A stretch of 64,000 nt of DNA, from positions 1,240,001-1,304,000 of the forward strand of contig NZ_CP084265.1 of NCBI RefSeq assembly GCF_022879595.1, given 5' to 3'. The notes under the pieces were generated by a model. That model made no database searches. It was not told where the DNA came from and saw only the letters and a program-made list of their open reading frames with translations. This document shows positions 1 through 64,000 of this stretch, piece by piece. Position numbers and translations under genes: made by a program. Source of the stretch: Caballeronia sp. Lep1P3. Its GTDB lineage: Bacteria; Pseudomonadota; Gammaproteobacteria; Burkholderiales; Burkholderiaceae. Numbering within the stretch: position 1 is the first letter of the stretch; the number at the start of each line of letters is the position of its first letter.

Positions 1-1344
1 CGCTCGGCCAAGCTGAAGGAAGTCTACGCATCGACGTCGGCGAAGCTCGCCGAAGAAGCTGCGGCATCGGGCACGGCAGCGGCGGACGCGGCCACCGTCG
101 GCAACGTCCTCTTCGACATCGAAGCGAAGATCGTTCGCACGCAGATCCTGAACGGCGAGCCGCGCATCGATGGCCGCGACACGCGCACCGTGCGTCCCAT
201 CGAAATCCGCACGGGCGTGTTGCCGCGCACCCACGGCTCGGCGCTCTTCACGCGCGGCGAGACGCAGGCGCTCGTCATCGCGACGCTCGGCACGAAGGGC
301 GACGAGCAGAACATCGACGCGCTCGAAGGCGAATATCGCGAGCGCTTCATGCTCCACTACAACATGCCGCCGTTCGCGACGGGCGAAACGGGCCGCGTCG
401 GTTCGCCGAAGCGCCGTGAAATCGGCCACGGACGTCTCGCCAAGCGCGCGCTCGTCGCGTGCCTGCCGAGCGCCGACGAATTCGGCTACTCGATCCGCGT
501 CGTCTCGGAAATCACCGAGTCGAACGGCTCGTCGTCGATGGCTTCGGTGTGCGGCGGCTGTCTCGCGCTGATGGACGCCGGCGTGCCGATGAAGGCGCAC
601 GTCGCGGGCATCGCAATGGGCCTGATTCTCGAAGGCAACAAGTTCGCGGTTCTGACCGACATCCTGGGCGACGAAGATCACCTCGGCGACATGGACTTCA
701 AGGTGGCCGGCACGGCGCAAGGCGTGACCGCGCTGCAGATGGACATCAAGATTCAGGGCATCACGAAGGAAATCATGCAGGTCGCGCTCGCGCAGGCGAA
801 GGAAGGCCGCATGCATATTCTCGGCAAGATGACCACCGCCGTGCCGGGCACGAACACCGAACTGTCGGAATTCGCGCCGCGCATGATCACGCTGAAGATC
901 AACCCGGAAAAGATCCGCGACGTGATCGGCAAGGGCGGTTCCGTGATTCGCGCGCTGACCGAAGAGACGAACACGACCATCGACATCTCGGACGACGGCG
1001 TCGTGACCATCGCGAGCACGTCGAGCGAGGGCATGGCCGAGGCGAAGAAACGCATCGAGAACATCACGGCGGAAGTGGAAGTGGGTCAGGTCTACGAAGG
1101 CCCGGTGCTCAAGCTGCTGGACTTCGGCGCGATCGTGAACATCCTGCCGGGCAAGGACGGTCTCCTGCACATCTCCGAGATCGTCAACGAGCGCGTGAAG
1201 GACATCAACGATTACCTGAAGGAAGGCCAGATCGTGAAGGTCAAGGTCATCCAGACGGACGAAAAGGGCCGCGTGCGTTTGTCCGCCAAGGCGCTTCTGA
1301 ACGAAGCCGCGCAACAGAACGAACCGACGCAGCCGCAGCAGTAA
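1..1344 (+). CDS. pnp: Polyribonucleotide nucleotidyltransferase (PNPase), 5' end missing
   Basis: The reading frame is open from base 1, so the gene begins before the window and only the last 447 codons are here. PNPase degrades RNA 3' to 5' with phosphate and acts in mRNA turnover. The visible part begins in the linker before the second RNase PH domain (from about base 175, motif [14 protein letters not shown]). A KH domain follows (about 885-1065, VIGKGG) and then an S1 domain (about 1085-1310, [17 protein letters not shown]), ending in a short Gln-rich tail. Domain order and wording match PNPase throughout. A hairpin terminator follows the stop. Confidence 0.97.
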
Positions 1345-1359
1345 TGCGGTAACGTGTGG

Positions 1360-1391
1360 ACGGCCGGCCGCATCCGCGAGCCGGCCGTTTT
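1360..1391 (+). terminator. Rho-independent terminator after pnp
   Basis: A 9-bp GC-rich stem (1360-1368 with 1380-1388) around an 11-base loop is followed by a short T run. It sits 15 bases after the pnp stop codon, which is the expected place. Confidence 0.75.
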
Positions 1392-1543
1392 CTTGTACGA
1401 CGGCGATCGGACTATGCATTGTCCGGCGCGCCGCCGGACCCGATGGCACTGTGGAGCACGGATTGCTGTCTCCGCGTGCATAGCGCCATCCGGTTCGTCT
1501 CTATGAATCGATCCATCCCGCCATGCCCAATCAGAGGAATGCT

Positions 1544-2560
1544 ATGAAGGCCGTCGAAATCACCGAGTTTGGCGCACCCGAAGTCCTCAAACTAGGCGAG
1601 CGCCCGATGCCCGAAGCGGGCAAGTGCGAGGTGCTCATCAAGGTCGCGGCATCCGGCGTCAACAGGCCGGACGTGTTCCAGCGCAAGGGCGCGTATGCGC
1701 CGCCGCCGGGCGCGTCGGATCTGCCGGGGCTCGAAGTGGCGGGCGAGATCGTCGATGGCGATTTCGATTCGAAGCACAATCCGTTCGGCCTCAAAAAGGG
1801 CGATCGCGTGTGCGCGCTGCTGGCCGGCGGCGGCTATGCCGAATACGCGGTCGCGCCGATCGAGCAATGTCTGCCGGTGCCGGCGGGTTTGTCGGACATC
1901 GAGGCGGCATCGCTGCCGGAAACGTTCTTCACCGTGTGGAGCAACGTGTTCGAGCGCGCGCATCTCGGCGCGGGCGAAAACGGCGAGGAAGAGACGCTGC
2001 TCGTGCAGGGCGGATCGAGCGGTATCGGCGTGACGGCGATCCAGATCGCGCGCGCACTCGGCTTTCGCGTGTTCGCGACTGCCGGCAGCGACGAGAAGTG
2101 CCGCGCGTGCGAATCGCTCGGCGCGGAGCGGGCGATCAACTACAAGACGGAAGACTTCGTCGAAGTGGCGAAGTCGCTCACGAACGACCGCGGCGTCGAC
2201 GTCATTCTCGATATGGTCGCGGGCGACTACCTGCCGCGCGAACTCAAGGCGCTGGCGGACGGCGGGCGCATCTGCGTGATCGCGCTGCTCGGCGGCGCCA
2301 AGGCCGAGATCAATCTGAACGACATCTTGCGCCGCCGTCTGGTCATCACCGGCTCGACGCTGCGTCCGCGTCCCATCGCGTTCAAGGCGAAGATCGCGGC
2401 GAAGCTGAAGGAACGCGTGTGGCCGGAAATCGAGGCCGGGCGCATCAAGCCGGTCATTCACCAGGTCTTTCCGGCGCACGAGGCCGCCGCCGCGCATGCG
2501 CTGATGGAAAGCAGCACGCATGTCGGCAAGATCGTGCTGAGCTGGAAAGACGGCGCGTGA
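1544..2560 (+). CDS. NAD(P)H quinone oxidoreductase, PIG3 family
   Basis: This 338-residue protein belongs to the zinc-independent medium-chain dehydrogenase/reductase family, quinone oxidoreductase branch (PIG3/TP53I3-like). Such enzymes reduce quinones with NAD(P)H in the cytoplasm. It has an N-terminal GroES-like fold and a Rossmann fold with the nucleotide-binding motif GGSSGIGVTAIQIA (about residues 146-159), then the typical LGAERAINYKTEDF stretch. No structural or catalytic zinc cysteine cluster is visible. The ATG at 1544 is preferred to the one seven codons upstream because AGAGGA lies at 1533-1538. It stands alone between the pnp terminator and tpiA. Confidence 0.9.
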   Translation: MKAVEITEFGAPEVLKLGERPMPEAGKCEVLIKVAASGVNRPDVFQRKGAYAPPPGASDLPGLEVAGEIVDGDFDSKHNPFGLKKGDRVCALLAGGGYAEYAVAPIEQCLPVPAGLSDIEAASLPETFFTVWSNVFERAHLGAGENGEEETLLVQGGSSGIGVTAIQIARALGFRVFATAGSDEKCRACESLGAERAINYKTEDFVEVAKSLTNDRGVDVILDMVAGDYLPRELKALADGGRICVIALLGGAKAEINLNDILRRRLVITGSTLRPRPIAFKAKIAAKLKERVWPEIEAGRIKPVIHQVFPAHEAAAAHALMESSTHVGKIVLSWKDGA

Positions 2561-2583
2561 GTGGCGCGACGGCTTTCGGCGGT

Positions 2584-2613
2584 TTGACCGGTTTCGCCGT
2601 ATCACAGTAAAAT
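2584..2613 (+). promoter_or_regulatory. Possible sigma-70 promoter of tpiA
   Basis: TTGACC at 2584-2589 and TAAAAT at 2608-2613 are separated by 18 bases, about 120 bases before the chosen tpiA start. The boxes are good matches, but this is a prediction by eye. Confidence 0.5.
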
Positions 2614-2734
2614 CGCCTGTTTTGCAAGCAGTTGGCGGTTTCCAGCGGTTCATTCCAATAACATGCCGGCGACTGGGCGAAAGCGCGGTCGCTCCACAGA
2701 AAGGCGGTCGTCACAGCCGCCGAGTGACGAGACA

Positions 2735-3505
2735 ATGGCGAGAGAACGAGCAAAACTGGTGGTAGGCAACTGGAAGATGCACGGCCGCATCGAGCAAAAT
2801 GCGCCCTTGCTGACGGAAGTAGCCGCGGGGGCATCGGCTTTGCAGGATGTGGGAGTCGGAGTATGCGTGCCGTTCCCGTATCTCGCGCAGACGCAGGCGC
2901 TGCTCGCCGATTCCATCGTGCGCTGGGGCGTGCAGGATATTTCGGCGCATGCGCAGGGCGCCTACACCGGGGAAGTCGCCGCGGAAATGGCGACGGACTT
3001 CGGCGCGACGTATGCCATCGTCGGTCATTCCGAGCGTCGCGCGTATCATCACGAGACGCCGGAGCTGGTCGGTGCAAAGGCGCGCCGCGCGCTCGATGCG
3101 GGCGTAACGCCGATCGTCTGTCTCGGCGAAACGCTCGATGAGCGCGAGTGCGATGCGACCGAGCGCGTGATCGGCGCGCAGCTGGAAGCGGTGCTCCTCA
3201 TGCTGAGCGAGGAGCAGGCGGCGCGAATTGTCATCGCTTATGAGCCGGTTTGGGCCATCGGGACGGGCAAGAGCGCGACGGCGGCCCAGGCGCAAAACGT
3301 TCACGCGTTCGTGCGCTCGAAGCTGGCCGAGAAGGGCGCAACCATCGCTCACGTCCCGTTGCTCTACGGCGGAAGCGTGAAGCCGGATAATGCGCAAGAG
3401 TTGTTCGGGCAAGCGGACATCGATGGCGGGCTGATTGGCGGCGCGTCGTTGAAATCCCAAGATTTTCTTGCAATCTGCCAGGCGGCCCAAACCGTGTTGC
3501 AATAA
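2735..3505 (+). CDS. tpiA: Triosephosphate isomerase
   Basis: The enzyme interconverts dihydroxyacetone phosphate and glyceraldehyde 3-phosphate in glycolysis and gluconeogenesis. From the ATG at 2735 it is 256 residues, the usual family length. The signature LVVGNWKMHG is near the N-terminus, with the catalytic His in AIVGHSERR, the catalytic Glu in IAYEPVWAIGTGKSA, and the phosphate-binding LYGGSVKPDN and GGLIGGASL loops. An open frame extends upstream to 2663, but its residues are Arg/Ser-rich and unlike any TIM barrel, so I reject that start. secG follows 80 bases later, the usual order in this group. Confidence 0.97.
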   Translation: MARERAKLVVGNWKMHGRIEQNAPLLTEVAAGASALQDVGVGVCVPFPYLAQTQALLADSIVRWGVQDISAHAQGAYTGEVAAEMATDFGATYAIVGHSERRAYHHETPELVGAKARRALDAGVTPIVCLGETLDERECDATERVIGAQLEAVLLMLSEEQAARIVIAYEPVWAIGTGKSATAAQAQNVHAFVRSKLAEKGATIAHVPLLYGGSVKPDNAQELFGQADIDGGLIGGASLKSQDFLAICQAAQTVLQ

Positions 3506-3585
3506 CGGCTTGTATCGTAAGCGATTGAAAGAGCACGTCGCGGCACGCGAGTGTCACGGAAACATCAAGATCCAGGTGAGTTGAA

Positions 3586-3975
3586 ATGCTGTATTTGAAA
3601 ACATTGATTATCGTCGTCCAGTTGTTGTCGGCGCTTGGCGTGATTGGGCTTGTTCTTCTGCAACACGGCAAGGGCGCCGACATGGGCGCGGCCTTCGGGA
3701 GTGGCGCATCGGGCAGTCTGTTCGGTGCGACGGGGTCGGCGAATTTCTTGTCGCGCACGACGGCAGTTCTCGCCGCCATCTTCTTCGTCACAACGCTGGC
3801 GCTGACGTATCTGGGAAGCTACAAGCCGCAGGTGTCCGCGGGCGTGCTGGGCGGTGCGGCTCCGGTGGCGGCATCCGCCGCTGCACCGGCTCGCGCGGGC
3901 GCTTCGGCTCCGGTGACTGCGCCCGCATCGGCGGCTCCGGCGTCGTCCGCACCGGGCGCCGACGTGCCGAAATAA
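3586..3975 (+). CDS. secG: Preprotein translocase subunit SecG
   Basis: SecG is the small, non-essential membrane subunit of the SecYEG channel that speeds protein export. The 129-residue product has two hydrophobic segments (about residues 3-23 and 52-74) around a conserved loop, with GLVLLQHGKGADMGAAFGSGASGSLFGATGSAN split across them in the normal SecG pattern. The C-terminal 40 residues are Ala/Pro-rich and low in complexity, as is common in Burkholderiaceae. It lies between tpiA and the tRNA-Leu gene. Confidence 0.95.
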   Translation: MLYLKTLIIVVQLLSALGVIGLVLLQHGKGADMGAAFGSGASGSLFGATGSANFLSRTTAVLAAIFFVTTLALTYLGSYKPQVSAGVLGGAAPVAASAAAPARAGASAPVTAPASAAPASSAPGADVPK

Positions 3976-4014
3976 CGGCCAGAACAAATTTTCGCGAAAT
4001 TCGTGGTTTGTGCG

Positions 4015-4043
4015 TTGAACAATTCGTGAGACCTAGTTATAAT
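4015..4043 (+). promoter_or_regulatory. Sigma-70 promoter of tRNA-Leu
   Basis: TTGAAC (4015-4020) and a perfect TATAAT (4038-4043) are 17 bases apart, about 60 bases before the mature tRNA. Transcription may read on into nuoA. The perfect -10 box and ideal spacing make this one of the clearest promoters in the window. Confidence 0.75.
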
Positions 4044-4102
4044 TCAAGTCTTGAAGCGATTCGCGGCAATTAAGAAGTTGTTTTCCCGGATTGCAGTACA
4101 GT

Positions 4103-4187
4103 GCCGACGTGGTGAAATTGGTAGACACGCTATCTTGAGGGGGTAGTGGCGAAAGCTGTGCGAGTTCGAGTCTCGCCGTCGGCACCA
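4103..4187 (+). tRNA. tRNA-Leu, anticodon GAG
   Basis: This is an 85-base class II tRNA with a long variable arm. The acceptor stem pairs 4103-4109 with 4177-4183, the discriminator is A, and CCA is encoded (4185-4187). The anticodon stem CTATC/GGTAG holds the loop TTGAGGG, giving GAG, which reads CTC and CTT leucine codons. The T arm GAGTTCGAGTCTC is standard. Confidence 0.96.
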
Positions 4188-4197
4188 AAAGTTATCC

Positions 4198-4231
4198 AAT
4201 GCCAGCCGCATGCATCGCTTCGGCTGGCATT
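4198..4231 (+). terminator. Inverted repeat downstream of tRNA-Leu
   Basis: A perfect 11-bp stem (4198-4208 with 4221-4231) around a 12-base loop lies 10 bases after the tRNA. The T run behind it is weak, so it may be a partial terminator or a processing hairpin that still lets some transcripts reach nuoA. Confidence 0.5.
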
Positions 4232-4364
4232 GTCACTTCTGGAGTACCCTTACGATATCGTTGTGATCGTGAGCGGTCCCAAGTGAATCCCACCGCCGGG
4301 TGGTCTGTCCCGGCAGTAGCGTCCCAATCATCGACTGACCGAACCTACCGATCTGAGGATAGCC

Positions 4365-4724
4365 TTGAACCTCGCACCCTATTACCCCGTCTTCTTGTTT
4401 CTTGTGGTGGGCCTTGGTTTAGGTATAGCGTTGGTCAGCATCGGCAAGATTCTCGGTCCCAACAAGCCCGACACCGAAAAAAATGCGCCGTATGAATGCG
4501 GCTTCGAGGCATTCGAAGACGCGCGTATGAAGTTCGATGTGCGCTACTATCTCGTCGCAATTCTTTTCATCATTTTCGACCTCGAGACGGCGTTCCTGTT
4601 TCCGTGGGGCGTTGCCCTGCGCGACATCGGCTGGCCGGGGTTCATGGCCATGATGATCTTTCTGCTCGAATTCCTGCTCGGCTTCGCCTACATCTGGAGA
4701 AAGGGCGGTCTGGACTGGGAGTAA
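4365..4724 (+). CDS. nuoA: NADH-quinone oxidoreductase subunit A
   Basis: NuoA is a small membrane subunit near the quinone site of complex I. The 119-residue product has three hydrophobic helices and the conserved loop [13 protein letters not shown] with the Cys that becomes accessible in the deactive form of the mitochondrial enzyme. The C-terminus [14 protein letters not shown] is characteristic. The start is a TTG codon with GAGGA at 4355-4359. No in-frame ATG would keep the conserved N-terminus MNLAPYYPV, so the rare start may limit translation of the first operon gene. Confidence 0.96.
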
Positions 4725-4785
4725 CGGGTAGATCACCGGATTCATGAGCGGCTATGGCTGGCGGCTCATCTGGAGTGGAAATCAA

Positions 4786-5265
4786 ATGAGTATCGAAGGG
4801 GTCTTGAAGGAAGGCTTTGTCACCACCACGGCTGACAAGCTGATCAACTGGACGCGCACCGGCTCCTTGTGGCCGATGACGTTCGGTCTCGCGTGTTGCG
4901 CGGTCGAGATGATGCATGCGGGCGCGGCCCGTTACGACCTGGACCGTTTCGGCGTGGTGTTTCGCCCGAGTCCGCGCCAGTCCGACGTGATGATCGTCGC
5001 CGGTACGCTCTGCAACAAGATGGCGCCCGCGCTTCGTAAGGTGTACGACCAGATGGCCGAGCCGCGCTGGGTCATTTCGATGGGTTCGTGCGCGAACGGC
5101 GGCGGCTACTATCACTATTCGTATTCGGTTGTGCGTGGCTGCGACCGCATCGTCCCGGTCGACGTGTACGTTCCTGGTTGCCCTCCGACGGCCGAAGCGC
5201 TGGTCTACGGCGTGATCCAGTTGCAGGCGAAGATTCGCCGCACCAACACCATCGCCCGTCAATAA
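4786..5265 (+). CDS. nuoB: NADH-quinone oxidoreductase subunit B
   Basis: NuoB carries cluster N2, the [4Fe-4S] centre that passes electrons to quinone. The 159-residue protein has the tandem cysteines C37-C38 ([10 protein letters not shown]), C102 (GSCANGGG) and C132 ([10 protein letters not shown]), the full ligand set. The frame is open 14 codons further upstream, but the ATG at 4786 ([11 protein letters not shown]) gives the usual length. The gene lies 61 bases after nuoA. Confidence 0.97.
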
Positions 5266-5285
5266 AGGCCTGAGCCTCCCCAACT

Positions 5286-5888
5286 ATGGCAAGCAAACTC
5301 GAGACCCTCAAAGCGAACCTCGAGGCGGCGTTCGGTGGCCGTCTCCTGAACATCACCGAGTCGCTGGGTCAGTTGACGGTCGCCGTCAAGTCGGCCGATT
5401 ATCTGGAAGTCGCCACCAAGCTGCGTGACGATCGCTCGCTCGGCTTCGAGCAGCTCATGGACCTCGCCGGCGTCGACTATTCGACGTATGGCGACGGCGC
5501 CTACGACGGCCCGCGTTTCGCGGCGGTCGTCCATCTCCTCTCCGTTTCGAACAACTGGCGTCTGCGCGTGCGCGTGTTCGCACCGGACGACGAAGTGCCC
5601 ATCGTTCCGTCGCTGGTCGATATCTGGTCGTCGGCGAACTGGTACGAACGCGAAGCGTTCGACCTGTACGGCATCGTGTTCGAAGGCCACCCCGACCTGC
5701 GCCGGATTTTGACGGACTACGGCTTCATCGGCCATCCGTTCCGCAAGGACTTCCCGGTGACAGGTTTTGTCGAAATGCGCTACGACCCGGAAGAAAAGCG
5801 CGTCGTGTATCAGCCTGTGACGATCGAGCCGCGCGAAATCACGCCGCGCGTGATCCGCGAAGATCGTTACGGTGGCCTGAAACATTAA
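5286..5888 (+). CDS. nuoC: NADH-quinone oxidoreductase subunit C
   Basis: This 200-residue hydrophilic subunit is part of the connecting arm of complex I and packs against NuoD. It has the 30-kDa subunit signature [22 protein letters not shown] split over two lines of the alignment block, followed by [14 protein letters not shown]. It is encoded separately from nuoD, unlike the fused nuoCD of enterobacteria. It lies 20 bases after nuoB and 9 bases before nuoD. Confidence 0.96.
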
Positions 5889-5897
5889 GAGAGCGTC

Positions 5898-7151
5898 ATG
5901 GCAGACATCAAGAACTACACGCTGAACTTCGGCCCGCAACACCCTGCCGCGCACGGCGTGCTGCGCCTCGTGCTGGAACTCGACGGCGAAGTGATTCAGC
6001 GCGCCGATCCGCACATCGGCCTCTTGCATCGCGCGACCGAGAAGCTCGCGGAATCCAAGACCTTCATTCAGTCGGTGCCGTACATGGACCGTCTCGACTA
6101 CGTGTCGATGATGGCCAACGAGCACGCTTACGTGATGGCAATCGAGAAGCTGCTGGGCATCGACGTGCCGATCCGCGCGAAGTACATCCGCGTGCTGTTC
6201 GACGAAATCACGCGCGTGCTGAATCACCTCATGTGGATCGGCTCGCACGCGCTCGACGTCGGCGCGATGGCCGTGTTCCTCTATGCGTTCCGTGAGCGCG
6301 AAGACCTGATGGACGTGTACGAAGCGGTGTCCGGCGCGCGCATGCACGCCGCGTATTACCGTCCGGGCGGCGTGTACCGCGACCTGCCCGACGCCATGCC
6401 GCAATACAAGGTCTCGAAAATCCGCAATGCGAAGGCGCTCGAGAGGATGAACGAGAACCGTCAGGGGTCGCTGCTCGACTTCATCGACGACTTCTTCAAT
6501 CGCTTTCCGGGCTACGTCGACGAGTACGAAACGCTGCTCACCGACAACCGCATCTGGAAGCAGCGTCTCGTCGGCATCGGCGTAGTGAGTCCGGAGCGCG
6601 CGTTGCAGCTTGGCATGAGCGGCGCGATGCTGCGCGGCTCGGGCATCGAGTGGGATTTGCGCAAGAAGCAGCCTTACGAAGTGTACGACCAGCTGGATTT
6701 CGACATCCCGGTAGGCGTAAACGGCGACTGCTATGACCGCTATCTTGTGCGCGTCGAGGAAATGCGTCAGTCCACGCGTATCGCCAAACAGTGCATTGCC
6801 TGGCTGCGCAAGAATCCTGGCCCTGTGATGGTCGATAATCACAAGGTTGCGCCGCCGTCGCGCGTGGGCATGAAGAGCAACATGGAAGAGCTGATTCACC
6901 ACTTCAAGCTCTTCACGGAAGGCTTCCACGTACCCGAAGGCGAGACGTATGCCACGATCGAACACCCGAAGGGCGAGTTCGGCATCTATCTGATCTCGGA
7001 CGGCGCGAACAAGCCGTATCGCCTGAAGATCCGCGCGCCCGGTTATGCCCACCTCGCCGCGCTGGACGAGATGGCGCGCGGCCACATGATCGCGGATGCG
7101 GTGACGATCATCGGTACGCAGGACATCGTGTTCGGCGAAATCGATCGCTGA
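5898..7151 (+). CDS. nuoD: NADH-quinone oxidoreductase subunit D
   Basis: NuoD is the 49-kDa subunit that forms the quinone-binding pocket with NuoB. The 417-residue product begins with the conserved [20 protein letters not shown]. It carries [23 protein letters not shown] and the C-terminal DIVFGEIDR that is near-universal in the family. The motif matches include the His and Tyr that contact the quinone head group in known structures (HPAAH and the YMDRLDY block). It follows nuoC after 9 bases. The 165 bases after it hold no gene. Confidence 0.97.
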
Positions 7152-7316
7152 TCCATTCGCCCGCTCACGCGGCGCGCTCGTCGAGCCGCCGTCGCAGAAA
7201 ACCGCAGCGGGAAGCGTAGAAGCAATTACAGGAAACCGCAGGACGCCAGGTCTGCCGCAATATGATGGGCGCGGCAGGTTTTCGTTCGGTAGGAATTGAA
7301 AGAGTCGTGTCTGAAA

Positions 7317-7802
7317 ATGATCTCAGCTGAAGGCCTGAAAGAAATCGATCGTGCGGTCGCCAAGTATCCCGCCGAGCAGAAGCAGTCGGCGGTGATGTCC
7401 GCGCTCGCTGTCGCTCAGGAAGAGCATGGATGGCTCTCGCCCGAGCTCATGAAGTTCGTGGCCGACTATCTGGGCATGCCGCCTGTCGCGGTGCAGGAAG
7501 TCGCCACGTTCTACACGATGTACCAGCTCACGCCGGTCGGTAAGCACAAGATCACGCTCTGCACGAACCTGCCTTGCCAGCTCGGTCCGGACGGCGGCTC
7601 GGATAGTGCTGCTCAATATCTCAAGCAGAAGCTCGGCATCGACTTCGGCGAAACCACGCCCGACGGAAAGTTCACGCTGAAAGAAGGCGAGTGCTTCGGC
7701 GCGTGCGGCGATGCGCCTGTCATGCTGGTGAACAACCACCGCATGTGCAGCTTCATGAGCCGCGAGAAGATCGACCAGTTGATCGAGGAACTTTCGAAAT
7801 GA
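7317..7802 (+). CDS. nuoE: NADH-quinone oxidoreductase subunit E
   Basis: NuoE is a thioredoxin-like subunit of the NADH-dehydrogenase module and holds the [2Fe-2S] cluster N1a. The 161-residue product shows the four ligands C82, C87 ([10 protein letters not shown]), C126 and C130 ([10 protein letters not shown]). A TTG in frame at 7296 would add seven residues. The ATG at 7317 gives the conserved start [11 protein letters not shown], though its ribosome binding site is poor (AAAGAG at 7299-7304). Its stop overlaps the nuoF start by 4 bases (ATGA), indicating coupled translation. Confidence 0.96.
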
Positions 7803-9121
7803 CGTCACTCCACGATCGTCACATCAAGCCGCTGATCCTCGCTGGCCTCAACGGCGAGAACTGGCATCTCGAAGATTACGTTGCGCGCGGCGGCTATAAG
7901 CAGCTGCGCCGAATTCTCGAAGAAAAGATTCCGCCCGAACAGGTGATCGCCGACGTCAAGGCGTCCGGTCTGCGCGGTCGCGGAGGCGCCGGCTTCCCGA
8001 CCGGCCTGAAGTGGAGCTTCATGCCGCGTCAGTTTCCGGGGCAGAAGTATCTCGTCTGCAATTCGGACGAAGGCGAACCGGGCACGTTCAAGGATCGCGA
8101 CATCCTGCGCTGGAACCCGCACTCGCTGATCGAAGGCATGGCCATCGGCGCGTATGCGATGGGCATCACCGTCGGCTACAACTACATCCACGGTGAGATC
8201 TTCGAGGTCTACCGCGTGTTCGAAGCGGCGCTGGAAGAAGCGCGCGCGGGCGGCTATCTTGGCGCGAACATTCTGGGTTCGGGCTTTTCGTTCGAGTTGT
8301 ACGCGCATCACGGCTATGGCGCGTACATCTGCGGCGAAGAAACGGCGTTGCTCGAATCGCTTGAAGGCAAGAAGGGCCAGCCGCGCTTCAAGCCGCCGTT
8401 CCCGGCGAGCTTCGGCGTGTACGGCAAGCCAACGACGATCAACAACACCGAGACCTTCGCTGCCGTGCCGTTCCTGTTGGAAATCGGCCCGAAGAATTAC
8501 CTCGAACTCGGCAAGCCGAACAACGGCGGCACGAAGATCTTCTCCGTATCGGGCGACGTGAATCGTCCGGGCAACTACGAGGTTCCGCTCGGCACGCCGT
8601 TCTCCACGTTGATGGAACTTGCGGGCGGCGTGCGCGGCGAATCGATCAAGGCGGTCATTCCGGGCGGTTCGTCGGCGCCGGTCGTGCCGGGCGACATGAT
8701 GCTCGCGACCGACATGGACTACGATTCGATCGCGAAAGCCGGGTCGATGCTCGGCTCGGGCGCGGTCATCGTCATGAACGAAACGCGCTGCATGGTGCGC
8801 TCGCTGCTGCGCTTGTCGTACTTCTATTACGAAGAGTCGTGCGGCCAGTGCACGCCGTGCCGAGAAGGAACGGGTTGGTTGTATCGCGTGGTGCATCGCA
8901 TCGAGCATGGCCTCGGCCGCAAGGAAGACCTGGATCTGCTGAACTCGGTCGCCGAAAACATCATGGGCCGCACGATCTGCGCGCTCGGCGATGCGGCCGC
9001 GATGCCGGTGCGCGGCATGCTGAAGCACTTCTGGAACGAATTCGAATATCACGTCGAGCACAAGCAGTGTCTCGTCGGCGGGCACGCGCATCATGCGGCG
9101 TCCGAAGCGCTTACCGCGTAA
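7799..9121 (+). CDS. nuoF: NADH-quinone oxidoreductase subunit F
   Basis: NuoF binds NADH and FMN and passes electrons to the [4Fe-4S] cluster N3. The 440-residue product has the nucleotide and flavin motif [16 protein letters not shown] (about residues 56-71), [14 protein letters not shown], and the cluster ligands C348, C351, C354 ([12 protein letters not shown]) with a fourth Cys in [10 protein letters not shown]. The start at 7799 overlaps the nuoE stop. The frame is open further upstream inside nuoE, but that extension is a shadow of nuoE. Confidence 0.97.
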
Positions 9122-9170
9122 TCAGGCGCACAGTCAGTTGCGCGAAAGAGGTTGAGGACCATTCCCCATC

Positions 9171-11507
9171 ATGGTTGAACTAGAAATTGACGGCAAGACG
9201 GTCGAGGTGCCCGAAGGCAGCATGGTGATCCAGGCTGCGCACAAGGTCGATACGTACATTCCTCACTTCTGCTATCACAAGAAGCTGTCGATCGCGGCGA
9301 ACTGCCGGATGTGCCTCGTCGAAGTCGAAAAGATGCCGAAGGCCGTCCCCGCCTGCGCGACGCCCGTTTCCGCGGGCATGGTCGTGCGCACCGCCTCCGA
9401 CCGTGCCGTGAAGGCGCAGCAGTCGGTGATGGAATTCCTGCTGATCAATCACCCGCTGGATTGCCCGATTTGCGATCAGGGCGGCGAGTGCCAACTGCAG
9501 GATTTGGCCGTCGGTTACGGCAAGTCGCAGTCGCGCTATAGCGAAGAAAAGCGCGTTGTGTTCCACAAGAACGTGGGTCCGCTCATCTCGATGGAAGAGA
9601 TGACGCGCTGCATCCACTGCACACGCTGCGTGCGCTTCGGGCAGGAAATCGCCGGCGTGATGGAACTCGGCATGCTGGGCCGCGGCGAGCACTCGGAAAT
9701 CACGTCGTTCGTCGGCAAGACGGTCGATTCGGAGCTGTCGGGCAATATGATCGACCTGTGCCCGGTCGGCGCTCTGACGAGCAAGCCGTTCCGGTACAGC
9801 GCGCGGACGTGGGAATTGTCGCGCCGCAAGTCGGTGAGCCCACATGATTCCGTCGGCGCGAACCTCGTCGTCCAGGTGAAGAACAATCGCGTCATGCGTG
9901 TTCTGCCCATGGAAAACGAAGCGATCAACGAATGCTGGATCTCGGACAAGGACCGCTTCTCGTACGAAGGCCTGAACAGCGACGACCGCCTGACGGCGCC
10001 GATGCTCAAGCAGGGCGGCAACTGGATCGAGACCGATTGGCAGACCGCGCTCGAATACGTCGCGAAGGGCATCAAGGGCATCAAGGCGGATCATGGCGCG
10101 AACGCCATCGCCGCGCTCGCGACGCCGCACAGCACGGTCGAAGAACTGTACCTGCTCAAGCAGTTCGCGGAAGGCGTCGGCACGCCGAACGTCGATTTCC
10201 GCCTGCGTCAGAATGATTTCTCCGCGCCGGTCGGCGCCGGTGCGCCGTGGCTCGGCGTGAAGATCGCGGACCTGTCGAATGTGGACACCGCGTTCGTGAT
10301 CGGCTCGTTCCTGCGCCGCGATCATCCGCTCTTCGCCGCGCGTCTGCGTCAGGCCGCGAAGAACGGCGCGAAGCTCACGTTCCTCAACGCGAGCAACGAC
10401 GATTCGCTGATCCCGACGGCGCATCGCCTGGTGGCCGCGCCGTCCGCGTGGCTGGACCAACTCGCGGGCATCGCGGCGGCGGTATCGGAAGCGCGCGGCG
10501 TCGCGCTGCCGGAAGCGTTCGCAGGCCGCGAAGCGTCGGCGGCGGCGAAGGACGTCGCAGCGTCGCTGTCGGCGGGCGAAAAGCGCGTCGTGCTGCTCGG
10601 AAACATGGCGGTTCAGCATCCGGACTTCGCGCAGATTCAGGCGGCCGCGCAATGGATCGCCGACAACACCGGCGCGACGCTCGGCTTCCTCACGGAAGGC
10701 GCGAACACCGTTGGCGGATATCTCGTCGATGCGCTGCCGGGCGAGGGTGGCCTGAACGCGCGTGCCGCGTTCGAACAGCCGCGCAAGGGCTACGTGCTCT
10801 TCAACGCCGAACCGGAACTCGACGCGGCTAATCCCGCGCAGGCCGTCGCCGCGCTGAAGCAGGCGGAAATGGTCGTGGTGATGTCGCCGTTCAGGCACGG
10901 CATGGACTATGCGGACGTGCTGCTGCCGATCGCGCCGTTCACGGAGACGTCGGGCACGTTCGTCAACGCGGAAGGCACTGCGCAGTCGTTCAACGGCGTC
11001 GTGCGCGCGCTGGGCGAAACGCGTCCGGGCTGGAAGGTATTGCGCGTGCTGGGCACGATGCTGGGCCTGCCGGGCTTCGAGTTCGACACGGCCGAGGAAG
11101 TGCGGGTCGCCGCGCTCGGCACGGGCGAACTCGGCGCGCGTCTGTCGAACAAGACGACCGTCGCTGCGAAGCGCGTTGCATCGAATGTCGCGGTGAAGGG
11201 CGGCCTCGAGCGCCTCGCCGACGTGCCGATTTATCACGCCGACCCGCTCGTGCGCCGCGCGCCTTCGCTGCATCTGACCGCAGCGGCGCGCGACGCGAAC
11301 GTCGCCGGCCTGCCGACGACGCTCTTCGACAAGCTCGGCCTGAAAGAGGGTGACGCCGTGCGCGTGCGCCAGGGCGATCTGTCGGTGGTGATGCCTGCGG
11401 TGCGCGACGCGAATCTGGCGGAATCGGTGGTCCGCGTGTCGGCGGCTACCGCGGCTGGCGCCGCGCTCGGCGGCCTGTTCGGTGAACTGGTAGTGGAGAA
11501 GGCGTAA
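9171..11507 (+). CDS. nuoG: NADH-quinone oxidoreductase subunit G
   Basis: NuoG is the largest subunit (778 residues) and carries several clusters of the peripheral arm. A plant-type ferredoxin domain at the N-terminus has the N1b cysteines ([20 protein letters not shown]). A His-Cys block follows ([17 protein letters not shown]), then a [4Fe-4S] site ([11 protein letters not shown]) and [13 protein letters not shown]. The remaining 550 residues have the molybdopterin-oxidoreductase fold, which in complex I binds no molybdenum. It ends directly against nuoH with no spacer. Confidence 0.97.
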
Positions 11508-12572
11508 ATGGGCTTGTTCGATACGATCAACGCAGGCGGCACGCAGCTTCTCGGCGTTGCCTGGCCCACCGTGTGGGCGCTGGTGCGCATCCTCGTGGTT
11601 GCGGTTGTGATCCTGCTGTGCGTCGCGTACCTGATTTTGTGGGAACGCAAGCTCATCGGCTGGATGCACGTGCGTGTCGGCCCGAACCGCGTCGGCCCGG
11701 CGGGTTTGCTGCAGCCGATCGCGGACGTGCTGAAGCTCCTGCTGAAGGAAGTCATTCAGCCGACGCAGGCGAGCAAATGGATCTACGTGATCGCGCCGAT
11801 CATGACCGTGGTGCCGGCGTTCGCGGTCTGGGCGGTCATCCCGTTCCAGGCGAAAGCGGTGCTCGGCAACATCAACGCGGGTCTGCTGTATGTCATGGCG
11901 ATCTCGTCCATCGGCGTGTACGGCGTGATTCTCGCGGGCTGGGCGTCCAACTCGAAGTACGCGTTCCTCGGTGCCATGCGCGCGGCCGCGCAGATGGTGT
12001 CCTACGAAATCTCGATGGGCTTCGCGCTCGTCGTCGTGCTGATGGTCGCGGGCACGCTGAACATGTCGGATATCGTTGCCTCGCAGCAGCGCGGCATTTT
12101 CGCGGGCTTCGGCGTGAACATCCTGTCGTGGAACTGGCTGCCGCTCCTACCGATGTTCGTCGTGTACTTCATTTCGGGCATCGCGGAAACGAACCGTCAC
12201 CCGTTCGACGTGGTGGAAGGCGAATCGGAAATCGTCGCGGGTCACATGATCGACTACTCCGGCATGGCGTTCGCGCTGTTCTTCCTCGCCGAGTACATCA
12301 ACATGATCGTGATCTCGGCGATCGCCACGACACTGTTCCTCGGCGGCTGGGACGCCCCGTTCGGGTTCCTGTCGTTTATCCCCGGCGTGTTCTGGTTCGT
12401 GCTCAAGGTCTTCTTCCTGCTGTCGGTCTTCATCTGGGCGCGCGCCACGTTCCCGCGTTACCGCTATGACCAGATCATGCGTCTCGGCTGGAAGGTGTTC
12501 CTGCCGGTGTCGGTAGTGTGGGTGGTCGTGGTCGGCTTCTGGATCATGTCGCCGCTCAACATCTGGAAGTAG
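11508..12572 (+). CDS. nuoH: NADH-quinone oxidoreductase subunit H
   Basis: NuoH (ND1) joins the peripheral arm to the membrane arm and lines the quinone entry channel. The 354-residue protein has about eight hydrophobic helices and the family signatures [19 protein letters not shown] (about residues 45-63) and [19 protein letters not shown]. The charged loops in these motifs form the E-channel. Its ATG follows the nuoG stop codon immediately, so translation is probably coupled. Confidence 0.97.
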
Positions 12573-12608
12573 TCGAACGAAACCAGGGACAAGAGCGGAC
12601 CAAACATC

Positions 12609-13097
12609 ATGAACGCAATTCAGAACTTCTTTAAGACCTTCTTCCTGACCGAGCTGCTGAAGGGTCTCGCGCTGACGGGCCGTTACGCGTTCCAGCGCAA
12701 GATTACCGTGCAGTTCCCGGAAGAAAAGACGCCGGTGTCGCCGCGTTTCCGCGGCCTGCACGCGCTGCGCCGCTACGAGAACGGCGAAGAGCGCTGTATC
12801 GCGTGCAAGCTGTGCGAAGCGGTGTGCCCGGCGCTCGCGATCACCATCGAATCGGAAACGCGCGCGGATAACACCCGCCGCACGACGCGCTACGACATCG
12901 ACCTGACCAAGTGCATCTTCTGCGGCTTCTGCGAAGAAAGCTGTCCGGTCGACTCGATCGTCGAGACGCATATCCTCGAATATCACGGCGAAAAGCGCGG
13001 CGATCTGTATTTCACGAAGGACATGCTGCTTGCAGTGGGCGATCGTTACGAGAAGGAAATCGCCGCATCGAAGGCGGCGGACGCTCCGTACCGTTGA
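12609..13097 (+). CDS. nuoI: NADH-quinone oxidoreductase subunit I
   Basis: NuoI (TYKY subunit, 162 residues) holds clusters N6a and N6b between NuoG and NuoB. It has two ferredoxin-type motifs, [13 protein letters not shown] (about residue 62) and [13 protein letters not shown] (about residue 102), each C-x2-C-x2-C-x3-C-P. The N-terminal amphipathic helix anchors the protein at the membrane. After its stop there are 179 bases without a gene before nuoJ, the longest gap inside this operon. Confidence 0.97.
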
Positions 13098-13276
13098 TGC
13101 GAACCGGTGCCGGCGTCGCGTGACAACGAGACCCTCGTTTCGCGCGCCGGTGCCGGGTCGAAGCGATTTAGCTGTTGCTGTTCGGCGCGGACTCGCAGAG
13201 TCCGGAGCGAGCGGATCGGACGCACCGCGCGCCGACACACCCTGCCTGATGATGGCCTAACGATGAACCGGTAATC

Positions 13277-13966
13277 ATGGAATTCACAACCGTACTGTTC
13301 TATATCTTCGCGCTGCTGCTGACCGTGTCGGCGCTGAAGGTGATCACCTCGCGCAACCCGGTGTCATCCGCGCTTTTCCTCGTGCTCGCGTTCTTCAACG
13401 CAGCCGCGATCTGGATGCTGCTGCAAGCCGAATTCCTCGCGATCCTTCTGGTGCTCGTGTACGTCGGCGCGGTGATGGTGCTGTTCCTTTTCGTCGTGAT
13501 GATGCTCGACATCAACATCGATGTCCTGCGGCGCGATTTCAAGCGCTTCGTGCCGCTCGCGACCCTCGTCGGCGCCATCATCGTGCTCGAAACGGCGCTC
13601 ATCCTGTGGCACGGTTTCGGCGCAACGATGGCTCCGCTGCATGACGCAGGCGCCGCGGCAGGCGTGAGCGGCGCGGCATTGATGCCGAACACGCAGCTCA
13701 TCGGCAAGGTCATCTACACCGACTACATCTTCGCGTTCGAAATCGCGGGTCTCGTGCTGCTCGTCGCGATCATCGCGGCGATCTCCCTCACGATCCGCGA
13801 CAAGAAGGACAAGAAGACGCAAAACGTCAGCCGGCAGGTAAAGGTCCGCCGTCAGGACCGCGTGCGTATCGTCAAGATGCCGGCGGAAACGCAGGCACCG
13901 GACGCCTCCGTGGAACCGGCCGTGACCGGCAACATCGGCGCGGGCGCCGTGGACAACAAGGGCTGA
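13277..13966 (+). CDS. nuoJ: NADH-quinone oxidoreductase subunit J
   Basis: NuoJ (ND6) is a membrane subunit of the proton-translocating arm. The 229-residue product has five hydrophobic helices, with [19 protein letters not shown] in the third, the helix that changes shape on turnover in known structures. The C-terminal 55 residues are polar, beginning with [20 protein letters not shown], and look like a cytoplasmic tail with no known role. Confidence 0.95.
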
Positions 13967-13998
13967 GCGCAGCAGTTCTGGAAGGAGAGAAAACAAAC

Positions 13999-14304
13999 AT
14001 GTTGAGTCTTGCCCATTACCTCGTGCTCGGCGCGATCCTCTTCGCGATCAGCATCGTCGGCATCTTCCTGAACCGCCGCAACGTCATCATCATCCTGATG
14101 GCCATCGAGCTGATGCTGCTCGCGGTGAACACCAATTTCGTCGCGTTCTCGCACTATCTGGGCGACGTGCACGGCCAGATCTTCGTGTTCTTCGTCTTGA
14201 CCGTGGCCGCAGCGGAAGCCGCAATCGGTCTCGCGATTCTCGTGACCCTGTTCCGTAGCCTCGACACGATCAACGTCGAGGACCTCGATCAGCTCAAAGG
14301 TTAA
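13999..14304 (+). CDS. nuoK: NADH-quinone oxidoreductase subunit K
   Basis: NuoK (ND4L, 101 residues) is a three-helix membrane subunit. The conserved Glu in the second helix ([17 protein letters not shown]) and the third-helix Glu ([13 protein letters not shown]) are both present; these take part in proton transfer. A strong ribosome binding site, AAGGAGAG, lies 10 bases before the ATG. Confidence 0.96.
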
Positions 14305-14321
14305 TTTCAGGCTAGGCTGTT

Positions 14322-16394
<2,073 letters not shown>

Positions 16395-16407
16395 GGCGAG
16401 GGACCCT

Positions 16408-17898
16408 ATGCACTCTTTTCCGATTCTCAGTGTCGCGATCTGGTTGCCGATCGTCTTCGGCCTCCTGGTCCTGGCTGTAGGTTCCGACCGCAATCCGGCG
16501 CCCGCGCGCTGGATCGCGCTGATCGGCTCGGTTCTCGGTCTCATCGTCACGATTCCGCTCATCACCGGTTTCGATACGTCGAGCGCCGCGCTGCAGTTCG
16601 TCGAGCAGTCGAACTGGATCGAACGCTTCAACATCACGTATCACCTCGGCGTGGACGGCATCTCGATGTGGTTCGTCGTGCTGACCGCGCTCATCACGGT
16701 GATCGTCGTGATTGCCGGATGGGAAGTCATCACCGAGCGCGTGTCGCAATACATGGCCGCGTTCCTGATCCTTTCGGGGATCATGATCGGCGTCTTCTCG
16801 ACCGCCGACGGCATGCTCTTCTACGTGTTCTTCGAAGCCACGCTCATTCCGATGTACATCATCATCGGCGTGTGGGGCGGCCCGAACCGCGTGTATGCGG
16901 CGTTCAAGTTCTTCCTGTACACGCTCGCCGGCTCGCTCCTGATGCTGGTCGCGTTGCTCTACCTGTACACGCAGACGCACACGTTCGATCTGGCCACCTG
17001 GCAGGCCGCGAAGATCGGCATGACGCCGCAGATATTGCTCTTCATCGCGTTCTTCCTCGCGTTCGCCGTGAAGGTGCCGATGTGGCCGGTCCACACCTGG
17101 CTGCCGGACGCGCACGTCGAAGCGCCTACAGGCGGCTCGGTCGTGCTGGCGGCGATCATGCTGAAGCTCGGCGCATACGGCTTCCTGCGCTTCTCGCTGC
17201 CGATCGCACCGGACGCGAGCCATTTCCTCGCGCCCGTCGTCATCACGCTGTCGCTGATCGCGGTCATCTACATCGGTCTCGTCGCGCTGGTGCAGGCGGA
17301 CATGAAGAAGCTCGTCGCGTATTCGTCGATTGCGCACATGGGCTTCGTCACGCTCGGCTTCTTCATCTTCAGCCGGATGGGCGTGGAAGGCGCGATCATT
17401 CAGATGATTTCGCACGGCTTCGTCTCGGGCGCGATGTTCCTGTCCATCGGCGTGCTGTACGACCGCGTCCACTCGCGCCAGATCGCGGATTACGGCGGCG
17501 TCGTCAACACGATGCCGAAGTTCGCCGCGTTCTCGATGCTCTTCGCGATGGCGAACTGCGGTCTGCCGGGCACCTCGGGTTTCGTCGGCGAGTTCATGGT
17601 GATTCTGGCTGCCGTGAAGTTCAACTTCTGGATCGGCTTCCTCGCCACGTTCACGCTGATTCTCGGCGCGGCGTACACGCTGTGGATGTACAAGCGGGTG
17701 TATTTCGGCGCGGTCGCGAACGACCATGTCGCGAAGCTCGCGGACATCAACAAGCGTGAGTTCTTCATGCTCCTCGTGCTCGCGCTCTTCACGCTGTACA
17801 TGGGCCTGCATCCGAAGCCCTTCACCGACGTGATGCACGAGTCGGTGGCAAACCTGCTCTCCCACGTCGCGCAGTCCAAGCTGCCGCTGGCTCAGTAA
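16408..17898 (+). CDS. nuoM: NADH-quinone oxidoreductase subunit M
   Basis: NuoM (496 residues, about 14 helices) is an antiporter-like proton-translocating subunit. It shows the family Glu in the fifth-helix region (FFEATLIPMYIIIGVWG), Lys in AVKVPMWPVHTWLPDAHVEA and the broken-helix motif KKLVAYSSIAHMGF. It starts 13 bases after nuoL with a GAGGG ribosome site. Confidence 0.97.
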   Translation: MHSFPILSVAIWLPIVFGLLVLAVGSDRNPAPARWIALIGSVLGLIVTIPLITGFDTSSAALQFVEQSNWIERFNITYHLGVDGISMWFVVLTALITVIVVIAGWEVITERVSQYMAAFLILSGIMIGVFSTADGMLFYVFFEATLIPMYIIIGVWGGPNRVYAAFKFFLYTLAGSLLMLVALLYLYTQTHTFDLATWQAAKIGMTPQILLFIAFFLAFAVKVPMWPVHTWLPDAHVEAPTGGSVVLAAIMLKLGAYGFLRFSLPIAPDASHFLAPVVITLSLIAVIYIGLVALVQADMKKLVAYSSIAHMGFVTLGFFIFSRMGVEGAIIQMISHGFVSGAMFLSIGVLYDRVHSRQIADYGGVVNTMPKFAAFSMLFAMANCGLPGTSGFVGEFMVILAAVKFNFWIGFLATFTLILGAAYTLWMYKRVYFGAVANDHVAKLADINKREFFMLLVLALFTLYMGLHPKPFTDVMHESVANLLSHVAQSKLPLAQ

Positions 17899-17923
17899 CG
17901 CCGTGCGGAGGAACTAAAAGATC

Positions 17924-19396
17924 ATGCAAAACGCCCCTATGAGTGTTCTGTTGCCCGACGGCATCCTGATGGCCGCCGTCGTCGTGGCCTGGCTGAACGA
18001 CACGATGTTCGGCCCGTCGAGCCGTCGCGGAACGTATGCGATCGCGCTCGTGTCGACCATCGTCGTCGGCTTGTGGTTCGCCTTCAGCGCGCTCGATCCG
18101 ACGCCGCACTACTTCTTCACGCGCATGTATGTCGTCGATCCGTTCGCGAGCGCCATGAAGGCGGTCGTGACGCTCGGCTATGCGGTGACGATCATCTATT
18201 CGCGCAGGTATCTCGAGGACCGCGACCTTTTCCGCGGCGACTTCTTCCTGCTCGGCCTCTTTTCGCTGCTCGGCCAGTGCGTGATGATCTCGGGCAACAA
18301 CTTCCTCACGCTGTATCTCGGCCTCGAACTGATGTCGCTCTCGCTCTACGCGGTCATCGCGCTGCGCAAGGACGCGCCGCAGTCGAACGAATCGGCGATG
18401 AAGTACTACGTGCTCGGCGCGCTCGCGTCCGGTTTCCTGCTCTACGGCATTTCGATGCTGTACGGCGCGACCGGCTCGCTCGAACTGAACGAAGTGCTGA
18501 AGGCGATCGCTTCCGGCCACATCAACGATGCCGTGCTGCTCTTCGGCGCGATCTTCATCGTCGCGGGCGTGGCGTTCAAGATGGGCGCGGTGCCGTTCCA
18601 CATGTGGGTGCCCGACGTGTATCAGGGCGCGCCGACCGCGATGACGCTGCTCACCGGCGGCGGCCCGAAGGTCGCGGCTTTCGCGTGGGGCCTGCGCTTC
18701 CTGGTGATGGGCTTGCTGCCGCTCGCCGTGGACTGGCAGGAAATGCTCGTGATTCTCGCGGCGCTTTCGCTGATCGTCGGCAACATCACCGGTATCGTCC
18801 AGAAGAACATCAAGCGGATGCTCGCGTACTCGGCGATCTCGAACATGGGCTTCGTGCTGCTCGGTCTGCTTGCGGGCGTCGTGGACGGCAAGGTGACGGG
18901 TGCGGCGGGCGCATACAGCTCGGCGATGTTCTACAGCATCATCTATCTCGTAACGACGCTCGGCACCTTCGGCATCGTGATGCTGCTCGCGCGCCGCGAC
19001 TTCGAAGCCGAGCAGATCGACGATTTCAAGGGCCTCAACCAGCGCAGCCCGATCTTCGCGTTCGTGATGATGGTCATGATGTTCTCGCTCGCCGGCATCC
19101 CGCCGACGGTCGGCTTCTACGCGAAGCTCGCCGTGCTCGAAGCGACGATGAACGCCGGTCTGACGTGGCTCGCGGTGCTGGCGGTGCTGACGTCGCTGGT
19201 CGGCGCGTTCTACTACCTGCGCATCGTGAAGCTGATGTACTTCGATGCGCCGCAAGACGCATCGCCGATCGTCGCGGACGGACTCAATCGTTCGTTGCTC
19301 GCGTTCAACGGTCTTGCTGTTCTCGTGCTCGGCCTCGTGCCGGGTCCGCTGATGTCGGCTTGCCTGCAAGCGATCACGCATACGCTGCCGCTGTAA
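17924..19396 (+). CDS. nuoN: NADH-quinone oxidoreductase subunit N
   Basis: NuoN (490 residues) is the third antiporter-like subunit and the last nuo gene. It contains LYLGLELMSLSLYAVIAL, FKMGAVPFHMWVPDVYQGAPT and KNIKRMLAYSAISNMGF. A second in-frame ATG lies five codons downstream (MSVLLPDG) and could be the true start; GGAGG at about 17907-17911 fits the first better. Its TAA stop shares one base with the ATG of the DUF2818 gene. Confidence 0.96.
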   Translation: MQNAPMSVLLPDGILMAAVVVAWLNDTMFGPSSRRGTYAIALVSTIVVGLWFAFSALDPTPHYFFTRMYVVDPFASAMKAVVTLGYAVTIIYSRRYLEDRDLFRGDFFLLGLFSLLGQCVMISGNNFLTLYLGLELMSLSLYAVIALRKDAPQSNESAMKYYVLGALASGFLLYGISMLYGATGSLELNEVLKAIASGHINDAVLLFGAIFIVAGVAFKMGAVPFHMWVPDVYQGAPTAMTLLTGGGPKVAAFAWGLRFLVMGLLPLAVDWQEMLVILAALSLIVGNITGIVQKNIKRMLAYSAISNMGFVLLGLLAGVVDGKVTGAAGAYSSAMFYSIIYLVTTLGTFGIVMLLARRDFEAEQIDDFKGLNQRSPIFAFVMMVMMFSLAGIPPTVGFYAKLAVLEATMNAGLTWLAVLAVLTSLVGAFYYLRIVKLMYFDAPQDASPIVADGLNRSLLAFNGLAVLVLGLVPGPLMSACLQAITHTLPL

Positions 19397-19716
19397 TGTC
19401 CGCTGCGGGCTGGTTCATCGTGCTGTTGGCGCTCGTGGGCGCCAACGTCCCGTTCCTGAATCAGCGCCTTTTCGCCATCATGCCGCTGCGGCTCGCGGCA
19501 CCGACGGGCCGCAAGCCGGCGAAGAAAAGCGCGTGGATCAGAATAGGCGAGTTGATCGTTCTCTACTTCGCGGTCGGCGCGCTCGGCTTCCTGCTGGAAT
19601 CGCGCGCCGGCAATCGCTTCGAACAGGGATGGCAGTTTTACGCCATCACGTTCAGTCTTTTCGTGGTGCTCGCGTTTCCGGGCTTCACCTACCAATATCT
19701 CGTCAAACGCCGCTGA
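19396..19716 (+). CDS. DUF2818 family membrane protein
   Basis: This 106-residue protein has three hydrophobic stretches (about residues 4-21, 48-66 and 77-96) and a basic loop with TGRKPAKKSAW. It matches DUF2818, a family I know from the end of beta-proteobacterial nuo operons. The ATG overlaps the nuoN stop by one base (TAATG), so it is almost certainly translated from the nuo message. A role as an accessory or assembly factor of complex I is inference from this position. No catalytic motif is visible. Confidence 0.85.
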   Translation: MSAAGWFIVLLALVGANVPFLNQRLFAIMPLRLAAPTGRKPAKKSAWIRIGELIVLYFAVGALGFLLESRAGNRFEQGWQFYAITFSLFVVLAFPGFTYQYLVKRR

Positions 19717-19766
19717 CGGCTCGCTGCCGCCAGCGGCTTGTTTGCTTAACAGGCACAAGGCTCAAG

Positions 19767-20366
19767 ATGGCAGACCAATCCACCATTTTCGGTAGCGACG
19801 AAGGCCTCATCGAGACGAAGGTCGAAAGCGTCACGCTTCACGAAGGCAAGTTTCTGACGCTGAAGCGCGATACGGTGGCGTTGCCCGACGGCAAGCATGC
19901 GACGCGCGAGTTCGTCGAGCATCCCGGCGCGGTGATGATCCTGCCGGTTTTCGACGATGGCCGCGTGCTGCTCGAGCGGCAGTTCCGCTATCCCGTCGGC
20001 CGCGTGCTGCTGGAGTTTCCCGCCGGCAAGATCGACCCGAACGAGGACGAGTTGACGTGTGCGAAGCGCGAACTGGAGGAAGAGACCGGCTATAGCGCGC
20101 GCGAGTGGACGTTTCTCACGCGCATTCACCCGGTCATTTCCTACTCGACGGAATTCATCGACCTGTATCTCGCGCGCGGCCTGACCGCCGGCGATGCCAA
20201 GCTCGACGAAGGCGAGTTCCTCGAAACGTTCATCGCCGACGAAGTGCAGTTGATGGCGTGGGTGAAAGACGGCACGATCAGCGACGTCAAGACGATCATC
20301 GGCGCGTTCTGGCTCGAAAAGATTCGTTCCGGGGAATGGCAACCCGGCGAGCCGGTTAAGGCGTGA
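19767..20366 (+). CDS. Nudix hydrolase, ADP-ribose pyrophosphatase-like
   Basis: This 199-residue protein probably hydrolyses ADP-ribose or a related nucleoside diphosphate sugar. The Nudix box is complete: G at the start of GKIDPNEDE, then RELEEETGY, fitting Gx5Ex7REUxEExGU (about residues 89-111). The upstream strand LLERQFRYPVGRVLLEFPAG is typical of the ADP-ribose branch. The start at 19767 is 50 bases after the DUF2818 gene. A strong terminator follows, so this may be the last gene of the long nuo transcript. Confidence 0.9.
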   Translation: MADQSTIFGSDEGLIETKVESVTLHEGKFLTLKRDTVALPDGKHATREFVEHPGAVMILPVFDDGRVLLERQFRYPVGRVLLEFPAGKIDPNEDELTCAKRELEEETGYSAREWTFLTRIHPVISYSTEFIDLYLARGLTAGDAKLDEGEFLETFIADEVQLMAWVKDGTISDVKTIIGAFWLEKIRSGEWQPGEPVKA

Positions 20367-20387
20367 CGCGCGTCCTACTGATCGATG

Positions 20388-20420
20388 CGAAAGCGGCCGC
20401 CTGGCCGCTTTCGTCGTTTT
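20388..20420 (+). terminator. Rho-independent terminator after the Nudix gene
   Basis: A perfect 11-bp stem (20388-20398 with 20403-20413) with a 4-base loop is followed by TCGTTTT. It lies 21 bases after the stop codon and would end the nuo-DUF2818-Nudix transcript. Confidence 0.85.
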
Positions 20421-20586
20421 GGCGCACGGAAAGCGGGCGCTGGCAGCGTGCGCCGCGCCGAGCGGCTAGAATTTGAGGTCCATCAGAAGACGCGAAGCAG
20501 GGCGGTCATCTCGCTATGTTCCGACTTTACGCACGACCGTTCACAACGCGCTTTTCTGAGATAAACTCCACCGAAGCCCCATCAGC

Positions 20587-21036
20587 ATGAAGGTTCTCGA
20601 TCTGAAGTGCTCGCGCGAACATCGCTTTGAAGGCTGGTTCGCTTCCACGGACGAGTTCGAGTCGCAACTGGCGCGCAAGCTCGTCGCGTGTCCGGTTTGC
20701 TCGGCCACGGATGTCAGCCGTATGCCGTCGGCGCCGCGGCTGAATCTGTCGTCGGCGCGCGGCGAAGCGCCTTCGCAGGCGCAGAAATCCGACGCATCGC
20801 CGGATGCCGCGGCGCTCCAGGCGCGTGCGCTTCAGTTCATGCGCGAGTTGATCGAGAAGACCGAGAACGTCGGCGAGCGGTTCGCGGAAGAAGCGCGGCG
20901 CATCCACTACAACGAGGCGCCGGCGCGCAACATCCGTGGCGTGACGACGCCGGAAGACGCCCACGCGCTGCTGGAAGAGGGAATCGACGTGATGCCGTTG
21001 CCCGTGCCCGCCGCATTGAAGGAGCCGCTGCAGTAA
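20587..21036 (+). CDS. DUF1178 family protein
   Basis: This 149-residue protein starts with MKVLDLKCSREHRFEGWF and has a CPVC pair near residue 37. Together with the first Cys and His these look like a small zinc ribbon, a trait of DUF1178. The middle is Ala/Ser-rich and the C-terminal half contains the conserved helix FAEEARRIHYNEAP and the block IRGVTTPEDAHALLEEGI. No function is known for the family. It has its own leader of about 170 bases after the preceding terminator. Confidence 0.88.
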   Translation: MKVLDLKCSREHRFEGWFASTDEFESQLARKLVACPVCSATDVSRMPSAPRLNLSSARGEAPSQAQKSDASPDAAALQARALQFMRELIEKTENVGERFAEEARRIHYNEAPARNIRGVTTPEDAHALLEEGIDVMPLPVPAALKEPLQ

Positions 21037-21109
21037 CTCAAAAGCGCGGTTTCTCTTCGGGACGGTCGGCTGGCGGGCTGGTAACGGACCGGACTAAGGA
21101 GACGCCGCA

Positions 21110-22306
21110 ATGAACCTGAACTACTCGCCCGCCGACGATGCATTCCGCGCCGATGTCCGCGCGTGGCTCGAAGGCAATCTCCCGGCCGCGCTGCGCGAGA
21201 AGGTTCTCAATCACAAACGTCTGAACCGCGACGACTACGCGTCGTGGCACAGGCTCCTCGGCGCGCGCGGCTGGTCAGCCGCCGCGTGGCCCGAAGAATT
21301 CGGCGGTCCAGGCTGGAACGCCACGCAGCGCCATATCTGGGACGAAGAATGCGCGCGCGCCGGCGCGCCGATCGTCTTGCCATTCGGCGTTTCGATGGTC
21401 GCGCCGGTGCTGATGAAATTCGGCAGCGAAGCGCAGAAGTCCTATTTCCTTCCTCGCATTCTCGACGGCACCGACTGGTGGTGTCAGGGCTATTCGGAGC
21501 CGGGCGCCGGCTCGGATCTCGCGTCGCTGCGCACGCGCGCCGACCGACGCGGCGATCGCTATGTCGTCAACGGGCAAAAGACGTGGACGACGCTCGGCCA
21601 GCACGCCGACATGATGTTCTGTCTCGTTCGCACGGACAGCGGCGCAAAAAAGCAGGAAGGCATTTCGTTTCTGCTCATCGATATGAGAACGCCCGGCATC
21701 ACCGTGCGGCCGATCATGACGCTCGACGAAGATCACGAAGTCAACGAAGTCTTCTTCGAGGATGTCGAAGTGCCGATCGGCAATCTCGTCGGCGAGGAAA
21801 ATCGCGGCTGGACTTATGCGAAGTTTCTGCTCGGCCACGAGCGGACGGGCATCGCGCGGGTCGGGCAGTCCAAGCGCGAGTTGTCGTTTCTGAAGCGCCT
21901 CGCGCTCGACAGAAGGAAGCGCGGCAAGCCGCTGCTGCACGATCCGCTTTTCGCGGCAAAAGTCGCCGCGCTCGAAATCGAGTTGATGGCGCTCGAAGTG
22001 ACCGTGCAGCGCGTGGTGGCGAGTGAGGCCGGCGCGAAGGGTCCGGGCCCGGAAGCATCGATGCTGAAGATCAAGGGCACGGAAGTGCAGCAGGCGCTCA
22101 CCGAACTGATGTTCGAAGCCATCGGCCCGCAGGCTGCCGCTTTCGATCCCGCGTTCCTCGAAGGCGAGCGCGAAACGAGCATCACCGGCGACGACTCCGC
22201 CGCGCCGCTCGCTGCGCACTACTTCAACATGCGCAAGACATCGATCTATGGCGGCTCGAACGAAATACAGAAGAACATCGTCGCGCAGATGATTCTCGGG
22301 CTTTAG
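21110..22306 (+). CDS. Acyl-CoA dehydrogenase, large subunit of a probable heteromeric pair
   Basis: This 398-residue flavoprotein should oxidise an acyl-CoA to the 2-enoyl-CoA. FAD-binding blocks are present (QGYSEPGAGSDLASLRT, VVNGQKTWTT) and the C-terminal segment reads KTSIYGGSNEIQKNI. The medium-chain type base at the YEG position is Gly here, while HERTGIA in helix G offers a Glu at the place used by isovaleryl-type enzymes. It resembles the PimC large subunit (pimeloyl-CoA) and the paired dehydrogenases of steroid side-chain degradation. The next gene encodes the matching short subunit 9 bases later. Confidence 0.88.
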   Translation: MNLNYSPADDAFRADVRAWLEGNLPAALREKVLNHKRLNRDDYASWHRLLGARGWSAAAWPEEFGGPGWNATQRHIWDEECARAGAPIVLPFGVSMVAPVLMKFGSEAQKSYFLPRILDGTDWWCQGYSEPGAGSDLASLRTRADRRGDRYVVNGQKTWTTLGQHADMMFCLVRTDSGAKKQEGISFLLIDMRTPGITVRPIMTLDEDHEVNEVFFEDVEVPIGNLVGEENRGWTYAKFLLGHERTGIARVGQSKRELSFLKRLALDRRKRGKPLLHDPLFAAKVAALEIELMALEVTVQRVVASEAGAKGPGPEASMLKIKGTEVQQALTELMFEAIGPQAAAFDPAFLEGERETSITGDDSAAPLAAHYFNMRKTSIYGGSNEIQKNIVAQMILGL

Positions 22307-22315
22307 GAGCAGCGC

Positions 22316-23446
22316 ATGGACTTCGATTTCACCGATGAACAAACGCAGTTCCGCGACGCGCTGCGCCGCTATCTCGACAACGAGTACGGCTTCGATGCGC
22401 GCCAGAAAATCGTTTCGTCGGATGCGGGCGTCGATGACAAGCACTGGCGCGCATTCGCCGAACTCGGTCTGCTTGCGCTGCCGGTGCCACAGGCGCACGG
22501 CGGTTTCGACGGCGGCGCTGTCGATATGCTCGTCGTCATGCAGGAACTCGGGCGCGCGCGGGTCGTGGAGCCGGTCTGGGCGACGGCGGCGGGCATCGAG
22601 GCGCTGCGGCTCGCTGAGACGAGCGCAACCGACGTCGCCGGACCGTTGCTCGAACGCGCGGCGCGCGGGGAAGTGCGGCTCGCGGTCGCGTTCACGGAAC
22701 CGCACGCACGCTACGATCTCTTCGACCTGCGCACGACAGCCGAAGCCGTTTCGGGGCGCCATGTGCTGTCGGGCACGAAGTCGATGGTGCAGCACGGCGC
22801 GCAGGCCGATGGCTGGATCGTGCCGGCGCGGCTGGACGGCGAAATCGCGCTTTTCCTCGTCGCGCGCGACGCGGCGAACGCGAACGTCACCGAATACCGG
22901 ACCATCGACGGCCAGCGCGCGGCCACGCTCGTCTTCAGTGACACGCCCGCGACGCGGCTCGATGGCGCCAGCACCGGCGCGGCGACGCTCGAACGCATCG
23001 CGGATTACGCGACGTTTCTTCTATGCGCCGAAGCGCTCGGCGCGCTCGATGCGCTCAACCGCGCCACCGTCGCCTACACGAAGGAGCGCCAGCAATTCGG
23101 CGTGCCGATTGCGCGCTTCCAGGCGTTGCAGCATCGCATGGTCGATATGCTGATCCACACGGAACAGGCGCGCTCGATTACGTATCTCGCCGCCGCGCGC
23201 TATGACAGCCCCGACGCCGCGACGCGCGCGCAGGCGGTTTCGGCGGCGAAGGCGCGCATCGGTCAGGCTGCGCGCTTCGTCGGTCAGAACGCGGTGCAAC
23301 TGCACGGCGGCATGGGCATGACCAACGAGTTACCGGTGGCGCACTGGTTCAAACGGCTGTCGATCATCGAGACGACGCTCGGCGACGTCGATCATCATCT
23401 CGAGCGTTTCGCGTCGCTGCCCGCATTCGCTGCGACCAATCTCTGA
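22316..23446 (+). CDS. Acyl-CoA dehydrogenase, small subunit of a probable heteromeric pair
   Basis: This 376-residue acyl-CoA dehydrogenase family member resembles PimD. The N-terminal domain (MDFDFTDEQTQFRD) and C-terminal helices (TVAYTKERQQFGVPIARFQALQ, AVQLHGGMGMTNELPVAHWFKRL) are clear. The middle domain is divergent and lacks the usual TEPxxGSD flavin motif, having FTEPHARYDLFD instead. Helix and loop positions that supply the catalytic Glu in other members hold no obvious Glu. A structural or flavin-sharing subunit paired with the preceding gene is therefore likely, which is inference. Confidence 0.87.
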   Translation: MDFDFTDEQTQFRDALRRYLDNEYGFDARQKIVSSDAGVDDKHWRAFAELGLLALPVPQAHGGFDGGAVDMLVVMQELGRARVVEPVWATAAGIEALRLAETSATDVAGPLLERAARGEVRLAVAFTEPHARYDLFDLRTTAEAVSGRHVLSGTKSMVQHGAQADGWIVPARLDGEIALFLVARDAANANVTEYRTIDGQRAATLVFSDTPATRLDGASTGAATLERIADYATFLLCAEALGALDALNRATVAYTKERQQFGVPIARFQALQHRMVDMLIHTEQARSITYLAAARYDSPDAATRAQAVSAAKARIGQAARFVGQNAVQLHGGMGMTNELPVAHWFKRLSIIETTLGDVDHHLERFASLPAFAATNL

Positions 23447-23467
23447 CGTTCTATCGAGGACTTGCGC

Positions 23468-23926
23468 ATGACATACAGCTTTGAGGATTTCGAGATCGGC
23501 TCCGCGGTGACGCTCGGCGCGCACACCTTCACGCGCGAAGAAATCGTGGAGTTCGCGAGCCGCTACGATCCGCAACCGTTCCATCTTTCGGAGGAAGCGG
23601 GCAGGGCATCGCATTTCGGCGGGCTCGTCGCGAGCGGCTGGAACACCTGTTCCGCGATGATGGGCGTTCTCGTGCGCGACATGCTCGCCGACTCCACGTC
23701 GATGGGCTCGCCCGGCCTCGACAATATCCGCTGGCTGAAGCCCGTGCGCGTCGGCGATTCGGTGCGGCTCACGGTGCGCGTGCTCGACAAGCGCGTGTCG
23801 AAGAGCAAGCCGGATCGCGGCATCGTGTCGACGCGCTGGGAAGCGCACAATCAGGACGGCGAACTGGTCCTGACCGTCGATTCCGCCGCGCTCTTCGGCT
23901 TGCGCGAGGCCGCTCGCGACGCGTGA
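23468..23926 (+). CDS. MaoC-like (R)-hydratase
   Basis: This 152-residue hot-dog fold protein should hydrate 2-enoyl-CoA to (R)-3-hydroxyacyl-CoA. The hydratase motif is present: the Asp and His of YDPQPFH and the Gly/Ser of FGGLVASGW. GAGGA at 23456-23460 supports the ATG at 23468 over the TTG two codons upstream. It is the last gene of the three-gene plus-strand operon, and its stop faces the GST stop with two bases between them. Confidence 0.9.
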   Translation: MTYSFEDFEIGSAVTLGAHTFTREEIVEFASRYDPQPFHLSEEAGRASHFGGLVASGWNTCSAMMGVLVRDMLADSTSMGSPGLDNIRWLKPVRVGDSVRLTVRVLDKRVSKSKPDRGIVSTRWEAHNQDGELVLTVDSAALFGLREAARDA

Positions 23927-23928
23927 GT

Positions 23929-24618
23929 TCAGCGCTTCGCGTATTGCGTCGCGCCGAAAAGCACTTCCTTCTCCTTGTCGGTGAACGGCTTGCGTTCGCG
24001 CGCGAGCACTTGCACGCCCCGCTCGGCCGCTGGCCGCGCGGCGATGGCATCGAACCAGCGCTTCACGTTCGGAAATTCATCGAGCACGATGCCCTGATTT
24101 TCCCAGGAGCGCGTCCACGGAAACGTCGCGATGTCGGCGATCGTGTATTCGCTTCCCGCGAGATACCGCGTCACGCCGAGCTGCTTGTCCATCACGCCAT
24201 AGAGCCGGCGCGTCTCGTTCGTGTAGCGGTTGATCGCGTAGTCGATCCTCTCGGGCGCGTAATTGCGAAAGTGATGCGTCTGCCCGAGCATCGGCCCGAT
24301 GCCGCCCATCTGGAACATGAGCCATTGCATCGTCGTGTAGCGGCCGATGGCGTCGGCGGGCAGGAATTTTCCGGTTTTCTCGGCGAGATAAACGAGGATC
24401 GCTCCGGATTCGAAGAGCGCGAACGGCTTTCCCTCGGGGCCGTCGTTGTCGATGATCGCGGGAATCTTGTTGTTCGGGCTGATCGCAAGAAAGTCGGGCT
24501 TGAACTGGTCGCCCGCGCCGATATCGACGGCATGCGCCCGGTATTCGAGGCCGGTTTCCTCCAGCATGATGTGAATCTTGTGGCCGTTGGGCGTCGGCCA
24601 GCTATACACGTCGATCAT
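23929..24618 (-). CDS. yfcG: Glutathione S-transferase, YfcG/Nu-class disulfide reductase-like
   Basis: This 229-residue protein closely follows E. coli YfcG, which reduces disulfides with glutathione. The thioredoxin-like domain starts MIDVYSWPTPNGHKIHIMLEE, where the TPNGHK loop replaces the usual catalytic Tyr or Ser, then NNKIPAIIDNDG with the cis-Pro and LFESGAILVYLAEKTG. The all-helical C-terminal half has LQWLMF-like and MGGIGPMLGQTHHF segments. It is the last gene of the minus-strand acyl-CoA operon, 91 bases after the ACAD11-like gene. Its role there could be protection against reactive aldehydes or thiols, which is inference. Confidence 0.9.
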   Translation of the reverse strand: MIDVYSWPTPNGHKIHIMLEETGLEYRAHAVDIGAGDQFKPDFLAISPNNKIPAIIDNDGPEGKPFALFESGAILVYLAEKTGKFLPADAIGRYTTMQWLMFQMGGIGPMLGQTHHFRNYAPERIDYAINRYTNETRRLYGVMDKQLGVTRYLAGSEYTIADIATFPWTRSWENQGIVLDEFPNVKRWFDAIAARPAAERGVQVLARERKPFTDKEKEVLFGATQYAKR

Positions 24619-24709
24619 GTCGGCTCCTCGTTCGTGCAATCGTGATGCATGCGCGCGTCGCGCAAGGGAGCGAAAATTAGAGCATGTTTGCCGCGACCGT
24701 GCAGGACGC

Positions 24710-25936
24710 TCAGGCGCGCGGCGCGTCGTGCTTCGCGAGTTCGAGTTTCGCGATCGCGTTGCGATGCACTTCGTCCGGGCCGTCCGCGAGCCGCAGCGTG
24801 CGCGCCGATGCATACGCATACGCGAGCGGAAAGTCGTCGCAGATGCCGCCCGCGCCGTGCGCCTGAATCGCCCAGTCGATCACCTGACACGCGACGTTCG
24901 GCGCGACGACCTTGATCATCGCGATCTCGCCGCGCGCGCCCTTGTTGCCGACGGTGTCCATCATGTACGCGGCCTTGAGCGTAAGCAATCGCGCCTGCTC
25001 GATCATGATGCGCGCCTCGGCGATACGCTCCTGCGTCACGCCATGTTGCGCGATCGGCTTGCCGAACGCGACGCGCGACAGCGTGCGCTTCGTCATCATG
25101 TCGAGCGCGCGCTCGGCGAGCCCGATCAGCCGCATGCAGTGATGAATGCGGCCCGGCCCGAGCCGCCCTTGCGCGATTTCGAAGCCGCGTCCGGCGCCGA
25201 GCAGCATGTTCGTGGCGGGCACGCGCACGTTTTCGAGCGTGATGTCCATGTGGCCGTGCGGCGCGTCGTCGTAGCCGAACACGTTGAGCGGCCGCCGGAC
25301 GGTGATGCCCGGCGCGTCTGCCGGCACGAGGATCATCGACTGCTGCGCGTGCTTCGGCGCATCGGGATCGGTCTTGCCCATCACGATGAACACCTTGCAG
25401 CGCGGATCGCCCGCACCGGAGGACCACCACTTGTGGCCGTCGATCACATAGCTGTCGCCGTCGCGCACGATGTTGCAGCGGATATTAGTCGCATCCGACG
25501 ATGCCACTTCCGGCTCCGTCATCAGAAACGCCGAGCGGATTTCGCCGCGCAAGAGCGGTTCGAGCCATTGCGCCTTTTGCGCGGCCGTCCCGTAACGCTC
25601 GATGGTTTCCATGTTGCCCGTATCGGGCGCGCTGCAATTGAACACTTCGGGCGCCCACGGCACGCGGCCCATGATCTCGCAAAGCGGCGCGTATTCGAGA
25701 TTCGTCAGGCCCGCGCCGCGCTCGGATGCGGGCAGAAAGAGATTCCACAATCCTTCGCCGCGCGCTGTCTCCTTCAGGCTTTCGATGAGACGCGTCGGCG
25801 TCCACGCGTTGCCCGACGCGCGGTTCGCGGCGATCTCGTCGGCGTAGGCGCGCTCGCTCGGGTAAATGTGCGCGTCGAAGAACGCGAGCAGCTTTTCGCG
25901 CAGCGCGTCAACCTTGAGCGTGTAATCGAAGTTCAT
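24710..25936 (-). CDS. ACAD11-like acyl-CoA dehydrogenase
   Basis: This 408-residue protein follows the C-terminal half of mammalian ACAD10/ACAD11 closely. Diagnostic blocks are [61 protein letters not shown] and [19 protein letters not shown]. An Asp (ADGPDEVH) stands where medium-chain enzymes have the catalytic Glu, as in ACAD11. Mammalian ACAD10/11 are reported to act on 4-hydroxyacyl-CoA phosphorylated by their kinase domain, losing phosphate to give an enoyl-CoA. Here the kinase is the preceding gene, 22 bases upstream. The substrate is inferred from that family knowledge. Confidence 0.92.
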
Positions 25937-25958
25937 GCGGTTGCCTCGCGGTTAGCGT

Positions 25959-27062
25959 TCATCGGCCGACTTTCTGCGCGTATTTCCACGCGAGTTCGGC
26001 CATCGGGCGGGCGCGCCGCCCCGCGTCGATGGCCTGCGCGCTCGCGGCGGTGCCATCCGTGACGCGCTTCATGATGCCCTGCAGGATCGCCGCGATGCGG
26101 AACATGTTGTACGCGAGATAGAAATTCCAGTCGCCATCGGGACGCAAGCCGGTGCGCTCGCCATATCGCGCGACGTAGGCCGCTTCATCGGGGATGCCGA
26201 GCGCGGCCCAGTCGAGTCCCGCGATGCCCCGGAACTGCGATGGATCCACATGCCACGCCATGCAGTGATACGCGAAATCGGCGAGCGGATCGCCGAGCGT
26301 CGAGAGTTCCCAGTCCAGCACGGCCAGCACGCGCGGCTCGTTCGGATGAAAGATGAGATTGTCGAGCCGGAAGTCGCCATGGACGACGGTGGCCTTGGCT
26401 TCGGGAGACGACGGAATGTGCCGCGGCAGCCACTCGATCAGGCGGTTCATGGCGTCGATCTTCTCCGTCTCCGATGCGACGTACTGCTTGCTCCAGCGCC
26501 CGATCTGCCGCTCGAAGTAATTGCCGGGCTTCCCGTAACCGGAAAGTCCCGCGGTTTCGACATCGACGCTATGGAGCGCGGCGATCACGCGGTTCGTTTC
26601 GTCGTAGATTGCGGCGCGTTCGGCCGGCGTCATGCCGGGCAGCGAAGGATCCCACAGCACGCGGCCTTCGACGAATTCCATCACGTAGAACGCGCGGCCC
26701 ATCACGCTTTCGTCCTCGCACAAGGCGAGCATGCGCGCGACGGGCACATCGGTTCCGGCGAGCGCGTCCATCACGCGATACTCGCGCTCGATGGCATGCG
26801 CGGACGGCAACAGTTTCGCGGCGGGGCCGGGCTTCGCGCGCATTACATAGCTGCGCGACGGCGTGACGAGCTTGAACGTCGGGTTGGATTGCCCGCCCGC
26901 GAACTGCTCGACGGCAAGCGGTCCCGCGAAACCATCGACATGCGCGGCGAGCCATGCGGCGAGCGCGTGCTCGTCGAAACGCTGACGCTCCTGCACGGGC
27001 CGCGTGCCTTCGAATGCTGAAAAATCGGAGTGCTTGTTCTTATGCGTGTCGTTGTTTGCCAT
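25959..27062 (-). CDS. APH-family kinase like the N-terminal half of ACAD10/11
   Basis: This 367-residue aminoglycoside-phosphotransferase-fold protein is probably a hydroxyacyl-CoA kinase. It has AGGQSNPTF (nucleotide loop), KLLPSAHAIEREYRVM, FYVMEFVEGRVLWDP, the catalytic loop VVHGDFRLDNLIFHP with Asp and Asn, and the metal-binding VLDWELSTLGDPLADFAYH. This order and wording match the kinase half of ACAD11 and the LvaA kinase that phosphorylates 4-hydroxyvaleryl-CoA in levulinate catabolism. The start at 27062 is chosen because the upstream frame has no family match. Antibiotic resistance is unlikely from context. Confidence 0.9.
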   Translation of the reverse strand: MANNDTHKNKHSDFSAFEGTRPVQERQRFDEHALAAWLAAHVDGFAGPLAVEQFAGGQSNPTFKLVTPSRSYVMRAKPGPAAKLLPSAHAIEREYRVMDALAGTDVPVARMLALCEDESVMGRAFYVMEFVEGRVLWDPSLPGMTPAERAAIYDETNRVIAALHSVDVETAGLSGYGKPGNYFERQIGRWSKQYVASETEKIDAMNRLIEWLPRHIPSSPEAKATVVHGDFRLDNLIFHPNEPRVLAVLDWELSTLGDPLADFAYHCMAWHVDPSQFRGIAGLDWAALGIPDEAAYVARYGERTGLRPDGDWNFYLAYNMFRIAAILQGIMKRVTDGTAASAQAIDAGRRARPMAELAWKYAQKVGR

Positions 27063-27100
27063 CGTCTCCTCCGTTCTTGTTTGCGCGGCGCGCGCCATGC

Positions 27101-27826
27101 CTAGTCCATGCCGCTCGCCTTGAATCGCACGAATTGCGCGTACAGCAGTTCCATGGTCGTGTTGCGGACGTCCGCATGCAGCGGCGAGGGCGGCGAATGA
27201 TTGATCGCATGCACGACCCAGTCGCCGGGCTTGCCGCCGACGTCGAGCGCGTTGATGCAGCCGGTCGCCTGCGACAGATGCCCGAAGAACGCGCGTCCGC
27301 CAGCGGTAATTGCATGCGAGAGCAGCGCGCGGTTGACGCCGCCGTGCAGCACGAGCAGCACTGTGTCCCATGACGTGTCCGCGCGCAGCTTCGCCATCGC
27401 GGGCAACGCGCGGTCGAGCAATTCGCCGATGGTCTCGCCGCCGAGAAAGCGCGTCTCTTCGGGCACGACGCCGTCGAAAACGGAAAGAAACGCGCGCTCG
27501 ATGTCGCTCGTCGAAAGATTGGCGAGCCGGCCGCCGCGAATCTCCTGCCATTCGGGCCAGATTTCCGGCTCGATTCGCTGGCCGGTTTCTGCAAGCACGC
27601 GCTGCGCGGTTTCGATGGTGCGCGGCAGGCCGCTCGCGATCACGCGGTCGAAGCGGATGTTCTGCGCCGCGAACTCGCGGCCCGCCGCGCTCGCTTCCTC
27701 GCGGCCGCGTTCGTTGAGCGGCACGCTTTCGGGATCGATCGCGCGGCCGGTGTCGTCGAAGTAGGTCACGTCGCCGTGACGCATCAGGAAGATGCGGCGG
27801 CGCTTGGGCAATTCGTAGTGAGCCAT
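27101..27826 (-). CDS. Histidine phosphatase family protein
   Basis: This 241-residue protein has the phosphoglycerate-mutase-like fold. The catalytic His and Arg lie in FLMRHGDVTYFD, a second Arg in ASGLPRTIETAQ, the acid in EWQEIRGG and the second His in VLHGGVNRALL. It therefore should remove or transfer phosphate from a small molecule. It sits between the crotonase (4 bases upstream) and the APH kinase (38 bases downstream), inside a pathway that seems to use a phosphorylated acyl-CoA. A repair or phosphate-recycling role is inference; the cobalamin-phosphate phosphatase branch cannot be excluded. Confidence 0.88.
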   Translation of the reverse strand: MAHYELPKRRRIFLMRHGDVTYFDDTGRAIDPESVPLNERGREEASAAGREFAAQNIRFDRVIASGLPRTIETAQRVLAETGQRIEPEIWPEWQEIRGGRLANLSTSDIERAFLSVFDGVVPEETRFLGGETIGELLDRALPAMAKLRADTSWDTVLLVLHGGVNRALLSHAITAGGRAFFGHLSQATGCINALDVGGKPGDWVVHAINHSPPSPLHADVRNTTMELLYAQFVRFKASGMD

Positions 27827-27830
27827 GCGT

Positions 27831-28619
27831 TCAGCGATAGTTCGGCTGGCGTTTTTCGAGGAACGCGGTGATGCCTTCGAGCGCATCGCCGCGATGGAGC
27901 GCATCCACGAAAGCGTCGCGTTCGAGATCGAGATGCGCGGCGAGCGGCTGCACGTCCGCCGCGTTGATGAGCGACTTGATGCGCGCGAGCGCCTTCGGCG
28001 ACACGCTGCCGAGATCGTCGGCCCACGCGATGGCGGCATCGAGCGCGATGCCTTTTTTCGTCAGCCGGTTGACGACGCCGACTTCATGCAGACGCGGCGC
28101 GCCGATCGGCTTGGCTTCGAGCAGCACTTCGCTCGCGAGCGTGCGCGGCAATGCGCGCGCGAGCAGCCACGAAGCGCCGCCGTCCGGCGTGAGACCGACG
28201 CGCGCATACGACATGATGAATCTCGCGTCGTCGGCGGCGACGATCAAATCGCATGCGAGCGCAAGCGAGAACCCCGCGCCGGCCGCCGCGCCTTCGACGG
28301 CCGCGATCACCGGTTTCGTCGATGCCCTGAGCGCGCTGATCCATTCCGCCAGCATGTCGATGCTCTGCGCCTGCACCGACGGGTCTTTCGCGCGATTCTC
28401 CAGCAGCCGGTTCAGATTGCCGCCCGCGCAGAAAAAATTGTCGGCGCCCGTCAGCACGATCGCGCGCACGGAGTTGTCGCGCTCCGCCGTGGACAGCGCC
28501 TCGATGCCGGCCGCGTACATGTCGGGATGCAGCGCGTTGCGCGCGCCCGGATTCGACAGTTTGAGCACGAGCGTGGTGTCGCTGCCGGCGGGACGGTGAG
28601 TCAGCAATTCGGCGCTCAT
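27831..28619 (-). CDS. Enoyl-CoA hydratase/isomerase family protein
   Basis: This 262-residue crotonase-fold protein has the oxyanion hole blocks FCAGGNLNRLL and EGAAAGAGFSLALACDL. In the second active-site loop it reads VGLTPDGGASWLLARALP, with Asp where true hydratases often have Glu. This pattern is common in PaaG-like isomerases, so the exact reaction (hydration or double-bond shift) is open. Its ATG overlaps the upstream dehydrogenase stop by 4 bases, a sign of translational coupling. Within this operon it probably acts on the enoyl-CoA made by the ACAD11-like enzyme. Confidence 0.9.
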   Translation of the reverse strand: MSAELLTHRPAGSDTTLVLKLSNPGARNALHPDMYAAGIEALSTAERDNSVRAIVLTGADNFFCAGGNLNRLLENRAKDPSVQAQSIDMLAEWISALRASTKPVIAAVEGAAAGAGFSLALACDLIVAADDARFIMSYARVGLTPDGGASWLLARALPRTLASEVLLEAKPIGAPRLHEVGVVNRLTKKGIALDAAIAWADDLGSVSPKALARIKSLINAADVQPLAAHLDLERDAFVDALHRGDALEGITAFLEKRQPNYR

Positions 28620-30157
28620 CTGAGCTCCTCGGTATGGGTGAGCGAAAGGCCGAGCTGCGCCCGGCGCGCGAGCCACGGAGACGGGCGGTAGCGCGGATCG
28701 CCGAGCACGCTTTGCATGTTGCGCAGAATGGTGAGGATGTTCGACGCGCCGAGCGAATCGCCGAGCGCGAGCGGCCCGCGCGGATAACCGAGCCCGAGCG
28801 TCACGGCGAGGTCGATGTCCTCGGGCGTCGCGATGCCTTGCTGCGCGATATCGCAACCGATGTTCACGATGGTCGCGACCACGCGCTGCGCGACGAAGCC
28901 GGTCGAATCGCGGATCACGGTGACGGGCACGCCGTCGAAGGCGAACAGCGCGTGCGCGGCGTCGCGCATGGCGGGCGTCGTCGCGGGCGTCGTCATGATC
29001 GTGCGGCGCGCGACGGTATCGAGCGGAAAGAGCGTGTCGACGGCGACGACGCGCGTGGCATCGAGATGTTCGGCGATCGCGCTCGTGGTCGCATCGAAGC
29101 CGAGCGGCGTGACGACGATGAGCGAATCCGGCTCCGGCGTGTGGCCCGCATCGATATGCACGGAGCAATCGCACTTGGCGATCAGCTTGAGCACTTCTTC
29201 GCGCCCGGCGTGGGAAGCGCGGCTGATCCACACGCGCGTCGGCAACTGCGTGGGCGCTGCGGGTTCGTCGGGCACTTGCTGCTTGCCATCGACATAACGA
29301 TAAAAGCCTTCGCCCGCCTTGCGCCCGATGAGCCCGCCCGCGAGCCGCGTGCCGGTGATCGGCGACGGCGTGAAGCGCGGCTCTTCGTAAAACTGATGGT
29401 AGATGGATTCCATCACCGGATGCGACACGTCGAGCGCGGTCAGATCCAGCAGTTCGAACGGTCCGAGCCGAAAGCCCGCCTGTTCGCGCATGATGCGGTC
29501 GATGTCCGCGAAACTCGCGACACCTTCGCTCGCCACGCGCAGGCCTTCGGTGTTCATGCCGCGGCCCGCGTGGTTGACGATGAACCCCGGCATGTCCTTC
29601 GCGCGCACCGGCGTATGCCCGATGCGACGCGCGAATTCCATGAGCGCGTCGCCGGCCTGGCGATCTCCGCGCAGGCCGTCGATGACTTCGACGACGCGCA
29701 TCAGCGGCACGGGGTTGAAGAAGTGAAAGCCCGCGACGCGTTCCGGTTTCGCGCAGCCGGCCGCGATCGCGGTGATCGACAGCGAAGACGTATTCGACGC
29801 CAGAATGCAGCGCTCGCCGACGACCGCTTCGAGTTCGCGAAACAGCTCGCGCTTGATATCGAGTTTCTCGACGATCGCCTCGATGACGACATCGCAATCG
29901 GCCAGCTCGCTCGTGTCTTGCGCGTCGTGCACGCGGGCGAGCGCGGCGTGCGCGTCCGTTTCCTTGAGCTTGCCCTTGGCGGCGAGCTTGCCGAGCGTAT
30001 CGGAGAGATACGCGCGCGCGGCATCGAGCGCTTTCGGGTTCGTGTCGTAAAGACGCACGGTCAGACCGGCGAGCGCCGCAATCTGCGCGATGCCGCGTCC
30101 CATCGCGCCGCTGCCGACGATGCCGAGTGTCTCGATCCTGTATTCCTGGCCAGTCAT
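28616..30157 (-). CDS. 3-hydroxyacyl-CoA dehydrogenase, PaaH-type
   Basis: This 513-residue NAD-dependent enzyme oxidises 3-hydroxyacyl-CoA to 3-ketoacyl-CoA. The Rossmann motif GIVGSGAMGRGIAQIAA is at residues 10-26. The catalytic residues lie in ASNTSSLSI and GFHFFNPVPLM. Two C-terminal 3HCDH domains follow (DMPGFIVNHAGR near residue 189 and DSTGFVAQRVVATIV further on), which gives the long PaaH-like form rather than the 280-residue short form. AGGAG lies about 13 bases before the ATG at 30157. It is the first gene of the six-gene minus-strand operon, though a longer transcript from upstream is possible. Confidence 0.93.
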   Translation of the reverse strand: MTGQEYRIETLGIVGSGAMGRGIAQIAALAGLTVRLYDTNPKALDAARAYLSDTLGKLAAKGKLKETDAHAALARVHDAQDTSELADCDVVIEAIVEKLDIKRELFRELEAVVGERCILASNTSSLSITAIAAGCAKPERVAGFHFFNPVPLMRVVEVIDGLRGDRQAGDALMEFARRIGHTPVRAKDMPGFIVNHAGRGMNTEGLRVASEGVASFADIDRIMREQAGFRLGPFELLDLTALDVSHPVMESIYHQFYEEPRFTPSPITGTRLAGGLIGRKAGEGFYRYVDGKQQVPDEPAAPTQLPTRVWISRASHAGREEVLKLIAKCDCSVHIDAGHTPEPDSLIVVTPLGFDATTSAIAEHLDATRVVAVDTLFPLDTVARRTIMTTPATTPAMRDAAHALFAFDGVPVTVIRDSTGFVAQRVVATIVNIGCDIAQQGIATPEDIDLAVTLGLGYPRGPLALGDSLGASNILTILRNMQSVLGDPRYRPSPWLARRAQLGLSLTHTEELR

Positions 30158-30225
30158 GATGCGGTTCGACTCCTCGATGTTCTCTCTGTTGTCTATCGTG
30201 TCCGGCGGCAAGACGGCGTTTCTTG

Positions 30226-31413
30226 CTACAGCTTGCGCAGGCGGTCGAGCGCGAGCGCGAGTGTTTCTTCCTTCTTCGCGAAGCAAAAGCGCACGACGCC
30301 GGATTCATGGCTCTCGTGATAGAACGCCGACACCGGAATCGCCGCGACGCCGATCTCGCTCGTGAGCCATTGCGAGAACTCGGCCTCGGGCATGTCGCTG
30401 ATCGCCGAATAGTCGACGCACTGGAAATACGTGCCGTCGCAGGGCAGAAGCGAGAAGCGCGTATCGGCGAGTCCCGCGCGGAAGAAGTCGCGCTTTTTCT
30501 GATAGAACGCGGGCAGTTCGAGATACGGCGTCGGGTCTTCGAGATAGTGCGCGAGACCGATCTGCATCGGCGTATTCACCGTGAACACGTTGAACTGATG
30601 CACCTTGCGGAATTCCGCGGTCAGCGCGGCGGGCGCGGCCACGTAGCCGATCTTCCAGCCGGTGACGTGAAACGTCTTGCCGAAGCTCGACACGACGAAG
30701 CTGCGTTCGGCGAGTTCGGGGTAGCGCGAGACGCTTTCGTGCGGCGCGCCGTCGTAGACCATGTGTTCGTACACTTCGTCCGAAACGATCAGCACATTCG
30801 TGCCGCGCACGATGTCTTCGAGCTTTCTCACGTCCGCTTCGCGCCACACGCGGCCCGTCGGATTGTGCGGCGTGTTGATCATGAGCAGGCGCGTCTTGGG
30901 CGTGATCGCGGCGGCGATCTTGTCGAACGGAAGCGCGTAGTCCGGCGCTTCGAGCGACACGAAAAACGGCTTGCCGCCCGCGAGCTCGATGGCGGGCACG
31001 TAGCTGTCGTACATCGGCTCGATCACGACGACTTCGTCGCCCGGATGCACGCAGCAGAGCACGGCCGTGAGCAGCGCCTGCGTCGCGCCGGCGGTGACGG
31101 TGATCTCGCGATCGGCGTCGTAGGCGCGGCCGTAGAGCGCTTCGATCTTGCGTGCGATCGCCTGGCGCAGCGGCGCGGCGCCGGCCATCGGCGGGTATTG
31201 GTTGTGGCCGTCGCGCATCGCGGACGCGACGGCATCGACGATGCGCGGGTCGCAGTCGAAATCGGGAAAGCCCTGACCGAGATTGACCGCGCCCTTTTGC
31301 GCGGCGAGCGCGCTCATCACGGTGAAGATGGTCGTGCCGACATTCGGCAGACGAGACGGAAAGGACAGCTCGGGTGACGCTTTGTGCAGTTCGTGCGTGG
31401 CGTTCATGGTCAT
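30226..31413 (-). CDS. PLP-dependent aminotransferase, YbdL/methionine aminotransferase-like
   Basis: This 395-residue fold-type I enzyme probably transaminates methionine and related amino acids with 2-oxo acids. It has NLGQGFPDFDCDP near residue 43, GHNQYPPMAG, the PLP-contact NTPHNPTGRVW, the Asp-Tyr pair in IVSDEVYEHM, and the Schiff-base Lys in SFGKTFHVTGWKIGY. The wording of GQGFPDFD and PHNPTG matches the YbdL group best. A second ATG two codons downstream (31407) could be used. It lies 52 bases after the PIN gene on the same strand. Confidence 0.9.
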   Translation of the reverse strand: MTMNATHELHKASPELSFPSRLPNVGTTIFTVMSALAAQKGAVNLGQGFPDFDCDPRIVDAVASAMRDGHNQYPPMAGAAPLRQAIARKIEALYGRAYDADREITVTAGATQALLTAVLCCVHPGDEVVVIEPMYDSYVPAIELAGGKPFFVSLEAPDYALPFDKIAAAITPKTRLLMINTPHNPTGRVWREADVRKLEDIVRGTNVLIVSDEVYEHMVYDGAPHESVSRYPELAERSFVVSSFGKTFHVTGWKIGYVAAPAALTAEFRKVHQFNVFTVNTPMQIGLAHYLEDPTPYLELPAFYQKKRDFFRAGLADTRFSLLPCDGTYFQCVDYSAISDMPEAEFSQWLTSEIGVAAIPVSAFYHESHESGVVRFCFAKKEETLALALDRLRKL

Positions 31414-31465
31414 GGTTGGCGTGGGCTGTGCGAATACCGGTGCGTGTGCGGGTGCGTGCGCGGGA

Positions 31466-31951
31466 TCAGTCGACTTCGGCGATGCTGGCCTGCACTTGCA
31501 GTGCGGCGACGAAAGGCTTCGGCTCGGCGATGCGAAATGCGAAGTCGCGCGCGACGCGCCGCGCGAGCTTCAGCACCGCGCGGTCCTTCGAGACGAGCCA
31601 GTGTGCGTTCGATGCGTGCGCGAGTTCGAGGAACTTCTGGTCGTCGCGGTCGCGGCACTTGGGCAACGGGCGCTCGTCCGACGGCGCTTCGGGCGCGACG
31701 CGTTGCGACAGACGTTCGAGCGTGTCGAGCGCCGCCGCCTTGTCGACGGCCATGCGCACGAACTGCGGATAGTCGAGCACATGCGTGAGTTCGGCCAGGC
31801 ATCGCGCGTCGATCAGCGCATCGATCGCGCGGGCTTCGAGCGCGGCGCGGATCGGGCGCGTGGCGGGATCGTCGAACACGAGAATGTCGATCCACACGTT
31901 CGAATCGAGCACTACGCGCGGGGTTTGGGACGGCGCGGCGGAATTGTCCAT
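31466..31951 (-). CDS. PIN-domain protein, putative toxin of the COG1569 type
   Basis: This 161-residue protein has a PIN nuclease fold: [14 protein letters not shown] with the first Asp, LAELTHVL with the conserved Glu, and [14 protein letters not shown] with the last acidic pair, then [17 protein letters not shown] proteins cleave RNA with divalent metal. Most VapC-like toxins have an antitoxin gene next to them, but none is seen here within 300 bases. The frame is open upstream to 32032 but would overlap yaaA. The start at 31951 leaves a 55-base divergent promoter region with yaaA. Confidence 0.82.
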
Positions 31952-32006
31952 TCGATACAATCGGGGGTTTATGCCTATGTCGCCGGCGGGCTGCCGGCGA
32001 GCCTCC

Positions 32007-32786
32007 ATGATAATCGTTCTCTCGCCCGCCAAATCGCTCGACTACGAGACGCCGCCTCACATCAGGAAACACACGCTGCCGGAATTCGTCGATGACGCCG
32101 CCGAACTGATCGACGGCTTGCGCCAGCTTTCGCCGCAGCAGATCGGCGGGATGATGGGCATCTCCGACCAGCTCGCGATGCTCAACTTCCAGCGCTATGC
32201 CGAATGGTCGAAGACGTTCGACGCGCACAACTCGAAGCAGGCGATGCTCGCATTCAATGGCGACGTGTACGAAGGCTTCGCCGCGAAAACGCTGACTTCC
32301 GCCGATCTCGACTTCGCGCAGAAACATGTGCGCGTGCTGTCGGGACTGTATGGATTGCTGCGGCCGCTGGATTTGTTGCAGCCGTATCGGCTGGAAATGG
32401 GCACGAGGTTTCAGAATGCGCGCGGAAAGGATCTGTACGCGTTCTGGGGCGAGCGCATTACCGACGCGCTCAACGATCAGTTCAGGCGGCAGCGCGGCTC
32501 GCGCGTGCTGGTCAACTGCGCGTCGGAGGAATACTTCAAGTCGGTGAAGCCGAAACTGCTCGACGTGCCCGTCGTCTCGCCGGTGTTCGAGGACTGGAAG
32601 GGCGGGCGTTACAAGATCATCAGCTTTCACGCCAAGCGCGCGCGCGGTTTGATGGCGCGCTATGCGGTGCTGAACCGGATCGACGAGCCGGATGCGCTCA
32701 AAGGCTTCGACAGCGAAGGCTACCGGTTCGACGAGAAAGCATCGAACGATACGACTTACGTGTTTCGCCGCCGCGTCGCGGACTGA
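32007..32786 (+). CDS. yaaA: Peroxide stress protein YaaA
   Basis: This 259-residue protein is the DUF328/YaaA family, which in E. coli lowers free iron and limits DNA damage during hydrogen peroxide stress. The N-terminus [16 protein letters not shown], the middle [18 protein letters not shown] and the C-terminal block [17 protein letters not shown] are diagnostic. The ATG at 32007 fits the family start. The open frame upstream to 31785 runs through the divergent PIN gene and is rejected. Confidence 0.95.
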
Positions 32787-32802
32787 CAACGAGAACATCG
32801 CC

Positions 32803-33963
32803 ATGAGCATTTCCATCACCAGCAATTTCGACGCGGGCGCGATCGAAGTCGTCGATGCGGGCAACCCCGCAAACATTCGTCTGCGTGTGCGGCCGGACAC
32901 GCGCGCGCCGTTCGCGCAGTGGTTCTATTTCCGCGTTTCCGGTGCGCGCGGCGAGCGTCTCGTGATGACGTTCGAGAACGCGTCGCAGTGCGCGTTCGCC
33001 GACGGCTGGCGCGACTATCAGGCGGTCGCCAGCTACGATCGCGTGAACTGGTTTCGCGTGCCGACGCAGTACGACGGCCGCGTGCTGACCATCGATCACA
33101 CGCCGGATTTCGACCGCATCTATTACGCGTACTTCGAGCCGTACAGCGAGGAGCGCCATTCGGAATTTCTCGGCGCGGTCCAGCAGATGCCCCACGCGAC
33201 GCTCACGGAACTCGGACGCACCGTCGAGAACCGGCCGATGTCGCTGCTCACGCTCGGCCTCTCCGACGACACGCGCGCGCATCCGAAGAAGAACGTGTGG
33301 ATCATCGCGCGCCAGCACCCCGGCGAAACGATGGCGGAATGGTTCGTGGAAGGGTTGGTCAAGCGCCTGGCCGGGTGGGGCGACTGGTCGGGCGATCCGG
33401 TCGCGCGGGCGCTGTTCGATCGCGCGGTGTTTCATATCGTGCCGAACATGAATCCGGACGGCAGCGTGCACGGCAACCTGCGCACCAACGCGGCGGGCGC
33501 GAACCTGAATCGCGAGTGGATGGAGCCGAGCGCGGAGCGCAGCCCCGAGGTCTTGCTCGTGCGTGACGCGATCCGCGCGACAGGTTGCGATCTCTTCTTC
33601 GATATCCACGGCGACGAAGCGATTCCCTATGTGTTCGTCGCGGGATCGGAAATGCTGCCGGGCTTTAGCGAGCAGCAGGCGAAGGAGCAGCGGGCGTTCG
33701 TCGAGTTCTTCAAGCAGGCGAGCCCGGACTTCCAGGACATCCACGGCTACGAGACGGGCAAGTATCGGTCGGACGCGCTCAAGCTCGCATCGAAATACAT
33801 CGGCAACGAGTACAAGTGTTTGTCGCTTACGCTCGAGATGCCGTTCAAGGACAACGCTAATCTGCCCGACGAGCGCGTCGGCTGGAACGGCGAGCGCAGC
33901 GCGGCGCTGGGCGCGGCGATGCTTCAGGCGATCTTGTGGCACGTGCAGGCGTTTGCGGCCTAG
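32803..33963 (+). CDS. M14 family zinc carboxypeptidase, cytosolic type
   Basis: This 386-residue protein resembles the cytosolic carboxypeptidase (AGTPBP/AGBL) branch of M14. An N-terminal beta-sandwich domain (about residues 1-120) precedes the peptidase domain. Zinc ligands are in RQHPGETMAEWFVEG (His and Glu) and FDIHGDEAIPYVF (His). NLNREWMEPSAERSPEV and the catalytic Glu in LSLTLEMPFKD are also present. No signal peptide is seen, so it acts in the cytoplasm. The substrate is not known for bacterial members. It starts 16 bases after yaaA. Confidence 0.9.
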   Translation: MSISITSNFDAGAIEVVDAGNPANIRLRVRPDTRAPFAQWFYFRVSGARGERLVMTFENASQCAFADGWRDYQAVASYDRVNWFRVPTQYDGRVLTIDHTPDFDRIYYAYFEPYSEERHSEFLGAVQQMPHATLTELGRTVENRPMSLLTLGLSDDTRAHPKKNVWIIARQHPGETMAEWFVEGLVKRLAGWGDWSGDPVARALFDRAVFHIVPNMNPDGSVHGNLRTNAAGANLNREWMEPSAERSPEVLLVRDAIRATGCDLFFDIHGDEAIPYVFVAGSEMLPGFSEQQAKEQRAFVEFFKQASPDFQDIHGYETGKYRSDALKLASKYIGNEYKCLSLTLEMPFKDNANLPDERVGWNGERSAALGAAMLQAILWHVQAFAA

Positions 33964-33974
33964 CTGAAATCAAC

Positions 33975-34040
33975 AAGGGCGTGGCCGTCTTCTCGATGAC
34001 CACGCCCTTTGTTTCGCCGCTAGTCTCTCAGAAAGACTAG
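33975..34040. terminator. Bidirectional terminator between convergent genes
   Basis: A perfect 10-bp stem (33975-33984 with 34000-34009) is followed by TTGTTT for the plus strand. On the minus strand it lies just after the stop of the secreted Lys-rich protein, with an A-rich left flank that gives a T run in that direction. A second 7-bp hairpin (34020-34026 with 34034-34040) overlaps that stop codon. Confidence 0.7.
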
Positions 34041-34678
34041 TGCTTCTTCGGCGCTTTCTTCGCGCCCGATGCCTTGCTTGTGGTCTTGCTCACGTTTTTC
34101 GCGGCGCTTTTCGCCGTGCCTTTTACGCCGCTATTCGCTTTGCCCGTCGCGGCGGCCTTCTTTCCGGATTTCGTCTTGCCCGCGTGGCGGCCCGTTGCGC
34201 CGCGCGTGGGCTGTGCTTCCGAATGCGCGCGCAACGGCGGCACGGGATCATTCCATCCGAATGCGAGCATCTGACTTCCGACATAGCCGCAGCGGAACTT
34301 GAGCGAAGCGGGATCACCGCCGCTTTTCGGCACGCCTTGTCCCTCGACGGTCACGACGTTATCGACCTTGATGCGCTGCTTCTTCTGGTCGAACGAGTCG
34401 TTCCACGGCTCGATGCTCGAGTGTGACGCGTCGAACGAGGTTGGCGGGAATTCCACATGGTCGAACGCCGCGGATGTGCTCGCAATGAAGTTGCCATGCG
34501 CGGCGCAATCCGCAACGAGCGGATTGGCTTTGAAATCGGTGACGAAGTGATGAACCAGTTCGTTGCGCTCATCGAGCGTATCGGCAAAGGCGGACACCGC
34601 GCATACAAGCGATGCGCATACCGCGAACCGGCCGGCGAGCCGCACGAGCCGGCGCAGTGCGTAGTTACTTTCCATCAA
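34037..34678 (-). CDS. Secreted protein with Lys/Ala-rich tail (BspC-like family)
   Basis: This 213-residue protein starts with a clear signal peptide (basic RRLVRLAGR, hydrophobic core, cleavage after VSAFA near residue 32). The central part, about residues 33-145, contains two or three Cys (VADCAAHG, LKFRCGYVG) and looks globular. The last 55 residues are almost only Lys, Ala, Ser, Gly and Thr, like a histone H1 tail. I believe it belongs to a Burkholderiaceae family annotated as BspC domain, but this is from memory. The start may be one codon further in. Function is unknown. Confidence 0.72.
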   Translation of the reverse strand: MMESNYALRRLVRLAGRFAVCASLVCAVSAFADTLDERNELVHHFVTDFKANPLVADCAAHGNFIASTSAAFDHVEFPPTSFDASHSSIEPWNDSFDQKKQRIKVDNVVTVEGQGVPKSGGDPASLKFRCGYVGSQMLAFGWNDPVPPLRAHSEAQPTRGATGRHAGKTKSGKKAAATGKANSGVKGTAKSAAKNVSKTTSKASGAKKAPKKH

Positions 34679-34811
34679 TTTGGCGCTGAGAAGACACGGG
34701 CAAGTAAGATGCCTCGTGTGGGGAAGGAGTTCAATGTTATCGCACTTTAACCGCGTTTCCGACCGGCCGGCTCCCGGACGGACGCGCAGCAGTGCAACGA
34801 GATCGCGCTAT

Positions 34812-35495
34812 TCACACGCGCGGACCGCGGTCGAGCCGGTAACGGCGCACGTCGTAGGTCGTAATCCACGCCGGCTTATACACGGTGATAAGGATGGTGA
34901 GCAGCCCGGTGAAGAGCGCTTCGCCAACGCCGAGCAGCAGCGCGCCGTGTGTGAAGGCCGCGGGCACGTTGACAGGATGGCCCGCGAGCGCCATCTCGAG
35001 CAGCATGGTTGCGCCACACGCGCCCGCGACAGCCGCAGCCGATGCAATGAAGCCGTGACCCACGATGAAGGTCAAGAGATTGCGTGGCAGGCACGCGTTG
35101 GACAGACGTTGAAGGAGCGTGGAGACCGCGACGGGCACGGCGCCGAACAGCAGATACGTGGTTGCCACTGAAAGCCACGATGCATCGAGCACGACGGCGG
35201 CGAGCCCCGTACTCGCGGCCGTGCCGATGAGCGCGAGCCGCCAGTCGAAGAGCGTGACCATGAGCGTCGCGCCCAGAAGATGGATGACCGGTCCGTCGTC
35301 GAACCATGCGTTGCAGGCCCATAGCACGGTTACCGAGACGATGACGCCAAGCCACACATGCTGCAGCGTGGCGTCTTGCAGGCGGCCGAACGGACGCTGC
35401 ACCAGCACGAGTGCAAGCAGTCCCGCGGCGACGATCCAACTGCCGGCGGTCAGCCAAAGCGGTAGCGGTGTATAGAAGAACCCCATGCCTTGCAT
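34812..35495 (-). CDS. CbiM-like energy-coupling factor permease
   Basis: This 227-residue membrane protein has six to seven hydrophobic segments. The C-terminal AAFTHGALLLGVGEALFTGLLTILI resembles the end of CbiM, the substrate-binding component of cobalt and nickel transporters. The N-terminus, MQGMGFFYTPLPLW, lines up with the CbiM start (typically MHIPEGF) but lacks the His that loops back to bind the metal. No CbiN, CbiQ or CbiO gene is nearby. The ATG at 35495 is preferred to 35486 because it allows this alignment. Metal transport is a guess from the fold. Confidence 0.65.
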   Translation of the reverse strand: MQGMGFFYTPLPLWLTAGSWIVAAGLLALVLVQRPFGRLQDATLQHVWLGVIVSVTVLWACNAWFDDGPVIHLLGATLMVTLFDWRLALIGTAASTGLAAVVLDASWLSVATTYLLFGAVPVAVSTLLQRLSNACLPRNLLTFIVGHGFIASAAAVAGACGATMLLEMALAGHPVNVPAAFTHGALLLGVGEALFTGLLTILITVYKPAWITTYDVRRYRLDRGPRV

Positions 35496-35554
35496 ATTAC
35501 TCGTTGCGTGTGAAACGTGTGCGCAATCGACGAACCCGGTCATCGCGATTGTTG

Positions 35555-36364
35555 CTAGAACGAAGCCTCGGGTTCTGCGGCCATCGGCAGCGATGAACCG
35601 TCGTCGTCTCTCATCGACGGATACTTCGCCCGGCGCTTGCGGATCGAAACGACATTGGACGGCGCCGGCGTTGCGACCTCGTCTTGCGCGTGCCCAATGC
35701 GCAGGATTTCGAGGTGCGCGTTCTGCACGCCATTGTAGATGGCGACCGCAGCCGCGCGGTTCGTCGCCCCGAGTTGTTGAAAGATGCTGGCGAGGTGGAT
35801 CTTGACCGTGCCTTCGCTTATGCCAAGGGTCTTCGCGATCATCTTGTTGGTGCTTCCCATGTGGACGCAACGCATGATCTGTTGCTGGCGGGGCGACAAG
35901 GTCGGATGAACCTTCGTGCTGCGCGGAAGGGCAGCGTGCAGCGGCAGGCGGCGCAGAGGCAACTCGCGAAGCGGATGAAGATCGATGACGTCCGGCGGAA
36001 CGTAATGGCCGCCGATGAGGACCATTTCCAGCGCGCGGAGGATGAGGATAGGTTCGAGCGTGCGAGGAATCACGCCCATCGCGCCTGCTCCCATGAGCAT
36101 ATAGACCTGCGCGGCGCCGGACCGGTCCACCATGACGGCGGCCGGTACGCCGGGAGCGTCGTCGAGCAATGTCTCCAGCTCGCTCAGGCGCATGGTGTCG
36201 GCCCAGTCGATCACGATCATGCGCGCTTCGATGCGCTCGAGCGCGGACTCGGCCTGACGCCAGTCTTTCACTTCGGTGAACTGTGCCTGGCGTGCAATAC
36301 GGCGCAGCAATGTCTTAAGGCCCGCACGGCGCTCCGCGTCCGAACCCATGATGATAATTTTCAT
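35555..36364 (-). CDS. LuxR/NarL-type regulator with degenerate receiver
   Basis: This 269-residue protein has an N-terminal receiver-like domain and a C-terminal helix-turn-helix (LSPRQQQIMRCVHMGSTN then MIAKTLGISEGTVKIHLAS, about residues 155-205). The receiver keeps Asp53 (VIDWADT) but has one acidic residue at the N-terminal pocket (D9) instead of two, Met-Val at the switch Thr position and Arg101 instead of Lys (GVIPRT). Phosphorylation is therefore doubtful. A basic tail of about 50 residues follows the HTH. No sensor kinase gene is adjacent. The CbiM-like gene follows 59 bases later on the same strand and may be a target. Confidence 0.88.
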   Translation of the reverse strand: MKIIIMGSDAERRAGLKTLLRRIARQAQFTEVKDWRQAESALERIEARMIVIDWADTMRLSELETLLDDAPGVPAAVMVDRSGAAQVYMLMGAGAMGVIPRTLEPILILRALEMVLIGGHYVPPDVIDLHPLRELPLRRLPLHAALPRSTKVHPTLSPRQQQIMRCVHMGSTNKMIAKTLGISEGTVKIHLASIFQQLGATNRAAAVAIYNGVQNAHLEILRIGHAQDEVATPAPSNVVSIRKRRAKYPSMRDDDGSSLPMAAEPEASF

Positions 36365-36498
36365 GCTTAACCTCTTGTCAATACATCCGACGCCAACTTG
36401 CGGCGGGACTCGGCACCGGCGAATGTCGGTGTCGGCGTGATATTGACAAACTTCCGGCGATTCCGCCCCCTATCCGAACGGTATAGGCAAAATGGACA

Positions 36499-36523
36499 AA
36501 ACCCCGCGCGACGGGCGGGGTTT
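36499..36523 (-). terminator. Rho-independent terminator after the DUF2863 gene
   Basis: A 9-bp stem (36499-36507 with 36515-36523) with a 7-base loop lies 30 bases beyond the DUF2863 stop codon in its direction of transcription. On the minus strand the GGGG part is followed by a T run. It separates the DUF2863 gene from the LuxR-type gene. Confidence 0.7.
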
Positions 36524-36552
36524 CGTTGAGCGCGGCGTGAACTTCGGGCGCT

Positions 36553-37764
36553 TCAATGGAAGTGGGGCTGCGCCGGTTCGGCGTCTTCGGGCATCTCCGC
36601 ATGGACGATTTCACCGAGCGGGTCGGCATAGAGCGGCACGCCGCAGTCGTCGCAGAACTCGGGTTCGAAGCGGCCGGCGTGCCGGCGCACGTCGGAGACG
36701 CCCGCCTTCTTCAACAGTTCGACGATCTCCTCGACCGGGCCCTCGGCGTCGTCCGCTTCGACTTCTTCTTCCATGCCGACATCGCCGTTCTCCCGCCCAT
36801 AGAGCGGCCACACGACGCCGTAGATCACATCGTTGCTGCCGCGCCGCGTGAAGCCGATGCGGTATTCGTCGATGCGCCGCTCCCCGAAGCCGGCGATGAC
36901 TGCGCGCAAGTCTTGCGGCGCGGTGCCCAGCGTGTCGAACAGATAGCGCACGGCGGTGCGCACGGTATGCGGGCGCACTTGCTCGTCGGCATCTCGACAG
37001 GCGGAATAGTAGGCATCAGGCAGCAAACATTCGAATTCGCATCCGGGCAGGATCGTCGCGAAACTTGCGCCGCCCTGTGCCGCCCATTGCTCGAGGCATT
37101 GGCTGCGCTCGATACGGGCGCCGCTGTCCTCCTCTTGCCAGCGAAAGAGCGCCGTGCCAGCGGGCACGACGGCGACGGCCAGCAGGAAACGCGGGTCCGC
37201 GAGAATCGGCGAGGTTTCCGGCAGGTCCGACAGATTCAGGCGGGGCGTTGCGCCGCCAAGCGCGGTCTGCATCAATTGCTGCGCGAGCCGCGCCGTGTCG
37301 ACGTGATGGCGCGGCAACTGGTCGATGCTGTACAGGTACGGCGCGACGGCGACGCGCGCGCCCGCGGCCAGGACGTGCGCCTGCAGTTGCGTGCGCAGGG
37401 CGTCGACGGTTTCGCTCTTGAGCGTGCCGGAAGGGATCGCATAGCGCGTCCAGGCCAGCACCGGCGCGGCAATGAGGAGCGCTTCGTGCGCGACGCCGTC
37501 GATGTCCATCCTGAACGATTCGCTATGCGTTTCGGCCATGTCGGCCAGCGCACCGTATGCATCGGGATGATTCTGCTGAAGATGATCCAGCGCGGCATCG
37601 AGCGTCGTCTGGTTGCCGTTGCGCACGAGCTTCGCGATGAGCGTGTCGAGGCGGGCTTCCCAGAAGCGGTCTTCGACGCGGCTGCCGGACGCGAAAAGCG
37701 CTAGGGAGAGACTGACGAGTTTGTCCGCGTCGGGAGGGATACGTTTTGCGGTTCGCGAGCGCAT
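36553..37764 (-). CDS. DUF2863 family protein
   Basis: This 403-residue protein matches DUF2863, which I know from Burkholderiaceae and relatives. It begins MRSRTAKRIPPDADKLV, has helical stretches, and carries an acidic block (MEEEVEADDAEGPVEEIVELL) near residue 345. It ends with a CDDC motif (FCDDCGVPLYADPLGE) and HFH. The FCDDC motif in the C-terminal 30 residues could bind metal. The start at 37764 is preferred; the frame is open 68 codons upstream, but those residues look non-coding. Function is unknown. Confidence 0.82.
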   Translation of the reverse strand: MRSRTAKRIPPDADKLVSLSLALFASGSRVEDRFWEARLDTLIAKLVRNGNQTTLDAALDHLQQNHPDAYGALADMAETHSESFRMDIDGVAHEALLIAAPVLAWTRYAIPSGTLKSETVDALRTQLQAHVLAAGARVAVAPYLYSIDQLPRHHVDTARLAQQLMQTALGGATPRLNLSDLPETSPILADPRFLLAVAVVPAGTALFRWQEEDSGARIERSQCLEQWAAQGGASFATILPGCEFECLLPDAYYSACRDADEQVRPHTVRTAVRYLFDTLGTAPQDLRAVIAGFGERRIDEYRIGFTRRGSNDVIYGVVWPLYGRENGDVGMEEEVEADDAEGPVEEIVELLKKAGVSDVRRHAGRFEPEFCDDCGVPLYADPLGEIVHAEMPEDAEPAQPHFH

Positions 37765-38075
37765 ATCAATAGGAGTGTGTTTAGGCGGTGAACCTTTTAT
37801 TGTAGTCGTTCGAGCGCTTGTTCCAGCGCACAGGGTTGGATGTGGCGGCGGGTCGATAGGCCGCAAGGCGAGGGCGCCGCTGCTCGCACCGCTTGCGGAC
37901 ATCGAATTTCTTGCATGCAGCCCCTTGCGGTTCGCGTTCGGAATAACTAGAATTCCGTTCCTTCGCATTCGAACGAACGCGAAGGGAAGCGGGAGTAGCG
38001 GTTTCAGGAAGGTGCTTGAAAAGCGAGGTTGAAAGTTTCAGGCGCAGTCAGCGAGTGAAGAGTTTCAAAAACTTG

Positions 38076-38104
38076 TTGACACCTTCTGAGGCGACGTTCA
38101 TAAT
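38076..38104 (+). promoter_or_regulatory. rRNA operon promoter
   Basis: A consensus TTGACA (38076-38081) and CATAAT (38099-38104) are 17 bases apart, about 268 bases before the 16S gene. This is the expected layout of a strong rrn promoter. I did not locate an UP element or Fis sites with confidence. Confidence 0.8.
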
Positions 38105-38164
38105 CTCGTTTCTCTGCTGCTGATGCAGCGACGCAAGACGGAAAGCAGGACAGTCTTGGCGCAA

Positions 38165-38176
38165 TGCTCTTTAAAA
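38165..38176 (+). promoter_or_regulatory. boxA antitermination element in the rrn leader
   Basis: The sequence TGCTCTTTAAAA differs from the E. coli boxA by one base. It recruits NusB-NusE and protects rRNA transcription from Rho. It lies in the leader about 60 bases after the promoter. Confidence 0.8.
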
Positions 38177-38371
38177 ACTAACAGCCGATAAGTGTGGGCG
38201 CTTGATGGCGAGTGCGGTTTCAGTCTTTCGGGGCTGAGGCGACAAGCAAAAGTAATCAAGAGTCTCACACGAAGTATCAGAGGAAGGTTGATCCGTCTTA
38301 GGATGGATTAATCATCGTCAGTACGTTGAGTGAGCGACCGGTTCTACGGAACCGAAAACAGTAACAGGCAT

Positions 38372-39906
<1,535 letters not shown>

Positions 39907-39971
39907 CTCGAGCTTCGCACACTAAATTAAGCGCTCACGCTTATCGGCTGTGGTTTGAAGAAACAGGCTTT

Positions 39972-40048
39972 GGGTCTGTAGCTCAGTCGGTTAGAGCACC
40001 GTCTTGATAAGGCGGGGGTCGTTGGTTCGAATCCAACCAGACCCACCA
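39972..40048 (+). tRNA. tRNA-Ile, anticodon GAT
   Basis: This 77-base tRNA lies in the 16S-23S spacer. The acceptor stem GGGTCTG pairs with CAGACCC, the anticodon loop CTTGATAAG holds GAT, the T arm GGTTCGAATCC is standard and CCA is encoded. Confidence 0.97.
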
Positions 40049-40066
40049 CGAGTCAAGCAAGACACG

Positions 40067-40142
40067 GGGGGATTAGCTCAGCTGGGAGAGCACCTGCTTT
40101 GCAAGCAGGGGGTCGTCGGTTCGATCCCGTCATCCTCCACCA
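40067..40142 (+). tRNA. tRNA-Ala, anticodon TGC
   Basis: This 76-base tRNA lies 18 bases after tRNA-Ile. The acceptor stem GGGGGAT pairs with ATCCTCC, with one G-T pair; the anticodon loop TTTGCAA holds TGC; CCA is encoded. Confidence 0.97.
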
Positions 40143-40487
40143 AGTCCTCAATGCTTAGGGTTGAGCTCAAGAGAGAGCGAACCTTAAGCATTGGCGATTG
40201 CGAGCCAGTTGATGCTGTAGGTAGTGAAGTAGACCTATCGGCTAAACGTTCTTTAACAATCTGGAAGAAGTAGTAAAGAGAATCTGCGAAAGCACTTAGA
40301 GATGGGTGCGAGTAGGAGATTCAGGGTAGTGATTGTATCAAGTATGAAAAGGTAATCGAAAGATTGCTTTGGAATACGGCACACACGTAGTGTGGGGTTC
40401 ACGTAAGTGCTAAAGCACTAACGCGGACCGACACGCGAATACTCAGCCTATGGCGGGGCGGCTCGATGAGAGACGCACTCGTTATAG
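40143..40487 (+). other. Spacer between tRNA-Ala and 23S rRNA
   Basis: This 345-base transcribed spacer contains a second boxA (GTTCTTTAACAA at 40248-40259) and the 5' half of the processing stalk of 23S rRNA. No gene is present. The boxA keeps antitermination active into 23S. Confidence 0.75.
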
Positions 40488-43369
<2,882 letters not shown>

Positions 43370-43489
43370 ATAACCGGTGTGTCTTAACCTGCGCCGGTTG
43401 AGTAAGCGACTGTGCCCAAACCAGTCACTACCCACTACTTCTTCCCAGATTGGTCGTGGCGCACCCCCGTGCGACGCGACAACCCGTCA

Positions 43490-43605
43490 TGCCTGATGAC
43501 CATAGCGAGTCGGTCCCACCCCTTCCCATCCCGAACAGGACCGTGAAACGACTCCACGCCGATGATAGTGCGGATTCCCGTGTGAAAGTAGGTAATCGTC
43601 AGGCT
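43490..43605 (+). rRNA. rrf: 5S ribosomal RNA
   Basis: The terminal stem pairs TGCCTGATGAC at the start with GTCAGGC at the end. The conserved CCCATCCCGAACAGG and GGTAATCGTCAGG segments are present. It lies 120 bases after 23S in the standard order, and is about 116 bases long. Confidence 0.95.
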
Positions 43606-43611
43606 CCTCAT

Positions 43612-43662
43612 GCTCCAACACAAAAACCCCACCCCACAAAGGTGGGGTTTTTGTGTTGGAGC
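43612..43662 (+). terminator. Terminator of the rRNA operon
   Basis: An unusually long perfect stem of 22 bp (43612-43633 with 43641-43662) encloses a 7-base loop, 7 bases after 5S. The stem itself contains five T-A pairs in a row, which form the T tract. It should stop transcription strongly before the imuA operon. Confidence 0.85.
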
Positions 43663-43762
43663 GGCGGAAATCCTTATCGTCATCTCGCTCTAATTTCACG
43701 CCCTCCGTCTCAAAAGCCGTCCATCACGGCGTTCTCCTGCCCACCCGTCTCATCTCGAAATA

Positions 43763-43778
43763 CTGTATAAATATACAG
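43763..43778 (+). promoter_or_regulatory. LexA box of the imuA-imuB-dnaE2 operon
   Basis: CTGTATAAATATACAG is a CTGT-N8-ACAG palindrome with an AT-only centre, matching the gamma/beta-proteobacterial LexA box. It ends 64 bases before the imuA ATG and no other such box is nearby. It places the cassette under SOS control. Confidence 0.9.
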
Positions 43779-43842
43779 TACAAACAGAGGCCGCCACGCG
43801 TTCACGCGTGAGTGCACCCTGTGGCCGTCAGATGGGGAACTC

Positions 43843-44706
43843 ATGGGCGCCGCACTGTCATTGCTCGATTTCGAACTGACGTCTCACTTGCAGAAGCAGC
43901 TTTGGCAAGGCGAGCACATCAGTGCCTCACATTCGAACGTCGTGTCGAGCGGCTACCGAATGCTCGATCACGTTTTGCCCGGCGCTGGCTGGCTGCCCGG
44001 CAGCGTGACCGAATTGCTGATCGAAGAGAGCGGCGTCGGGGAAATAAGGTTGCTCGCGCGCACGCTCCGGGAACTGACGACGGTTCAAAGCCGCTCCGTC
44101 GTGTTCGTTGCGCCGCCGTGGATGCCGAATTTTGCTGCTTTCCGCGCAATGCACATCGCGCCTCACAAGCTCGTCTGGGTCAAGGCGCCCGAGGATCAGG
44201 TGCCCTGGGCTGCGGAACAGTCGCTGAAGCAGGAAGGCATCGGCGCCGTGTTGATCTGGCTGCCCAAGGCGCGACCTGAGGCCTTGCGACGGCTTCAGGT
44301 CGCGGCCCAGGAGTCGCAGTCGCTGGCGTTTTTATTTCGTCCGCTGAACGCGGCGAAGCAATCCTCGGCGGCGCCGTTGCGCATCGTCTGTAAGCCGATG
44401 CTGCCGGCCACCGCGCAGACGATGAATCGCCGCGAATGGATGCAAGTCGTGATGCTGGAGCTCGACATCATCAAGCGGCGCGGTCCGCTGCTGCAAAAGC
44501 CGTTGCAGTTGCGCTTGCCGCTGCAGATGCCCGCGTTGCCCGAACATGTGCGGCGCGCGAGCCAGCAGAGGAAAGCACGGGAGGTCAAACATGTTGTGGA
44601 TAGCGGTGACATTGCCGCTTTTATCGCTCGAAGCAGTCAGGCCGCCATCGATGCCATCCGCATCGGCAAATTCGATTTTGCCTGGAGCGAGGCCGACGCC
44701 TCATGA
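43843..44706 (+). CDS. imuA: Translesion synthesis-associated protein ImuA
   Basis: ImuA (287 residues) is a RecA-like protein that works with ImuB and DnaE2 in error-prone repair. The start of the RecA-like fold is seen in SGYRMLDHVLPGAGWLPGSVTELL (two parts) and in VVFVAPPWMPNFAAF. A true Walker A motif is not present: the GVGE loop (IEESGVGEIRLL) replaces it, which is common in ImuA. It is the first gene after the LexA box. Its last 116 bases overlap imuB in another frame. Confidence 0.92.
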   Translation: MGAALSLLDFELTSHLQKQLWQGEHISASHSNVVSSGYRMLDHVLPGAGWLPGSVTELLIEESGVGEIRLLARTLRELTTVQSRSVVFVAPPWMPNFAAFRAMHIAPHKLVWVKAPEDQVPWAAEQSLKQEGIGAVLIWLPKARPEALRRLQVAAQESQSLAFLFRPLNAAKQSSAAPLRIVCKPMLPATAQTMNRREWMQVVMLELDIIKRRGPLLQKPLQLRLPLQMPALPEHVRRASQQRKAREVKHVVDSGDIAAFIARSSQAAIDAIRIGKFDFAWSEADAS

Positions 44707-46243
44707 ACACGCGCACGAGACCGATCAGCCGTGTTTCGCGCTCGCCGATCACGCGCGCATCCTGCTGCCGGATCTCATCGCGTATCGGCTGGGCGTGCGT
44801 CCCGGCAGCACGCGCTCGCACGCGTTCGCGCTGGCGCCGCGACTGACCTTGCTATCGGCCGATATCGACGAGGAGCAGCGCGCGCTCGAAGCGGTCGCGC
44901 TGGCATTGCTCGCGTTCACGCCGAAGGTCGTGCTCGCGCACGCGAATACGGTGTTGCTGGAAGTCGGCGCGAGCACGCGGCTTTTCGGCGGATTGCGTGT
45001 GCTGCTGGCAAAAGTGGCATCGACGGTGAAAGGATGCGGCTTCACGTCGCGCATGGGCTGTGCGCCGACCGCGTGGGGCGCGTGGCTGCTCGCGCACGCG
45101 CGCACGCGCCGCGTGGCGCGCCGGGTTCGCATCGTGAAGGAGACGACGCTCGTGCGCGCGCTCGACGCGTTGCCGGTATCGCTCGTGCCATCGGCGCAAT
45201 CGCATGGGAACGCGTTCGAGCAGATCGGCTGCGCGACGCTCGCCGATCTGCGTCGCTTGCCGCGCAAGGGCGTCGCGCGACGATTCGGGCAGGGCATTCT
45301 GCAATGGCTCGCGCAGGCTTACGGGCAGGCGCCCGATCCGCGCGAGGCGTTTTGCGCGCCGGCATCGTTCGAGGCGCGGCTGGAATTGCAGGCGCGCGTC
45401 GAGAGCGCCGAGGCATTGTTGTTCGCGGCGCGCCGGCTCGTGCTGCAACTGGCCGGCTGGCTGAGCGCGCATCACGCGGCAGTGAGCGAATTTTCGCTGC
45501 TGCTCGAACACGAACTGACCGCGCGCCACGCGCCCAAAACCTCGACGCTCAGGATTGCGTGGGCGGTGCCGACGCGCGACGCCGATCACATCCTTTGGCT
45601 GCTGCGCGAAAAGCTGAATCAGGCGACGCTCGTCGCGCCGGTCATCGAGATGAAGTTGCTTGCCGACAAAGTGAGCGAGCACGCGCCGCCATCCGACACG
45701 CTGTTTCCGATGCCGAGTTCCGATAACGATTCGATGGCGCAATTGCTCGAGCGTCTGAGCGCGCGGCTGGGTGCGGAAAACGTCGTGCAACTGGTCGCGC
45801 GGGAGGATCATCGGCCGGAGGCGGCGATGACCGTCGAGCCCTATCAGGCGACGCGCGACAGCAAGCCCGCGCGCGCAAAGAAACAGAAGGCGTCGAAGGA
45901 GCCGCACGTCGAAGAAGCGCACGACGAAGAAGACGAAAAAGAAACCGCAGCCGAAGCCGAAGCCGACGAAGCGCTCCAGCTTCCCGATCGGGCCGTGCCT
46001 TCGCAGCCGCGCCCGTCGTGGATTCTCGAAACGCCGCAGAAGCTGAATCTGCGCAACGAGCGGCCGTTCTATCGCCGACCGCTCAAGCTGATCAGCCGGA
46101 CGGAGCGCATCGAGGCGGGATGGTGGGACGGCAACGGCGTCCAGCGCGATTACTACGTCGCCTCGGACGATCGCGGCCGCATGTTCTGGCTGTATCGCGA
46201 GCGTTTGAGCGGCGACTGGTTCTTGCACGGATTTTTCGGATGA
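44591..46243 (+). CDS. imuB: Inactive Y-family polymerase ImuB
   Basis: ImuB (550 residues) is a Y-family polymerase without catalysis that links DnaE2 to the sliding clamp. The first motif reads MLWIAVTLPLLSLEA, without the Asp that binds metal, and the palm motif usually SIDE is NTVLLEV. A little-finger domain follows (about residues 245-380). Residues about 425-470 are a highly charged Lys/Glu linker. QLPD near residue 462 could be a weak clamp-binding motif. The ATG at 44591 is chosen because GGGAGG lies at 44579-44584. The start is deep inside imuA, so translation is coupled. Confidence 0.9.
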   Translation: MLWIAVTLPLLSLEAVRPPSMPSASANSILPGARPTPHEHAHETDQPCFALADHARILLPDLIAYRLGVRPGSTRSHAFALAPRLTLLSADIDEEQRALEAVALALLAFTPKVVLAHANTVLLEVGASTRLFGGLRVLLAKVASTVKGCGFTSRMGCAPTAWGAWLLAHARTRRVARRVRIVKETTLVRALDALPVSLVPSAQSHGNAFEQIGCATLADLRRLPRKGVARRFGQGILQWLAQAYGQAPDPREAFCAPASFEARLELQARVESAEALLFAARRLVLQLAGWLSAHHAAVSEFSLLLEHELTARHAPKTSTLRIAWAVPTRDADHILWLLREKLNQATLVAPVIEMKLLADKVSEHAPPSDTLFPMPSSDNDSMAQLLERLSARLGAENVVQLVAREDHRPEAAMTVEPYQATRDSKPARAKKQKASKEPHVEEAHDEEDEKETAAEAEADEALQLPDRAVPSQPRPSWILETPQKLNLRNERPFYRRPLKLISRTERIEAGWWDGNGVQRDYYVASDDRGRMFWLYRERLSGDWFLHGFFG

Positions 46244-46250
46244 CGCCGCG

Positions 46251-49200
46251 ATGGACGACCTGAACGACATCATCGGCCTGGGCGGTGAGGACAATGGCAG
46301 CGGCAAAGGCTTCTCCGGCGCGGTGTCCGCATCGACGCTCCTGCCCGGCTACGCCGAACTGCACTGCCTGAGCAATTTCTCGTTCCTGCGCGGCGCGTCG
46401 CATCCGCAGGAACTGGCCGAGGCGGCGCTCGAACACGGCTACACCGCGCTCGCGATCACCGACGAATGTTCGCTTGCGGGCGTCGTTCGCGCGCACGCCG
46501 CAATCAAGCACATCGAGGCGAAAGTGCAGGCCGCGATCGACGCTGCGCGCCTTGCGGGCCAGCCGCTGCCCGACAAGTCCACGTTGAAGCTCATCATCGG
46601 CAGCGAATTGCATCTGACCGATGCCGACGGCGCGCCGTTTTGCACGCTGATCGCGCTCGCCACCGATCGCGAAGGCTACGGCAACCTGTCGGAACTGATT
46701 TCGCTCGCGCGTTCGCGTTCGCCGAAGGGCAACTATCGGATCGGACCGGAAGATTTCACCGATCCCGCCGCATCGTCCGATGCCAGCGACGCCACCGATC
46801 TGCGCGGCGATATCGCGCACCTGAAGCATTTGCCCGGTTGCCTGCTGATTCTCGTGCCGCAGCGCTCGGCGACGCTCGCCGACACGCTCGATCGCGCGCA
46901 CTGGCTCGCGAGTTTCGCGGCGGGCCGGGCGTGGCTCGCGCTCGAACTCTGGCAGGACGGCAGCGACGACGAGCGCCTCGCCTCGTGCCGCGTGATTTCC
47001 GAAGCGAGCGGGCTGCCGCTCGTCGCGGCAAGCGGCGCGCTGATGCACGCACGCTCGCGCAAGCCCTTGCAGGACACGCTGAGCGCCATCCGCCTCGGCC
47101 GGCCGCTTGCGGAATGCGGCTATGCGCTCGAAGCGAATGCGGAGCGGCATCTGCGCACGCGGCTGCGCATCGGCGCGCTTTATCCGAAAGCGGCGATCGC
47201 GGAAACGCTGAAAGTGGCCGCGCGCTGCACGTTCCGGCTCGACGAGCTTCAGTACGAATATCCGGAGGAACTCGTGCCGCCCGGCGAGACGCCCGGGAGT
47301 TATCTGCGCAAGCGCGTGATGGCGGGCGCGAAACTGCGCTGGCCGAATGGATTCGATGCAGAGACGATCGGGCAGATCGACAAGGAACTGGAACTCGTCG
47401 CCGACCTGAAATACGAGAAGTATTTCCTGACGGTCTACGACATCGTCGCGTTCGCGCGCAGCAGGAAGATCCTGTGTCAGGGCCGCGGATCGGCGGCAAA
47501 CTCGGTCATCTGCTTCTGCCTGTTCATCACCGAGCTCGATCCCATCCGGATGGGCCTGCTGGTCGAGCGTTTCATCTCGCGGGCGCGCAACGAGCCGCCG
47601 GACATCGACGTCGATTTCGAGCATCAGCGGCGCGAGGAAGTCATCCAGTACATCTATCGGAAGTACGGGCGGCATCGCGCGTCGCTGGCGGCGTCGGTCA
47701 CGACGTATCACACGCGAAGCGCGCTCAAGGACGTCGGCAAGGCGCTCGGCCTCGATGCGTCGCTGATCGAGCGTATCGGCAAGTCGCAGCAGTGGTGGGA
47801 CGGGCCGTCGGCGGTGGCCGGGTATCTGAAGGAAGCGGGCTTTAGCGAAGACTCGCACATCACGCGGCATCTCATTCGCTTGACGCGCGAGTTGCGCGGA
47901 TTTCCGCGTCACTTGTCGCAGCACGTCGGCGGTTTCGTGATCGCGCGGGAACGTCTGTCGCGGCTCGTGCCGATCGAAAACGCCGCGATGAAGGACCGCT
48001 GCGTGATCCAGTGGGACAAGGACGACATCGACCAGCTCAAGCTCCTGAAAGTCGATGTGCTCGCGCTCGGCATGCTGTCGGCCATCCGCCGCGCGCTCGA
48101 ATTCGTCGCGCTGCGGCGCGGCGTGCCGGACTTCGGCATTTCGCATATCCGGCGCGAGGACAAGGCGGTCTACGAGATGTGCTGCCGCGCGGACACCATC
48201 GGCGTGTTCCAGATCGAGTCGCGCGCGCAGCAGAGCATGCTGCCGCGCTTGCGGCCGCAGACGTACTACGACCTCGTGATCGAAGTGGCGATCGTGCGTC
48301 CCGGCCCGATCCAGGGCGGCATGGTGCATCCGTATCTGCGTCGCAAGCAGGGTCTGGAGGAAGAGGAATATCCGAAGGAGGAACTTCGGCCCGTGCTTGG
48401 CCGCACGCTCGGCGTGCCGATTTTCCAGGAACAGGTGATGAAGCTCGCGATGGTCGCGGCGGGCTATTCGGCGGAAGAAGCCGACCAGTTGCGTCGCGCG
48501 ATGGCCGCCTGGCGACGCGGCAGTCATCTCGAGAAATATCAGGCCGATCTCATGAAGAAGATGCTCGCGCGCGGCTACGAGCACGATTTCGCGGCGCGCG
48601 TGTGCAAGCAGATCGAGGGTTTCGGCGAATACGGGTTTCCCGAAAGCCATTCGGCGAGCTTCGCGCTGCTCGTGTATTTCAGCGCGTGGATCAAGCGCTA
48701 CGAACCGGCGGCGTTTCTCGCCGGCCTTTTGAATAGTCAGCCGCTCGGTTTCTATTCGCCGTCGCAACTCGTGCAGGACGCGCGGCGTCATGGCGTCGAC
48801 GTGTTCGCGCCCGACGTTTCGCTGAGCGACTGGGAATCGGTGCTGGAACTCGCGCCCGGCAAAGGCGAGCGCGTCGTATTCGATCCCGGCCGGGAGGGGC
48901 GGCGCCAGCAGTTCTACGGCACGCCGTTACCGGATCAGGTATTTCGCAAGACCACGCGACGCGGTGCGCGCAAGCTCGCCGCGCGCATCGGGCTGCCGAC
49001 GCGGAAATACGGAGCGGGAGGGCCGGGCGTGCGCATCGGTCTGCAACTCATCAAGGGTTTGCCGCAGGCCGCCGCCGAGCGAATCATGATCGCGCGTGCG
49101 CAAGCGCCTTTCGCCGATGTCGACGATCTCACGCGCCGCGCCGCGCTGTCGCGTCGGGAACTGGAAGCGCTCGCGGCCGGCAACGCGCTCGCGAGCATTG

Positions 49201-49727
49201 CGGGGCATCGGCGTCAGGCGTGGTGGGCGGTGACCGCGCAGCAGCGCGCGCCCGAACTGCTCCGCGACGCCCCGATGACCGAAGCGCCGCTCGAATTGCC
49301 GCAGGCATCGGAAGGCCGCGAGATTGTCGACGACTACGCGAGTCTCGGGCTCACGCTCAACCGCCATCCGCTTGCGCTGCTGCGCGCCAAGCTCTCGGGC
49401 CTGCGCTTTCGGACGGCCGCCAACCTCGCGGAACTCAAAACCGGGCGCATCGTGCGCGCGTGCGGCATCGTGACGGTGCGCCAGCGCCCGGGTACCGCCA
49501 ACGGCACCATCTTCGTCTCGATCGAGGACGAAACCGGCGCGATCAATGTGATCGTGTTTCCGGGGCTCGTCGAGAAACAGCGCAAGGTGCTGCTCGGCGC
49601 GTCGCTGCTCGGCGTTCATGGCGTGTGGCAAAACGAGGGCGACGTGCGCCATCTCGTCGCGCAGCGGCTCGAGGATCACACCGCGCTCCTCGGGCGTCTC
49701 GCTGCGTCGAGCCGCGATTTTCACTGA
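46251..49727 (+). CDS. dnaE2: Error-prone DNA polymerase III alpha-like subunit DnaE2
   Basis: DnaE2 (ImuC, 1158 residues) is the catalytic polymerase of the SOS mutasome. An N-terminal PHP domain begins AELHCLSNFSFLRGASHPQE. The palm has the catalytic acids in PPDIDVDFEHQRREEV (about residue 455) and GRGSAANSVICF just before. A helix-hairpin-helix and an OB domain (GTIFVSIEDETGAINVIVF) end it. It starts 7 bases after imuB. It is longer than the average of about 1050 residues. Its stop is 4 bases from the convergent RmlD-like gene. Confidence 0.95.
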   Translation: MDDLNDIIGLGGEDNGSGKGFSGAVSASTLLPGYAELHCLSNFSFLRGASHPQELAEAALEHGYTALAITDECSLAGVVRAHAAIKHIEAKVQAAIDAARLAGQPLPDKSTLKLIIGSELHLTDADGAPFCTLIALATDREGYGNLSELISLARSRSPKGNYRIGPEDFTDPAASSDASDATDLRGDIAHLKHLPGCLLILVPQRSATLADTLDRAHWLASFAAGRAWLALELWQDGSDDERLASCRVISEASGLPLVAASGALMHARSRKPLQDTLSAIRLGRPLAECGYALEANAERHLRTRLRIGALYPKAAIAETLKVAARCTFRLDELQYEYPEELVPPGETPGSYLRKRVMAGAKLRWPNGFDAETIGQIDKELELVADLKYEKYFLTVYDIVAFARSRKILCQGRGSAANSVICFCLFITELDPIRMGLLVERFISRARNEPPDIDVDFEHQRREEVIQYIYRKYGRHRASLAASVTTYHTRSALKDVGKALGLDASLIERIGKSQQWWDGPSAVAGYLKEAGFSEDSHITRHLIRLTRELRGFPRHLSQHVGGFVIARERLSRLVPIENAAMKDRCVIQWDKDDIDQLKLLKVDVLALGMLSAIRRALEFVALRRGVPDFGISHIRREDKAVYEMCCRADTIGVFQIESRAQQSMLPRLRPQTYYDLVIEVAIVRPGPIQGGMVHPYLRRKQGLEEEEYPKEELRPVLGRTLGVPIFQEQVMKLAMVAAGYSAEEADQLRRAMAAWRRGSHLEKYQADLMKKMLARGYEHDFAARVCKQIEGFGEYGFPESHSASFALLVYFSAWIKRYEPAAFLAGLLNSQPLGFYSPSQLVQDARRHGVDVFAPDVSLSDWESVLELAPGKGERVVFDPGREGRRQQFYGTPLPDQVFRKTTRRGARKLAARIGLPTRKYGAGGPGVRIGLQLIKGLPQAAAERIMIARAQAPFADVDDLTRRAALSRRELEALAAGNALASIAGHRRQAWWAVTAQQRAPELLRDAPMTEAPLELPQASEGREIVDDYASLGLTLNRHPLALLRAKLSGLRFRTAANLAELKTGRIVRACGIVTVRQRPGTANGTIFVSIEDETGAINVIVFPGLVEKQRKVLLGASLLGVHGVWQNEGDVRHLVAQRLEDHTALLGRLAASSRDFH

Positions 49728-49731
49728 GCCA

Positions 49732-50679
49732 TCATGCGGCGGCAGTGTCGGGCAGCGCCGGATAACGCGCGAGCAAGCGCGCAATCGCCGTATCGAATGC
49801 CGTGCGCCGGCCGATGCCGAGCGCTTCCAGCCGCCCGGAATCCAGGTGGCAATTGCGCGGACGCGGCGTGGAGTCGGTCGGCTCACGCTGCGCGACGAGT
49901 TTCGCGTCCACCCCCAGCACGCGCGCAATGCGCCGGGCGATGTCAAATTTCGTCATCGGCTCGTCGCCGGACCATTGCGCGATGCCGGAAATCGTCGCGC
50001 CCCGCGCGTGATGCGCGAGCATGCCGCGGATCACGACGGCGACATCGGGCGTGTACGTGGGATAGCGCGTCGCCCACGCGTCCATCGCGGCAGACGGGTT
50101 CGAAGAATCGGCGGAGGCGACGATCGCGGGCGTCAGGCTCGTCACGGCCGATTCGCTCCAGTCGGCGACCGGCCCGTAAAGCAGCGGCAGGCGCAGCACG
50201 CAGGCGTTGGGATCCGACGCGAGAAGCGCGCGCTCGCCGTCGAGCTTGCTGCGGCCGTAGGCGTTGAGCGGCGCGGGCGCATCGTCGGGAAAGTAGGGCG
50301 GAGACGTGCCGTCGAAGACATAGTCCGTCGAAATCGACAACACCCATGCGCCGAGCGCGCGCGCCTCGCTGGCAATGATGCTCACCGCGTCGACGTTCAA
50401 CGCGCGGGCGAGCGCCGGATCGCGCTCGCAGACGTCCGGCCGGCGCTCCGCCGCCGCGACGACGATCGCGTGCGGCGTTTCCCGGCGCAGGAAGGCGCGC
50501 ACGGCTTCCGCGTCGCGGATATCGAGCGGGACGCTTTGCCCATCCGCGCGCCGATGCGCGGTGCGAACGACGCGCCAGTCCCGCGCATCGACGGCGTGCG
50601 CGAGTTCCGCGGCGACCGCGCGCCCGAGAAGCCCGGACGCGCCGATGAGCGCAACCGTGAAGCGTCCGTCGCGCTTCAT
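49732..50679 (-). CDS. RmlD-like sugar-nucleotide reductase / extended SDR
   Basis: This 315-residue extended short-chain dehydrogenase has the motif ALIGASGLLGRAVAAELA at the N-terminus, the active site Ser-Thr-Asp-Tyr in SISTDYVFDGTSPPYFPDD, and Tyr-x3-Lys in AYGRSKLDGE. The wording fits dTDP-4-dehydrorhamnose reductase or MAT2B. No rhamnose or LPS genes are close by, so the real substrate is open. Its ATG overlaps the stop of the copper chaperone by 4 bases, which suggests that the two are made from one message. Confidence 0.85.
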   Translation of the reverse strand: MKRDGRFTVALIGASGLLGRAVAAELAHAVDARDWRVVRTAHRRADGQSVPLDIRDAEAVRAFLRRETPHAIVVAAAERRPDVCERDPALARALNVDAVSIIASEARALGAWVLSISTDYVFDGTSPPYFPDDAPAPLNAYGRSKLDGERALLASDPNACVLRLPLLYGPVADWSESAVTSLTPAIVASADSSNPSAAMDAWATRYPTYTPDVAVVIRGMLAHHARGATISGIAQWSGDEPMTKFDIARRIARVLGVDAKLVAQREPTDSTPRPRNCHLDSGRLEALGIGRRTAFDTAIARLLARYPALPDTAAA

Positions 50680-50882
50680 GCCGATGCGACGCCGACCACG
50701 GTATAACCGGCTTCGTCGATGGCGTCCTTCAGCGCGGCTTCGGATTGCTCGGACTGCACCGCGACCTTGCCGCTCGCCAGATCGACGCGAACTTGCGCTT
50801 GCGGATCGATCTCCTGAATCGAGCGCGTGACGGCGGCCACGCAGTGTTGGCAGCTCATGCCTTGAACATCGAATTCGGTCAT
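50676..50882 (-). CDS. copZ: Heavy-metal-associated (CopZ-like) copper chaperone
   Basis: This 68-residue HMA-domain protein binds Cu(I) through the two Cys of MSCQHCVAAV at residues 9-18. It would deliver copper to a P-type ATPase or act as a buffer. The ATG at 50882 fits the family length. The gene is divergent from the CueR-type regulator, with a MerR-type operator between them. No CopA gene is seen in the window. The downstream SDR gene overlaps by 4 bases. Confidence 0.93.
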   Translation of the reverse strand: MTEFDVQGMSCQHCVAAVTRSIQEIDPQAQVRVDLASGKVAVQSEQSEAALKDAIDEAGYTVVGVASA

Positions 50883-50925
50883 GAAGGATTCCCTCTTGAA
50901 AATGAGTTGGACATCGACATCGTAT

Positions 50926-50946
50926 ACCTTGCCATTATGGGAAGGT
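50926..50946. promoter_or_regulatory. CueR-type operator between copZ and the regulator
   Basis: ACCTTGCC and GGGAAGGT form a 21-base imperfect dyad, very close to the CueR operators of copA and cueO in E. coli. MerR-family activators bind such dyads between -35 and -10 boxes that are too far apart. It lies 43 bases before copZ and 33 before the regulator. Confidence 0.8.
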
Positions 50947-50979
50947 GTAGAGTCGAACGGAAAAATCGAGGAGCACGCG

Positions 50980-51366
50980 ATGAACATTGGCGAAGCGGCC
51001 CGCGCGTCGGGCGTCACGGCGAAGATGATTCGCTACTACGAGAGTGTTGGACTTCTGACCCCGGTGAGCCGCACGTCGTCGGGATATCGCGTCTACGGCG
51101 AACAGGAAGTGCATGCGCTGCGCTTCGTGCGGCAGGCGCGGCGGCTCGGCTTTCTCGTAGAGGACATCCGCAAGCTGCTCGCGCTGTGGCAGGACCGCTC
51201 GCGCGCGAGCGCCGAAGTGAAGGCGATCGCGCTGGAACACGTCACCGAGCTGGATCGGCGCATCGCCGAACTGACGGATATGCGCGACACGCTTTCGCAC
51301 CTCGCAAGACACTGCCACGGCGATGAACGACCGGATTGCCCGATTTTAGACAAGTTGGCGCAATGA
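50980..51366 (+). CDS. cueR: CueR/HmrR-type MerR family copper regulator
   Basis: This 128-residue MerR-family protein has the helix-turn-helix MNIGEAARASGVTAKMIRYYE and the wing block SGYRVYGEQEVHALRFVRQA. The metal-binding Cys are in HCHGDERPDCPILD at the C-terminus, two Cys eight residues apart as in CueR. GAGGAG (50968-50973) supports the ATG at 50980, while the open frame upstream overlaps the operator. It should activate copZ when Cu(I) or Ag(I) is present. Confidence 0.92.
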   Translation: MNIGEAARASGVTAKMIRYYESVGLLTPVSRTSSGYRVYGEQEVHALRFVRQARRLGFLVEDIRKLLALWQDRSRASAEVKAIALEHVTELDRRIAELTDMRDTLSHLARHCHGDERPDCPILDKLAQ

Positions 51367-51471
51367 ATGCACCGAATTGGTGCTCAGACTAATGGCTGCG
51401 CACTATTCCGAACAGGAATGCACCGCATGCAACCAATTCACTACCGCCAGTCCAAGAACGCCGTTATACTT

Positions 51472-51499
51472 CGGGTTATCCCTAACACGGGTTATCCCT
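51472..51499 (+). repeat. Tandem 12-bp repeat before the DUF3563 gene
   Basis: CGGGTTATCCCT occurs twice, at 51472-51483 and 51488-51499, with the 4 bases AACA between. The period is 16 bases. A TATACT box lies two bases before the first copy (51465-51470). It may be a regulator site or part of the 5' leader; this is unassigned. Confidence 0.6.
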
Positions 51500-51540
51500 G
51501 ACCCGAACTGCCAGGGACAGCAAAATCCTTGGAGAACATC

Positions 51541-51687
51541 ATGTTTGCAATCCTGCTCGAAAAACTCAGCATCTGGTTTGAAGCCGCCGAACAGCGCCGC
51601 CGCGAGGAATATCTTGCGCAGTCGTCGGACGTAGCGCAGCTCGAAAAGCGCATCCGCTCGCTCGAGAACAACGGCTACAACTTCTAA
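51541..51687 (+). CDS. DUF3563 family micro-protein
   Basis: This 48-residue protein reads MFAILLEKLSIWFEAAEQ at the start and ends LENNGYNF. The helix EYLAQSSDVAQLEKRIRSLE is typical of DUF3563, found in many Burkholderiaceae. GGAGA lies about 9 bases before the ATG. The N-terminal third is amphipathic and might touch the membrane. No function is known. The gene is framed by a tandem repeat before it and a strong terminator after it, so it is a one-gene transcript. Confidence 0.88.
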   Translation: MFAILLEKLSIWFEAAEQRRREEYLAQSSDVAQLEKRIRSLENNGYNF

Positions 51688-51723
51688 GACGCCTCGCGCG
51701 ATACCACGCCAGACGCAGAACTC

Positions 51724-51753
51724 AAGCCCCGCATTGCGGGGCTTTGTTGTTTT
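51724..51753 (+). terminator. Rho-independent terminator after the DUF3563 gene
   Basis: A 9-bp stem (51724-51732 with 51736-51744) with a 3-base loop is followed by a T-rich tail. It lies 36 bases after the stop codon. It may also serve the convergent DUF305 gene. Confidence 0.85.
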
Positions 51754-51794
51754 CACGGCGGAATGTCAGCGCGTCGGCCGCGATCTCGAAGCCA

Positions 51795-52193
51795 TTACCG
51801 ATGCGCGGGATGCGCCGCCATCCACTGCTTCATGTAGGCGATTTCCTTGTCCTGAGCCGCGATGACGTCCTTCGCCAGCTTGCGCAACTTCGCGTCCTGG
51901 CCGTACTTCAATTCGATCTTCGCCATCGCCACAGCGCCCTCGTGATGCGGAATCATGTGTGCGACGAAGTCGCGGTCCGCGTCGCCCGTGTACTCGATGC
52001 CGGACATCGCTGACATCATCGCCTCGTCCGCGGATTGAAACGCCGCGGTCGAAGGCGCATCCGTCGCCGATTCGTCATGCTGCTCCACGTTCATCCCCGC
52101 CATGTTTCCGTGCGCGGGCGGTGCGTTCTGCGCGATGGCGCCAGCGCTGAACAGGACCATGAGCGCGGCAATGACGACACTCGTTTGTCTCAT
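51795..52193 (-). CDS. DUF305 family periplasmic protein
   Basis: This 132-residue protein has a signal peptide (MRQTSVVIAALMVLFSAGAIA, cleavage after AIA-Q). The DUF305 core reads DFVAHMIPHHEGAVAMAKIE, with the His cluster that in CopM binds copper, and ends in MKQWMAAHP. Met-rich and His-rich spots (AHGNMAGMNVEQHDE) add possible copper ligands. It is near the CueR-CopZ pair, though transcribed separately. Copper handling is inference from family and position. Confidence 0.88.
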   Translation of the reverse strand: MRQTSVVIAALMVLFSAGAIAQNAPPAHGNMAGMNVEQHDESATDAPSTAAFQSADEAMMSAMSGIEYTGDADRDFVAHMIPHHEGAVAMAKIELKYGQDAKLRKLAKDVIAAQDKEIAYMKQWMAAHPAHR

Positions 52194-52300
52194 CGGGATT
52201 TCCTCGAAAGGGCGGTTACGGGGTGAAGCGCCTAGCCTAAAGGTTGCCACCGGGGTAAGGTAAAGCCGTTTTGTCTAAAGAAGCGGACAAGGGACAACCG

Positions 52301-52660
52301 ATGCAAGCGCATATCCCCGAGGGAACGAAGATCCGTCACCGCAGATTCGTCGCGATCGCGCCGCGCTTCGGCGCTTTTCTCGCTTCGTGTTTCTTGTGTC
52401 CGCTTGCGCAGGCCGTACCGGGCGGCGAACCGCTCGTGCTCGACACGCAAGCCGGCATTCACAGCGGTGCCGGCGGGACGATTCTGCAGAGCGCGCCGCT
52501 CGGTGCGGCCGGCATGGTGCCCATGGCGACGTTGCCGGGACTTAAGCAGGAGCAGCAGCCCATCGTCGTTTCGCCGTATGTCGAATATGGCGGCCAGAGC
52601 ACGACGCCCGCGACCAACAGCGGGAAGCATCGGCGGAAACCGCGCGCGCCGTATCCTTGA
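52301..52660 (+). CDS. Small secreted protein of unknown function
   Basis: This 119-residue protein shows a basic stretch followed by a hydrophobic run that ends in PLAQA, which is a likely signal peptide with a long n-region (about residues 1-40). The mature part is Gly/Pro/Ala/Gln-rich and ends with a basic tail (SGKHRRKPRAPYP). I do not recognise the family. The ATG at 52301 has AAGGGA upstream; a TTG ten codons before it is an alternative. It lies divergent from the DUF305 gene and converges on rlmJ. Confidence 0.6.
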   Translation: MQAHIPEGTKIRHRRFVAIAPRFGAFLASCFLCPLAQAVPGGEPLVLDTQAGIHSGAGGTILQSAPLGAAGMVPMATLPGLKQEQQPIVVSPYVEYGGQSTTPATNSGKHRRKPRAPYP

Positions 52661-52682
52661 GCACGCGTTTTTTCGCGCGCAC

Positions 52683-53528
52683 TTAATCTGCGCGGTGCTC
52701 GAGCTTGAACGACGCGCTCGCGTCCTGACCGAGTGCATCGACGAGAAAGGGCAGCGCCTGCTTCAGTTCGCCCGCGAGCTTGTATGGCGGATTCAATATG
52801 AACATGCCGCTTCCGAAAAGTCCCAGACCGTCCGCGGGCGGCGCCTTGACGGTGAGCGTGGCGTGCAGCCATCCATTTGGCTGAATGGCTTTCAGTTGTT
52901 CCGCGAAGCGCTGTGATTCCATGCGCGCGACCTGTGGATACCAGACCGCGTAGGTGCCCGTGGCGAACCGCTTGAGGCACTCGCCGAGGCACGCGAGCGT
53001 GCGCGCGTAGTCGCGCTTGTCCTCATACGATGGATCGATCAGCACCAGCGCGCGGCGCGGCGGCGGAGGAAGAATGGCCTTGATGCCCTCGAAGCCGTCG
53101 CTGTCGTAGATCATCGCGCGCCGGCCGGCGTCGCGGAAATTGTGGCGCAGCACGTCGATTTCCGTACTGTGCAGCTCGAAAAGCCGCATGCGGTCCTGCT
53201 CGCGCATTGCGCGCCACGCGAGGTAGGGCGAGCCGGGATAGAAACGCAGGCTGCCGTCCGGATTCAGCGCTCTCACTTCATCGACATATTCGGCGAGAAG
53301 CGGCGGCAAGTCGGCGCGATCCCACAAACGGGCGATGCCCGATTCGAATTCGGCATTCTTCGCGGCGAACCCTTCGGTGAGCGAGTACACGCCGGCCCCG
53401 GAGTGCGTATCGATGTACCAGTACGATTTGTCCTTCAGGCCCAGATAGTGAAGCATCTGGATGACGAGCGCGTGCTTGAGCACATCGGCGTGATTGCCCG
53501 CATGGAAGCCGTGACGGTAACTGAGCAT
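52683..53528 (-). CDS. rlmJ: 23S rRNA (adenine(2030)-N6)-methyltransferase RlmJ
   Basis: RlmJ methylates A2030 of 23S rRNA. The 281-residue protein starts MLSYRHGFHAGNHADVLKH, the classic RlmJ N-terminus, and has the SAM-binding YIDTHSGAGVY and the catalytic block VLIDPSYEDKRDY (DPPY type, here DPSY). NPPYKLAGELKQALPFL near the C-terminus is also typical. The ATG at 53528 fits the family start. Confidence 0.95.
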   Translation of the reverse strand: MLSYRHGFHAGNHADVLKHALVIQMLHYLGLKDKSYWYIDTHSGAGVYSLTEGFAAKNAEFESGIARLWDRADLPPLLAEYVDEVRALNPDGSLRFYPGSPYLAWRAMREQDRMRLFELHSTEIDVLRHNFRDAGRRAMIYDSDGFEGIKAILPPPPRRALVLIDPSYEDKRDYARTLACLGECLKRFATGTYAVWYPQVARMESQRFAEQLKAIQPNGWLHATLTVKAPPADGLGLFGSGMFILNPPYKLAGELKQALPFLVDALGQDASASFKLEHRAD

Positions 53529-53675
53529 GACGTTTAGCCCGCAAGAGCGATGAAAGGGCGAAAGCGCTGCATTGTAGCGGAGCGCGTGCCTGCGGCTTTG
53601 CAGCCCCGGCGCGCGGCTGCGGTGCGCTGCTTCGTTCATGCACAATAGCCTTTCCAGGTCGTGCCGGAACAGTCG

Positions 53676-53732
53676 GCCGAATGGCCTAGGCGCTTTCGTC
53701 ATCCGCGCGCGAATCTTCCTAGGCCGAACGGC
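53676..53732. repeat. Imperfect inverted repeat before bdhA
   Basis: GCCGAATGGCCTAGG (53676-53690) and CCTAGGCCGAACGGC (53718-53732) are inverted copies with three mismatches, about 42 bases centre to centre. They lie in the 262-base region between the divergent rlmJ and bdhA genes. They may be an operator; no regulator is known. Confidence 0.45.
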
Positions 53733-53790
53733 CAGCTTGATGGCCGCGCCCATCGCATGTTGTCATTCAGTCACCCCAACGGAGGTTTGC

Positions 53791-54585
53791 ATGTCACAGA
53801 ACGGTAAGCTCGACGGCAAGACGGCAGTGGTCACGGGCGCGGCAAGCGGCATCGGCCGCGCGATCGCGTTCACGCTCGCGGGCGCCGGAGCAGCGGTCGC
53901 CATCGCGGACCTGAATCAGGCCGGCGCGGATGCCGTTGCGGAGGAAATCCGCGGAAAAGGCGGAAAAGCCATCGGCATCGCGATGGACGTGACGGACGAA
54001 GCGGCCGTGGACCAGGGCATCGACCGAGTGGCGGCGGAACTCGGCTCGGTGGACATCCTCGTGTCGAATGCGGGCATTCAGATCGTCAATCCGATCGAGA
54101 ACTACGCGTATGCGGACTGGAAGAAGATGATGGCGATCCACGTCGACGGCGCGTTTCTCACCACGCGCGCGGCGCTCCGACACATGTACAAGGACGACCG
54201 CGGCGGCGTGGTCATCTACATGGGTTCGGTGCATTCGCATCAGGCATCGCCGCTGAAATCCGCTTACGTGACGGCCAAGCACGGCTTGCTCGGGCTCGCG
54301 CGCGTGCTCGCCAAGGAAGGCGCGCCCCATAACGTGCGCTCGCATGTCGTTTGTCCGGGCTTCGTGCGCACGCCGCTCGTCGACAAGCAGATACCCGAAC
54401 AGGCGAAGGAACTGGGCATCAGCGAAGAAGAGGTCATCAAGCGGGTGATGCTGGGCGGTACGGTGGATGGCGTCTTCGCCACCGTGGAGGACGTCGCGCA
54501 GACGGTTCTTTTCCTGTCGACCTTCGAAACGGCCGCGCTGACCGGGCAATCGTTCGTCGTGAGCCACGGCTGGTACATGCAATAG
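53791..54585 (+). CDS. bdhA: 3-hydroxybutyrate dehydrogenase
   Basis: This 264-residue classical short-chain dehydrogenase oxidises 3-hydroxybutyrate to acetoacetate with NAD. The motif TGAASGIGR is near residue 17; the catalytic Ser lies in [14 protein letters not shown] and Tyr-x3-Lys in [12 protein letters not shown]. The C-terminal [12 protein letters not shown] is the typical end of BdhA. GGAGG at 53781-53785 supports the ATG. The next gene encodes a patatin 14 bases after. It fits a role in polyhydroxybutyrate use. Confidence 0.93.
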
Positions 54586-54599
54586 AGGGATAGCGCGCA

Positions 54600-55817
54600 A
54601 TGTCCGAAATCGCAAGCAACGAACGGCTGCAACGGGAACTGAGTCCGGAAGAAGCGCCCATCGCGCAGAAGCGCATCGCCTTGCCGCCCTACGAGACCGT
54701 TGCGCTTCTGCTGCAAGGCGGCGGCGCGCTCGGCGCCTATCAGGCGGGCGTTTATCAAGGGCTGAACGAAGCTGACATCCATCCGAACTGGATCGCCGGT
54801 ATCTCTATCGGCGCGCTCAACACGGCAATCATCGCGGGCAATGCGCCCGAGCATCGCGTGGCGCGGCTGCTGGAGTTCTGGGAAACGATCTGTCAGCCGG
54901 CCTTCGGCTTCCCGCTGCCCGCGTTCGTCGAGCGGGCGTTTTTCGATTCCACCGACGAAATCCGCAAGGCATTCACCGCGCTGCAGGCGTTCGACGCGCT
55001 CGTCGAAGGGCAAAAGGGCTTCTTTGTTCCGCGCTTTCCGCCGCCATCGGCGGTGACCGCAACCTCGCCCAATACCGCGAGCTATTACGACACGACGCCG
55101 CTCAAGGCCACGCTCGAGCGTCTGTGCGACTTCGACCGCATCAATTCCGGCGAAACGCGGGTTTCGGTTGGCGCGGTGAACGTCGAAACGGGCAACTTCG
55201 CCTATTTCGACAACACGCAAATGCAACTGCGCGCAGAGCATTTCATGGCGTCCGGTGCGCTGCCGCCGGGTTTCGCGGCGGTGGAAATCGACGGAAAGTT
55301 CTACTGGGACGGCGGCCTCATGTCTAATACGCCGCTCTACGAAATCGCGCAGGCCACGCCGCGACGCGACACGCTCGCGTTTCAGGTCGATCTCTGGAGC
55401 GCGCGCGGGCCGGCGCCCGACAGCATCGTCGATGTGATGGGACGCATCAAGGACGTGCAGTACTCGAGCCGCACGCGCCTCGTCACCGATGAGATGCATC
55501 GCGCGCAGCGTTATCGCAATGTGCTGCAGCACGTCCTCGACCTCGTGCCGGAGGCGCTTCGCGAGACCGACGAATGGTGCCGCCGTGCCGCCGAACTGGC
55601 GTGTTCGAAGCGCTACAACGTCATCCACCTGATCTACCGTCAGAAGGAATACGAGGGCCATTACAAGGACTACCAGTTCGGCCTCTCCACCATGCGCGAG
55701 CACTGGGAAAGCGGTCTCTCCGACATTCGCCGCACGCTTTCGCATCGCGACTGGCTCGAAATGCCCAACGGGGAAAGCGGCTTCGTCACGCACGACATCC
55801 ACCGCGCGCAAGGCTGA
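54600..55817 (+). CDS. Patatin-like phospholipase family protein
   Basis: This 405-residue hydrolase has the patatin oxyanion motif LLQGGGALGAYQAGVYQGL, the nucleophile Ser in GISIGALN, and the catalytic Asp in DGGLMSNTP, so the Ser-Asp dyad is complete. The C-terminal 110 residues match the DUF3734 extension. It should cleave an ester of a lipid. No signal peptide is seen. Coexpression with bdhA suggests a link with polyhydroxybutyrate granules or membrane lipid turnover, which is inference. Confidence 0.9.
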   Translation: MSEIASNERLQRELSPEEAPIAQKRIALPPYETVALLLQGGGALGAYQAGVYQGLNEADIHPNWIAGISIGALNTAIIAGNAPEHRVARLLEFWETICQPAFGFPLPAFVERAFFDSTDEIRKAFTALQAFDALVEGQKGFFVPRFPPPSAVTATSPNTASYYDTTPLKATLERLCDFDRINSGETRVSVGAVNVETGNFAYFDNTQMQLRAEHFMASGALPPGFAAVEIDGKFYWDGGLMSNTPLYEIAQATPRRDTLAFQVDLWSARGPAPDSIVDVMGRIKDVQYSSRTRLVTDEMHRAQRYRNVLQHVLDLVPEALRETDEWCRRAAELACSKRYNVIHLIYRQKEYEGHYKDYQFGLSTMREHWESGLSDIRRTLSHRDWLEMPNGESGFVTHDIHRAQG

Positions 55818-55827
55818 CGGGCGCCAC

Positions 55828-55858
55828 GGGCGTCCGGGCGCGCTCGGACGCCCCTTTG
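55828..55858 (+). terminator. Probable terminator after the patatin gene
   Basis: A 9-bp GC-rich stem (55828-55836 with 55845-55853) with an 8-base loop is followed by CTTTGT. The T run is short. Confidence 0.6.
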
Positions 55859-55940
55859 TATAATCCGAGCGCATCGGGGGCGCGCGGGTTGGCCCGTCCG
55901 CCGTCCGCCGTCGCAACACTCATTTATTCGTCCCTGCTCG

Positions 55941-56423
55941 ATGAACTCGATCGCCGTCTGCTTCGTGTGCCTCGGCAACATCTGCCGGTCGCCCAGCGCC
56001 GAAGCAGTCATGCGCGCGCTCGTCGAGGAGGCGAAACTGGCGGACCGCATCGTCATCGATTCGGCGGGAACGGGCGACTGGCACATCGGTCAGCCGCCCG
56101 ACGAGCGCGCGCAGCGCGCGGCCAGAAAGCGCGGCTACGACCTGTCGAACCTGCGCGGCCGTCAGGTCGCGGCGGACGATTTCGCCCGCTTCGATCTCTT
56201 CATCGTCATGGATGACGCCAACGCCGCCGCGCTCGCGTCGGTCTGCCCCGCGCAGTACCGCGACAAGATCCGCCTGCTCATGGAGTTCGCCGCGCGCGAC
56301 GACAGCCGCGTCGTCGTCGATCCCTATTTCGGCGGCGACGATGGCTTCGAGCGCGTGCTCGACCAGTGCGAGGACGCCTGCGAGGGCTTGCTCAAGGCGC
56401 TGCGGACGCAGCTCGTCGCGTAA
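55941..56423 (+). CDS. Low-molecular-weight protein tyrosine phosphatase
   Basis: This 160-residue enzyme has the P-loop VCLGNICRSP at residues 9-18 (C-x5-R-S) and the acid loop VVDPYFGGDDGFERV. It removes phosphate from Tyr-phosphorylated proteins. Free-standing LMW phosphatases next to capsule kinases are well known, but no kinase or polysaccharide gene is near here. It lies 141 bases before iscR on the same strand. The neighbourhood with isc looks conserved in Burkholderiaceae, though I see no functional reason. Confidence 0.93.
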   Translation: MNSIAVCFVCLGNICRSPSAEAVMRALVEEAKLADRIVIDSAGTGDWHIGQPPDERAQRAARKRGYDLSNLRGRQVAADDFARFDLFIVMDDANAAALASVCPAQYRDKIRLLMEFAARDDSRVVVDPYFGGDDGFERVLDQCEDACEGLLKALRTQLVA

Positions 56424-56495
56424 CGCCCGGCCCCGCGCCGCGCGGCCGACGCCGCGTGGAAAAAGTCCCGTAAATCGCTACATATTCCGCCCGGG

Positions 56496-56520
56496 ATACT
56501 TGACTAAAACTGTGGGATAT
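56496..56520 (+). promoter_or_regulatory. IscR type 1 site, distal copy
   Basis: ATACTTGACTAAAACTGTGGGATAT fits the 25-base type 1 IscR consensus at most positions. Its TTGACT (56500-56505) is also the likely -35 box of iscR, with TATACT (56522-56527) as -10 after 16 bases. Binding of [2Fe-2S]-IscR would block the polymerase. Confidence 0.8.
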
Positions 56521-56522
56521 TT

Positions 56523-56547
56523 ATACTTGACGAAAATCATCGAGTAT
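56523..56547 (+). promoter_or_regulatory. IscR type 1 site, proximal copy
   Basis: A second 25-base site begins ATACTTGACG and ends ATCGAGTAT, 27 bases after the start of the first. It overlaps the -10 box and lies 17 bases before the iscR ATG. Two tandem sites match the feedback control of iscR known from E. coli. Confidence 0.8.
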
Positions 56548-56564
56548 TAGCGTTCGCCCCCATT

Positions 56565-57092
56565 ATGAGACTCACCACGAAAGGCCGTTTCGCCGTCACG
56601 GCGATGATCGACCTGGCGTTGCGCCAGGAGCAGGGCCCGGTGACGCTGGCAGGCATCAGTCAGCGCCAGCGCATCTCGCTGTCCTACCTCGAACAGTTGT
56701 TCGGCAAGCTGCGGCGGCACGAAATCGTTGAGTCGGTGCGCGGGCCGGGCGGCGGGTACAACCTTGCGCGCCGCGCGGAAAACGTCACGGTCGCCGACAT
56801 CATCATCGCGGTGGACGAGCCGATCGACGCCACGCAATGCGGCGGCAAGGGCACCTGCGAAGGCACCAAGCAGCACGACGGCCACTGCATGACGCATGAA
56901 CTTTGGGCGACGCTCAATCAGAAGATGGTCGAGTATCTCGATTCCGTCTCGCTGAAGGATCTGGTCGACCAGCAGCGCGCGCGCGAAGGCTCCGCTGCGG
57001 TGCTGCGCGACCGGCGCGCGGAACCGGCGGGCGTCGAGGCCGCGCGTATCGTGCCCAAGGGTCCGAATTCCATTTTCAATCTGGCTGGCTGA
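56565..57092 (+). CDS. iscR: Fe-S cluster regulator IscR
   Basis: IscR (175 residues, Rrf2 family) senses [2Fe-2S] clusters and represses its own operon. MRLTTKGRFAVTAMIDLAL at the start and RGPGGGYNLARRAE in the wing are diagnostic. The three Cys ligands lie in QCGGKGTCEGTKQHDGHC with the His in MTHELW just after. The C-terminal 30 residues are Ala/Arg-rich and extend past the E. coli protein. Two IscR boxes are directly upstream. Confidence 0.97.
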   Translation: MRLTTKGRFAVTAMIDLALRQEQGPVTLAGISQRQRISLSYLEQLFGKLRRHEIVESVRGPGGGYNLARRAENVTVADIIIAVDEPIDATQCGGKGTCEGTKQHDGHCMTHELWATLNQKMVEYLDSVSLKDLVDQQRAREGSAAVLRDRRAEPAGVEAARIVPKGPNSIFNLAG

Positions 57093-57175
57093 CCTGGGCC
57101 GCCGCGCGCGCACCGTTCGCAGCGCGGCGACGAGCGGCAAGCCACACGATTTGACCGATTTTCCCGGAGCGATTG

Positions 57176-58399
57176 ATGAACAACGATATCCCCCACCTGC
57201 CCATTTACATGGATTACAGCGCGACGACGCCGATCGATCCGCGCGTGGTGGACAAGATGATTCCGTATCTTCGCGAGCAGTTCGGCAATCCGGCCTCGCG
57301 TAGCCACCAGTACGGCTGGGACGCGGAGCGTGCGGTCGAGGAAGCCCGCGAAAACGTCGCGGCGCTGGTCAACGCCGATCCGCGCGAAATCATCTGGACG
57401 TCGGGCGCGACCGAGTCGGACAACCTCGCCATCAAGGGCGCGGCGCACTTCTACAAGAGCAAGGGCAAGCACATCATCACGGTGAAGACCGAGCACAAGG
57501 CCGTGCTCGACACCACGCGCGAACTCGAACGCGAAGGCTACGAAGTCACGTATCTCGACGTGAAGGACGACGGCCTCATCGACCTGGAAAAGTTCAAGGC
57601 GGCGATCCGCCCGGACACGATCCTCGTTTCCGTGATGAGCGTGAACAACGAGATCGGCGTGATCCAGGACATCGAGGCGATCGGCGAGATCACGCGCGCG
57701 AAGGGCATCATTTTTCACGTCGATGCGGCGCAGGCCACCGGCAAGATCGAAATCGACCTGCAAAAGCTGAAGGTCGACCTGATGTCCTTCTCGGCGCACA
57801 AGACGTATGGGCCGAAGGGCATCGGCGCGCTCTACGTGCGCCGCAAGCCGCGCGTGCGCATCGAAGCGCAGATGCACGGCGGCGGTCACGAGCGCGGCAT
57901 GCGCTCGGGCACGCTCGCGACGCATCAGATCGTCGGCATGGGCGAGGCGTTTCGCATTGCGCGTGAGGAAATGGCGACGGAAAACGAGCGCATCCGCATG
58001 CTGCGCGACCGTCTGTTGAAGGGTTTGCAGGACATCGAAGAGGTGTACGTCAACGGCGACATGGAGCGCCGCGTGCCGCACAACCTGAACATCAGCTTCA
58101 ATTTCGTCGAGGGCGAGTCGCTCATCATGGCGGTGAAGGATGTCGCCGTGTCGTCGGGTTCGGCGTGCACGTCGGCCTCTCTCGAGCCGTCCTACGTGCT
58201 GCGCGCGCTCGGCCGCAACGACGAACTGGCGCACAGCTCGATCCGCTTCACGGTCGGCCGCTTCACGACCGAGCAGGATGTCGATTACGTCATCAACCTG
58301 CTCAAGAACAAGATCGCGAAGCTGCGCGAACTGTCGCCGCTCTGGGAAATGCACAAGGACGGCATCGACATTTCGACCATCCAGTGGGCCGCTCACTAA
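57176..58399 (+). CDS. iscS: Cysteine desulfurase IscS
   Basis: IscS takes sulfur from cysteine for cluster assembly. The 407-residue protein starts with the conserved [16 protein letters not shown]. The PLP Lys is in [13 protein letters not shown] and the catalytic loop Cys in [16 protein letters not shown]. The C-terminus [18 protein letters not shown] is the part that meets IscU. The start at 57176 is chosen over a TTG one codon before; CGGAG is at 57165-57169. Confidence 0.98.
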
Positions 58400-58435
58400 G
58401 CGACACGCGTCACGAACATACGGAGAGTTTGAATC

Positions 58436-58864
58436 ATGGCTTATAGCGACAAGGTTCTGGACCACTACGAAAATCCGCGCAACGTCGGCTCTTTCGCCAA
58501 GGACGACGACACCGTCGGCACCGGCATGGTCGGCGCGCCGGCTTGCGGCGACGTGATGAAGCTGCAGATCCGCGTCGGCGCGGACGGCGTCATCGAGGAC
58601 GCGAAGTTCAAGACTTACGGTTGCGGTTCGGCGATCGCGTCCAGCTCGCTCGTCACCGAGTGGGTGAAGGGCAAGACGCTGGATCAGGCGCTGTCGATCA
58701 AGAACACGCACATCGCCGAGGAACTGGCGCTTCCGCCGGTGAAAATCCACTGCTCGATTCTCGCGGAAGACGCGATCAAGGCAGCGGTCGCCGACTACAA
58801 GCAGCGCCACGGCGCGGCTGCGCCGCAAGCGGAAGACGCGCAGGCGAAGCAGCAGGCGGCGTAA
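58436..58864 (+). CDS. iscU: Fe-S cluster scaffold IscU
   Basis: IscU (142 residues) is the scaffold on which [2Fe-2S] clusters are built. The three Cys are in [25 protein letters not shown] and [12 protein letters not shown], with Asp in ACGD. The chaperone motif LPPVK, recognised by HscA, is at about residue 99. The C-terminal 20 residues are an Ala/Gln-rich extension missing in E. coli. Confidence 0.98.
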
Positions 58865-58982
58865 GCGGGACGTCCGGTCCGGACGCACGGAACAGCAGTA
58901 CGGCACAGTGCGGCAGCAGCGCCGCCCGAGCAGGGCGGGCGCGCTGCCCGAGAGAGATTTGAGCGCGAGAGACGCGACGACT

Positions 58983-59306
58983 ATGGCAATCACGTTGACG
59001 GAGAAGGCGGCACAACACGTGCAGAAGTATCTGACGCGGCGCGGCAAGGGCGTGGGCCTGCGCCTGGGCGTGCGCACGACCGGCTGCTCGGGTCTGGCCT
59101 ACAAGCTCGAGTATGTCGACGAACTGGCGGCGGAAGACACGGTGTTCGAATCGGCGGGCGTGAAGATCGTCGTCGATCCGAAGAGCCTCGCCTATCTCGA
59201 CGGCACCGAGCTCGACTTCGCGCGCGAAGGGTTGAACGAAGGATTTCGCTTCAACAATCCGAACGCGAAGGACGAGTGCGGCTGCGGCGAATCGTTCCGC
59301 GTCTGA
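58983..59306 (+). CDS. iscA: Fe-S cluster assembly protein IscA
   Basis: IscA (107 residues) is an A-type carrier for [4Fe-4S] clusters. The three Cys are in [13 protein letters not shown] and ECGCGESF, all conserved. The ATG at 58983 ([13 protein letters not shown]) is the family start; the open frame before it is Arg-rich and non-coding. The gap after iscU is 118 bases, and a terminator-like hairpin follows the gene. Confidence 0.97.
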
Positions 59307-59336
59307 CGCGAACGGCGCCGGCGGTTTCGGCAAAAG

Positions 59337-59358
59337 AGGCGGCGCGGGCCGCCTTTTT
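59337..59358 (+). terminator. Hairpin terminator between iscA and hscB
   Basis: A 7-bp GC-rich stem (59337-59343 with 59348-59354) with a 4-base loop is followed by TTTTC. It lies 30 bases after iscA and 66 before hscB. It should lower expression of hscBA-fdx-iscX compared with iscRSUA. Confidence 0.7.
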
Positions 59359-59423
59359 CGTTCTCGCCGGGTGATCGCCTGCTTCCCGCTTCGTCCGCGC
59401 ATCCTGAATCTACTGACAACGTC

Positions 59424-59951
59424 ATGGCAACGCTCACCGACAGCCACTTCGATCTCTTCGGCCTGCCGCCGGTTTTCGCCGTCGATCAGCACGCGCTCGA
59501 CGACGCCTACCGCACCGTGCAGGCGCAAGTGCACCCCGACCGCTTCGCCGCTGCCGGCGATGCGCAGCGCAGGCTCGCGATGCAATGGGCCACGCGCGCG
59601 AACGAGGCGTATCAGACGCTGCGCGATCCGCTGAAGCGCGCGCGCTACATGCTGTCGCTGCGCGGCATCGACGTGGGCGCGGAGAGCAACACCGCGATGG
59701 AGCCAGCGTTCCTCATGCAGCAGATGGAATGGCGCGAAAATATCGAGGATGCGGCGGCGGCCAGGAATATCGGCGCGCTGGAAGCACTGCTCGACGAATT
59801 GCGCGACGAAGAGCGCGTGCGCTTCACGAAACTCTCCGCGCTGATCGACAGCCACGCCGATCAGGCCGCGAGCGAAGCGGTGCGCCAGCTCATGTTCATC
59901 GAGCGCGTCGCGCATGAGATCGGCGCGCAGATCGAGCGGCTCGAAGGCTGA
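59424..59951 (+). CDS. hscB: Fe-S cluster co-chaperone HscB
   Basis: HscB (175 residues) is the J-type co-chaperone that brings IscU to HscA. The N-terminal J domain has HPD in [16 protein letters not shown] and [18 protein letters not shown]. The C-terminal helical domain [15 protein letters not shown] binds IscU. It is the first gene after the intra-operon hairpin. Confidence 0.97.
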
Positions 59952-59989
59952 CGAGAAAACACGCCGCACACAACCCCACAAGACCAACG

Positions 59990-61855
59990 ATGGCTTTACT
60001 GCAAATCTCAGAACCCGGCATGGCGCCCGCGCCGCACCAGCGGCGCGTGGCGGTCGGCATCGATCTCGGCACGACGAACTCGCTCGTGGCCGCGGTGCGC
60101 AACAGCGTCCCCGAAGCGCTGCCCGACGAAGATGGCCACACGCTGCTGCCGTCGGTCGTGCGTTATCTGGAAAAGGGCGGGCGGCGCATCGGCCGGATCG
60201 CGAAGGAAGAAGCCGCGACCGACCCGCGCAATACGATCGTCTCCGTCAAGCGCTTCATGGGCCGCGGCAAGAGCGAAGTGGAAGGCGCGGAGAACGCGCC
60301 CTACGATTTCGTCGATGCGCCCGGCATGGTGCAGATACGCACCGTCGATGGCGTGAAAAGCCCGGTCGAAGTGTCGGCGGAGATTCTCGCGACGCTGCGC
60401 TACCGCGCGGAAGACACGCTCGGCGAGGATCTCGTGGGCGCGGTCATCACGGTTCCCGCTTATTTCGACGAAGCGCAACGCCAGGCCACGAAAGACGCCG
60501 CGAAGCTCGCGGGCCTCAACGTGCTGCGCCTGCTCAACGAACCGACGGCGGCCGCGATCGCATACGGTCTCGACAACGCCGCCGAAGGTCTCTACGCGGT
60601 CTACGACCTGGGCGGCGGCACCTTCGACCTGTCGATTCTCAAGCTCACGAAAGGCGTGTTCGAAGTGCTCGCGGCGGGCGGCGATTCCGCGCTCGGCGGC
60701 GACGACTTCGACCACGCGCTCTATCGGCATGTGCTCGCGCAGGCGGGAGTGCAGCCGCAAGCGCCGCAGGACGTGCGGCTTCTGCTCGATCGCGTTCGCA
60801 CCGCAAAGGAAGCGCTGTCGTCGGCGAGCGAAACGCGCGTGCAGGCCACGTTGTCGACGGGCGTGCAAATCGATGTCGCCGTGTCCGAAGCGCAGTTCGC
60901 CGCGCTCGCCGAGCCGCTCGTCGCGCGCACGCTCGGGCCGACGAAAAGGGCGCTGCGCGACGCGAAGGTGACGCCCGCCGATATCAAGGGCGTGGTGCTC
61001 GTCGGCGGCGCGACGCGCATGCCGGTCATCCGGCGCGCGGTCGAGGCGTTTTTCGGCCAGCCGCCGCTCGTCAACCTGGACCCCGATCAGGTCGTCGCGC
61101 TCGGCGCGGCGATTCAGGCCGATTTGCTCGCGGGCAACCGTCGCGGAGAAGGCGACGACTGGCTGCTGCTCGACGTGATTCCGCTGTCGCTCGGCGTCGA
61201 GACGATGGGCGGCCTCACCGAGAAGATCATCCCGCGCAATTCCACGATTCCGACCGCGCGCGCGCAGGACTTCACGACCTTCAAGGACGGCCAGACCGCC
61301 ATGGCGATCCACGTCGTTCAGGGCGAGCGCGAACTGGTCTCGGACTGCCGCTCGCTCGCGCGCTTCGAGTTGCGCGGCATTCCGCCGATGGCCGCGGGCG
61401 CCGCGCGCATCCGCGTCACGTATCAGGTCGATGCGGACGGTCTGTTGTCCGTGTTCGCGCGCGAGCAGACGTCGGGCGTGGAGGCGTCGGTGGTGGTGAA
61501 GCCGTCCTACGGCCTCGCCGACGACGACGTCGCCCGCATGCTCGAAGAGAGCTTCAAGACCGCCGAGACCGACATGCGCGCCCGCGCGCTGCGCGAGGCG
61601 CAGGTCGAGGCCGACCGGCTGATCGAGGCGACGCACGCCGCGCTCGCCGCCGACGGCGAGCTGCTCGACGACGCCGAACGCGCACGGATCGAAGCGCTCG
61701 CGGCCGAACTCGCGGGCATCGCGAAGGGCGAATCGGCCGGGCAGATCGAGGACGCGACCAAAGCGCTCGCCGCCGCCACCGACGAATTCGCCGCGCGCCG
61801 CATGAACAAGAGCATTCGCCGCGCGCTCGCCGGCCGCAAGCTCGACGACGTCTGA
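59990..61855 (+). CDS. hscA: Fe-S cluster chaperone HscA
   Basis: HscA (621 residues) is a specialised Hsp70 that frees the cluster from IscU using ATP. The ATPase domain has [47 protein letters not shown] and [16 protein letters not shown]. The substrate-binding domain begins at about residue 395 with [20 protein letters not shown]. It is 38 bases after hscB. Confidence 0.97.
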
Positions 61856-61882
61856 CACCATCCCAAGCATTCACGGAAAACC

Positions 61883-62224
61883 ATGCCTCAAATCGTTGTG
61901 CTGCCTCATGTCGAGCTTTGTCCGGACGGCGCGGTGATCGACGCCGATGTCGGCAAGAGCATCTGCGACAACCTGCTCGAACACGGCATCGAAATCGAGC
62001 ACGCGTGCGAGAAGTCGTGCGCGTGCACGACTTGCCACGTCATCATCCGCGAGGGCTTCAACGCGCTCGAACCGTCCGGCGAGGACGAGGACGACCTGCT
62101 CGACAAGGCGTGGGGCCTCGAGCCGGCATCGCGGTTATCATGTCAGGCACTGATGCCCGCCGAGGATGACCTCGTGGTCGAGATTCCCCGGTACTCCATC
62201 AATCACGCCAAAGAAAATCACTGA
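61883..62224 (+). CDS. fdx: Isc-type [2Fe-2S] ferredoxin
   Basis: This 113-residue adrenodoxin-like ferredoxin gives electrons for cluster assembly. The ligands are in [15 protein letters not shown] (C-x5-C-x2-C), with the last Cys in [29 protein letters not shown] is the acidic surface that meets partners. It is 27 bases after hscA. Confidence 0.97.
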
Positions 62225-62238
62225 CAGGAGGCTCGCCC

Positions 62239-62436
62239 ATGAAGTGGACAGACACGCAGGAGATCGCGATGGCGCTCACCGACGCGCATCAGGATGTCGA
62301 TCCGCAATATGTGCGTTTCACGGACCTGCACCGCTGGGTGACCGAACTCGACGGTTTCGACGACGATCCGCAAAGCTCAAACGAAAAGATCCTGGAAGCC
62401 ATTCAGGCGGCGTGGATCGAAGACGCGGATTACTGA
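62239..62436 (+). CDS. iscX: Fe-S cluster assembly protein IscX
   Basis: IscX (65 residues, YfhJ) is a small acidic protein that binds iron and IscS and slows sulfur transfer. The family sequence [17 protein letters not shown], then [13 protein letters not shown] and [15 protein letters not shown], is clear. A good AGGAGG site lies 11 bases before. It ends the isc operon with a strong terminator behind it. Confidence 0.97.
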
Positions 62437-62760
62437 TTCGCCCTGCACCTGTTTCACCGGCGGCGGCCCTCGAAAGAGCGCCGCCGTTTTTCATTTGGCG
62501 CACCCGATCGCGCATTCGCACAACCGCGAATTCTTGACAGAACTTGACGCCGCGCGCGTTGTTCGACGTTTCCCCGCGGCTTAAAATCGCGCCCGCTGCG
62601 CGCTGGCAGACATCGTCAGCCGCACGTCCACTACGCCCGGACGCCATGAGCCGCGCGTCCATGCTTCGCATTGCAAACGAATTTGACATTTCCGCGCCGA
62701 GGCCGCGCGCGGCCGCCCGCTCGTGCGGGCGTTCCGGGGCGTTCATTCAAGGAGAAGTAC
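62437..62760 (+). other. Intergenic region between iscX and the molybdenum hydroxylase
   Basis: This 324-base stretch holds the isc terminator and then about 260 bases that should contain the promoter of the following gene. TTGACA at 62534-62539 is a candidate -35 box, but I found no convincing -10. No gene is visible. Confidence 0.5.
62461..62491 (+). terminator. Rho-independent terminator of the isc operon
   Basis: A 7-bp outer stem (62461-62467 with 62480-62486), a one-base mismatch and a 3-bp inner stem closed by a GAAA tetraloop are followed by TTTTT. It is 24 bases after the iscX stop. Confidence 0.85.
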
Positions 62761-64000
62761 ATGGGGAAATCCGGCCTGTCGCGTCGCGGCTTTCTGAAGG
62801 CGGGCGCGCTCGCGGGCGTGTCCGTATTCATTGCGCCCCTGGGCAGCCGCGCTTTTGCGGCGCTATTCGAAGAGAAGATTCTCACGCCCATCGAGCGCGA
62901 TGCGGCGAGCGGCTATCCGAAGTTCCGCATCGACGGCATCGCGAAAGTCACGGGGGCGAAAGTGTTCGCTCGCGACATCCGCGCGAAGGACATGCCGCAT
63001 TGGCCGCAGCAGCAGTCGCACGCGCTGATTCTGCGCACGACGCTCGCGGACCGCGTCTACGAAGGCATCGATCTTTCGTCGCTCGGCGAGGCGCTTTCGC
63101 CCGATCGCATCGTGACGGCGGACGACCTCGCGCGCGACAAGCTCGCGTTCCCCGCGTTCTACGGCGACGACATGCTTCTGCCCGCCGGCAAGACGCCCGC
63201 GTACCTGGGTCAGGCGGTCGCGCTGCTGATTTATCACGACTTCGCGCGCTTCCGGCTCGCGAAGGACAAGCTCCAGTTCCGCGACGGCGTCATCCGTTAT
63301 GGCGAGCGCACGCCGCTTGGCGAGCGCGATCCGTGGGCGTCGTTTCGCTTCGTGCGCGTCGGCGGCAAGACGCCGTTCGACGACGACACGTTCTCCAGCA
63401 TGAAGGATTCGCCGCTCTTTCCGCACATGATGAAAAAGCGCGAGCCGGTCTGGGCGGACGCCGACGAACACGGCAAGCTCGACGAGCAGGGCATGTTCCA
63501 CGCGCAGGCCATCGCCGATGCGCTCGATCATCCGCCGGCGGAATGGCTCGTCGTGGATCGCGAGTACAAGACGCAATCCGTCGATACAGCCGCGCTCGAG
63601 CCGGACAACGCGAACTGCTGGTACGACGCGGCCACGCAATCGCTGCATATGGTCGTGCCGACGCAAGGGCCGTATGAAGTCGCGCAGAGCGCGCTCGAAA
63701 TGGCGGCCAAATCGCATTTTCCGGTGAAGAACCTGTTCCTTCACCCGTGCTACACGGTCGGCTACGGCTCGAAGGACCATTACAACGTGCCGTTCTACGG
63801 CCTGGTCGCGGCGATGTACGGCGACGGCCGCCCGGTGCGCCTCGCGTTCGACCGTTTCGAGCAGTTCCAGTCGTCGCTCAAGCGGCACGCGTTCGACATG
63901 CGCTACCGCATGGCGGTCGATAAGAAGACCGGCCGCATTCAGGCGTTCAAGGGCGATCTCGTCGCGAACGGCGGCGGCCGCTGCAACTTCTCGCCGTCCG
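62761..64000 (+). CDS. Molybdopterin-binding subunit of a xanthine dehydrogenase family enzyme, 3' end cut
   Basis: The frame is open from the ATG at 62761 to the window end (413 codons seen). It begins with a Tat signal (LSRRGFLKAGALAGVSVF), so the folded cofactor-bearing protein should be exported to the periplasm. The first domain shows RIDGIAKVTGAKVFARDI, as in aldehyde oxidase/xanthine dehydrogenase large subunits, then VDTAALEPDNANCWYD and PTQGPYEVAQSALEM from the molybdopterin-binding part. AAGGAG lies at 62750-62755. The active site Glu would lie beyond the window. The substrate cannot be named. Confidence 0.87.
   Translation, partial: MGKSGLSRRGFLKAGALAGVSVFIAPLGSRAFAALFEEKILTPIERDAASGYPKFRIDGIAKVTGAKVFARDIRAKDMPHWPQQQSHALILRTTLADRVYEGIDLSSLGEALSPDRIVTADDLARDKLAFPAFYGDDMLLPAGKTPAYLGQAVALLIYHDFARFRLAKDKLQFRDGVIRYGERTPLGERDPWASFRFVRVGGKTPFDDDTFSSMKDSPLFPHMMKKREPVWADADEHGKLDEQGMFHAQAIADALDHPPAEWLVVDREYKTQSVDTAALEPDNANCWYDAATQSLHMVVPTQGPYEVAQSALEMAAKSHFPVKNLFLHPCYTVGYGSKDHYNVPFYGLVAAMYGDGRPVRLAFDRFEQFQSSLKRHAFDMRYRMAVDKKTGRIQAFKGDLVANGGGRCNFSPS

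Follow-up and report, generated by a model that had tools for sequence, protein, structure and literature searches.

The locus lies in a window of 64,000 nucleotides from Caballeronia sp. Lep1P3 (the whole stretch of DNA that we analysed) and consists of seven co-directional genes, separated by gaps of at most 91 bases, the largest being that between the dehydrogenase gene and the start of the GST-like gene downstream of it (Table 1). The kinase and dehydrogenase reading frames are free of stops and lie 22 bases apart, at the positions given in a preliminary description of this DNA; the histidine phosphatase gene, which sits upstream of the kinase gene and between it and the crotonase gene, had gone unmentioned there. 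The aminotransferase and GST-like genes, which flank the stretch then described, do not appear in that text either. None of the seven genes encodes a ligase, an SDR reductase or a lactonase, and a scan of the locus for promoters and terminators gave nothing exceeding shuffled sequence.

Table 1. Genes of the co-directional run, in order of transcription (positions in the window)
Feature	Coordinates	Strand	Remark
PLP aminotransferase, PRK09082 methionine aminotransferase subfamily	30226..31413	-	first gene in the co-directional run
two-domain 3-hydroxyacyl-CoA dehydrogenase, PRK08268	28616..30157	-	PaaH-like, under the PaaH cut-off
crotonase	27831..28619	-	NCBIfam NF046063; both hydratase Glu positions changed
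histidine phosphatase (PF00300), named HP-A	27101..27826	-	R16, H17, R69, E95 and H161 present
APH-fold kinase of ACAD10/11 type, predicted to act on 4-hydroxyacyl-CoA	25959..27062	-	gene separate from that of the dehydrogenase
acyl-CoA dehydrogenase of ACAD10/11 type; predicted activity, phosphate elimination from 4-phosphoacyl-CoA	24710..25936	-	R258, HCMR 266-269, D385
GST-like protein, best NCBIfam match PRK13972 (under cut-off)	23929..24618	-	last co-directional gene

The motifs from which the kinase and the dehydrogenase had been likened to the two halves of ACAD10/ACAD11 are present in the translations (kinase: GGQSNPTF, residue 56; VVHGDFRLDN, residue 226; VLDWELSTLGDP, residue 248; dehydrogenase: QGRLGPGR, residue 256; ADGPDEVH, residue 384), and the assignment itself is borne out by trees, by catalytic residues (PMC12440821) and by matches to PDB sequences far above chance. 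The kinase matches 3dxp (8e-186) and mouse ACAD11 (6e-78 and 8e-77), while viomycin and macrolide kinases reach 1e-4 or worse in the same search. The dehydrogenase matches mouse ACAD11 (2e-148), 4hr3 (a 'putative acyl-CoA dehydrogenase'; 4e-146) and 2wbi (ACAD11; 7e-146); the best match after these, to another dehydrogenase, stands at 5.5e-42, and this gap, together with its placement in the tree, led us to reject an ordinary FAD dehydrogenase. The kinase is 48-54% and the dehydrogenase 61-66% identical to six proteins built like ACAD10 (one, from a coral, bears only the name hypothetical), as against 42% and 58% to mouse ACAD11. The joint match to ACAD10/ACAD11 in the preliminary description is to be corrected accordingly: the pair is nearer ACAD10.

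In the kinase tree the window protein falls in a 41-row clade that includes ACAD10 and ACAD11 (support 98/99), with L251 and a set of rows that we took as LvaA-like lying outside; the latter name is inferred from a tree built without the LvaA sequence itself, and the window kinase is 33-34% identical to two members of that clade. Kinase L259 (247 aa) was left out of tree building. A second kinase tree likewise puts the window kinase outside the LvaA-like clade; the long branches 9o56, L255 and L297 are possibly misplaced in it. Aminoglycoside and choline kinases were compared with the window kinase by score, the trees being built without them, and such an identity was rejected on that score (36 bits where the cut-off is 205, and PDB matches of 1e-4 or worse). 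The grouping with ACAD10/11 raised for the kinase in the preliminary description is thus found in the trees, and its distance from aminoglycoside and choline kinases is a matter of far weaker scores. The dehydrogenase, too, falls inside the ACAD10/11 clade, which in a quick tree of 51 rows comprises 37 rows apart from other dehydrogenases (SH-aLRT 99).

The residues expected of both activities are in place. The HGDxxxxN loop of the kinase is intact, D230 and N235 aligning with the catalytic Asp and Asn of the mouse protein (D220 and N225), the Asp of the DWE motif is D250, and the Arg residues in IEREY and ERQIGRW are the alignment counterparts of mouse R86 and R176. In the dehydrogenase D385 corresponds to the catalytic Asp of mouse ACAD11 (D753), an Asp that 9 of 20 dehydrogenases outside this type also have, and R258 corresponds to mouse R626, which together with the HCMR motif (H266-R269 in the window protein) contacts the 4-phosphate in a published model of ACAD11 (PMC12440821). 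The HCMR motif is not exclusive, being present in 7 of the 20 other dehydrogenases, a sister group. R258, H266, C267, M268, R269 and D385 are all kept in 82/82 ACAD10/11-type dehydrogenase rows, a set made up of sequences chosen for their resemblance to the window protein and of known ACAD10/11 members.

Across 249 sampled genomes the kinase occurs in 69 and the dehydrogenase in 67, all 67 lying within the 69. The two genes are no more than 2.5 kb apart in 80/80 named loci, and 79 of these also have a crotonase on the same strand at no greater distance to either side. The kinase often has no dehydrogenase that near: one is found at 38 of the 80 phylum loci, which cover all but two of the 82 kinase matches from the 249 genomes, and at 20 of the 40 family loci that we chose. 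These family loci were picked for being without HP-A or as second kinases (G270, which has HP-A, was included) and are hence not a random sample. In other families the neighbours of the kinase are SDRs (45 of the 80 phylum loci), a ligase or regulators.

We therefore read the window pair, with a probability of roughly four in five on its sequence features, as a split ACAD10, that is, a predicted 4-hydroxyacyl-CoA kinase and a predicted phosphate-eliminating dehydrogenase. The APH-fold kinase would phosphorylate the 4-hydroxyl of a 4-hydroxyacyl-CoA at the expense of ATP, and the adjacent FAD dehydrogenase would eliminate the phosphate to give a 2-enoyl-CoA that could enter general beta-oxidation. 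CoA ligation, hydration, the second oxidation and thiolysis would then fall to enzymes encoded elsewhere, and the kinase-dehydrogenase pair would be a module inserted in the run of genes. The chemistry is already known from in vitro work with B. pseudomallei proteins, as set out in the relevant parts of PMC11342911.

The preliminary description had gone further, placing a full route in one operon, with the crotonase and the 3-hydroxyacyl-CoA dehydrogenase catalysing the next two steps. These genes do lie in the same run, but this role for them is not supported. The crotonase scores 384 bits against NF046063, 'oxepin-CoA hydrolase, alternative type' (cut-off 300), and is the sole match above that cut-off in the genome. 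Ser118 and Tyr138 face both catalytic Glu of 3moy in the alignment; Ser118 occupies the position of rat E144, and Tyr138 stands at the second catalytic Glu, which we take to be E164 in the rat hydratase. A normal enoyl-CoA hydratase was rejected on these two replacements. Moreover, three related operons (L298-L300) keep the crotonase and the histidine phosphatase where the kinase-dehydrogenase pair is absent. The hydroxyacyl-CoA dehydrogenase scores 427 bits as PaaH, under the cut-off of 669. In P. bryophila, a protein described as an alternative oxepin-CoA hydrolase (H281DRAFT_04594) is required for phenylacetate use (PMC9007349); the window crotonase is likened to it by scoring above the NCBI cut-off for the family so named and by having Ser118, the residue number that PMC9007349 gives at rat E144. 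A CoA pathway other than that of the pair, for example that of phenylacetate, is the probable place of the crotonase and the hydroxyacyl-CoA dehydrogenase.

It is conceivable that the whole run, the pair included, constitutes one aromatic or phenylacetate-type pathway, of which a hydroxylated CoA intermediate, and not a 4-hydroxy fatty acid, would be the substrate of the pair. The oxepin-type score of the crotonase, the P. bryophila genetics, the PaaH-like dehydrogenase and the near-constant presence of a same-strand crotonase at the named loci all fit such an arrangement; the three operons that lack the pair do not, nor do the SDRs, ligase or regulators that accompany the kinase in other families, nor a phenylacetate route that, as given in PMC9007349, proceeds without a phosphorylated step, and we consider a single pathway unlikely. 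It is quite improbable, in our estimate, that the kinase acts instead on another hydroxyacyl-CoA (3-, 5-, omega-hydroxy or branched), with the same chemistry in a different pathway: sequence cannot reveal the substrate, and the papers on the animal enzymes discuss, in the portions relevant here, a wide chain range, but a 4-substituent agrees with the route proposed towards a 2-enoyl-CoA, and the probable orthologues in B. pseudomallei are active on 4-hydroxyhexanoyl-CoA, according to PMC11342911.

Returning to the split ACAD10, we suggest that its recurrent phosphatase partner, whose function is putative, is the best lead to come from this locus. Histidine phosphatases of branch 1 have a core of an Arg-His pair, a second Arg, a Glu and a second His, and the HP-A residues given in Table 1 are invariant in 17/17 aligned rows. 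LHGG occurs in 136/136 HP-A reading frames and LMRHG in 132/136 (a wider pattern count that includes genome repeats); the AlphaFold model has a mean pLDDT of 64. HP-A adjoins the kinase in 67 of 71 HP-A-bearing Burkholderiaceae genomes. We also find a second histidine phosphatase subfamily, HP-B, with Ser replacing the second catalytic His, within 4 kb of ACAD10/11-type kinases in 20 of 42 cases spread over 10 families, where about 0.1 would be expected if genome size is taken as 4.8 Mb (Fisher test 2e-23, which ignores relatedness). This tally includes L211 (G154) and G216 (3.6 kb); the HP-B matches at L195 and L199 (both 30 bits and more than 2 kb away) and at L211 (2.3 kb) carry no partner label in the tree. 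The profiles for HP-B, SDR, SurE and Crp were made from kinase-adjacent copies, and searches with them therefore favour such copies; PF00300 counts are possibly low, at most 12 candidates having been scored per genome. A search for a histidine phosphatase fused to the kinase or dehydrogenase scored 7993 candidates, of which 1045 passed, and there was no PF00300 in the best 120 of these. Those 120 are mostly animal ACAD10; five with neither an ACAD10-type name nor a HAD domain join a kinase to a dehydrogenase, the order being reversed in two of them and the kinase partial in one.

Most likely, HP-A would dephosphorylate 4-phosphoacyl-CoA, or its acid, when elimination lags, a role of which we are much less sure than of those of the kinase and dehydrogenase. 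There is a substantial, if lesser, chance that HP-A is unrelated to the kinase and merely an old neighbour of the crotonase, with which it stays in the three genomes that have HP-A without the pair (L298-L300); at 14 of the 40 chosen family kinases, HP-A is missing and the crotonase is kept. Against this, 71/71 Burkholderiaceae genomes with HP-A have an ACAD10/11-type kinase somewhere, compared with 100/150 overall (a count that ignores kinship), HP-B adjoins such kinases in its ten families, and the P. citronellolis LA18T lva-like cluster carries a histidine phosphatase (PMC6692424). More speculatively, phosphatases may be regular companions of the 4-hydroxyacyl-CoA kinase, recruited repeatedly from unrelated folds; the recruits, as tentatively, could comprise the intact histidine phosphatase in Burkholderiaceae, HP-B in ten families, SurE, which lies beside the kinase in two families, and, in ACAD10, the HAD domain, whose DxD motif is incomplete. 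If so, partner phosphatases would serve to drain 4-phosphoacyl-CoA, to proofread it or to hold the kinase back, kinase/phosphatase control would be a general feature of the pathway, and the ACAD10 HAD domain would gain a bacterial counterpart.

The pair is an extension of a known enzyme system, and what had been overlooked is the phosphatase gene that often lies beside the kinase; the operon thus poses the testable question of why a kinase that spends ATP keeps a phosphatase alongside. A phosphorylated 4-hydroxyacyl-CoA route is shared with lvaABCDE of P. putida and the lva-like cluster of P. citronellolis LA18T, to judge from the relevant part of PMC6692424. The window operon differs in having neither an SDR nor an AMP-ligase to answer to LvaD and LvaE, nor an LvaB-sized gene, LvaB having no room in gaps of at most 91 bases, and an lva operon was rejected on these absences and on the different clade of the kinase. 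The animal ACAD11, with solved structures 8v3u/8v3v, has the same catalytic residues but is a single fused, peroxisomal chain of lower identity to the window proteins. To Q63VL0 and Q63VL1 of B. pseudomallei, a different genus, the window pair is probably orthologous, judging by description rather than alignment: their accessions are consecutive, and a passage of PMC11342911 states the similarity. That portion of the paper reports that each substitutes in vitro for the matching ACAD10 domain, when assayed with the other ACAD10 half on 4-hydroxyhexanoyl-CoA, and that phosphate is eliminated from 4-phosphoacyl-CoA. Animal ACAD10, which enables cells to burn 4-hydroxy fatty acids, shares its catalytic residues and the higher identities with the window pair but joins HAD, kinase and dehydrogenase in one chain, where the window has two reading frames, with no HAD protein among its seven genes and a histidine phosphatase gene instead. 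PMC11342911 describes ACAD10 as itself cut between kinase and dehydrogenase, and its phosphatase-fold (HAD) domain as restraining the kinase with negligible phosphatase activity. Bacteria supply the corresponding components as individual proteins, each open to deletion and assay in turn, which bears on the role of that domain in ACAD10.

The window kinase and dehydrogenase, labelled a split ACAD11 in the preliminary description, are of ACAD10/11 type. In a quick 131-row tree the kinase falls in a 111-row set with 3dxp and mouse ACAD11 (support 99), although the placement of mouse ACAD11, like that of 9o56 and locus L251, is unsure in the kinase trees because the branches are long; in a careful 48-row tree without 3dxp it falls in a 41-row set with ACAD10 and ACAD11 (98/99). 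A separate kinase clade (99 and 100/99, respectively) unites 9o56 with loci we label LvaA-like, a label that is inferred; the trees contain no LvaA sequence. Thirty-seven rows of a quick 51-row dehydrogenase tree, including the window protein, ACAD10 and ACAD11, form one clade (SH-aLRT 99). A sequence search of the PDB returned 3dxp and mouse ACAD11 as the closest solved structures for the kinase (3dxp was deposited as a putative acyl-CoA dehydrogenase), and ACAD11 and 4hr3 for the dehydrogenase (2e-148 to 7e-146; next 5.5e-42). Compared with six animal proteins built like ACAD10, the kinase shows 48-54% identity and the dehydrogenase 61-66%; with mouse ACAD11 the values are 42% and 58%. ACAD10 is thus the closer relative and the name that a title should carry. 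We note that kinase-dehydrogenase fusions exist in both domain orders (P0121 and P0152 versus P0123 and P0177), so such a fusion arose more than once.

The active site of mouse ACAD11 comprises D753, R626, H634 and R637, according to PMC12440821; by alignment the equivalents in the window dehydrogenase are D385, R258, H266 and R269, all kept in 82 of 82 rows of ACAD10/11-type dehydrogenase. The HCMR motif by itself is not diagnostic, because a sister group carries it too (7 of 20 other dehydrogenase rows). These sister proteins also have the catalytic Asp, and they adjoin kinases in six loci (L227, L233, L239 and L288-L290); the one copy in the window's own genome (G000:C2:387050-388057) is 39% identical to the window protein, and no kinase motif was seen in the surrounding 4 kb. 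PMC11342911 reports that B. pseudomallei Q63VL0 (kinase) and Q63VL1 (dehydrogenase), whose consecutive accessions suggest adjacent genes, each substitute in vitro for the matching ACAD10 domain with 4-hydroxyhexanoyl-CoA as substrate. The central claim of the preliminary description is thus essentially published already for close relatives. The window pair very probably performs ACAD10 chemistry.

The two genes also co-occur in genomes. Phylum-wide, the kinase is present in 69 of 249 genomes (E <= 1e-40) and the dehydrogenase in 67 (E <= 1e-90), all of which also hold the kinase; only two genomes (G012 and G226) have the kinase alone. Counted as neighbours when on one strand and no more than 2.5 kb apart, they are paired at 38 of 80 phylum-wide loci, at 20 of the 40 family loci that were chosen, and at all 80 named loci. 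The own genome (6.18 Mb, six contigs) has one kinase and one ACAD10/11-type dehydrogenase, the next of 13 dehydrogenase matches being 39% identical. The closest named kinases come from Caballeronia (C. concitans, 91%), so the window most likely stems from that genus. The pair sits in a co-directional run of seven genes with spacings of at most 91 bases. Among the 80 named Caballeronia/Paraburkholderia-type loci, the convergent PimC-like gene is present in 72, the PimD-like gene in 72 and the MaoC gene in 78.

Genes of the run and the convergent genes beside it
Feature	Position	Strand	Remark
Aminotransferase	31413-30226	minus	co-directional run of seven genes
Two-domain 3-hydroxyacyl-CoA dehydrogenase	30157-28616	minus	co-directional run
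Crotonase	28619-27831	minus	co-directional run
Histidine phosphatase HP-A	27826-27101	minus	PF00300
APH kinase	27062-25959	minus	co-directional run
Acyl-CoA dehydrogenase	25936-24710	minus	co-directional run
GST-like protein	24618-23929	minus	co-directional run
PimC-like and PimD-like dehydrogenases, MaoC protein	21110-23926	opposite	convergent with the operon

The crotonase and 3-hydroxyacyl-CoA dehydrogenase had been taken as the next steps to a 3-ketoacyl-CoA. Aligned to 3moy, however, the crotonase has Ser118 and Tyr138 in place of both hydratase active-site Glu residues. It scores 384 bits against NCBIfam NF046063, "oxepin-CoA hydrolase, alternative type" (cut-off 300), alone among 17 matches in the own genome in passing. 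For PRK07511, a wider family named "enoyl-CoA hydratase family protein", it likewise clears the cut-off (432 versus 274). PMC9007349 describes an alternative oxepin-CoA hydrolase of Paraburkholderia bryophila, a prediction based on how mutants fare on phenylacetate, with Ser118 at the position of rat E144. Hydration of a 2-enoyl-CoA by the window crotonase is therefore doubtful, as judged from these residues and this likeness. The operon falls short of encoding the complete route.

HP-A, the histidine phosphatase of the run, keeps its five core residues in 17 of 17 aligned rows. It occurs in 71 of 150 family genomes versus 7 of 249 phylum-wide at the same threshold, and its best match outside the family, among those 249, is 38% identical. 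All 71 have a window-type kinase somewhere, and in 67 HP-A lies 28-239 bases from a kinase. Among the four remaining genomes, G382 stops at the edge of a contig. Two more, G318 and G294, keep the aminotransferase, hydroxyacyl-CoA dehydrogenase, crotonase, HP-A and GST, with no match to the kinase or acyl-CoA dehydrogenase within the 10.7 kb read; G389 is similar, but its hydroxyacyl-CoA dehydrogenase is in fragments only. Conversely, no phosphatase was found in 14 of 40 chosen family loci, where the crotonase stays just upstream of the kinase. In seven Comamonadaceae-like loci one gene group, a Crp-type regulator (Pfam on L183), fills the HP-A slot. HP-A is present in 78 of the 80 named loci, the exceptions being L157, cut by a contig end, and L171. 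These separations indicate that HP-A belongs with the operon and is bound strictly to neither kinase nor crotonase; they weaken a phosphatase-kinase link in this window.

A second PF00300 group, HP-B, favours such a link in general. It lies next to kinases in other bacterial families and to second kinases in the window's own family (28 seen among kinase neighbours, ten run against Pfam). A profile search found 42 HP-B genes in 40 of 249 genomes; 38 of these 40 have the kinase, versus 31 of the 209 others. Twenty of the 42, in ten families, lie within 4 kb of a kinase, where about 0.1 would be expected at random placement; the remaining 22 are not near one, as in all seven Comamonadaceae-like genomes. 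Genomes carry 0-10 PF00300 genes. In 22 of 22 aligned HP-B members and two further copies, Ser takes the place of the second catalytic His (SGG versus HGG in the window), with the first Arg and His, second Arg and Glu invariant in the 22 and RHA for RHG in a few. A C-terminal His (H223 of L247:6686-7393), which no fewer than 90% of the 22 rows share, might replace the missing catalytic His. One HP-B model is confident (pLDDT 92.7), with phosphoserine phosphatase 4ij5 as its closest PDB match.

Five Pseudomonadaceae-like loci (L240, L241, L243, L247 and L249) have, in order, HP-B, a protein of ~94-110 aa (SCP2 domain, Pfam on L241), the kinase and a 255-aa SDR-like protein, with the ACAD10/11-type dehydrogenase elsewhere in the genome; the SCP2 protein could serve the kinase as a small partner akin to LvaB. 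SurE adjoins the kinase in four loci of two families (Pfam on three), and is the sole SurE match in G193 and one of two in the other three genomes. In L224-L226 and L231 dehydrogenase, SDR, kinase and SurE cluster, followed in L224 by an AMP-dependent ligase (Pfam); this is an lva-like set with SurE as candidate phosphatase.

The new question is thus the phosphatase, which could drain or proofread 4-phosphoacyl-CoA, act as a brake on the kinase, or be an unrelated neighbour. At least 12 changes are required on the 131-row kinase tree to explain which loci have a phosphatase of any kind and which do not, gains and losses being indistinguishable. PMC6692424 describes an lva-like cluster of P. 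citronellolis with a histidine phosphatase gene, in which lvaB was not found, and suggests that this enzyme possibly removes phosphate from 4-phosphovaleryl-CoA; among the matches listed in our literature search, no other paper addressed a phosphatase-kinase link. A brake would resemble the HAD domain of ACAD10: as PMC11342911 reports, a single Asp of the DxD motif is present there and phosphatase activity is negligible, yet mutation of the domain raises kinase activity.
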